Positions 1 to 41,861 of a DNA stretch of 41,861 nucleotides are shown piece by piece (the stretch's first letter is position 1; every line of letters begins with the position of its first letter). Source of the stretch: Microbacteriaceae bacterium (GTDB taxonomy: Bacteria; Actinomycetota; Actinomycetes; Actinomycetales; Microbacteriaceae); the NCBI GenBank assembly GCA_025464815.1, contig JAODMW010000059.1, forward strand, positions 1 to 41,861. The letters are read 5' to 3'. Position numbers and translations under genes: made by a program. Below the pieces are notes generated by a model. That model searched no databases. It saw nothing but the letters and a program-made list of their open reading frames with translations, and had not been told where the DNA came from.

Positions 1-22
1 TCCTGGAAGGTGGGGAAGTATA

Positions 23-499
23 GTGCGCAAAATCAATATGAGCCATAGGTCCAAGATGGCTAGCTCAGGAGCGACTCCAGTCGAATCGGCAGGGCGACCC
101 ATCATTGCATCAGTTGAAATAGAAAGAGCGCTGCGGCGTTCCAAGGTCGCCTTTGTCATCTCACTCTTGCTGTTGATCGGATCCCTGCTTGTCGGAATTG
201 TTGGCGGAGGAGCTTCCGTGCCTCTAATACAAGCAATTAGTTACAACTCTTCATTCACGTCACTTTCAGAGCGCTTGAATCATGAATTGGATATTTTTCT
301 GCTAGATGCGGCAATCATTTTTGGTATCGGGACACTCGTTGGATTGTCGGTCATCGTGGCAACCAGCATCGCAAAGTCGAAGACCGGCAGCACGTTCTTC
401 ACCCGTTGGAGCACTTTGGCGGCGGTGTTGGTACCGGTGGTTGGGTCCGTCGCCTTTATCGTTTGCGTGATCGTGCGAATAGACCCCAACGCAATGTAG
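23..499 (+). CDS. small multi-pass membrane protein, hypothetical (possible immunity protein)
   Basis: 158-aa ORF with three hydrophobic stretches (FVISLLLLIGSLLVGIVGG; LDAAIIFGIGTLVGLSVIVAT; LAAVLVPVVGSVAFIVCVIV); located just upstream of an RHS fragment. Confidence 0.6.
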   Translation: MRKINMSHRSKMASSGATPVESAGRPIIASVEIERALRRSKVAFVISLLLLIGSLLVGIVGGGASVPLIQAISYNSSFTSLSERLNHELDIFLLDAAIIFGIGTLVGLSVIVATSIAKSKTGSTFFTRWSTLAAVLVPVVGSVAFIVCVIVRIDPNAM

Positions 500-676
500 C
501 GATCTCGACACTGTTGCGACAGTCTCGACCCTGTGGGAGCACTGCGCCAGCTAACGAACAGGGCCAGCTGTCACCTCCTGATCTGTCCGAAGTCGGTCCG
601 GCGTGTATCGCAGCTGTGACTCGTCCTAGACGTTTTACTGGAGCATTCTCAGTTTCGAGGTGGTCGGAGGTTCCAA

Positions 677-904
677 ATGTCTTCTACAGATGAAGATCAC
701 CAACGCTTGGTTGCCTCCACGGAGCGCCTCGTCCGAGGCGGCTGGGATGAGCTGGAAAGTGCTGTCGTCGTTTACGGCCAACCTGCGTTGGCACCGGAGA
801 CTCGTGCGTCGGTGTCGATGGGAGTGATTCGCCGGATTGGAGTATCAATCCGGCGAAGGCGCAGCAGTACAGCTACGACATCGACGGCAAGCTGCTGGTG
901 CTGA
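677..904 (+). pseudogene. 5' fragment of a small ORF interrupted by the RHS fragment (chimeric)
   Basis: SD-like ggagg then ATG at 677; protein-like N-terminus [35 protein letters not shown], after which RHS coding sequence continues in a different frame (frame 1) from about 780. Confidence 0.4.
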
Positions 905-2265
905 AGGATGCGACCGGTGGGTGTGGGGTGAACACGGCTGCGGGTGCTGACGGCAACCGCACCGCGTCGTCGGATTCGTTGGATGGCGGCACTCCGCTCA
1001 CCATCCAGTCCTGTTATGACAATGCGGACAGGTTGACGGGGACGACGACGTCGGCGACGGGCACGGGGAATCCGGTGAATGCGGCGAACCTGACTGCGGC
1101 GGGGGCGACCCCGTCGTTGGTGTATGACGCGCACGGGAACACGACGACTTTGGCGGATCAGAGTTTGAGTTATGACGTGGCGGATCAGCACATGAAGACC
1201 GTTCTGACGGATGGAACGACGATCACATATGTGCGGGATCTGACCGGTCGGATCGTGCAGAGGTCGGGCACGTCGAGTGTGGATCGGTATACCTATAGTG
1301 GTGCGGGCGATTCCCCGTATGGGCAGTTGAATGCCAGTAATGCGCGGGTGTATCGATGGTTGTCTCTGCCGGGCGGTGCGATGGTCTCGTTCGATGGGAA
1401 CGGGGTGGCGACCTGGTCGTATTCGAACCTGCATGGGGATGTGATCGTGACCGGAGATGGGTCGGGGCCGGTGGCGGTGTATGACCCGTTCGGTCAGTCG
1501 ATGAACCTCAGTACGGGGAGTTTGGGGACGCAGAACGCCGACGAGAGTGCTGCGGACACGATTCCGGGGAATGTGGACTTCGGTTGGTTGGGGACGGCGA
1601 AGCGGATGTATGAACACGGTGGGACGGTTGCCACGTTCGAGATGGGGGCCAGGCAGTATGTTCCCGCGTTGGGTCGGTTCTTGGAGGTCGACCCTGTCGA
1701 GGGTGGTGTCTCCAACAGTTACGACTACCCCGCCGATCCCATCAACCACTTCGACCTGTCGGGCGAGCGTTGCGGAACTAAGGGCCACGTGCTGTGTTCA
1801 TCACAGACAACTGCTAAAGCAGCCTCCAGCGGAAGGGGCTCGTCGGGAGTGCCCTCGTTACCCACTCGCCCGTGCCGGGTAAGCTGCCCCGTCATAAGCT
1901 CGCCGCTGGCGCCCGACAGCAAGCAAGCAAAGTTGAATGCAGTGCGAAAGTCGAATGTCGATGCTGCGCTAGATCTGGGAATCGAATTTTGCACTGCCCT
2001 GTGCGTTGGATACAACATTTCGCTGGGTTCGAAGGTGGTTCAGACGATCACTATGGGTGCCGGTCTGGAGGTTGGATTAGCCGGTCACATCGGTGCTGGT
2101 ATCGGAGGTGGAACTGGCTGGGGGCTGTACACAACCTGCACGGCAGCGGCCCTAGTTGGCGGCTACTATGAGGCAGGCATCGCACAGACCGGACCTGGCG
2201 TATCAGCAGGCCTAGCAATAGGCGGCGGAGTTGGATGCTCTGGCGGGGCGAGTTTGTCTTGGTAA
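898..2265 (+). CDS. RHS repeat-associated core domain protein fragment with variable Gly-rich C-terminal tip (5'-truncated; frame 1 is open from 751 with no obvious ATG)
   Basis: YD-repeat motifs ([22 protein letters not shown] upstream, [28 protein letters not shown]) and core end [41 protein letters not shown], then an unrelated tip. Confidence 0.85.
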
Positions 2266-2300
2266 TTGTGCTTTTCGATTTACGTCAATATGGGAGTGAA

Positions 2301-2561
2301 ATGTCAAGTGTGATACCGACTTTTGCAATCGGAGCTATTTTCATCCCGCTCGGGCTGACCATCTTTATTCACCGCGTCAGAGTTGCCCGATATGTTGCCA
2401 ATTCGCAGAAGAGGATTCTAGGTAAAGCATTGCGTGAGCCCAGCCCCGGCGATGCCCTTGGTATGGGCGGAGTGGGAATATTCATGTCGTTATTGGGCGT
2501 CGGTTTGGTTGCGGGAGCGCTCGTGTCAGCTTTTAGCCTTCCCGGAGGAGCGATTCACTAA
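2301..2561 (+). CDS. small two-TM protein, candidate cognate immunity protein
   Basis: ATG at 2301 inside the 2235..2561 ORF; two hydrophobic helices with a basic loop; directly downstream of the RHS tip. Confidence 0.55.
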   Translation: MSSVIPTFAIGAIFIPLGLTIFIHRVRVARYVANSQKRILGKALREPSPGDALGMGGVGIFMSLLGVGLVAGALVSAFSLPGGAIH

Positions 2562-3064
2562 CCTGCACTCACCTCGCTGCATGTTGAGACATCGTCTAGA
2601 AGGAACGACCTTTGCGGGCATCACGTTGAATCGATGGGATGCACCTCACGCTATCGCCAGCGGGAAGCATCGAAAGACTTCGCCCAAGTGGATCGTCATC
2701 CCTTCGAGGCAGAATCGAGTCGCCCAGGTGAGCGGCGAAAACCGGGTACGCTCGGCCTCTCTGTCAATAAGAAGAGCGGCTCGTCACCCACGTCACCACC
2801 CGTCAGGAGTCACTCAACCCTCAGTTAAGTTTGGCATCACCAGTTCGTTTGAGGTGGGTGGAGCCCAAGCAGGCCGCCACAAAGACAGTTAGGCGCATGC
2901 AGAACTTACTATCAAGAATCATGTAGCTGGGAGAAGGTTGCCGACGCGACGGGATGGTTTGATGCTCGGACAAAAGAGGCGGGTTTTGTCGCGGAATATG
3001 TCGCCGGTCACGGGGGATATTGCCCACCGGGACAGGGAATGAGTTGTCGATAGGAAGCGTGACG

Positions 3065-4276
3065 ATGACTGAATTCCTATTCAGCGGATGGAGTGCGCGA
3101 ACGATCAGAAAGTCTCGGAGTTCGTTCGAGGAAGGCTTCCTGCTGCTGTTGCACAATAAGTATTCGCCCGAGGTGGTTGCACGGTTGCATGGTTCTTCAG
3201 CCGTGCTGGCAGACATGTACGCCTTTCACGATCAGCCCAAGGCCGGTCCGGCGCTGGTCTACCGTCGATTCATCGAGTTTGATGCTGAAACCGAGCGGTT
3301 CGTCGCGGAGTATTTTGCGGATGATGGACCGGAAGCGGCGAGCGCAGAGCAGGATGAGCTTGTCGAGTTGGATGTGCGTTCGTCGCCGGGGATGCCAGAA
3401 GAAGTGTTTTGGTCGTGGATTGACGTGCTCGGCGGGCAGCTGTCAATTGCGTCGATCGGGAGTCTTTCCAGGAGGCTTGCGGGTGAATCCGAGGAGATGA
3501 TTGCGGGTTTCGAGCAGACCTTGGCGCGGTTGCTGCACGCGATCGACCATCCGGCGAACGCGCTCGACGTAGATGGGTTGATCGCGGGGCGTGCTCTCGG
3601 TGGAGATGCCTCTCTGTACTGGCGGTGCGCGGTTGTCGCGGCTGGCCGTCAGGTCTATGAGCAGCTGTTAGCTAATCCAGGCACCATCGTCGTTGAGCGG
3701 GATGCTCCTGAGGGCGAGTACTTGCTTTCGGTGGCAAGTGACGCATTTACCGCCCGAACTGGGCAACAGCCCTATTTCCTAACTGCGGAACCCTACGAAA
3801 CCGCCTCGATTTTCTCACTCTGGGATACAACGCGAGAACAGTCACGCCGACCGCCGCTTCCGATGATCTCCAGACTGGAAGGGCAACAGCGCCGGTTGGA
3901 TTCAATTGCTCGGGTTGAGGGGCTGGAGGTTCCCACCGCTGATCCCTGGTACAACGTGGCCACTGCCGCGAGGTTGTTCGCAGGCAGGATCGCGACCCGC
4001 GTACAGGGCGGGTACGAGGAAAACGTCATCTTTTTGCCGTTGCCACCAACCGGCGACCCTGTCTCGGCTCTGAACGAAGCGATCAACAAGCTCCTAGGCG
4101 CGGACTCGGTCGTTGTAGCGGTGGCCGCACCCCAGTTGGTGCATCACGCGGCGTTGCCGATGACAGGGATTATGATCGCCCCGATCAAACGCACCCTGCG
4201 GATGACCATGCCCGACTACCTAGAGCGCTACCGACATGTTCCGGCGACGATTGCCGCAAACTACGTGCAGTCATAG
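3065..4276 (+). CDS. hypothetical protein (candidate immunity or accessory protein)
   Basis: about 403 aa from ATG 3065 (ORF track opens at TTG 3020); aggaag SD-like sequence upstream; coherent amino-acid composition. Confidence 0.6.
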   Translation: MTEFLFSGWSARTIRKSRSSFEEGFLLLLHNKYSPEVVARLHGSSAVLADMYAFHDQPKAGPALVYRRFIEFDAETERFVAEYFADDGPEAASAEQDELVELDVRSSPGMPEEVFWSWIDVLGGQLSIASIGSLSRRLAGESEEMIAGFEQTLARLLHAIDHPANALDVDGLIAGRALGGDASLYWRCAVVAAGRQVYEQLLANPGTIVVERDAPEGEYLLSVASDAFTARTGQQPYFLTAEPYETASIFSLWDTTREQSRRPPLPMISRLEGQQRRLDSIARVEGLEVPTADPWYNVATAARLFAGRIATRVQGGYEENVIFLPLPPTGDPVSALNEAINKLLGADSVVVAVAAPQLVHHAALPMTGIMIAPIKRTLRMTMPDYLERYRHVPATIAANYVQS

Positions 4277-4421
4277 ACCGAATACGACACTCATGAGAGT
4301 CAACCTCGTAGAATTTGGACTCCTGGAACCCTGCCGGTGGATGGGGAGGTCAACCAAGCGGTTGGGAACGGAATGTACCCTTGCGATTTCGGTGCTAATG
4401 AGGTGCTAATGAAGGGTTCTG

Positions 4422-4766
4422 ATGAGTGAAATCGTGGTGCCTGTCGGAGTCGACGTCCGATCGGAACCCGCGCTCGTTTCATTGTGGGGTACGCTCGCAC
4501 CCATCGCATGGCTTGCAATCGTCGCGGGGTACGCCTGGGTGACAGGTGAAAATCGTGCACCGGACATCCAAGGTATCGGTTACCTGCTCGCATTTGGATC
4601 CTTTTTCGTGATCCCGTGTATTTGGTGCGCAGTTTTGGCCACAGCAATTGCAGCCCTCGTCTCCCAAAATAGGTCTAGACGCTGGCTTGAATGGTTGGCG
4701 ATTTCGATCGTCCTGATCGAGATAATCATCGCCGTGGTCTGGTTCAGAAGTCTTCGGGGCGATTAG
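4422..4766 (+). CDS. small multi-TM membrane protein, hypothetical
   Basis: 114 aa with three hydrophobic segments; stop abuts the next ORF at 4767. Confidence 0.6.
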   Translation: MSEIVVPVGVDVRSEPALVSLWGTLAPIAWLAIVAGYAWVTGENRAPDIQGIGYLLAFGSFFVIPCIWCAVLATAIAALVSQNRSRRWLEWLAISIVLIEIIIAVVWFRSLRGD

Positions 4767-5192
4767 TTGATGGACAACCGCAAGAGTGATTTCGAAGCAG
4801 GGGTAGCGAGAGTCGATAGCGTCCTGGTGTCGGCTACATGTTATTTACCGAACGAGAGCGCTCTTTCGGTTCGTGCTCGTGAAGTGGCGCGCAAGGTCGT
4901 CATCCGATCAGACTCGACCGTAGCCGTGCGTTTTGGGACAGGTTCGGTGGAATCCAATGACGCTGAAGAGCGACAGCGAAGGTTCGAAGAGACTTGTCGG
5001 AACCTGTTGTCTGAAATTCGTGAAGCAGGAATCGACAGAGATTTTGTGAAACGGACTGGCGCGCACTTGAGACTCTCTATCTCGCTGTCTCCCGAAAACG
5101 GCCAAGCAGGGATCGTTCTTACCCATGAATTGCTTGCTGATTGGTTGGACCTTCAGACCGATATCCTGTTGAACGCTTACAGCCCGGAGTGA
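4767..5192 (+). CDS. hypothetical soluble protein
   Basis: 141-aa ORF starting (TTG/ATG) immediately after 4766; protein-like composition. Confidence 0.55.
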   Translation: MMDNRKSDFEAGVARVDSVLVSATCYLPNESALSVRAREVARKVVIRSDSTVAVRFGTGSVESNDAEERQRRFEETCRNLLSEIREAGIDRDFVKRTGAHLRLSISLSPENGQAGIVLTHELLADWLDLQTDILLNAYSPE

Positions 5193-5272
5193 GGCGCCAG
5201 CGAAAGGTTCCTGGCGACGATGACCTTTGCGGTTGCCCCGGTCTATTCCGTACATGAAATGGGCCTAACTCT

Positions 5273-5542
5273 ATGAGAATCTCTGACTTTGAAGTAGGAG
5301 ACGTCTACTGGGTTGCTCCATGGATCTCGCTATTTTCTCGACAAGTTCAGAACCGCGATTGGGCCGGGGCAAGAGAGTCGGTCGATCAACTCAACTCGAT
5401 TTCCGCATTCGATGAAACCGAACTTGATCCGGTTTCGGAGGCCTTCGAAAGGCTATTCACTGGCCGTGTCGAGTGGACTCCCGAAAACACAATCGACCTC
5501 CATAGAAAGCTGTCGCACCGGAGGCGTACAAGGAAGCCATGA
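5273..5542 (+). CDS. hypothetical protein, internally deleted paralogue of 6358..7005
   Basis: shares RISDFxVxD start and LDPVSEAFExLFTGRVxWTP end with 6358..7005. Confidence 0.6.
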   Translation: MRISDFEVGDVYWVAPWISLFSRQVQNRDWAGARESVDQLNSISAFDETELDPVSEAFERLFTGRVEWTPENTIDLHRKLSHRRRTRKP

Positions 5543-5679
5543 GGTCGATTTTTCGACGCCTTTGCAGCAGTCCCTAATTGGCCAAGCCTCGCCTACCTAA
5601 CTGTCACGTTCGATCCGATCCGATCCGCGCCAAGGCCGCTATATTGCGATAGTGATCGAAAAGACAAGAGGATAATTCG

Positions 5680-5922
5680 ATGATTGCCAATGTCGTCCTA
5701 TTCGCCATTGGCCTTGTGTCCTTTGTAATCGGCGTACTTCTTGTGCGCTATCGCAAAGGGGTTGCTAAGGCGAATGCGGAAGCGAATCGATCTTTTTTTG
5801 GCGAGCTTGGCGAGCGTGTGGCAAACAATTCGACGCCTTTTTATGCTGCAATGGTCGGGATGGTGGCCAGTTTGATCGGCCTATTCGTGATGATCGCGGC
5901 CTTTTTCTATCATCAACACTGA
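5680..5922 (+). CDS. small two-TM membrane protein
   Basis: 80 aa, TM - basic/polar loop - TM; ATG with upstream agagga SD-like sequence. Confidence 0.6.
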   Translation: MIANVVLFAIGLVSFVIGVLLVRYRKGVAKANAEANRSFFGELGERVANNSTPFYAAMVGMVASLIGLFVMIAAFFYHQH

Positions 5923-5967
5923 GATAGCTCTTCATTCGAGGACACCATTCTTTGACCCAAGATACCC

Positions 5968-6353
5968 GTGCACAGCTATCGAAATCATACGAGTGGCGAT
6001 GAAGTCATACCGATGACTATTGATGAGAGGTTGAGCGTGGTCACCGAGTGGTTATTGTCGACTTTTGCACCTGAACAGCGTGCTCGCATTGAGGGAAATC
6101 GCGCCCGGTACCGGCAGGCTGGCGCCCCTTGCTGCTGGTTGGTAGTGGGAGGAGGGATTACTGCGGAAGCGATTATTGCGCCGACAGTAGGGGTAGGACT
6201 GCTGAAGGTTTCGGTTACTCGTTTTCTTAGGCCGCGGTTGCGGTCGTTGGTGTCACTATCGTCCTGGTGCTGACCATTCTGTGCGCCGCAGACAATGGCG
6301 GAGTCATGCAAGACGGCACTTCTCTAATAGGCCCCGTTAGAGATTGGGAGTAG
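5968..6353 (+). pseudogene. frameshifted membrane protein gene
   Basis: frame-1 ORF 5968..6273 loses coherence near 6230; frame 0 then reads AAVAVVGVTIVLVLTILCAADNGGVMQDGTSLIGPVRDWE* to TAG at 6351-6353. Confidence 0.45.
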
Positions 6354-6357
6354 GCAT

Positions 6358-7005
6358 TTGATTCGAATCAGTGATTTCGACGTGGATGACATTCTTCCGA
6401 TAGAGGCCTTAGCGCTTGTTCATCAAGCGACCAGCAACGAACTTTTGGACGCTGACGATGAGCGACAACTGATGGTGCTTGCCCCCGATCGTCCCCTTGC
6501 CGCCCTCGCCTATGCTCACTATTCCTATGAGCAGGTCATGGACGAGGAGCAAGCCAGTCAGATGATTGAAAACCTGAAACACCACCTCAATGACCCATCT
6601 CCGAGCATCGTTGCTGCCATCGCCCTGATGATTGAGGATGTCGATGCGTGGTTGGGGAGGTCTTCGCTGTCGTCGAAGGCGGAGCGCGGGACACTCGCGC
6701 TGGAAATGCTGGAGTTGTCGACTGGTCTCCGGCCAGATTGGGTGACCAACTGGCTCTATCTCTGTGGGCTCAAGGAAGAACAGAAGGACTGGCAGGGTGC
6801 GTTGGCATGCGTGGAGCGGTTGGTCGATCGGCCCGTGTTCGGCCGTGCTGCCCTCGATCCGGTCTCGGAAGCTTTCGAGGTCCTCTTCACCGGAAGGGTC
6901 ACGTGGACTCCCGCGCGGGCAGCCGAACTCTCGAAAAGCGTCGCTCGCCGGATGCGGAGGAGCGTCCTTTCTTCGCTAGTGCGACGCCTGCGGCCGCAGT
7001 GTTGA
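6358..7005 (+). CDS. hypothetical protein (immunity-like; paralogue of 5273..5542)
   Basis: 215-aa ORF with coherent composition; conserved ends shared with 5273..5542. Confidence 0.65.
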   Translation: MIRISDFDVDDILPIEALALVHQATSNELLDADDERQLMVLAPDRPLAALAYAHYSYEQVMDEEQASQMIENLKHHLNDPSPSIVAAIALMIEDVDAWLGRSSLSSKAERGTLALEMLELSTGLRPDWVTNWLYLCGLKEEQKDWQGALACVERLVDRPVFGRAALDPVSEAFEVLFTGRVTWTPARAAELSKSVARRMRRSVLSSLVRRLRPQC

Positions 7006-7073
7006 TTCGCCCCTCCTTGCCATTGGGGCTGATGCTATGAAGCGCATTGCGACGCTGATTATCCTGGCTTGCC

Positions 7074-7501
7074 ATGGTTGGGATGACCATGTCTGGATGT
7101 GACAACAATTCCTTTTGGGGTCCGCTGGCGATAAGGCGTGATGGGAGTGAGCTTCGCGTAGCAATGTGTGCCGATCTTCGTACTGTTGCCATTCGCGGAA
7201 GCGAACGACCTGACGGCAAGTGGTCCGAATTTTGGTCGCTGGCCGGCGATAGCAGGGTTGAAACGAACGAGATACTCACTCCCGGAACGATTCGGTCTGG
7301 CTTCGTCGACACTCTGGCTAACCAACCTGATATGAGGGAGAGGGGGACATTCTTCTGGCCGTCGATCTCATCGACAAGGACCAGAACTTCTCCGCGGGGT
7401 TCGCACTGGGCGCAGGTGGTCTTTCAGACAAACAGTGGCTGCATCCGGACGGAAATCTGACAAAGAAACCTTGCACCGGTATCTACGGTCCTTCAACCTA
7501 G
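7074..7501 (+). pseudogene. frameshifted lipoprotein-like gene
   Basis: frame 0 to about 7345, then frame 2 reads ILLAVDLIDKDQNFSAGFALGAGGLSDKQWLHPDGNLTKKPCTGIYGPST* ending TAG 7499-7501; purine-run agggagaggggga at the switch. Confidence 0.5.
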
Positions 7502-7532
7502 GGAGGGAATATTCGATGGGCGAGTTCGGAGA

Positions 7533-7790
7533 GTGGAGGAATTGATGGCACATTTGTGGACCAACGTTCTTGCTGGATTCTTGGGAGCGGTCGGAGTTGC
7601 AGTCGGGATTCTGATGTGGCGGAAGGCAGGTAGGACAGCGTCGAAGTTAGGTCGATTGCAGTCGCGCTTTTATGGAGAACGGATTGCTGGACGGGTGATG
7701 ACCAGCTCCAATGTTCGTGTCGCGGCTTTGGGTTGGATGGTCATTGGTTTGGCCATGGTTACTCTCGCGTGCTTCGGACTTTTCGCTTGA
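7533..7790 (+). CDS. small two-TM membrane protein
   Basis: 85 aa, TM-basic loop-TM; similar architecture to 2301..2561 and 5680..5922; ATG at 7545 also possible. Confidence 0.6.
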   Translation: MEELMAHLWTNVLAGFLGAVGVAVGILMWRKAGRTASKLGRLQSRFYGERIAGRVMTSSNVRVAALGWMVIGLAMVTLACFGLFA

Positions 7791-7831
7791 CAACTCACCA
7801 ACCCTGCGACGCAGGGATGTAGCTTTGCGAC

Positions 7832-8014
7832 ATGGATATTGAGGGTGAAGGTGACCAGACGGCGCAGCCTGATCCAGCTCTGCGTGGTCGGCTCGAACCT
7901 CCGCCCGTCGGTCGCATGTATCCCGGGATGTATGTGAGTCCGATTCCATTCGGATCGCCTCCCGAACAACCGGTCACCCTCGTCGGCGAGGTACCGTGGG
8001 AACTCCGGGAGTAA
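7832..8014 (+). CDS. small Pro-rich hypothetical protein
   Basis: 60-aa ORF, ATG start, TAA 3 nt before the next ATG. Confidence 0.35.
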   Translation: MDIEGEGDQTAQPDPALRGRLEPPPVGRMYPGMYVSPIPFGSPPEQPVTLVGEVPWELRE

Positions 8015-8017
8015 CTA

Positions 8018-8116
8018 ATGAACTGGATCCCGTTGGTTGTCGGCCTGGTACTCATTGTTTCCGGAGTGGTCATCTTCGTGAACCGGGTTCGAGCGTCGAT
8101 AGTCTCTCGGGGATGA
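8018..8116 (+). CDS. 32-aa single-TM mini-protein, possibly a truncated two-TM immunity-like gene
   Basis: MNWIPLVVGLVLIVSGVVIFVNRVRASIVSRG*; resembles the N-terminal half of 2301..2561 (GLTIFIHRVRVARYV). Confidence 0.4.
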   Translation: MNWIPLVVGLVLIVSGVVIFVNRVRASIVSRG

Positions 8117-8124
8117 TCGTCGGC

Positions 8125-8418
8125 TCAGCCCTTCCGGCCGCCATCGCCATCTAGGCGCTCGCCTTCGAGGCGGTCGAGGACGTCGTTCTCGAGGTCGTTG
8201 TCGTCATCCCGGTCCTTCTTGGTGCGCAGCTCTACGATGCTCTTCGCGACCGCGTTTCGGGGGCCGCGAAGGAAGATGTAGGAGACGCAGAAGCCGATCA
8301 CCGCGGCCGCTACAGCAGCAATGAGCACGTTCACGCCGACGAGCACGAGAAGCGCGAGCGCAGCGGCGAAGACGCCCACACGAATGAGTGAGTAAAGAAT
8401 CCACTGGCGCGAATACAC
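8125..8418 (-). CDS. DUF4229-type small membrane protein
   Basis: 97 aa; two TM segments then basic/acidic tail; typical neighbour of menaquinone genes in actinobacteria. Confidence 0.7.
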   Translation of the reverse strand: MYSRQWILYSLIRVGVFAAALALLVLVGVNVLIAAVAAAVIGFCVSYIFLRGPRNAVAKSIVELRTKKDRDDDNDLENDVLDRLEGERLDGDGGRKG

Positions 8419-8488
8419 GACTTCAGTCTAGGCACCGCTTGGTGAAGGTCCGTCGGCGGGATGCAGGATACCGGCCTAGAATCTGCAC

Positions 8489-8842
8489 ATGGCCAGGGTG
8501 TATCTCATCATCGGAATCATCTCCCTCGCGTTCACGATTTTCGCCTTCATCGACTGCATCAGGACGCGTGACGAAGACGTGCGCGGCATTCCGAAAATCT
8601 TCTGGGCCATCCTGATCGTGCTGCTCTCGCCGTTCGGCGGCATTCTCTGGTTCGCCCTCGGCAAGGAACGCTATTCCCGCCGACCAGCGCAGACGCAGGT
8701 CGGCACCGGCCCGCGGGCGCCGGATGACGACCCCGCTTTCCTGCGCCAGCTCGGCGAGGACAAAGCGCGCGAGGAACGCATCCGTGAGCTTGAGGCTCGC
8801 CTCGCCGAACTCGACGACGACCAAGACAAACCCAAGAACTAG
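8489..8842 (+). CDS. PLD nuclease N-terminal (PLDc_N) domain-containing membrane protein
   Basis: [37 protein letters not shown] is a characteristic PLDc_N pattern. Confidence 0.75.
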
Positions 8843-10506
8843 TGCCGGGCTCGAACCCGGCGACGGATTTCTCGGTCGCCGTTCTGGGGGAGTTGATCAG
8901 ACGCGGCGTGCGCGACATCGTGCTCTGCCCCGGCTCGAGGTCGCAGGCCCTCGCCCTGGCCGCCGCGGCTTTCGACGCCGCTGACCTCGTGCGCCTTCAC
9001 GTGCGCATCGATGAACGTGTGGCCGGTTTCCTGGCGCTCGGCCTCGCCGTCGAGACCGGCAGCCCGGTCGTCGTGATGACGACCTCGGGAACGGCGGTGG
9101 CGAACTTGCATCCCGCGGTGCTGGAGGCGCATCATTCCGGCGTTCCGCTCATCCTGCTGACTGCCGACCGCCCGCCGGAGCTACGCGGAATCGGCTCCAA
9201 CCAGACGACCGATCAGCTGGGGATCTACGGATCGGCGGTCACCTGGATGCGCGAGGTCGAGGCTCCGAGCGCCACCGGCTTCGATCCCGACTACCCGGGC
9301 GAACTCGCGCACGAGGCTTTCTCCGCGGCTGCAGGACACTCCTCACCCCCCGGACCGGTGCAACTCAACATAGGATTCCGGGAGCCGCTGTCGGGGCCGG
9401 TCGCACAACTGCCCGAGCTGGATGCTCACGGCTGGCTCCCGGGGCGTGCGGCGAAAGCGACCGTCGTCGACCACGCGCCGAACACCATCGTCATCGCCGG
9501 CCACGGCGCGGGACCCGCGGCGGAGGCCTTCGCGCGGTCGCTCGGCGTCCCGTTGCTCGCCGAGGTATCCAGCGGCTCGCGGTTCGGGCCGAACCTCGTC
9601 GTCGCCTATCGCGAGCTGCTGAACGATGTCGAGTTCGGCGGTCGGGTGCGGCGCGCCTTCGTGTTCGGGCATCCGACTCTCAGCCGTGAGGTGCCGACGC
9701 TGCTGCAGCGCGACACCGTGGAGACCCATATCGTGCGCGGGTCGGCCGCGGAGGCCTACAACCCCGGGCATCGGGCGGTCGGCATCCACGAGGTGCTCGT
9801 GCACGAAGGCGACCCCGACGACTCGCGGGAGGCGCGCGCCTGGCTCGGCAGCTGGGTGCACGCGAGCCGCGACATCCTCGAGGCCGACGCGCTTTCGGTG
9901 CCTGCGGGCAAGCGTCCCGGCGACTTCGCGCGCGAGCAGCTGGCGGCCTTCCGCGAACCCGTCACCAGACGGATGCTCGTGGAAGCGATGTGGCGCAGCA
10001 CCTGGCCGCACGATCGGCTCGTGCTCGGGGCATCCCGTCTCATCAGGGTCGCGGATGCCGTGCTGCCGGGCAAGAAGATCCCGGTTCACGCGAACCGCGG
10101 CCTCGCCGGCATCGACGGGACCATCTCGACCGCGCTCGGAATCGCCATCGCGAGCCAGCACGGCGCGGGCGCCGTCGGAGTCACCCGCGTACTGCTCGGC
10201 GATCTGGCGACCCTGCACGATGCCGGCGCGCTGCTCTTCGGCCCGGGTGAGGTGAAGCCGCGCATCCAGGTCATCGTCGGCAACGACGGCGGCGGCACCA
10301 TCTTCGACGGGCTCGAGGTCGCAACGACCGCTCCGAAAGACGCCTTCGACCGGGTGCTCTACACGCCGCAGTCGGTGGATTTCGGTGCGCTCGCCGCGGC
10401 CTACGGCTGGGACTACCGCGCCGCGACCAACCGCGGAGAGCTCGACGAGGCGCTCTCCGCAACCGGCGGTGCCACGATCATCGAAGTGCCGCTGTCGCGC
10501 GAGTAG
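8842..10506 (+). CDS. menD: 2-succinyl-5-enolpyruvyl-6-hydroxy-3-cyclohexene-1-carboxylate synthase
   Basis: [79 protein letters not shown] motifs. Confidence 0.95.
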
Positions 10507-10516
10507 CATCGGCGCC

Positions 10517-11368
10517 ATGGCACAGTCAGCGTGGAAATCCAGCCCGGGCGAGCTTCTCAGGGTCGAGCAGGGCTTCGTTCTCGCCGATATCGACACCTTC
10601 TCGACCCCCGGCATCAGCGGCGGCAAGAAGACCGGCGAGAAGATCCTCGCCAAGCGCGCTGCCGAGCTGAACGACCTGCAGGAGCGGATGTGGGCGGAGA
10701 GCCGCTACGGGGGTCGACGATCGCTGCTGCTCGTGCTGCAGGCGATGGACACGGCCGGCAAGGGTGGCATCCTCGAACATGTCGTCGGCGCGATCAGTCC
10801 CGAAGGCGTCAGGGCTTACGCATTCAAGAAGCCCACCGAGGAGGAACTCGCCCACGACTTCCTCTGGCGCGTACGCAAGCAGTTGCCGACGCCCGGGGTG
10901 GTCGGTGTCTTCGACCGTTCCCACTATGAGGATGTGCTCATCGGCCGGGTGCGCAATCTCGCCGAACCGGCCGTGATTGCACAGCGTTACGCGCAGATCG
11001 CCGAGTTCGAGCAGGAGGTCGTCGCGAGCGGCACCACCATCGTGAAGGTCATGCTCCACATCAGCGAGGCCGAGCAGAAGGCGAGGCTCACCGACCGACT
11101 CGAGCGCACCGACAAGCAGTGGAAGTACAACCCGGGCGACCTCGACGAACGCGCCCTCTGGCCGCAGTATCAGGAGGCATACCAGCTCGCCGTGCAGAAG
11201 ACGTCGACAGTGGATGCCCCGTGGTTCGTCGTTCCCGCCGATCACAAGTGGTACGCCCGCATCGCCGTGCAGCAACTGCTGCTCGATGCCCTTCGCGGAA
11301 TGAAGCTGGACTGGCCGCGGGTCGACTACGACGTGGAGGCGGAGAAGGCGCGGTTGCGTGCGGGTTGA
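10517..11368 (+). CDS. polyphosphate kinase 2 family protein
   Basis: LLLVLQAMDTAGKGGILEHVVGAISPEGV (Walker A-like), GVFDRSHYEDVLIGRV; ATG at 10517 preferred over the 10385 ORF start, which overlaps menD. Confidence 0.92.
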   Translation: MAQSAWKSSPGELLRVEQGFVLADIDTFSTPGISGGKKTGEKILAKRAAELNDLQERMWAESRYGGRRSLLLVLQAMDTAGKGGILEHVVGAISPEGVRAYAFKKPTEEELAHDFLWRVRKQLPTPGVVGVFDRSHYEDVLIGRVRNLAEPAVIAQRYAQIAEFEQEVVASGTTIVKVMLHISEAEQKARLTDRLERTDKQWKYNPGDLDERALWPQYQEAYQLAVQKTSTVDAPWFVVPADHKWYARIAVQQLLLDALRGMKLDWPRVDYDVEAEKARLRAG

Positions 11369-11398
11369 GTAGCGCCGTCTACGGCGCGTATCGAAACC
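11363..11398 (-). repeat. REP-like palindromic repeat, inverted copy
   Basis: ggttgagtagcgccgtctacggcgcgtatcgaaacc, reverse complement of the unit family at 11416; overlaps the PPK2 stop codon. Confidence 0.75.
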
Positions 11399-11415
11399 TC
11401 CGTCACCGTGAGTGA

Positions 11416-11565
11416 GGTTTCGATACGGGCGCTGAGCGCCCTACTCAACCCGCTCAACCCGGTTTCGATACGGGCGCTGAGCGCCCTACTCAACCCGCTC
11501 AACCCGGTTTCGATACGGGCGCTGCGCGCCCTACTCAACCCGCTCGGCAGCGCCCTACTCAACCC
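11416..11565 (+). repeat. REP-like repeat array (units 11416-11450, 11461-11495, 11506-11540, plus partial copy)
   Basis: repeated ggtttcgatacgggcgctgagcgccctactcaacc units, each with an internal gggcgctgagcgccc palindrome. Confidence 0.85.
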
Positions 11566-11567
11566 GC

Positions 11568-12830
11568 TCAACCCGCGAGGGCCTCGACGATCGGTCGGAA
11601 CTTCATTCGGGTCTCGAGCAGTTCGCGCTCCGGCACCGACTCGGCGACTATGCCCGCGCCGGCATATGCCGTGATCGTGCCGGAAGCGGAGACCTGCGCG
11701 CTCCGCAGCGCCACCGCCCACTCGCCGTCGCCGTCCGCGCCGACCCAGCCGACCGGTCCGGCGTAGCGGCCGCGGTCGAACGGCTCCAGTTCATCGATCA
11801 GCCGGAGAGCATCGCTCGTCGGCGTGCCAGCGACTGCGGCGGTGGGGTGCAGCGTCGCGATCAGGTCGAGCGACGTCGAACCGTCGGTGAGATCGCCGTC
11901 GACATCGCTCGCGAGATGCCAGAGGTTGGGTAGCTTGAGAGTGAATGGCAGCTCGCTCGCCGTGACATTGGGACTGTGGGCGCGCAGTGAGGCGAGCACG
12001 CTCTGCACGGCGAACTGATGCTCGTCCTGGTCTTTCGCCGACGTCGCGAGTGCCGTCGCGGCATCCTGGTCGGAACGCTCGTCGGTGCCGCGCGCCGCGC
12101 TGCCCGCGAGCACCCGTGCCGAGACCGAGCGGTCGTCGACGCTCACCAGGGTCTCCGGGCTCGAGCCGATGAAACCGTCCACGCTGAACGTCCAGCAGTC
12201 GGGATAGCCGAGGGCGAGGGTGGCGATGAGGGAGCGGAGGTCCGCGTCATCCGGGATCCGGCCGACGATCTCGCGGGCGAGCACGACCTTGCTGAGCTCA
12301 TGACTGCGGATGCGGGCGACCGCGGATGCGACAGCCTCGCGGTAGTCGTCGGCGGACATGGTGCCCGGCTGCAGCGCCACACGAAACGGATCATCGACCG
12401 GATCGATAGCCGGGATCGAGAGAGGCGGGAGCTCACCGACGCCGATGCGGGTGATCCAGCTCTGGCCCTTGTCGCGCCCGATGATCACGGAGGGAACGAT
12501 GAGCACGCTGGTCTGGGCGGAGTGGTCGGAGAACGCGAAGCTGCCCATCGCGATGAGTCCGGTGCCGGTGCGGGCGAGCGGATCCGTCACCGTCGCGGCC
12601 GCGACGACCCGCTGCCAGGCGGCGGCCGCATCCGTGATCCTGGTCGGACCCGCGAGCTCGAGTCGCAGTGCTTCGCCGAGCCCGACGAGGCCGAAACCGC
12701 GGCGCATCCAGAGCAGCGGATGCCGACGATCGAGCATCGGGACGAGCGGCCCGAGATCGGCCGTTTCGGTCGTCTCGACCGTGAGCGACGGTACCGGAAT
12801 CGCAGGGTTCGAGGGTGCGGAGCCGGTCAC
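11568..12830 (-). CDS. menF: isochorismate synthase
   Basis: chorismate-binding motifs SKVVLAREIVG, SSPETLVS, LIATLHPTAAVAGTPTSDALRLIDELEPFDRGRYAGPVGWV. Confidence 0.93.
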   Translation of the reverse strand: MTGSAPSNPAIPVPSLTVETTETADLGPLVPMLDRRHPLLWMRRGFGLVGLGEALRLELAGPTRITDAAAAWQRVVAAATVTDPLARTGTGLIAMGSFAFSDHSAQTSVLIVPSVIIGRDKGQSWITRIGVGELPPLSIPAIDPVDDPFRVALQPGTMSADDYREAVASAVARIRSHELSKVVLAREIVGRIPDDADLRSLIATLALGYPDCWTFSVDGFIGSSPETLVSVDDRSVSARVLAGSAARGTDERSDQDAATALATSAKDQDEHQFAVQSVLASLRAHSPNVTASELPFTLKLPNLWHLASDVDGDLTDGSTSLDLIATLHPTAAVAGTPTSDALRLIDELEPFDRGRYAGPVGWVGADGDGEWAVALRSAQVSASGTITAYAGAGIVAESVPERELLETRMKFRPIVEALAG

Positions 12831-12899
12831 GATGCAAGCCTATCCCGCCCTTTCCAGCGGCCCGCTGGCCACCAGAGACGCTGAACTAGACTGGACGGC

Positions 12900-13685
12900 G
12901 TGGCCAAGGCAGATTTGAGCAAGCAACCCAGGGAGGTTGCCGAAATGTTCGACGGGGTCGCCAAGCACTACGACCGTACGAACTCCGTTCTCTCGATGGG
13001 CAATTCACTCATCTGGCGCGCGGCCACGGTGCGCGCCGTCGCTCCCCGGTCGGGCGAGCGCATTCTCGACATCGCGGCGGGTACCGGAACGAGCTCCGCC
13101 GCGCTGGCAAAATCCGGCGCCGAGGTCGTGGCCGCCGATTTCTCCGCCGGCATGATCGAGGTCGGTCGTAAGAAACATCCGAACATCGTCTTCGTCGAAG
13201 CCGACGCCATGGCACTGCCGTTCAAGGCGAATGAGTTCGACGCCGTCACGATCTCTTTCGGGCTGCGCAACATCGAAGACCCCAAGAAGGCGCTCGCCGA
13301 GATGTACCGGGTGCTCAAGCCGGGCGGCCGCCTCGTGGTCTGCGAATTCTCCAAGCCACCGCGGGCGCTGTTCCGCGCGGGCTATGCGGCCTACATGCGG
13401 TACATCATGCCGACGATCGTCGATGCGGCGAGCTCGAATCCCGAGGCCTATACCTACCTCGCCGACTCGATCCGGGAGTGGCCCGACCAGGTCACACTGA
13501 GCCAGTGGATCCGCGGAGCAGGCTTCACCCGCGTCGCGTATCGCAATCTCACCGTCGGCGTCGTCGCCCTGCACCGCGGGCGCAAGCCGGCGCGTACACG
13601 CGCCTCCCGTTCGAAGGCTGCCACCCGGCAGACGTCCACTCCGGCCGCATCCGAGCCAAACGACACCGCGGCTCCGAAGCCCTAG
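12900..13685 (+). CDS. menG: demethylmenaquinone methyltransferase (UbiE/MenG family)
   Basis: MFDGVAKHYDRTNSVLSMG, ILDIAAGTGTSS, FGLRNIEDPKKALAEMYRVLKPGGRLVVCEFSKP. Confidence 0.95.
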   Translation: MAKADLSKQPREVAEMFDGVAKHYDRTNSVLSMGNSLIWRAATVRAVAPRSGERILDIAAGTGTSSAALAKSGAEVVAADFSAGMIEVGRKKHPNIVFVEADAMALPFKANEFDAVTISFGLRNIEDPKKALAEMYRVLKPGGRLVVCEFSKPPRALFRAGYAAYMRYIMPTIVDAASSNPEAYTYLADSIREWPDQVTLSQWIRGAGFTRVAYRNLTVGVVALHRGRKPARTRASRSKAATRQTSTPAASEPNDTAAPKP

Positions 13686-13718
13686 GGCTTCGTCGCTCCC
13701 AGACGTTAGGTTGAGACA

Positions 13719-14795
13719 GTGACTCCCAGCGTGCCGCTCACCAGGCGCAGCAATAGCCTCACCTCCGCGCTCGGCCTGGGCGAGAAGCTCTTCTCGTCGG
13801 CGAGTGAACGCCGGTTCGCCGATGCGATCGAAGCGGGACTCGACGCCGTCGAAGCAGGCCTGCTGCGCGAGATGTCCTTCGCCGACAACCTTGCGGATGT
13901 CACGAGCCGCTACCTGCTCGAAGCCGGCGGCAAGCGCGTGCGCCCCACCCTCACCCTGCTGACCGCGCAGCTCGGCAATGGCAACAACGACAGCGTGATC
14001 ACCGCCGCAGAGGCGCTCGAGATCACTCACCTCGCCTCCCTTTATCACGATGACGTGATGGATGAGGCGAATATGCGCAGGGGCGTTCCGAGCGCGCAGA
14101 ACGTCTGGGGCAACTCGGTCGCGATCCTCACCGGCGACCTGCTGTTCGCGCGGGCGAGCAAGTTGATGTCGACGCTCGGCGAGCGGGCGATCATCCTGCA
14201 GGCCGACACCTTCGAGCGGCTCTGCCTCGGGCAGCTGCACGAAACCATCGGACCGCGTGATGGCGAGGACCCGATCGCGCACTACATCCAGGTGCTGGCC
14301 GATAAGACGGGTTCCCTCATCGCCGCGGCGGCCGAGATGGGTGTGATCTTCGGCGACGCCCCCGAGGAGTTGCGCAAACCCGTCATGATCTTCGGCGAGA
14401 AGATCGGCGTTGCCTTCCAACTCGTCGACGACGTGATCGACCTCTCCCCGGCCTCCGAGACCACCGGCAAGACCGCGGGAACCGATCTGCGTTCCGGTGT
14501 CTCGACCCTTCCGCTGCTCTACCTGCGCGAGCTCGCAACGACGGATCCGGATGCCGCGGAGCTCCTGGCCCGCATCGAGCGCGACGTGAACGCGGCCCAC
14601 TATGGCGAAGCGGATGAGCGGGAACTCGTCACCGCCGTTGCGGAACTGCGGGAGCACGAGGTCACCCGCAAGACGCTCGACGAGGCGCGTCGCTGGTCGC
14701 GGGACGCGGTCGACGCACTCGCGCCGCTACCCGAAGGACCGGTCAAGAAGGCTCTCACCCGCTTCGCCGAAACGATCGTCGAGCGCTCGAACTGA
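13719..14795 (+). CDS. polyprenyl synthetase family protein (long-chain prenyl diphosphate synthase)
   Basis: GGKRVRPTLTLLTA, LASLYHDDVMDEANMRRG (DDxxD), FQLVDDVIDLS. Confidence 0.93.
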   Translation: MTPSVPLTRRSNSLTSALGLGEKLFSSASERRFADAIEAGLDAVEAGLLREMSFADNLADVTSRYLLEAGGKRVRPTLTLLTAQLGNGNNDSVITAAEALEITHLASLYHDDVMDEANMRRGVPSAQNVWGNSVAILTGDLLFARASKLMSTLGERAIILQADTFERLCLGQLHETIGPRDGEDPIAHYIQVLADKTGSLIAAAAEMGVIFGDAPEELRKPVMIFGEKIGVAFQLVDDVIDLSPASETTGKTAGTDLRSGVSTLPLLYLRELATTDPDAAELLARIERDVNAAHYGEADERELVTAVAELREHEVTRKTLDEARRWSRDAVDALAPLPEGPVKKALTRFAETIVERSN

Positions 14796-14819
14796 GCGAT
14801 TCTTGTGGGTCGAGAGCCG

Positions 14820-14854
14820 GTTTCGATACGGGCGCTGAGCGCCCTACTCAACCC
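14820..14854 (+). repeat. REP-like repeat, solitary copy
   Basis: ggtttcgatacgggcgctgagcgccctactcaacc, identical to units at 11416 and 11461. Confidence 0.85.
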
Positions 14855-14886
14855 ACAAGAGCTCAACCCACAAGAGAAGGACAACT

Positions 14887-16248
14887 ATGACGAAACTGAG
14901 ACTCGCCATTGTCGGGGCCGGTCCTGCCGGGATCTATGCCGCGGACATCCTGCTCAAGACGGAGCGCGGCTTCGACGTTTCGATCGACCTTTTCGAGCAG
15001 CTGCCGGCACCCTACGGGCTCGTACGCTACGGCGTCGCCCCGGACCACCCTCGCATCAAGGGCATCATCACGGCCCTGCGCGACGTGCTCGACACCGGTC
15101 GCATCCGGCTCTTCGGCAACGTGCTCTACGGGCGCGACGTCACCCTCGACGACCTCAAGCGGCACTACAACGCCGTGATCTTCGCGACCGGCGCGGTGCG
15201 GGATGCGGAGCTCGACATCCCGGGCATCCACCTGCCGGGCAGCTACGGCGCCGCCGATTTCGTGAGTTGGTACGACGGCCACCCCGACTTTCCACGCGAG
15301 TGGCCGCTCACCGCCAAAGAGGTCGCCGTCATTGGCAACGGCAACGTCGCGCTCGACGTCGCGCGCATGTTGGCCAAGCATCCGGATGACCTGCTCCCGA
15401 CCGAAATCCCGGTGAACGTCTACGAGGGGCTGGCTTCCTCATCCGTCACCGACGTGCACGTGTTCGGGCGCCGTGGCCCGATGCAGGTGAAGTTCACCCC
15501 GCTCGAGCTGCGGGAGCTGGGCGAGCTGCGCGACGTGGACATGATCGTGCACGACGAGGACTTCGACTACGACGAGGCTTCGAAAGCCGCGATCGCCAGC
15601 AACAAGCAGGTTTTCGTGATCGACAAGGTCTTCACGAAGTGGCGGGAGCGCGAGACGGGCAAGGCGTCGCGGCGGTTGCACCTGCACTTCTACGCGAAGC
15701 CGATCGAGGTCGTGGGCTCCGATCACGTCGAGGCGTTCAGGTACGAGCGCACCGAGCCGGATGGCGAGGGTGGCGTCCGCGGCACTGGCGAGGTCCGGGA
15801 GATCCCGATTCAGGCCGTCTACCGCGCCGTCGGGTACTTCGGTTCGCCGCTCGACCACATCCCCTTCGACGAAAAGCGCGGAGTGGTCCCGAACCGCGAG
15901 GGGCAGGTTCTCGACGACAACGACCAGCAGTTGCACGGCGTCTACGCGACGGGCTGGATCAAGCGAGGCCCCGTCGGGCTGATCGGCCACACCAAGAGCG
16001 ATGCGATGGAGACCGTCAAGCATGTGGTCAACGACCAGGCCAGCTGGTGGGCTCCCGCCCACCCGGACGAGGCATCCGTCATCGAATTGCTCGAGAGCCG
16101 CGGAGTGAAGTACACCAACCTCGACGGATGGCACCGGCTGGACCAGCACGAGCTCGCGCTTGGCGAGCCGCAGGGTCGCGTGCGCGTCAAGGTCGTGCCG
16201 CGCGAGGAGATGGTCGCTGTCTCGCGCGATGATGTCAGTTCGCAGTGA
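14887..16248 (+). CDS. fprA: FAD-dependent ferredoxin/adrenodoxin-NADP reductase (FprA-like)
   Basis: LRLAIVGAGPAGIYAADILL, APYGLVRYGVAPDHPRIKGI, VIGNGNVALDVARML, YATGWIKRGPVGLIGHTKSDA. Confidence 0.93.
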   Translation: MTKLRLAIVGAGPAGIYAADILLKTERGFDVSIDLFEQLPAPYGLVRYGVAPDHPRIKGIITALRDVLDTGRIRLFGNVLYGRDVTLDDLKRHYNAVIFATGAVRDAELDIPGIHLPGSYGAADFVSWYDGHPDFPREWPLTAKEVAVIGNGNVALDVARMLAKHPDDLLPTEIPVNVYEGLASSSVTDVHVFGRRGPMQVKFTPLELRELGELRDVDMIVHDEDFDYDEASKAAIASNKQVFVIDKVFTKWRERETGKASRRLHLHFYAKPIEVVGSDHVEAFRYERTEPDGEGGVRGTGEVREIPIQAVYRAVGYFGSPLDHIPFDEKRGVVPNREGQVLDDNDQQLHGVYATGWIKRGPVGLIGHTKSDAMETVKHVVNDQASWWAPAHPDEASVIELLESRGVKYTNLDGWHRLDQHELALGEPQGRVRVKVVPREEMVAVSRDDVSSQ

Positions 16249-16280
16249 CATCACGCTGAAGTGACATCACCAGTCACGGG

Positions 16281-17747
16281 CTACTGCACGGCGGACGTGA
16301 GGCGTGCAGTGTTGTCCAGCACCTTCGATCGCAGCGGCCGTGTGAGCCACTCGTCCAGGAAGAGCTCACGACTCTCATCGCGATAGCTCTGCTCCACCTC
16401 GCGCAACTGCTGCACGATGTGCCGGCCGCGCATCATGACCGAGATCTCGAAGTTGAGGCTGAAGGAGCGCATATCCATGTTGCTCGAGCCGATGACAGCC
16501 ACATCGTCGTCGATCGTGAAGTGCTTGGCGTGCAGCACGGTCGGGGTCTTATAGAGCCAGATCCGCACGCCCGCACGCAGCAGCGCCTCGTAGTAACTCC
16601 TCTGCGCGTGGAACACCACGGGCTGGTCGCCGACTTCGGACACGAAGAGCTGCACGTCCAGTCCGCGATAGGCCGCGTTGGTGATCGCGTAGAGCATCGA
16701 ATCATCCGGCACGAAGTAAGGGCTCGTGACGATGACCTTGTGCTGGGCGCCGTACAGCAGCGCGTTGAACAGACGCAGGTTGTTCTCGAGATCGAAACCC
16801 GGACCACTCGGCACCACCTGGGCATCCAAGGTGGCTGCACTCTTCTCTGGCGGCGTCCGCTCGGACTCGCGAAGCAGCAACTCGTTCGTTTCGCTGTACC
16901 AGTCGGTGACGAACAGCGCGTTCACGCCGGCCACGATGGGTCCCTCGAAACAGACCATGAGGTCCTTCCATTGCAGACTCCGTCGCAGGTTGCCGCGCTT
17001 GTTGTAGCTGCGATCGATCATGTTCTGCGAGCCCGTGAAGGCGACCAGCCCGTCGATGACGAGCAGCTTGCGGTGGTTGCGCAGGTCGGGGCGCTGATAC
17101 TTGCCGCGCAGCGGCTGCACGGGGAGCATCAGCCGCCACTCCACGCCGATCTTGCGGAGTTTGCGCAGGGTGCGGTGATAGCCGGGCGATCGTATCGACG
17201 CGATGTGATCGAGCAGTACCCGCACCGTCACTCCCCGTTGCACCGCGGCCTGGAGGGCATCGAAGAACGGTGTCGTCGTGTGGTCGAAGGCGAGGATGTA
17301 GAACTCGGCGTGCACGGACTTCCTGGCGTCGGATACGGCCGCGGTCATGGCGGCGAGCGACTCGGCGTATTCGGTGTAGAGCTTGGCCGTGTTGCCGCCG
17401 ACGAGCGGCATGGACCCGAGATTGCGGTTCAGCTCGACGATCGGTTCGAGCCAGGCGGGGAAGGTGGCGTCGCGAGCGACCTGGTCGATGCCCTCGGTGG
17501 TTTCGAGGATGTACTGGTTGATCTCGCGCTGCTTCTGCCGACGACGTTTCGGCAGCCGCGTGCTGCCGATGAGCAGGAACAGCAGGATGCCCAGAAACGG
17601 GATTAGGAAAATAGCGAGCAGCCAGGCGGTCGCCGTCTGCGGCTTGCGGTTCTGCGGAATGAAGATCACCGCGAACACCCTGATCGAGATGTCGACGAGC
17701 AGGGCGAGAACCGCGACGATCAGGGTGATGGTGCCGCTGTCTATCAT
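16281..17747 (-). CDS. cls: cardiolipin synthase (phospholipase D family)
   Basis: two HxK motifs (NHRKLLVIDGLVAFTGSQNM; LHAKHFTIDDDVAVIGSSNMDMRSF) and N-terminal TM segments. Confidence 0.93.
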   Translation of the reverse strand: MIDSGTITLIVAVLALLVDISIRVFAVIFIPQNRKPQTATAWLLAIFLIPFLGILLFLLIGSTRLPKRRRQKQREINQYILETTEGIDQVARDATFPAWLEPIVELNRNLGSMPLVGGNTAKLYTEYAESLAAMTAAVSDARKSVHAEFYILAFDHTTTPFFDALQAAVQRGVTVRVLLDHIASIRSPGYHRTLRKLRKIGVEWRLMLPVQPLRGKYQRPDLRNHRKLLVIDGLVAFTGSQNMIDRSYNKRGNLRRSLQWKDLMVCFEGPIVAGVNALFVTDWYSETNELLLRESERTPPEKSAATLDAQVVPSGPGFDLENNLRLFNALLYGAQHKVIVTSPYFVPDDSMLYAITNAAYRGLDVQLFVSEVGDQPVVFHAQRSYYEALLRAGVRIWLYKTPTVLHAKHFTIDDDVAVIGSSNMDMRSFSLNFEISVMMRGRHIVQQLREVEQSYRDESRELFLDEWLTRPLRSKVLDNTARLTSAVQ

Positions 17748-17781
17748 CTACATCCCGTCGATGGAGCGGCGGCGTTCCGGG

Positions 17782-18270
17782 CTAGCGGAAATTGACGAAT
17801 TGGAGGTCGACATCGAGGTCGGCACCCTTGAGCAGCGCCATCGTGGCCTGCAGGTCGTCGCGGCTCTTCGAGGTCACCCGCAATTCGTCTCCCTGGATCT
17901 GCGGCTTGACGCTCTTCGGGCCTTCGTCGCGGATGAGCTTGGAAATCTTCTTCGCGTCCTCGGAGGAGATGCCGTTCTTGAGCGACACGTCGATGCGGTA
18001 CTCCTTGCCGGAGGCATAGGGGTCGCCGGAGTCGAGGCTGCGCAGGCTGATGCCGCGCTTGATGAACTTCGCCTCGAGCACCTCGAGCACCGCCTTCACG
18101 CGGTCCTCGGATGAAGCCTTGAGCAGCAGCTTCTCGCCGCTCCAATCCACTTCCGCGCCGACATTCTTGAAGTCGTAGCGCTGCGCGATCTCCTTCTGCG
18201 CCTGGTGGAGGGCGTTGTCGGCCTCCATTTTGTCGACCTTGCTCACGATGTCAAAGGTTGGATCAGCCAT
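17782..18270 (-). CDS. yajQ: YajQ family (UPF0234) nucleotide-binding protein
   Basis: [34 protein letters not shown] and [21 protein letters not shown] region. Confidence 0.93.
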
Positions 18271-18298
18271 GCCAGCAGTTTAACGGGCGGCTCACGGG

Positions 18299-19069
18299 AT
18301 GATGGGAGACATCATGCGAATCCTCCGAACTCTGGCCATCGGGCTGGCGGCACTGGTGGTCTGCGGAGGAGTCGTCGCGGGCATCCTGATCTTTGCCGCT
18401 CCGCGGCCGGGTGGGAACCAGGCTGCGCCGGGGGACCTCCCACGGTTCGCCACGGAGGCCCCAGTCATCCGTGCTTCGGCTCCGGTCGGTGCGGGGGTCG
18501 CGGGTCTCGCCGATCCGGCCTGGATCGCCTCGACAGCGCGGGCGACCGGCATCCCTCCGCGCGCGCTGCAGGCCTATGCGGGCGTCGCGATCCAGGTGGC
18601 GGATGCAGGTACCGGATGCGGCATCGGCTGGAACACTCTCGCCGGCATCGGCGAGGTCGAGTCGCATCATGGCACGATCTTCGGCGGCACCCTCGACGCG
18701 AACGGCACTGCGACCCCACCGATCTACGGGGTGCCGTTGACCGGGGGTGCTTTTGCGAACATCCCCGATACCGACGGTGGCGCGATCGACGGCGACGCGA
18801 CGATCGACCGTGCTGTCGGTCCGATGCAGCTCATCCCGCAGACCTGGCGCAACTGGCACACCGATGCGAACGGCGACGGAGTCGAGAATCCGCAGAACAT
18901 CGACGACGCCACGATGGCCGCCGCCCACTATCTCTGTCGTGCGGGTGGCCAGCAACTCGGGCAGGAAGCCGGCTGGCGCAAGGCCGTGCTCGCCTATAAC
19001 GGTTCCGATGTGTACCTCGGCAACGTCATCCGCAACGCGACCGAATACGCCAAGGACGCCGCCAAGTAA
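18299..19069 (+). CDS. lytic transglycosylase domain protein (secreted/membrane anchored)
   Basis: N-terminal TM; GIGWNTLAGIGEVESHHG, VGPMQLIPQTWRNW, AAHYLCRAGG, AVLAYNGSDVYLGNVI. Confidence 0.88.
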   Translation: MMGDIMRILRTLAIGLAALVVCGGVVAGILIFAAPRPGGNQAAPGDLPRFATEAPVIRASAPVGAGVAGLADPAWIASTARATGIPPRALQAYAGVAIQVADAGTGCGIGWNTLAGIGEVESHHGTIFGGTLDANGTATPPIYGVPLTGGAFANIPDTDGGAIDGDATIDRAVGPMQLIPQTWRNWHTDANGDGVENPQNIDDATMAAAHYLCRAGGQQLGQEAGWRKAVLAYNGSDVYLGNVIRNATEYAKDAAK

Positions 19070-19249
19070 TGACAATGCGCCGCTTTGTTGTCCGTGCGGC
19101 CGTTACAACCACCGCACGGACAACAAACCGGCGCACCGATGCAGCGGACGAGCGTCGACTGCAACCGCTTGCGATTTTTCTGGGTGCTCTCACCCTGTAT
19201 CCTTGATTAGCGCGTTCCGCTGACCGGATACACTCGGTCGGGCGCACAT

Positions 19250-19331
19250 GGCAAGTTACCCAAGCGGCCAAAGGGATCTGACTGTAAATCAGCCGTCTTC
19301 GACTTCGGGGGTTCGAATCCCTCACTTGCCA
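19250..19331 (+). tRNA. tRNA-Tyr (GTA)
   Basis: ggcaagt/acttgcc acceptor pair, ctgactgtaaatcag anticodon arm, ggttcgaatcc T-loop. Confidence 0.95.
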
Positions 19332-19344
19332 CCGCAATAGATAT

Positions 19345-19378
19345 AAGGGCTCCGGGATTCTTTCGGAGCCCTTGTTCT
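19345..19378 (+). terminator. Rho-independent-like hairpin after tRNA-Tyr
   Basis: perfect 10-bp stem aagggctccg...cggagccctt followed by a short T-rich stretch. Confidence 0.7.
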
Positions 19379-19456
19379 ATTTCCGGAGCCGTTGGTGCAG
19401 CGGCACGTCGATTTGGACTTGGTTTCCGAATAGGACGCTGTTCAGACTTGCGACGC

Positions 19457-20185
19457 CTACCGGTTGACGACGCGGATGAACTCCGGCGAGCCCCAGATGA
19501 GACGGTGCGAAACGTCGGTGCCCGGCTTCGGTGCATCCACGATGCCGCCCTTGCCGTCATAGATGCCGATGTGCTGGCCGGGGTAGTAGACGAGGTCGCC
19601 GGCGACGGCGTCGGCCTCGCTGATCTGGGTTCCCTGCCGCGCTTCGGCGACCGCGTTGCCGGTGAGGTGAACACCGAAGGCGTTGTAGACGTAGCGCACG
19701 AACGTGTCGCAGGTGAACCCGGTACTGGGGGAGTTGCCACCCATGATGTACGGGACCATGCCGACGAACTGAAGCGCGTACTGCACGACGGCGTCGCCCC
19801 CGCCGGCGAGATTGGGCGGGCTGATCACCATGTTGGCGCCGATGGAGAGCGGCGTTGCCGGGAGGGCCGAGCCGCCATAGACGCTCGCGCCATCGACGGC
19901 GGCCGCGTACATCACGCTGGACCCGTCACGGATGACCGAGGTCGTCGTGACTGCGCTGCTCACGGTCAATCGCTGGCTGTGCTTGAGCGCCGCGTAGTTC
20001 GCCTGCTGCACAGCGGAGGAGACATCACCCGCGGACGCGGAAGCCGAAACGGCCGGGATCGCCATCGTCGCAGCGAGTCCGAGGGCGACGATCATCGCCC
20101 CACCCGACGCAACCAGCTGCCGCATACCCGCTGACCGCTTCCTCCGTCGAGACTGGACGGTGTGCGTGCCGAGGTGTGAAGCCAT
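19457..20185 (-). CDS. C40 family (NlpC/P60) peptidase, secreted
   Basis: signal-peptide-like N-terminus from ATG 20185 (MASHLGTHTVQSRRRKRS...); TGFTCDTFVRYVYNAFGVHLTGNAVAEARQG, GDLVYYPGQHIGIYDGKGGIVDAPKPG; N-terminal extension of the ORF track overlaps IMPase and is rejected. Confidence 0.85.
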   Translation of the reverse strand: MASHLGTHTVQSRRRKRSAGMRQLVASGGAMIVALGLAATMAIPAVSASASAGDVSSAVQQANYAALKHSQRLTVSSAVTTTSVIRDGSSVMYAAAVDGASVYGGSALPATPLSIGANMVISPPNLAGGGDAVVQYALQFVGMVPYIMGGNSPSTGFTCDTFVRYVYNAFGVHLTGNAVAEARQGTQISEADAVAGDLVYYPGQHIGIYDGKGGIVDAPKPGTDVSHRLIWGSPEFIRVVNR

Positions 20186-20290
20186 AAAGTGTGAAATCCA
20201 AATCAGGGGTGCGTTATGAAAACGTAACCTGACCACCCTAAGGCATAGTCGCGGGATGGTGAACTTCGCGACACGGCGTAGGGTCGCATC

Positions 20291-21106
20291 GTGCCTGCCG
20301 AATCCGCATCCAATACCGCCTTGCTCGCTGTCGCACGCGAGATCGCGCTCGCCGCCGGTGCGCTCGCGAAGGAGCGCCGAGAGGAGGGGGTCGAGGTCGC
20401 CGCGAGCAAGTCGTCCGCGGAGGATGTCGTGACCTTTGCCGATCGGGAGACCGAGGCCCTCATCCGGTCTCTCATCGCGGAGGCGCGCCCGAATGACGGC
20501 TTCTTCGGTGAAGAGAGTGGCGCGGAAGCCGGCAGCAGTGGTCTCACCTGGGTCGTCGACCCGATCGACGGCACGGTCAACTTTCTCTATGGGATCCCGC
20601 ACTACGCGGTGAGCATCGCTGTGGTGGAGGGGGAGCCGGATCCGGGGACCTGGCGCGCGCTCGCCGGTGTCGTCGTCAATCCCGCTTCTGGCGAGCTGTT
20701 CACCGCCGCCGCGGGCACAGGCGCCTTCCTCGGTGAGAGGGCGATCCGGGTCGCACCGGCGGTCGACCTGTCCCAGGGACTCGTCGGCACCGGCTTCGCC
20801 TATCTCGCCGGCATCCGTACCGAACAGGCCGCGATCGTCGGCGGTCTCATTCATCAGGTGCGCGACATCCGGCGGATGGGTGCAGCGTCGCTCGACTTGT
20901 GCGCGGTGGCCTGCGGCCGGTTGAACGCGTACTACGAGCGCGGACTCAACCCATGGGATCACGCGGCAGGGGCACTCATCGCGACAGAAGCGGGTGCGCG
21001 TGTGAGTGGTCTGCGCGGCGCCGCGGTCTCGCGGGAGTTCATTCTGGCCGCCGAGCCGGCGATGGCTGCCCGGCTGGAGCACGTACTTCTGGGGCTCGGC
21101 GCCTAG
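20291..21106 (+). CDS. inositol monophosphatase family protein
   Basis: FFGEESG, VDPIDGTVNFLYGIPHYAVSIA, NPWDHAAGALIATEAGARVSG. Confidence 0.92.
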   Translation: MPAESASNTALLAVAREIALAAGALAKERREEGVEVAASKSSAEDVVTFADRETEALIRSLIAEARPNDGFFGEESGAEAGSSGLTWVVDPIDGTVNFLYGIPHYAVSIAVVEGEPDPGTWRALAGVVVNPASGELFTAAAGTGAFLGERAIRVAPAVDLSQGLVGTGFAYLAGIRTEQAAIVGGLIHQVRDIRRMGAASLDLCAVACGRLNAYYERGLNPWDHAAGALIATEAGARVSGLRGAAVSREFILAAEPAMAARLEHVLLGLGA

Positions 21107-21313
21107 ATCGATAGTGAGTTTGCATCGTTTGGCCCTCCGCGGCCAGTGCCCTATCCTTTATTGATTCGTTACATTTGTGGCCCGATGGTCACACGTCAAT
21201 CGCCAACCAAACGAAACGCTCCTATTCGCGTTCGTTACTGGAGGACCACAGCAGTGATTTCCGTTCCCACACGCACGCTCTCTCGCGCCGCAGCGCCAGG
21301 AGCCCGATAGCCG

Positions 21314-22213
21314 GTGGGAAATTTCAGCTGGAATCTGGAGCCGAACGATGCCGACGAGGCCGCTGAAATCACGGCGACGGATGCCGTGCCGACGCAGTCT
21401 TTCCCCTCACGTCGCGACCTGCGTCAGCGCAGCGTCGCCCCGGTGAGAAAGCCGGCCAGAAAGCCTGCGACAAAGCCGGCCCGCATGCGTGCCACCGGCC
21501 CTCGGCCCCGCAAACACAAGGCACGTCTTCTGCCCAAGCTCGCCAGCATCGGGGCGATGCTCGGAGTGGGCGCGCTTCTCGTTGCGACCTCCCTGCCGGC
21601 GAATGCCCTGCACGGCAGCGCCGCCCAGGCCTTCGAGGTCGCTACACCCGCGCAGGCGAAGACGCAGTCTCTCGCCGTAGACAGGACGGCGGCTCAAGCT
21701 GCACCGGCGCGTGACGCGTACACGGTCGTCTCGCTCGCGCAGCAGATCCGCCTCAAGTACGGAAATCAGAACTTCGCCTATACCAATGACACGCTGGGTA
21801 CCATTCAATGGCCGTTCCCGATCCCGGTGCCGATCAGCAGCGGGTTCGGTCCGCGCGTCTCGCCCTGTTCCGGCTGCTCCTCCTATCACCTGGGAATCGA
21901 CTTCACCCCGGGTGCCGGCACCCCGATCGGTTCGATCGCGGATGGTGTCGTCAGCCAGGTAGCGACCACCGGAGCGTTCGGCAATCACGTGATCGTCGAC
22001 CACGTGATCAACGGCCAGAAGGTGCAGAGCCTCTACGCACACATGCTGGCCGGGTCGATCAAGGTCGTCGTCGGGCAGCAGGTCAAGGTCACCGAGGAAC
22101 TGGGGCAGGTCGGAAGCACAGGCGAATCCACCGGTGCCCACCTCCACCTCGAGATCCATGTCGACGGCGTTCCGATCGACCCCTTCGCCTGGCTCAAGGC
22201 CAACGCCAACTAG
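21314..22213 (+). CDS. M23 family metallopeptidase
   Basis: SGFGPR...YHLGIDFTPGAGTPI...SLYAHML...GSTGESTGAHLHLEIHVDG. Confidence 0.92.
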   Translation: MGNFSWNLEPNDADEAAEITATDAVPTQSFPSRRDLRQRSVAPVRKPARKPATKPARMRATGPRPRKHKARLLPKLASIGAMLGVGALLVATSLPANALHGSAAQAFEVATPAQAKTQSLAVDRTAAQAAPARDAYTVVSLAQQIRLKYGNQNFAYTNDTLGTIQWPFPIPVPISSGFGPRVSPCSGCSSYHLGIDFTPGAGTPIGSIADGVVSQVATTGAFGNHVIVDHVINGQKVQSLYAHMLAGSIKVVVGQQVKVTEELGQVGSTGESTGAHLHLEIHVDGVPIDPFAWLKANAN

Positions 22214-22481
22214 TCCTTATCGGGCATTTTCTCGGATCCGATGCAACCGCATGGACCTGTACCCATGATGAGGGCTGTTCATTAGCTCGCAGGTTGGCTA
22301 TTCTTTACGAATCTGTTACCTGCGCGCCGCGCATGTAGCCGCGCAGATCGTCGAAGAATCAGGCCAGTGCATCCCGCGGGACCGGCCAATCTCCTGAGGA
22401 GCACCCGACATGTCAGAAGCAGGCCGCGACATGTCGTGCACCCACGATCGGGCGTCGAGCGACGTCGTGGCCGGATAAGCC

Positions 22482-23252
22482 GTGGCGGGGCGTCGTCATC
22501 GTTCCCGGTCGCCACGGCGGTCGAACTACAGCGCACCCACGCGGGGCAGAGCCCGCCGGGTGCTCGCCAAGCTCATGACGCTGGGCGCCATGACCGGCGC
22601 CGCAGCACTGTTGGTCTCCACCTCGCTCCCGGCTAACGCTTTCTTCAGCGCCGCAGCAGTCGAACCGGCCGCCGTCACCACCCGGAGCGTGGAGGTGCAG
22701 AGCCTCAAGGTCGAGACGGGAGCCGTTGTCTCGGTTCCCGTGCGTGATGCCTACACTGTGGTGTCTCTCGTGCAGCAGATCAAGATCAAGTACGGCACCC
22801 GCTCCTTCTCCTATACGAATGATCCCCTCGGCACGATCCAGTGGCCCTTCCCGGTCGCGGTCCCCATCGCAAGCGGCTTCGGCGACCGACAGGTGGCCAA
22901 CTGCGGATATTGCTCCACCTTCCATGAGGGACTCGACTTCACGCCGGGCGCTGGCGTCGCCATCCAGGCGATCGCGGATGGCGTGGTCAGCCTGGTGAAG
23001 GAGGACACCGGCGGCCTCGGCATCCATGTCGCCATCGACCACATCATCAACGGTCAGAAGGTGCAGAGCGTCTACGCCCACATGCTGGCCGGATCGGTGC
23101 GTGTCGCCGTGGGACAGCAGGTCAAGGTCACGGATGAGGTGGGGCAGGTCGGCAGCACCGGTGCTTCGACCGGTGCCCATCTCCACCTCGAGATCCATGT
23201 CGACGGCGTTCCGATCGACCCTTTCATCTGGCTCAAGGCCAACGCCAACTAG
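22482..23252 (+). CDS. M23 family metallopeptidase (tandem paralogue)
   Basis: near-identical C-terminal domain to 21314..22213 (GQVGSTGASTGAHLHLEIHVDGVPIDPFIWLKANAN). Confidence 0.9.
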   Translation: MAGRRHRSRSPRRSNYSAPTRGRARRVLAKLMTLGAMTGAAALLVSTSLPANAFFSAAAVEPAAVTTRSVEVQSLKVETGAVVSVPVRDAYTVVSLVQQIKIKYGTRSFSYTNDPLGTIQWPFPVAVPIASGFGDRQVANCGYCSTFHEGLDFTPGAGVAIQAIADGVVSLVKEDTGGLGIHVAIDHIINGQKVQSVYAHMLAGSVRVAVGQQVKVTDEVGQVGSTGASTGAHLHLEIHVDGVPIDPFIWLKANAN

Positions 23253-23292
23253 CGACACCGTCTTTTCTGCCCGGAGGCGCGGCCCGTGTTCG

Positions 23293-24978
23293 TCAGGCGC
23301 GCAACCACACCGTCGTGTCGCCCGGCAGGATGCCGTCGCCGAGCCGTTCGGATGACAGGAGAATCTCGCCTGCGGGAAGCTCGACGGCCGCCTCGCCCGT
23401 GTTCGCGATGACGATCACGCCGCCGTTGCGGAACGCGACGATATCGTCCCCGTGGCCGGGCAGCCACTCCACGCCACCCATCCCGAGATCCTGCTCCGCG
23501 CGGAGGGCGAGGGCCAGTCGGTACAGCTCGAGCGTCGACCCCGCGACACCCCGCTGGGCGTCGCGGGCGTATGGCGCCCAGTCCGCCGGCTGGGGGAGCC
23601 AGCTCCTGCCGGTCGGCCCGAAGCCGTAGGACGGCTTGTCGGCCTCCCAGGGGATCGGCACGCGGCATCCGTCTCGTCCGTAGCGCTCGCCGTGGGTGCG
23701 GAACCAGGTCGGGTCCTGTCGCGCTTCGTCGGGCAGGTCGATGACCTCGGGCAGACCGAGTTCCTCGCCCTGGTAGAGGTAGGCGCTGCCGGGCAGCGCG
23801 AGCATGAGCGCCGTGGCGGCCCGCGCGCGTCGAAGCCCGAGCTCGCGTACCGGCTTGCCTGGCGACTTCGGGCCGATACCGTGGCCCTGCGGATTTTCGG
23901 CGGTCAGTGCGAGACGTGAGGCATGGCGAACGACGTCATGGTTCGACAGCACCCAGGTGCTCGGCGCCCCGACGCTAGTGAAGGCCTCGAGCGAAACGTC
24001 GATGACTTTGCGGATGGCCGGCCCTTCCCACGGAGTCTCGAGATAGGAGAAGTTGAAGGCCTGCTGCATCTCGTCGGGACGCACCCAGAGTGCGAGTTTC
24101 GAGAGGGGCTCGACCCAGGCTTCCGCACAGAGCACGCGTTCCCCGTCGTACTCTTCGAGCACGTTGTGCCAGTCGCGGTAGATCTCGTGCACGCGTTCCT
24201 GCGCCCAGTACGGAGGCGTGGCCGGGTCGTCGGCGGCATGCGCCTCGATCTCAGGTTCGAGTCCGACCGTTCCGCCGCCCATGCTGCCGCCTGAGGCCGG
24301 GGGCGTGTAATCGGGGAGGCCGTCCGCCTTGACCAGGCCGTGGGCGACATCCACCCGGAAGCCGTCGACGCCGCGGTCGAGCCAGAAGCGCAGGATGTCG
24401 CGGAACTGCTCGCGCACCCAGGGGCTGTCCCAGTCGAGGTCGGGCTGCGAGGTGTCGAAGAGATGCAGGTACCACTGGCCGGGCGTGCCGTCAGGGCGCG
24501 TGACACGCGTCCACGCCGGACCGCCGAAGACCGAGTCCCAATTGTTCGGCGGCAGTTCGCCGTCCTTGCCTTTGCCATCGCGGAAGATGTAGCGCCCGCG
24601 CTCCGGACTGCCCTCGTCGGCGGCCATGGCCTCCACGAACCAGCGGTGCTGGTCAGAGGTGTGGTTGGGCACGAGGTCGACGATGAGTTTGAGGCCGAGT
24701 TCATGCGCCCGCTTCTCGAGCGTCACGAAATCGGCGAGAGTGCCGAAGACGGGATCGACGTCGCAGTAGTCGGCGACGTCGTAGCCGGCATCCTTCTGCG
24801 GTGACGTATAGAAAGGAGAGAGCCAGATCGCGTCTACGCCGAGTTCGACAAGGGCTGGCAGCCTCTCGGTGATACCGACGAGGTCGCCGAGACCGTCATC
24901 GCCTATCCCATCGGAGAACGAACGCGGATAGATCTGGTAAATGACAGCAGAACGCCACCACTCGTTTCCGTTTGTCAT
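23293..24978 (-). CDS. GH13 alpha-glucosidase/oligo-1,6-glucosidase-like
   Basis: EWWRSAVIYQIYPRSFSD, DAIWLSPFYTSPQKDAGYDVADY, DLVPNHTSDQHRWF, GFRVDVAHGL, LSNHDVVRHASR. Confidence 0.94.
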   Translation of the reverse strand: MTNGNEWWRSAVIYQIYPRSFSDGIGDDGLGDLVGITERLPALVELGVDAIWLSPFYTSPQKDAGYDVADYCDVDPVFGTLADFVTLEKRAHELGLKLIVDLVPNHTSDQHRWFVEAMAADEGSPERGRYIFRDGKGKDGELPPNNWDSVFGGPAWTRVTRPDGTPGQWYLHLFDTSQPDLDWDSPWVREQFRDILRFWLDRGVDGFRVDVAHGLVKADGLPDYTPPASGGSMGGGTVGLEPEIEAHAADDPATPPYWAQERVHEIYRDWHNVLEEYDGERVLCAEAWVEPLSKLALWVRPDEMQQAFNFSYLETPWEGPAIRKVIDVSLEAFTSVGAPSTWVLSNHDVVRHASRLALTAENPQGHGIGPKSPGKPVRELGLRRARAATALMLALPGSAYLYQGEELGLPEVIDLPDEARQDPTWFRTHGERYGRDGCRVPIPWEADKPSYGFGPTGRSWLPQPADWAPYARDAQRGVAGSTLELYRLALALRAEQDLGMGGVEWLPGHGDDIVAFRNGGVIVIANTGEAAVELPAGEILLSSERLGDGILPGDTTVWLRA

Positions 24979-25010
24979 GCAAAAACCCTAGGGCCTGCTA
25001 GCTGTGAGGA

Positions 25011-25024
25011 TGAAAGCGCTTGCC
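25011..25024 (+). promoter_or_regulatory. LacI/CcpA-like operator half-palindrome between divergent GH13 genes
   Basis: tgaaagcgcttgcc, resembling the TGnAAnCGnTTnCA class of LacI-family operators, in the divergent intergenic region. Confidence 0.5.
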
Positions 25025-25114
25025 CTCGCGGGCGGCGCTACGCTCGTTGCAGGCGCGATGGGTGCGCCATGGACAGGGCCGTCCCGCAGATACTCGACCG
25101 AAGGAGAACCGCGG

Positions 25115-26995
25115 ATGTCGTCCCACCCTTCGCAGATCCCGCACCACGACGGGTCCCCGCTCTACGTCTCCGAGGCCGCACCGGCCCTCGGCGACCGGGT
25201 TCGGGTGCGAGTCCGCGTGCCGGACTCATTCGGCCCGGTGCTCGCCGTTCACACCCGATCGAACCCCGACCACGAACCGCGTTTCGCGGTGGCCTCGCCT
25301 GTCGCCGATGTGGACGGCTGGGAGTGGTGGGAAGCCGAGATCGAGATCGAGAACCCGGTGCACGGTTACCGGTTCCTGTTCAACCTCGCCGACGGCAGCA
25401 ATGTCTGGCTCAACGCGACCGGCCTCCATCGCATCGAGACCCTCGACTCGGAGGACTTCCGACTCGTGACCTATCCGGCCGCTCCCGACTGGTCGGCGAG
25501 CACTGTCATGTACCAGATCTTCCCCGATCGCTTCGCGCGATCGGCTGAAGCGGACACCCGCGAGCTGCCCGAGTGGGCGGAGCCGGCCGCGTGGTCCGAC
25601 GAGGTCATCTACGTCGGCCCAGACACCCCGCGCCAGTTCTATGGCGGGGACCTCGCCGGCATCGTCGAGCACCTGGATCACCTCGTGCGCCTCGGCGTGA
25701 ATCTCATCTATCTGACACCGGTGTTCCCCGCTCAGTCCAACCATCGCTACGACGCGCTCTCCTTCGCCGAGGTCGATCCGCTGCTCGGCGGCGACGAGGC
25801 GCTCGTCGCACTCGTCGAGGCTGCCCACGCGCGCGGTCTGCGTGTGATCGGGGACCTCACCTCGAATCACAGCGGCGACGCTCATGAGTGGTTCAGGGCA
25901 TCCCATCTCACGCCGGGAGCACCGGAGAGCGAGTTCTACTACTGGCTCGATGACAACCAGGAGCATTACGCGTCGTGGCTCGGAGTGCCGAGCCTGCCCA
26001 AATTCAACTGGAACTCGCTCGAACTGCGCCGGCGGTTCATCGAGGGCCCCGACTCCGTCGTGGCGAAGTGGCTCTCGGCTCCGTACAACCTCGATGGGTG
26101 GCGCATCGACGTCTCGAACATGACGGGGCGCTACCTAGACCAGGACCTCAACGAGGATGTTCGCCGCATCATCCGAGGGACGATGGTCGAGACCAATCCC
26201 GATACCGTGCTCCTCGGCGAATCCACGAATGACGCTGCAAGCGACTTTCCCGGGGATGCCTGGCATGGCGCCATGACCTACGCCAACTTCACCCGGCCGG
26301 TGTGGGGTTGGCTTTCCGAGCCCGGACGCCCCGCGCCCGGCGGGATCGGGATGGCCCTCGGCACCATTCCCTCCTATTCCGGCGAGGAGGTCTTCGCTGC
26401 GCATGTGCGATTCACTGCGGCCTTCCCGTGGCGCGTGCGACTGCGCAACATGAACGCGCTCGACACGCACGACACGCCGCGCTTCCTCACTCACGCGAAA
26501 CCCGGCACGGTGCCAGTGGCATTCGGTCTCGCGGTGACGCTGCCGGGCATCCCGGTCGTCTTCGCCGGCGACGAATTCGGCCTTGTGGGCTCCGATGGCG
26601 AGCACTCGCGCACGCCCATGCCGTGGGATGCCGTGGCCGAGTCAGAGCAGAGCATCGCGCTGTATTCGGAGCTCATCCACCTGCGTACCGGGCATACAGC
26701 GCTGAACGGTGGCGGCATTCGCTGGCTGCACGCGGGAGCGGATGTGCTCGTGTTCGTGCGCGAATCGGCGGAGGAGTCTGTGCTCGTGGTTGCGGCTCGG
26801 GCGGACTTCGAGGTGACGCTGCCTCGATTCGCGGTGGCGGGCCATCCGGTCACCCTGTATGGAGAGGTCGGCGCGATCACGTCGCCCGAGGGGCTCACCC
26901 TCAGCGGTTCCGGGCCGGCGTTCGGCGCTTTCGCCCTGCCGGGCATCCATCTGCCGGACTTCTCCGATCCCGGCGCGATCCTGGCGCTCGAGTGA
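25115..26995 (+). CDS. GH13 alpha-amylase family (neopullulanase/maltogenic amylase-like)
   Basis: VMYQIFPDRFARS, YLTPVFPAQSNHRYDALSFAEVDPLLGG, DLTSNHSGDAHEWF, GWRIDVSNMTGR, LLGEST, MNALDTHDTPRFL; ATG 25115 preferred, with aggagaa SD-like sequence upstream. Confidence 0.9.
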   Translation: MSSHPSQIPHHDGSPLYVSEAAPALGDRVRVRVRVPDSFGPVLAVHTRSNPDHEPRFAVASPVADVDGWEWWEAEIEIENPVHGYRFLFNLADGSNVWLNATGLHRIETLDSEDFRLVTYPAAPDWSASTVMYQIFPDRFARSAEADTRELPEWAEPAAWSDEVIYVGPDTPRQFYGGDLAGIVEHLDHLVRLGVNLIYLTPVFPAQSNHRYDALSFAEVDPLLGGDEALVALVEAAHARGLRVIGDLTSNHSGDAHEWFRASHLTPGAPESEFYYWLDDNQEHYASWLGVPSLPKFNWNSLELRRRFIEGPDSVVAKWLSAPYNLDGWRIDVSNMTGRYLDQDLNEDVRRIIRGTMVETNPDTVLLGESTNDAASDFPGDAWHGAMTYANFTRPVWGWLSEPGRPAPGGIGMALGTIPSYSGEEVFAAHVRFTAAFPWRVRLRNMNALDTHDTPRFLTHAKPGTVPVAFGLAVTLPGIPVVFAGDEFGLVGSDGEHSRTPMPWDAVAESEQSIALYSELIHLRTGHTALNGGGIRWLHAGADVLVFVRESAEESVLVVAARADFEVTLPRFAVAGHPVTLYGEVGAITSPEGLTLSGSGPAFGAFALPGIHLPDFSDPGAILALE

Positions 26996-27092
26996 TCGCG
27001 CGGGCAGACTAAGCTCGCACGGGCGGTGCTCGCGCGGATGCTATTCTCTAACGGTGCCAAAGCGGCTTCGGGGTGACCCGCGTGCCGCTTTC

Positions 27093-27164
<72 letters not shown>

Positions 27165-27191
27165 CTCGCCTCCCTTCACGGGTGGCGTCCC

Positions 27192-27265
27192 GGCGGGGTA
27201 GCTCAGGTGGTTAGAGCACACGGCTCATAATCGTGGTGTCGCGGGTTCGAGTCCCGCCCTCGCTA
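27192..27265 (+). tRNA. tRNA-Met (CAT)
   Basis: ggcggggtagctcaggtggttagagcacacggctcataatcgtggtgtcgcgggttcgagtcccgccctcgcta. Confidence 0.95.
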
Positions 27266-27520
27266 CATCGAAAAGTGCTGGTCAGAGGCAATATTTTTTA
27301 ACGCATAATTCACTGCGACGAAGTCCGTGACCACAATTTGACCACATTTGGCTCGATTGAACGTCCGGCTCACAATAGGCGAGTGATGCGCGTGACATTG
27401 CGGATGTGTTTTGCTGGCATGCCGGCCCTCGTTCCGTCAAGGTTGCCCTCATATCTACTCAGACCGGGGGTCGTGCATTTCGCACATATCTGCCCTAATA
27501 TCCCGAGCTCTTCGTCTCAT

Positions 27521-29308
27521 CTAGACGTCGTAGTCGAAGGCCAGATCGCGTAGCGGGAGTGTCGTGTCGTAGTCGGGATGAAATCTTTGGGTACGACCGC
27601 GCTCGGCAATCAGGTGGAGATTTTTGCGAGCACGGGACGCGATTACGTACAGAAGCCGTTTCGCTCCGTCTAACTGGTCAGGATCGTTAAAGTGGGGGAC
27701 CATACCGTTCATGAGTGCGAACGCGATCACAGTATCGTATTCAGCACCTTTGACACCGTGAATGGTCGAAATGGTGATTCCTGTCCTGGGACGGAACACT
27801 CGCTTGATCAGCTCGGTGTCGGTTACGAATGGCGCGCCGTCGCGTACCAACCGATCTATTCGAACTTTAGATTCGCTGAAGAACGCCTCGCGCTGACCGA
27901 CGAGGGTCGGAATGATTCCGGGGTCGACATGGAGACGCTCAAAAATCTCGTCGAAATACAGAGCGAGGTACTCGAGTCCATCCGTGGCGCTGAGATGTAT
28001 GCCGTTTGACAGTCGCAACAGAGATCGCGGGCTTACGTGGCCAACAGTCACGGACGCAGCCTCCAAATCGTGAAGGATTTCGCGCGCCCAGCGGAGCCTG
28101 GACACGAACAGGCGAGGCGATGCTTCCGTGAGCCCAATGCGCGCCAGCTTGTACCAAAAATTGTCGATGTCACGTGAGAACGGTACGAGACCAGGCCCAT
28201 CAAACTCGTACTCGGGGAGCGCAGCAACGAGGTGACGGGTCAACGAGCCAAGATGCGCCCACCACGGAGCGACGACACAAATCTCATTGGGTGAAATACC
28301 TAGGTCGTTCACATTGTGCTTTATTAAGCGCACGATCTCGGCTTCGAGGTCGGCTCGATCGACTGTGTTATTGAACGTGATCTCGCTGGCATACGTGCGG
28401 TTCTCGGCAGCGGGTTCGATGGGGCTGCCCACTACCTTGTAGTTTGCAAAATAATCGATAATGCGGGTCGACGAGCGATAGTTCTTTGACAGCTCCATCG
28501 CCTTAAGTGCAAGGCCCGTCTGCTTGGAGTAGTCTGCGGCGTCTACGGCGTATCCCCCGAGCGATGTGAAGATAGCCTGATTTGGGTCGCCAACAATTAG
28601 CGCGCGAACGTCACCATTGCCCGTTCGAAGGATCGAGGCAATGATTTCGTACTGGATCTCGCGCGTGTCCTGATACTCGTCCACCGCAATGAACGTGAAG
28701 ATCATCGAGAGCAACTTGCTGATTTCCGGCCGCGATCTGGTGAGCTCCAACGCGTAAAGCAGGATGTGTTCAAAATCCAGCTTCCGATCCCGTTTCAATT
28801 CGGCGAAGTAGAGGTCCAACACGGAGTTCACTGCCGAATGTTTCACAACGCTAGGGCATTGCAACGATCGACCTGACGTCGTGAAGTGATAGCCACAGTC
28901 GTAATACGTCACCTTAGGGTTCGAGCCGGCACAGAGCCTTGCAATCATCTGTTCCGACTCGTGGGAGTTGATCACTTGAAATCCGTTTTTGAGTTCCGGA
29001 TGGTAGATCCCATAGGGACGAATGATCCACTCAAGGCAGAACGCATGAATAGTTCCAATCCATAGCTGCTCGGTGTCTATTCCGAGGTCCCCGATCCGTT
29101 CCTCGATCTCTTCCGCCGCTCGATGTGTGTAGGTAATCGCACACACGAACTGGCGCTGCGACGTCAGCTTCTGTAGTTCGCTTGCGACCTTGTAGGTCAG
29201 CGTCCGCGTCTTGCCGCTGCCGGGACAGGCGACCAAAACAATGCTTCCTGGTTCATCAAGGGCACCCTGCTGCTCCGGGTTCAGGGCATCCGCATCCCAA
29301 ACTTTCAC
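27521..29308 (-). CDS. gajB: UvrD/PcrA-like helicase, candidate Gabija GajB
   Basis: VACPGSGKTRTLTYKVASEL (Walker A), TYTHRAAEEIEERI, VDEYQDTREIQYEII, KNYRSSTRIIDYF, ISTIHGVKGAEYDTVIAFALMNG; GTGA overlap with upstream OLD-family gene. Confidence 0.88.
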   Translation of the reverse strand: MKVWDADALNPEQQGALDEPGSIVLVACPGSGKTRTLTYKVASELQKLTSQRQFVCAITYTHRAAEEIEERIGDLGIDTEQLWIGTIHAFCLEWIIRPYGIYHPELKNGFQVINSHESEQMIARLCAGSNPKVTYYDCGYHFTTSGRSLQCPSVVKHSAVNSVLDLYFAELKRDRKLDFEHILLYALELTRSRPEISKLLSMIFTFIAVDEYQDTREIQYEIIASILRTGNGDVRALIVGDPNQAIFTSLGGYAVDAADYSKQTGLALKAMELSKNYRSSTRIIDYFANYKVVGSPIEPAAENRTYASEITFNNTVDRADLEAEIVRLIKHNVNDLGISPNEICVVAPWWAHLGSLTRHLVAALPEYEFDGPGLVPFSRDIDNFWYKLARIGLTEASPRLFVSRLRWAREILHDLEAASVTVGHVSPRSLLRLSNGIHLSATDGLEYLALYFDEIFERLHVDPGIIPTLVGQREAFFSESKVRIDRLVRDGAPFVTDTELIKRVFRPRTGITISTIHGVKGAEYDTVIAFALMNGMVPHFNDPDQLDGAKRLLYVIASRARKNLHLIAERGRTQRFHPDYDTTLPLRDLAFDYDV

Positions 29309-31443
29309 TTTGCGTATATTTCTAGGACGCCGTTTATCTCGTCGTCTGGAAAGGTCGCCAAGGTCACCGCAGCGATTTGCTCGAACGTCAGCTCCTTCCT
29401 TCGAAACGTTTCCACGACGCCTTGGAACGCAGCCCGATCAGCTTCTGAACAGGTCCCGTCATCTACGCGCACCCTCAAGCGATGTGACAGGACGTTCGCC
29501 CAGATTTCGTCCGAAAGAGTAGGGTTGGCGAACTTCAACGCCCCCAAAATATAAGGAGGGATGACAACGTGGGGCGTTAGGGCGGAAGCGACAAGTACTG
29601 CGAACCAGCCCTTGCCCACGCGCTTTGCAACCTGCAGGACCAAGCGTCCAAATCGGCCCATGTCGCCTGACTCGAAATGTTCCTTCGCGTCGGCTCGCAC
29701 CTTTTCAGAACGAAAAAGGTCATCGACCAGTCCGACCATAAGATCGACGTTTCCGCAGTCGATGAGATCGACTTCAAAAGTGTGCGGGGCGTAGAAGACT
29801 TCAACCCAGTCGTTGCCGTTCGAAAAGGTGTCGAGGCGAACTTTCCGCTCTGCGCCGCTCTTCTGTGAGCGAGCCATGGCGTCGCGACGCTTAGCCAATT
29901 TATCATCGGTCTCGCCAGCGCCAATGGTCTCGATGGCGACATCAAGATCGGTGACTATTGCACACCGCTTTCGGATTCGATCGTCGTGAAACAGCGAAGC
30001 AACGTTCTCGAAGCCGGTGCTGCGAAGGTTCACCAAACTCATTCCGAGCTCATCGAGTCCAAGACCCAAGACCTTCTTGACCATCGCCGGGATCAAAATC
30101 TCTTCGGCGTCTCCTTCGACCAGGACCACGCTCCGAGCAAAAAGGAGGTTGCTTCTGACCGCGTCTAGGTAACGTTCAATGTTCCCGACCAGCTTGTCGT
30201 CGAGGCCTTTCGACGGTTGGTAAGCCTCGACCATTCCGGCTTCCCGACCAAGAATGTTCATGCTCTTTACGTTGCTCACTTCAGATATCTGAGTTGAGTG
30301 AGTCGAATAGATTATCTGCGTATCGACATAGTTCAGACGATCAAACAGCGTTTTCTGAATGTGAGTGTGTATGTGTGCTTCGGGCTCTTCGATCAGCAAG
30401 AAGTTGGCGATGGATTGCATGCCTTGTGAGTATTTGAACTCCAGAATCTTGAGGGTCAAATAGATCAAGTTGGCTCCCCCTAAGCTCAGCTGGTGAATGC
30501 CGCCTTCGTAGTCTTCGCCATCCTCCCCGACAAAGAGCTTGAGTGATTGGAAAAGCTGATCAGCATCACCGGGAAGATCAGAACGAATTGTCAGCGACGA
30601 GGGGGAGTAAGCCTCTCCAACCGTCTCGCGAATCGTCTCCTTGATGTCTCCAGTGATCGCCCCCACATCAGGCCAGTCCTCGATCGACTGATTCAGATCG
30701 ACAACCTTGTCAGCGATTGCCTTAAACGCAACGAGGTCAATTTCACCGCTCTTGCTTTTCAGCAGGTTTCGCAGTGGATTGGGGCGATTCTCCTGAAAAT
30801 CTCGAACAACGTCTCTGAGCGCTGGAACGAAGGAGAAAGAAATCTCCCGTGCGACTGCAAATTGTTTGGGAAGCATCGCGCCGACGTCAGGATGGTCTAG
30901 TTCCTTGTCGAATTCGACCGTGTCAAAGTCTCCGACGACCGCACGGTAGAAGACAGGATCGACAAAATTGCCTGAGCTCTTTCCGGTGAAGACGGTTTCG
31001 TAGTCGCTGATCGTGATGGACTCGCGAACCTTCAGGAGTCCGGCGTGATCGCCAGTTGAAATCTGAGACAGGTTGTGCCTGATTTCTCGCCGCGGTCGGA
31101 AGATCAGGTTGTAGGTCGCTCGCTCAATTTTTCCTTTGCCGGCGACTCCTGAGCCGTGTAGGAAAAGCGCCTGAATGGATTCGTCGTCGCTCACTTCCGC
31201 GAACTCAATACTGATGACGATCCAGTGCCCTCTCCAATCGGACAGACCTCGATGGAAGTCCTCCTCGTTCAGCCGGTACGCGGCGGCGAGCATATTTGCA
31301 TCAAGCAGCAGGCGAACTGCTCGAAACAGATTGGTCTTACCCGTCCCGTTCTCACCAATAACGGTGTTCACACCTTTGTTGAAGTCCAACGAAGTGCTCA
31401 CGAAGTTTCGATAATTTACCAAGCTCAGTTTCGAGATATACAC
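29305..31443 (-). CDS. gajA: OLD-family ATPase/TOPRIM nuclease, candidate Gabija GajA
   Basis: LVNYRNFVSTSLDFNKGVNTVIGENGTGKTNLFRAVRLLLDA, LIEEPEAHIHTHIQ, IYSTHSTQIS, VVLVEGDAEEILIPAMV, CAIVTDLDVA; GTG 31443 with ggagg SD preferred over the 31503 ORF start. Confidence 0.88.
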   Translation of the reverse strand: MYISKLSLVNYRNFVSTSLDFNKGVNTVIGENGTGKTNLFRAVRLLLDANMLAAAYRLNEEDFHRGLSDWRGHWIVISIEFAEVSDDESIQALFLHGSGVAGKGKIERATYNLIFRPRREIRHNLSQISTGDHAGLLKVRESITISDYETVFTGKSSGNFVDPVFYRAVVGDFDTVEFDKELDHPDVGAMLPKQFAVAREISFSFVPALRDVVRDFQENRPNPLRNLLKSKSGEIDLVAFKAIADKVVDLNQSIEDWPDVGAITGDIKETIRETVGEAYSPSSLTIRSDLPGDADQLFQSLKLFVGEDGEDYEGGIHQLSLGGANLIYLTLKILEFKYSQGMQSIANFLLIEEPEAHIHTHIQKTLFDRLNYVDTQIIYSTHSTQISEVSNVKSMNILGREAGMVEAYQPSKGLDDKLVGNIERYLDAVRSNLLFARSVVLVEGDAEEILIPAMVKKVLGLGLDELGMSLVNLRSTGFENVASLFHDDRIRKRCAIVTDLDVAIETIGAGETDDKLAKRRDAMARSQKSGAERKVRLDTFSNGNDWVEVFYAPHTFEVDLIDCGNVDLMVGLVDDLFRSEKVRADAKEHFESGDMGRFGRLVLQVAKRVGKGWFAVLVASALTPHVVIPPYILGALKFANPTLSDEIWANVLSHRLRVRVDDGTCSEADRAAFQGVVETFRRKELTFEQIAAVTLATFPDDEINGVLEIYAK

Positions 31444-32087
31444 CGGGTGATCCTCCTGTTGAACGTGCTGGTCCTGCTGGCGCCGAATTACGCACGACTG
31501 CACTTGTTCGATGAGTCGAACGTCGGCTCATGAAAGATGCCTGACGTCATGACTCACTAAATCGATTGCTTTCATGGCTCCGTTTAGGGTTTGCGAGCAT
31601 TCCCGCCCTCTCGATATCCCCAGTGTTGCAAACTGCAGCTCGGCCAGCTCAACCACGGGTCAACGCATGCTGGGAAAAGCTCTGTCGTTTCGAAGCCCAA
31701 AATCGCGAACCCCCTCCTGAGTTTTCGTAGCCTTGCGACTTCGAGACCTGCGCTTGAGGGGAGTCGCGCTGGGGTCCGAGGTTTTTTCGCATGCTCGGAT
31801 GCTAGCGGCCATCTACACGCCGTCAACAGAGGCAGCGGTTCTGCGCTCAGTCGCTGTAGCCGACTTCGCTTGCGCGGAACGTCAGCCACCGATTTTCAAG
31901 TGCTGAGGCCACTTCTTGACCACGATCACGCGTCAGCTCGTTGCGCTCAACCAATCCCGAAACGAACAGTGAACGCGCGAATTCAGCGACCAATCCACGC
32001 CTGGAGCTCATTTCCCACTCGAGTCGCGGTTGAGGATAACGGAAAGTGTCGCGTTGCCAGAAATGGGTCCACTTTCAGCCGCCATGC

Positions 32088-32237
32088 CTACCGCAGCAGG
32101 GCAGCGATAAGTAAGCCTGCTGCAGTGATGCCCGGCGGGACGGCGATGATGAGCGCATACCGCAGTGTCGAACCCCACCCACCATTTACCGCGCTTCGGA
32201 CGGTTCTCCAACGTTCAGCCCCAGCGTCACGTGTCAT
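32088..32237 (-). CDS. 49-aa single-TM protein (not in ORF track)
   Basis: MTRDAGAERWRTVRSAVNGGWGSTLRYALIIAVPPGITAAGLLIAALLR*; start overlaps the end of 32227..33114. Confidence 0.5.
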   Translation of the reverse strand: MTRDAGAERWRTVRSAVNGGWGSTLRYALIIAVPPGITAAGLLIAALLR

Positions 32238-33114
32238 CCGGATCATCCCCGTCCGACGAAACAAACGTGAGAGAAGAGCCGGTATTCATAGCCTTTCCAG
32301 CACGCCGCCGGCGACGCTCCGCGGCAGCGCGCGCCTTCGAGCGCTCCACGGTGCTGTATGCGTCAACAAGGGAGTAGTGCGTAGCGCTCGTCGTGCGAAT
32401 CTTTGAGAGCTTCGCCGGGATCCACACCGTCCTTTCCTCGAGCAGCTGCAGGCTACGGAGGCTTTCGAGTCCCTTTGCGACCGTGCCACGACTAAACCCA
32501 TACCATTCCGCGATCTGATCCTGCGTGATACGAAATTCGGGCACTTTATTTGTCTCTTTTGCGACTACCAGAAGCATGGCCAGGCCCGGCAGGGTCAGTT
32601 TGGCGAAGTCCTCATCGAGCCAGAACCGGTCTGGCAACGTGAAATAGGCCTCTTTCAGATTCGACTTCTCGCCGGTCGGGGCCGTGTAGGGGCCGCTGCC
32701 GTCTTCCATGCGTGGTGCCACATAAAGGAGCCCGCGACGGCCACGGTGCTTCTCGACAAGGCCCTTTGCGGTGAGGTACTTCCACGTTCGCGAAAGTGTC
32801 GACTCGGACCACACCAGCGCGTGCCCCGGAACGCTACGCGAGTGAAGCAAATGCATCCAAGCATGCGCTTCGAGGGGAAGCCGCTCACGCTGAAGCCAGG
32901 GCCACACACTGAGCAGCGCCAAATAGAGCAGAAGAGCTCGATGCTGCCGCTCGGACACGAGGACAGCCAACGTTCCGCGGCGATCTCGGCCGGTCTCCGG
33001 GTTCTGCACGAGCAGGCCGCGAATTTGCGCATAGCCACGCATCCAGCGCTTCGCGGCTTCTTCGCGGTCCTCGGCAGCGTTACGATCGCGCTGCGCATAA
33101 TCGGGGGTGGTCAT
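32227..33114 (-). CDS. winged-helix DNA-binding protein, hypothetical (replication/regulatory-like)
   Basis: two wHTH-like regions: WSESTLSRTWKYLTAKGLVEKHRGRRGLLYVAP and ITQDQIAEWYGFSRGTVAKGLESLRSLQLLEERTVW; Arg-rich tail. Confidence 0.65.
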   Translation of the reverse strand: MTTPDYAQRDRNAAEDREEAAKRWMRGYAQIRGLLVQNPETGRDRRGTLAVLVSERQHRALLLYLALLSVWPWLQRERLPLEAHAWMHLLHSRSVPGHALVWSESTLSRTWKYLTAKGLVEKHRGRRGLLYVAPRMEDGSGPYTAPTGEKSNLKEAYFTLPDRFWLDEDFAKLTLPGLAMLLVVAKETNKVPEFRITQDQIAEWYGFSRGTVAKGLESLRSLQLLEERTVWIPAKLSKIRTTSATHYSLVDAYSTVERSKARAAAERRRRRAGKAMNTGSSLTFVSSDGDDPDDT

Positions 33115-33123
33115 GGCATGAAT

Positions 33124-33372
33124 CTAGCTAGTCCGATCCCATTTCGCACGCCGGGGTGTGGCCGCTAGGGCGTCACCGAATTGCGCTGTCGAGTACAGCA
33201 CTGACATCGATCCATTCGATTCATCGCTGAGAGCAGCAGTGAGACGCGATGCGATGACGTTAAGACGAGTTGCATCGACAAGAATTGCTCTAGCGACGTC
33301 ATACGCGGGCCATCTTGAAGTCAGGAACTTCGAGAACCACTCGGCTTTCACGTCCGGAATGGCTGGGCTCAC
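33124..33372 (-). CDS. small hypothetical protein, operonic with the winged-helix gene
   Basis: 82-aa ORF, stop 9 nt upstream of the next start; protein-like composition. Confidence 0.45.
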   Translation of the reverse strand: MSPAIPDVKAEWFSKFLTSRWPAYDVARAILVDATRLNVIASRLTAALSDESNGSMSVLYSTAQFGDALAATPRRAKWDRTS

Positions 33373-33555
33373 TAAATCAGAGCGAAAATTCGTGCTGTTA
33401 GTGATCGGATGGATAATCCCGGTCGAGTCACCAAATGGGCGTGCGAACGGGCGAAGACTTGAGAATTGGTGAGATTCTTCCTCAGTGCCGGCGGCAGGCG
33501 CACGCGATCTCGTAGTCGATGTCGCTCAGTCAGTGGGCGGCGCTAGCCTTCAGCC

Positions 33556-33963
33556 GTGAGCTCAAAGGATCAGCAGACAAAGCGGGTAGTCGCCGGGGTC
33601 GCTCTGGGCGTGCTTGCTCGGGGAGTTTCCTCTGTAACGAGTAACAAGATGACTTTTGAGTTCGCCTTCAACCGGGCCTGGAGGTCGTGGTCAGGCGCCC
33701 GAGATTATCCGAACATTCGGGGTCATGATCCGGGCAATTTGTTTTGGCTGGGGGTGCAGCGGTCAGCTCGTCGTAAGGGTGTCTACGCCTATTGGGACTG
33801 CGACCGAATGAGCTACCCAATGCTCGTGCACGAGGGATGGAGTGTGGACGAGAGCCTCGAGCTCCACGCTGACGACATGACCTCGGTGAGAAGCTGGGTC
33901 GACCTTGGCGAGCTTTTCTTGCAGGGATTCAAGCTCGACGAGATAACCACCTTCGGTGGCTGA
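33556..33963 (+). CDS. hypothetical protein
   Basis: 135-aa ORF with GTG start; protein-like, Trp/Tyr-rich region. Confidence 0.5.
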   Translation: MSSKDQQTKRVVAGVALGVLARGVSSVTSNKMTFEFAFNRAWRSWSGARDYPNIRGHDPGNLFWLGVQRSARRKGVYAYWDCDRMSYPMLVHEGWSVDESLELHADDMTSVRSWVDLGELFLQGFKLDEITTFGG

Positions 33964-34079
33964 CCGCGGGGTCTCCGCGAGTCCTTTCCTCGCTATGTTC
34001 GACCGACAATGGGCGGTCAAACACGGCCGTTCGAAGTCAACGGTTGAACTGGCTCACAACTCGGATGAAAGTTGGCGCG

Positions 34080-36521
34080 CTATTTTCTTCGGCCTCTCCC
34101 TTTGCGCCGAGGTTGAGCTCGTTGACCAGTGCGGGTTTTCCGCGCCTGGGCAATTGAGCTCGGCGTTGACGCCGGCTGCAGCGTCGCTTGTCGCTTCTGC
34201 TCGTCAGAGCTGAGCACTTCTGGAACCCCTTCGAAGTAGACAGCGAACATACTCCCGGTCTTGCCGTTAAAAGCGAAGACAGCAGCACGAGACACGCCCA
34301 GCTGATGACCTTTTGCGCGCGCATAAGTTCTCATGCTGCGTTCCCACTCGACTATGTCATCGTGATCTGATGGCGTTGCCCAGACCAGTAACCAGCCGCC
34401 GTCGTGAAGTGTGTTGACGGGAATGGTGATGCTCCGGGCGAGTTGTCCATTGTGGGACCCGAGCACGACGTCTTTACCGTGTCGCGCCATGCGTGCTTGG
34501 GCCCTTTGATCGCCCGATAGAAGTGTGGCCTCTATGGAGACTTTTCCAAAGGGATCGAGCTGGTCGATGCTTGCGAGGAGACCGTCGATTGGGCTTGGCG
34601 ATCGGCGGGGTCTCGGTGGACTAGTGGAAAGTGCTGGTTTTCCGGACTTTTCTCGTTGATATGTTTCGAAGTACCAGGCATCAAGTGGGTCCGTTCTGCT
34701 GGTCACGATTCCTGGTGTCTGCTTGCGCCAGCGCGCTTCCTGGCCTGGCGATGGCGGACTTAGATATGGATATTTGGTGCGCACCTCGCCCGGGTCATCC
34801 TCCACGTAGAGTCCGGCCTCTAGGAAATAGAGGAATAGGTCGAGCTCGTCGGGAGCTGTGTACAAAATCGTTGCGAGAGGGTGGCGGCGTCGTCGAAGAT
34901 ACAAGAGGAACTCGGCGGGATGAGACGTGATTTCGGCGATCAGATCGAGGTCGTGAATGGATACGGTCCAGGGAACCGAATCTGTGCCAATGAGACCTGC
35001 TTGCACTAGTTCGGCGGTCGCAGTGGAAGTTGAGCTGAGATCGTCGAGGCTCACGGCGATCGTGTGGAATTCGCGCACATGGCTTAGGTCGACCCACCCC
35101 TCGCCGTGGACACGGAGCCCCCCGTCGAGGTGTATGCGGTGAACAAGCCGGTCGGCTTGTTCTGCGGCCTTTGTGATGATGCCCGTTAGATCTTTGCGGA
35201 GACGCGGCCCTGCACCTGAGCGCGACTGAGGACTCAGTGCGACGGCCTTGTCTTCGATGACGAGTGCAACATCGTCGAGGATGATCAGGTGGTCGCCCTC
35301 GACCCGTTTGGTATACGCGGACGGCGCGGATTCTTCCTCGAGCTCGCTGGCTGGAACGTAGTAGAGGATCGAATGCCATGCGCGAGATGGAGTAACTAGT
35401 CGCTCGACTGCACGCCGTGTCCGGCTCTCAAGCACCGAGCCCCGATGCTCCTGATACTTTTCCCAGCCATCGCTGGAATGCAAGGCGAGTTCAAGTCGCT
35501 CTCGAATTGCGCCTTGGGTCAGTGCTGGGTGAACGAGCATCGCTCGGGAGGTCGGTGTGCGCACAACGGGCGACATGCGGAACGGATTGCCGCCCGATAG
35601 GAATGCCTTTACGTCTTCGTTCGCACTCTGTTCGGTTTCGGGTTTCCAGCTGAACGCGTCCAGAACCGCGACAACCACATCTTCCGACAGTTTGATCGAC
35701 TCCGCGATTTCAAATGCAGACACCGATGCGGCCGCGTCATTGGGTTGCAATGCCCGATTCAGCCGCAGCGCGGCTTCAGCAAGTTCTTCCTTCGACGCCA
35801 CGCCAAGATCATCTTTCCGCTTAATCTGGGCGGCAAACCGAAACGCGTGCTCCTGTCTTCTGTTCATGTTGGCTATTTGACGGTCATTTAGCGCCGCGAG
35901 GACCCGCTGCGCCTCGGCTACCCCGAAACCGAGAGAAGCACGAAGACTCGAGTCGACGTTGCTTTCGCTGAAGAGCGAATCGGCCGTCTCCTGCAGGAGT
36001 TCCGAGTACGAAGAGCCTCGCATAGTGATTTCTGTTGCCTGCAAAGTCCCCTTAATCAGGGCCAGTGGATCTGCTGGATCGGCGTTTACGAGTCCGCGCA
36101 GCGAGCCGAGTCGGAGGAGTTCATCGGCGCTACTCAGAACCTTGTCGATGATCGACGCCGGATTGGGGAGGGGTTCCTCTTCGCGGGGCTCCTGCTTAAG
36201 GGCGACTAGCGCAACCACTTCGACCAGGGCGAACCCGTTCTCTACTCCGGCCTGATATGTAGGTTGTCCGGAGTGCCAGGGGAGGGCTCTAAGTCGCGCT
36301 TGTTCGATAACGGAAACGGGGTCGAAGCCAGCCAGGGTTTCGAACATATTGGCAACTAGAGAGTCGATTTGCGAATCGAGCGCTGTACCAGGGATTTTAG
36401 GGTCGAGTGCGGCCAAAGTCGCGAGGGCAGCGTTCACGGAGTCGGCGAGGACCTCTGCATGGATGTCGGCCCTGCCCGCTTCAGGCTTTCGTTTGCCGTG
36501 CTTTTTCTTTGCTCTGCCCAT
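34080..36521 (-). CDS. 813-aa uncharacterised protein with PD-(D/E)XK-like motif (putative nuclease)
   Basis: GDHLIILDDVALVIEDKAVALSPQSRSGAGPRLRKDLTGIITKAAEQADRLVHRI; very basic N- and C-termini. Confidence 0.7.
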   Translation of the reverse strand: MGRAKKKHGKRKPEAGRADIHAEVLADSVNAALATLAALDPKIPGTALDSQIDSLVANMFETLAGFDPVSVIEQARLRALPWHSGQPTYQAGVENGFALVEVVALVALKQEPREEEPLPNPASIIDKVLSSADELLRLGSLRGLVNADPADPLALIKGTLQATEITMRGSSYSELLQETADSLFSESNVDSSLRASLGFGVAEAQRVLAALNDRQIANMNRRQEHAFRFAAQIKRKDDLGVASKEELAEAALRLNRALQPNDAAASVSAFEIAESIKLSEDVVVAVLDAFSWKPETEQSANEDVKAFLSGGNPFRMSPVVRTPTSRAMLVHPALTQGAIRERLELALHSSDGWEKYQEHRGSVLESRTRRAVERLVTPSRAWHSILYYVPASELEEESAPSAYTKRVEGDHLIILDDVALVIEDKAVALSPQSRSGAGPRLRKDLTGIITKAAEQADRLVHRIHLDGGLRVHGEGWVDLSHVREFHTIAVSLDDLSSTSTATAELVQAGLIGTDSVPWTVSIHDLDLIAEITSHPAEFLLYLRRRRHPLATILYTAPDELDLFLYFLEAGLYVEDDPGEVRTKYPYLSPPSPGQEARWRKQTPGIVTSRTDPLDAWYFETYQREKSGKPALSTSPPRPRRSPSPIDGLLASIDQLDPFGKVSIEATLLSGDQRAQARMARHGKDVVLGSHNGQLARSITIPVNTLHDGGWLLVWATPSDHDDIVEWERSMRTYARAKGHQLGVSRAAVFAFNGKTGSMFAVYFEGVPEVLSSDEQKRQATLQPASTPSSIAQARKTRTGQRAQPRRKGRGRRK

Positions 36522-36851
36522 TCGAGCATTCCACCATGCTCGAAGGCATCATGCTTCTAGCGTTCTTGATTGAAGTTGTCTGGTGCTGGCTCTGTTGCCA
36601 ACTGGGTTAATGTGATGCGGGCGGACTCCACACATAAGACTAGACACGTTCGATGCCGACACCGTGAGTAGACAGTCGTGCGGCTCCGACCTGCGGATGT
36701 GGCTTGCGGCCACCTGGGGATACTCGACGTGACCACATTTTGACCACAACTGCGTCCGATTCAGCGATGCCTTATTCCACTAAAACTGATCGAATCGCCC
36801 GCGAGTTACAGCGAAAACGCGCCTATAACTCCATAAATCGATTTACAGTCG

Positions 36852-36905
36852 GAGCACACGGCTCATAATCGTGGTGTCGCGAGTTCGAGTCCCGCCCTCG
36901 CTACA
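36852..36905 (+). repeat. attR: 3' tRNA-Met fragment
   Basis: direct copy of 27214-27267 with one mismatch (gtcgcgAgttcg versus gtcgcgGgttcg). Confidence 0.9.
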
Positions 36906-36959
36906 ACGAAAAAGTGCTGATCGGGTGCACATTTTACGACCCGTGACGACTTCATCCTT

Positions 36960-37105
36960 CGTTGCGCTTTGAGAACCGCGAGCACCTGCTCTACGTGCAA
37001 CGAGTTGGGTGTCACGACGTGCAAGACGTCGAGATTCGGTACCTCGAGCAGCTCGTCCAGATCGTCAAGGAGAAACCGCTGCCGACGAATCCGGCGCCGA
37101 TCGAA
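36960..37105 (-). pseudogene. degraded Gfo/Idh/MocA oxidoreductase N-terminal remnant
   Basis: minus-strand reading IGAGFVGSGF (one frame) then RQRFLLDDLDELLEVPNLDVLHVVTPNSLHVEQVLAVLKAQ (another frame), both matching Gfo/Idh/MocA Rossmann-fold patterns. Confidence 0.6.
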
Positions 37106-37996
37106 TCAGTCGAGAGCAAGCGAATCGAGCCATGTCGCGCAGCGGTCGATGCTCTCCTCGGGGGTATCGGTGCGACCTCTGTCGACCTCGATCACCACCC
37201 AGCCATCGAAGTCGTCTCCAACGGCGCTCAGCACCGCGTCGACATTTCCATCGCCCCAGCCGGGTTCCGCCCACACTCCCATCCCCACCGCGGTGCGATA
37301 GTCGATCGGCTCCGTGCGGCTGCGTTCCATGAGAGCGGAGTCGTAATCCTTGATGTGAAGGCCGAGCACTCGCGACCGATAGTCCGCGATCAGTGCCGCT
37401 GGGTCGATTCCCGCCCAGGCGAGGTGACCGGAGTCCGGCCCGAACCCCATCAGATCCTCGGGCAGCGTGTCGAGCACGAACCGGACCTCTGCTTCGGTTT
37501 CGATCCAGGTTCCCGCGTGCGGGTGCAGTGCGGCGTGCAGGCCCTCGGCCTTGACCAGCTCGCAAGCCTCGCCCATGAAGTCCCGCACCCTCGCCAACTG
37601 CTCGTCGGACCCGTCAGTCCCGACGCCGGGCCGGAGCACCCGGGGGGCGCCCTGCACCATCGACATTGCGATGAAGATGGAACTGTTTCCCGTCAACGCG
37701 CTGTCAGCAGCGGTCTGTCGCGCCGCCTCGAGTGTTTCGAGCTGTTTCGCTCGGTCCTCAGACCATTGCATTCCGATGTAGCCGGGACCGGCAGCGAGGC
37801 CGGCCGCGCTCACGGCGGCCAGATACGTTTTCGGGTCATCGTGCGGTACGTCGGTGTGGATCGCGTGAAATCCTCGAGAAGCGATGAACTCGAGTTTCTC
37901 TTCGAGCGTGGGTCCCTGAGTGCGGTCGATCCATCCGTCCCGGGTTGCCCCGTACTGAAGCGGGTTCATAGCGAATTGGCTCTTGATCAGCGTCAT
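37106..37996 (-). CDS. sugar phosphate isomerase/epimerase (xylose isomerase-like TIM barrel)
   Basis: HAALHPHAGTWIETEAEVRFVLDTLPEDLMGFGPDSGHLAWAGIDPAALIADYRSRVLGLHIKDY. Confidence 0.88.
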   Translation of the reverse strand: MTLIKSQFAMNPLQYGATRDGWIDRTQGPTLEEKLEFIASRGFHAIHTDVPHDDPKTYLAAVSAAGLAAGPGYIGMQWSEDRAKQLETLEAARQTAADSALTGNSSIFIAMSMVQGAPRVLRPGVGTDGSDEQLARVRDFMGEACELVKAEGLHAALHPHAGTWIETEAEVRFVLDTLPEDLMGFGPDSGHLAWAGIDPAALIADYRSRVLGLHIKDYDSALMERSRTEPIDYRTAVGMGVWAEPGWGDGNVDAVLSAVGDDFDGWVVIEVDRGRTDTPEESIDRCATWLDSLALD

Positions 37997-38003
37997 GATT
38001 GTC

Positions 38004-39092
38004 TCAGTTCTTTCGGGTGACAGGTCGGGCAGTCGTGGAAGCCAGCGTCACCCTGTGGCCCGCCGTGATCGATTCATCGATCGCGAGCATGGCGTCGAGA
38101 ACATGCGACGCTAGTCCGCTGCCGACCCGCAATTCAGCGCCGTCGATCGCGTTGGACAGATCTTGCACACCGAGGCCTCGGAGCTGCTGGTCCTTGCCGG
38201 GCCCCGCAAAGCGTGCGATCACCGGGGGGATGACCGACCACTCTTCTTCGCCGTGCCGGCGAACGCGCACGTCACCGTCGAAGTGAACGGGATGAGGCAG
38301 TGAGAGCGTGCCCTTGGTTCCGTAGAGCTCCAGCAGGGGAGCATTCGAATCCCACACCTCGCTGCTCGCCGTGAGCGACGCGATCTCGCCACCGCTGAAA
38401 CCGAGGGACGCCACCACGTGCGTCGGAATCGTCACGTCGATGCTCTCAACGCGACGATCGGGTGCCGTGACCGGTACGACCGGTCGCGGGGTTCGACCTT
38501 CTGCCGAGACGGACACGATCGGTCCCAACAAATTCACGAGTGCGGTGATGAAGTACGGGCCAAGATCGAGAACGGGGCCACCGCCCTCCGTGAACAGGAA
38601 CGTGGGATCGGGATGCCAGGTCTCAGCACGGGATGCCACGATGAATGACGACGCACCGAACGGTGTGCCGATGACGCCCGAGTCGATTGCCTGTCTGGCT
38701 GTCTGCGCCGCACTCCCCAAGAAGGTGTCGGGAGCGGATCCGATCAGTCCCGGATTGCGGGCTTCGGCCGCGAGCACCGCGGCCGCGTCCTCACGTGTCG
38801 TCGCCAACGGCTTCTCTACATAGACGCTCTTCCCCGCATCGAGGGCTCGGATGATCGTGTCACGGTGCAGCGACGGCGGAGTGAGATTCACGATGATGTC
38901 CACATCGGGATCGTCATACAGCGCGTCTGGCGTGGTGGCCGTGGCGCCGATCCTGCTGGCGAGTTCCGCCGCTCGCTCGAGGTCGACATCGGCGACCCGT
39001 GTGACGACGAGCTCGGGGAACAGAGCCAGCCCTTCGCCGTATCTCCACGACACGTTCCCTGCTCCAAGGAGGCCTATTTTTCGCTGCGCCAC
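38004..39092 (-). CDS. Gfo/Idh/MocA family oxidoreductase
   Basis: RKIGLLGAGNVSWRYGEGLA, DDPDVDIIVNLTPPSLHRDTIIRALDAGKSVYVEKPLATTREDA; GTG 39092 preferred over the 39284 ORF start. Confidence 0.9.
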   Translation of the reverse strand: MAQRKIGLLGAGNVSWRYGEGLALFPELVVTRVADVDLERAAELASRIGATATTPDALYDDPDVDIIVNLTPPSLHRDTIIRALDAGKSVYVEKPLATTREDAAAVLAAEARNPGLIGSAPDTFLGSAAQTARQAIDSGVIGTPFGASSFIVASRAETWHPDPTFLFTEGGGPVLDLGPYFITALVNLLGPIVSVSAEGRTPRPVVPVTAPDRRVESIDVTIPTHVVASLGFSGGEIASLTASSEVWDSNAPLLELYGTKGTLSLPHPVHFDGDVRVRRHGEEEWSVIPPVIARFAGPGKDQQLRGLGVQDLSNAIDGAELRVGSGLASHVLDAMLAIDESITAGHRVTLASTTARPVTRKN

Positions 39093-39165
39093 TTCATCTC
39101 TCTTCCCATTTGTGGCGAGTCTAGGTAGGTCGCTTATTTGGTCACAAGATGGCATTATTGATTCG

Positions 39166-40317
39166 ATGGCTGAATTAAATGCGCCCGTGCCGTGGCCAGT
39201 GCTGCTCGCCATCATCTCGGGTCGCGCCGCGAGCCGGGCCCGCATCGCACGCCTCACCGGGCTCGCAAGGTCGACGGTCGGCAATCATGTCGAGCTTCTG
39301 GTCGGTCGCGGGATTCTGATCGAGCGCGATTCGGTCGCCGGAGGTCGTGGCCGCCCTCCGGCGCAGTTGCAGCCGGGACCGTCCGCTCCTGCCATCGGCG
39401 TGGTCGATCTGAGCTCGCAAACCCGAATCGCCATCTGCAACATCGCGGGAGAAACGATCCGGCACACGCGTCTGCCACTGTCGATGGCGGAGAACGGGCC
39501 GGCGGAGTTGATCCCGGGCCTGACCAGGACGCTGAGCTCGTTGGCCCGACAGTCTTTGGACTCGACAGGACCTCTGATGCAGGTGGTCGTCTCCGTTCCG
39601 CACCCCGTCTCGTCCAGTGGAGAGCTCGCGCGCACCGCGCGGATGGTCGACTGGGCGGGCGTGCCATTGGCTCGCATCCTTGCCGATCAGCTCGAAGTAC
39701 CGGTCGAGGTAGACAACGACGCGAACGTGCGTGCGCTCGGAGTCGCAGACGCCCTCGGCCCTGACGCCCTTCCGCTGGTCTACGCGCACCTCTCGGTGGG
39801 GATCGGCCTCGGAATCGTGACGCGAGAGGGCCAGGTCTATCGAGGGGCAACGGGGTCCGCCGGGGACATCAGCCACGTGCCCGTGCCGTCCGCCGCCGGC
39901 GTATCGTGCGTGTGCGGTCGGCTGGGTTGTGTGGTCGCCGTCGCCGGAGTGGATCGAATCGTCGGCCGCGCATCCGAGTCGGACCTGCTGTCGTTGGCGC
40001 AGAGGGTGCTCTCTGGCGACGCCGACGCGATGTCGCACCTTCGCGCCGCGGGCGTAGCGATCGGCGAGCTCCTGGGCATGATCGCCGACTTTTACAACCC
40101 TCGAACCATCGCGATCGGCGGGGAACTCGGTGTACTACAGGATCAGCTACTCCCGACGGTGCGTTCGGTGGTCTACGAACGTGCTTTGCCTCTCGCCACT
40201 CGTGAGCTGGCGATCGCTCCCACTCCGCACGATCGTGATGATGTCGTCCGTGGCGCGCTCATCATCGGACGCGACCTGGTGATGGCGTCGGACCGCTTCA
40301 GAGACATGCTGAGGTGA
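39166..40317 (+). CDS. ROK family transcriptional regulator/kinase
   Basis: N-terminal HTH (SRARIARLTGLARSTVGNHVELLVGRGILIE), VEVDNDANVRALG, GSAGDISHVPV, CVCGRLGCVVAVAG (Zn motif). Confidence 0.9.
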   Translation: MAELNAPVPWPVLLAIISGRAASRARIARLTGLARSTVGNHVELLVGRGILIERDSVAGGRGRPPAQLQPGPSAPAIGVVDLSSQTRIAICNIAGETIRHTRLPLSMAENGPAELIPGLTRTLSSLARQSLDSTGPLMQVVVSVPHPVSSSGELARTARMVDWAGVPLARILADQLEVPVEVDNDANVRALGVADALGPDALPLVYAHLSVGIGLGIVTREGQVYRGATGSAGDISHVPVPSAAGVSCVCGRLGCVVAVAGVDRIVGRASESDLLSLAQRVLSGDADAMSHLRAAGVAIGELLGMIADFYNPRTIAIGGELGVLQDQLLPTVRSVVYERALPLATRELAIAPTPHDRDDVVRGALIIGRDLVMASDRFRDMLR

Positions 40318-40391
40318 AGTTCAGAAAGTGGACAGACCTGCGTCTATTCGTGTTTTGATTGCTCGAAACATGTACGAGTAAGGTGTGGCAG

Positions 40392-41621
40392 ATGGACCGA
40401 CGTGGTGAAGCAAACGAGCCGTTTCGAGCAGTGCGTTCTGGCGGATCCCAGCGTTCCCTTCGTGAATTGAACTCGCAAGTCGTGCTCGACGCACTCGGTC
40501 GTCTCGGCCCATCGTCGCAGGCCGATTTGGCACGCGAGACGGGGCTTTCGCGAGCAACCGTGAACAACATCGTTAAAAGGCTGAACGATCTGGGAGTGCT
40601 CTCGGTAGGCGCAGGCCAGGACGGTCGATCGACGACCGTCGCTCGACGATCGTTGCCCGGGGTGGCGTTGGCTTTCGATGTGGGTCTTCGCAGGATTCAT
40701 GGCATCGCCACCTCACTGGCCGATGGCCGTCAGGCCGACGTCGAGCGAGACGTCGAGCTGGAGCGGCCGGGAGCCCTGGATGTCGAGTGGATCTTGGAGA
40801 CGATTCCGCTCCTAGTCGATGAGTTGGGCGCGTCGATGGACGAGGTCGTCGGTGTCGCGTTGACCCTCTGCGCTCCGTTGGACTCCGTTTCTGGACGAGT
40901 GTCGACGTCCGCGGGTCTGCGAGGGTGGGCGGGCTTAGACATTCGCGCACTGTTCCAGGACCGCGTGCAGGTTCCGCTTTACATCGACAACGACGTCAAT
41001 GCTGCTGCGCTCGCCGAACGATATGAGTACGGTGCGGGCCGCGACTTCGTCTTCGTGCAGGCATCGGAAGGTCTCGGCGCCAGCCTGATGATCGAGGGTC
41101 AGTTGTACCGTGGCACGAACGGGATGGCCGGGCAGATATCGCACCTGTCTGTGGACGAACGCGGCCCGCTCTGTGCATGCGGAAATCGCGGATGTCTCTC
41201 CGCTGTCGCCTCCGGGGCGTCGCTCCTTGCATCGCTCCGTGCCGTCGGCCGGGAGCTCGAATCGGTGACCGCGATCGTCGACGCCGCAGAGCAGGGCGAC
41301 CCGATGTGTGCGAGCGTGCTCACCGACGCAGCCCGCTACGTAGGGCTCGCCGTGTCTCACCTGATCAAGATCACGGGAATGCAGACGGTGATAGTCGGCG
41401 GTGAGATGGCAGCGTCAGAGCGTTATTTTGTCGCGCCGCTGCGTCGAGCGATTGAAGCGCACACATTGCGAAACCCGGTCGGTGAGACGCGCGTTCTCAC
41501 ATCTCAGATTTCGAGTTCCGCGGCCCTTCTCGGCGGGCTCCAACTGGTCGGCGGCGGGATGGGGATGGCGGGGCCATCCAATGCAACTCATGCACTCGTG
41601 GCGGTGGGAGCCAAGCGATGA
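40392..41621 (+). CDS. ROK family transcriptional regulator/kinase
   Basis: HTH (SQADLARETGLSRATVNNIVKRLNDLGVL), YIDNDVNAAALAE, NGMAGQISHLSVDERGPLCACGNRGCLSAVAS. Confidence 0.9.
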   Translation: MDRRGEANEPFRAVRSGGSQRSLRELNSQVVLDALGRLGPSSQADLARETGLSRATVNNIVKRLNDLGVLSVGAGQDGRSTTVARRSLPGVALAFDVGLRRIHGIATSLADGRQADVERDVELERPGALDVEWILETIPLLVDELGASMDEVVGVALTLCAPLDSVSGRVSTSAGLRGWAGLDIRALFQDRVQVPLYIDNDVNAAALAERYEYGAGRDFVFVQASEGLGASLMIEGQLYRGTNGMAGQISHLSVDERGPLCACGNRGCLSAVASGASLLASLRAVGRELESVTAIVDAAEQGDPMCASVLTDAARYVGLAVSHLIKITGMQTVIVGGEMAASERYFVAPLRRAIEAHTLRNPVGETRVLTSQISSSAALLGGLQLVGGGMGMAGPSNATHALVAVGAKR

Positions 41622-41861
41622 CAGTTCGAACACGGACCGATCTGGAGGCGCTCGTCGCGCGCGCCGGCTACGCTCGGCCCGACGCGGAGTGGCGGGTCGT
41701 CAGCTGTGCGCGATCGCCGATTCCCGCGACCAGTGACGAGGAGGTCGAGGGAGCTCAGGGCTATCGCATTCGGCAGTGGTTCGACAACGTGGGTGACGCG
41801 AACATGGTAAATGACCGCATCATGCTCGACGTGCACGGTGAGTTCAGCGCAACTCACGTCG
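41618..41861 (+). CDS. partial hypothetical ORF running off the window
   Basis: ATG overlaps the upstream TGA (ATGA); open to window end: MTVRTRTDLEALVARAGYARPDAEWRVVSCARSPIPATSDEEVEGAQGYRIRQWFDNVGDANMVNDRIMLDVHGEFSATHV. Confidence 0.6.
   Translation, partial: MTVRTRTDLEALVARAGYARPDAEWRVVSCARSPIPATSDEEVEGAQGYRIRQWFDNVGDANMVNDRIMLDVHGEFSATHV

Follow-up and report, generated by a model that had tools for sequence, protein, structure and literature searches.

Stand-alone defence nucleases of the PD-(D/E)XK type are a known kind, represented by Shedu and, on our present reading, by GapS1. Nucleases of this type also act in repair, recombination and transposition. GapS1 is said, in work attributed to Mahata et al. 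2024, to be an anti-phage protein of Gamma-Mobile-Trio islands, and it reportedly has a phage capsid protein as its trigger and dormancy as the outcome. The protein described here, of 813 aa, is encoded in the window, that is, the whole stretch of 41,861 nucleotides of Microbacteriaceae DNA that was analysed, and an initial annotation had proposed that it might be a nuclease active in defence. On the evidence assembled below, we think it likely that this nuclease-type protein acts on its own against phages (or mobile elements): the nuclease side of the proposal is now stronger than first stated, and the defence side, which we infer, is supported.

The gene is an open reading frame of 813 codons that begins with ATG at 36521 and ends at 34080, on the minus strand. 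The initial annotation had given no strand; its frame, the two segments it quoted (LDDVALVIEDKA, residues 415-426, and RLRKDLTGIITKAAEQADRLVHRI, residues 439-462) and its Lys/Arg-rich ends (MGRAKKKHGKRK and QPRRKGRGRRK) were all found. Directly 5' of the ATG lies a ribosome-binding-like GGTGG, which is plausible as a Shine-Dalgarno motif. The frame is kept at full length in 60 aligned homologues (23-58% identity, 29 invariant columns), and is therefore more than a chance occurrence. AlphaFold, given the 61-sequence alignment of the family (A2), produced a full-length model with a mean pLDDT of 91 and a pTM of 0.90. The parts of the gene are:

34080-36521, minus strand: the 813-aa open reading frame, predicted PD-(D/E)XK nuclease, start codon 36521-36519
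35742-36479, minus strand: N-terminal all-helical domain of the AlphaFold model, residues 15-260, candidate sensor
35571-35741, minus strand: helix-turn-helix-like segment, residues 261-317, with model helices 269-276 and 280-289
34878-35570, minus strand: predicted PD-(D/E)XK nuclease domain, residues 318-548, from AlphaFold, Foldseek and conservation
35427-35429, minus strand: codon of E365, the alpha-1 Glu, invariant (61/61), opposite GapS1 E284
35292-35294, minus strand: codon of D410, predicted catalytic Asp of VEGD, invariant (61/61), opposite GapS1 D316
35247-35255, minus strand: codons of E423-D424-K425, the ExK motif, E and K invariant (61/61)
35157-35159, minus strand: codon of Q455, the alpha-2 Gln, invariant (61/61)
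34602-34877, minus strand: conserved DELDLFLYF segment, residues 549-640, with 8 invariant columns including D558, E559, D561 and W616
34212-34601, minus strand: C-terminal alpha/beta domain, residues 641-770, with invariant K737 and R745
34083-34211, minus strand: disordered Lys/Arg-rich tail, residues 771-813, of low pLDDT

Residues 261-317 may be called helix-turn-helix-like from the pattern of helices in the model. Across the family, the nuclease domain is the best conserved part, with a mean pairwise identity of 44% and 15 invariant columns, whereas the N-terminal helical domain is the most variable (24%); such a contrast would fit a diversifying sensor joined to a fixed effector. The net charge over the final 35 residues has a median of +9 in the family.

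In the AlphaFold model, residues 318-548 fold in the alpha-beta-beta-beta-alpha-beta order of the PD-(D/E)XK core, and the domain modelled alone reaches a pLDDT of 90.6 and a pTM of 0.85. When this domain was compared with the PDB by Foldseek, the best matches were nearly all PD-(D/E)XK nucleases. The top match was R.BspD6I2, the small subunit of R.BspD6I (2p14, E 6e-4, probability 1.00), and further matches included the R2 retrotransposon endonuclease, VC1899, Shedu SduA (1.5e-3), Cdn1/Can2, Nt.BspD6I, Avs3, McrC, AddB and BstEII. Normalised by query length, the TM-scores of these matches reach only about 0.3-0.4, and the fold match is therefore one of the common core only. Residues E365, D410, E423, K425 and Q455 are invariant in all 61 sequences, and the catalytic residues sit on the expected secondary-structure elements of the model. 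The REase-like fold expected around the ExK motif is thus seen in the predicted structure, and the motif itself stands as first read; the catalytic Asp, however, is not the one in LDD (D417, found in only 56 of 61 sequences), which we rejected in favour of D410 in VEGD. The segment first described as a basic helix is likewise present, but corresponds to the fold's standard second helix, with invariant Q455 and R458. From the model, we consider residues 318-548 well supported as a complete PD-(D/E)XK active-site domain, and the protein a predicted nuclease.

Beyond this domain, Foldseek with the full-length model gave no significant global match in the PDB and viral libraries, and therefore the whole architecture has no solved counterpart there. 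Searches of PDB sequences with whole-family and domain profiles returned chance matches only.

What such a domain would act on has to be considered. Some enzymes with PD-(D/E)XK-like folds act on RNA, tRNA splicing endonucleases appear among the full-length Foldseek matches, and SEC-C zinc motifs occur in distant relatives, all of which would suit a nuclease-fold protein devoted to RNA cleavage or nucleic-acid binding, in a toxin-like or regulatory role. However, the full D-ExK set together with the Gln is found in 61/61 sequences and most of the best matches of the domain are to DNA nucleases, and we regard this scenario as quite improbable. A restriction-type or modification-dependent enzyme, directed against incoming plasmids or (un)modified DNA with no need of an infection trigger, would agree with the presence of R.BspD6I2, Nt.BspD6I, McrC and BstEII among the closest fold matches, with a helix-turn-helix-like segment and basic ends that could, on the model, bind DNA, and with a Gordonia homologue placed within a helicase-DUF1156-DUF499 operon. 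Yet those fold matches reach the common core only, no methyltransferase is adjacent to the gene in the window, and the gene is usually alone; we therefore tend to regard this scenario as unlikely.

Scans of the 813-aa protein against Pfam, NCBIfam and PADLOC gave no family match. Neither the protein nor the domains of its family match DUF4263/SduA (Pfam and PADLOC), and the protein matches neither GajA nor GajB (PADLOC). The NERD family (PF08378, gathering cut-off 22.1 bits) has no match in the window protein and is approached below that threshold in 6 of the 61 nuclease domains (best E 0.0039) and in two distant relatives (15 bits). Of 300 same-family genomes, 7 have a homologue, counting the one from which the window comes; GTDB genomes gave 80 loci with homologues, and plasmids 15 records. 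All but one of the 80 loci are named as actinobacterial, and the exception, in a 'Salinicola' bin, may reflect a binning error. With the single protein as query, no relatives were found in phage records or viral contigs. The nearest relatives share 56-58% identity with the 813-aa protein, among them that of Agromyces sp. S2-1-8 (56%). The tree of the 61 sequences is at odds with taxonomy: the Micrococcales alone require no fewer than 12 changes on branches with good support, a conflict to which paralogy could contribute. A same-strand gene of at least 100 aa within 60 bp is absent in 74 of the 80 loci and present in 6, a count that rests on a simple, purpose-made gene caller; no fixed operon partner was found across the loci, where the immediate neighbours vary. 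The family is thus sparse, horizontally scattered and mobile.

Some Streptomyces plasmid homologues (NZ_CP108386, NZ_CP115938, NZ_CP108579 and NZ_CP114282; loci L008, L014 and L015) are misannotated as 'preprotein translocase subunit SecA', a label whose probable origin is the SEC-C motif seen in distant relatives. This NCBI annotation would favour an ordinary housekeeping protein. We rejected a SecA identity, to which we give next to no credit: Pfam and NCBIfam show no SecA match, only those 7 of 300 same-family genomes carry the gene, and its phylogeny is scattered.

Relatives outside the Actinomycetota were reached by tblastn, which led to SEC-C- or NERD-annotated or hypothetical plasmid proteins of Photobacterium, Aliarcobacter, Bradyrhizobium, Exiguobacterium, Lactococcus and Salimicrobium. 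An alignment of this SEC-C/NERD group (A5) matches A2 by hhalign over 612 columns (probability 99.94, E 7.6e-37), and its profile, used as a search model, recovers the window gene (E 2e-27). Judged by their sequences, the 813-aa family and the SEC-C/NERD plasmid proteins of Proteobacteria and Bacillota make up one superfamily. Proteins such as those of Photobacterium damselae (WP_086368691), Aliarcobacter (WP_207796779) and Bradyrhizobium (WP_248114207) are full-length homologues that share with the 813-aa family the core residues, the DELD segment, and plasmid and defence-gene settings; their identity to it is low, and they are likewise uncharacterised. The C-terminus differs: a SEC-C zinc motif is carried by several of the SEC-C/NERD proteins (3/6 in A5 versus 0/61 in A2), whereas the actinobacterial branch ends in a disordered Lys/Arg-rich tail. 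In Lactococcus plasmid pUCCL637D (L104, 5358-8718), an IS30 element splits the homologue, leaving the NERD-annotated part on one side and the SEC-C end on the other, and AbiEi/AbiEii are found in the region. The initial annotation had called the 813-aa protein uncharacterised, which is true in that the searched libraries hold no family for it, but it is not an orphan, as it belongs to the SEC-C/NERD superfamily and has a remote relative in GapS1.

A Klebsiella prophage record is described as holding a GAPS1-like protein (PMC12774648). Its gp49 scores 393 bits with NF047931, the model of the anti-phage protein GapS1, and the GapS1 alignment that we used with hhalign was built around it. NF047931 matches 14 of the 61 nuclease domains, with a best E of 9.6e-5; every other model among the matches listed reaches 1-4 of the 61 domains, at E 0.01 or worse. 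Relative to the curated cut-off of 320 bits, the Gordonia homologue scores 19 bits and the window protein gives no match. By hhalign, the GapS1 alignment matches A5 at E 5.8e-5 and A2 at E 0.0017, the latter with a probability of only 15%, and GapS1 residues E284, D316, D329-x-K331 and Q362 align, in the same order, with E365, D410, E423-x-K425 and Q455. A search of 297 Actinomycetota genomes with NF047931 gave no match, but the control genomes gave none either. The similarity being remote and the curated cut-off far off, the 813-aa protein is not a member of the GapS1 family; it is probably, by sequence comparison, a distant cousin. Taken by itself, the GapS1 link is weak. Elsewhere in the same prophage (Klebsiella phage ST437-OXA245phi4.1), gp35 (L096, 26579-27655) weakly matches NCBIfam GapS4b (25 bits, E 7e-6), and may represent a second defence cargo beside GapS1.

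In the window, the gene lies in a 9.6-kb island with the following features:

27192-27266, plus strand: tRNA-Met(CAT), integration target
27214-27274, plus strand: left att repeat, at the 3' end of tRNA-Met
27326-27346, plus strand: internal repeat CGTGACCACAATTTGACCACA, possible recombinase arm site
27521-29308, minus strand: GajB, UvrD-like helicase of Gabija (PDLC00127, 781 bits)
29305-31503, minus strand: GajA, OLD-family ATPase/TOPRIM of Gabija (PDLC00072, 969 bits)
32227-33114, minus strand: 295-aa protein with an HTH_Crp_2 domain (Pfam match)
33556-33963, plus strand: putative 135-aa open reading frame, no family match in the libraries searched
36728-36748, plus strand: internal repeat CGTGACCACATTTTGACCACA, second copy, possible recombinase arm site
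36852-36912, plus strand: right att repeat, 61 nt, 97% identical

The att-bounded tRNA-Met island of the initial annotation is borne out by these 61-nt direct repeats, 97% identical, and by a GC content of 56% within the island versus 63-64% outside, and what had been called a Gabija-like pair is a true GajA and GajB. The near-identical repeat CGTGACCACA(A/T)TTTGACCACA, present just inside both ends, could be a recombinase arm site. The 295-aa protein, possibly a replication initiator or regulator of the element, was not found near other homologues of the 813-aa gene. No integrase-like open reading frame was recognised within the island, which looks like a non-autonomous element with a recombinase acting in trans. 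In genomes of the same genus, the downstream flank is never joined to the upstream flank and no clean empty site was found; the conserved upstream flank stops at, or about 20 nt beyond, the 3' end of the tRNA. Two relatives (G638 and G641) each carry a separate att duplication at tRNA-Met, the copies being spaced by about 7 kb and 52 kb, and one of these duplications encloses IS21-like genes and an MFS transporter. Because these duplications differ, we consider tRNA-Met to be an integration hotspot.

Four homologues lie inside tRNA islands bounded by att repeats (tRNA-Met, Gly, Thr and Arg), and the known systems found among the neighbours of homologues comprise Lamassu, DRT, BREX, CBASS, Thoeris, AbiE and Lit genes. 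The Bradyrhizobium relative is adjoined by AbiEi/AbiEii, AbiV and CBASS; Lit is near the Aliarcobacter relative, AbiE near the Lactococcus one and type I RM near the Salimicrobium one. Scanned with PADLOC at E 1e-15, the 128 immediate neighbours matched 65 models, candidate systems included, versus 31 for 128 control genes from the same contigs; these tallies, as those made with Pfam, count families and not proteins, with the best 25 listed, and PADLOC contains generic models, so that they show a trend and not an exact enrichment. The matches listed include LmuB, Drt3a, BrxA, a CBASS effector, PifA, ThsB, GajB, AriA and DitA for the neighbours, and for the controls mainly generic kinase-like models and one type II methyl-directed enzyme (mREase). 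Pfam phage integrase was found in 7 of the 128 neighbours and is absent among the control families listed. The association with defence genes that was to be checked is therefore present, as a trend. Some homologues adjoin ordinary genes, for example an M16 peptidase or ABC transporters, and the defence setting is thus not universal. A KAP-family NTPase is encoded near the gene at three loci, on the same strand and at a distance of about 150 bp in L015 and L050, and about 6 kb away in L012. In Gordonia plasmid pGKT2 (L009, 8537-23896), the operon that holds the homologue is possibly a multi-gene variant of the system.

This mobility raises the question of whether the nuclease works not in defence but for the element that carries it, helping the island or plasmid to excise, mobilise, replicate or recombine. 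Homologues are frequent on plasmids and in att-bounded islands, some Streptomyces plasmids have transposase/ATP-binding (TniB-like) operons near the gene while others have MOB genes there, and PD-(D/E)XK folds include TnsA-type enzymes. We give this scenario a small but real chance: the gene has no constant element partner among its varying neighbours, unrelated hosts carry it at four different tRNA genes, it occurs on chromosomes as well as plasmids, and the window island lacks an integrase but carries Gabija.

The gene, then, is mobile, usually alone and often in the company of defence genes. From a mobile and scattered family with a distant kinship to GapS1, we infer that it is probably a stand-alone phage-defence gene missed by current databases. 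By a proposed parallel to GapS1, the N-terminal half of this defence nuclease would sense an infection cue, and would keep the nuclease in check before infection, while the basic tail, or SEC-C in relatives, would tether it to nucleic acid. Upon infection, the nuclease would cut DNA (RNA being less likely), and phage propagation would stop, either by direct cleavage or by a halt of the host cell. In its widest form, the proposal is that one protein of about 800 aa, sensor and nuclease in one, makes up an unnamed, widespread anti-phage system of Actinomycetota, Pseudomonadota, Bacillota, Campylobacterota and haloarchaea, with interchangeable C-terminal tethers (SEC-C or a Lys/Arg tail) and GapS1 as a shorter, distant cousin, and that databases now miss it; here we find the arguments evenly balanced. 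If true, a common gene labelled 'hypothetical', 'SEC-C domain' or 'SecA' would encode a defence nuclease of wide distribution and with an architecture of its own, GapS1 would be joined to a far larger superfamily, a testable single-gene system would be added, and a recurring misannotation corrected.

The architecture and superfamily of the 813-aa protein are absent from the libraries searched, and its resemblance to known systems is partial. R.BspD6I small subunit, the best PDB fold match, has 9% identity to it and, with Nt.BspD6I, shares the common core only. The CRISPR ancillary nucleases Can2/Cdn1 and VC1899 match its PD-(D/E)XK domain with probabilities up to 0.98-1.00, and their whole architecture gave no significant match in the full-length search. 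Shedu SduA is, similarly, a single-gene PD-(D/E)XK defence nuclease and ranks high among the domain's fold matches, but the 813-aa protein has no DUF4263 or PADLOC SduA match, and the flanking domains are others. GapS1 is shorter (about 516 aa in gp49 of the Klebsiella prophage, versus 813 aa), has DxK where the 813-aa protein has ExK, and is without the DELDLF segment, the C-terminal domain or a basic tail in register. Both are nevertheless single proteins carried as mobile-element cargo, with a helical N-terminal half, a 'P-[LV]...LlH..L' lead-in and then a nuclease core of E, D, (D/E)xK and Q.
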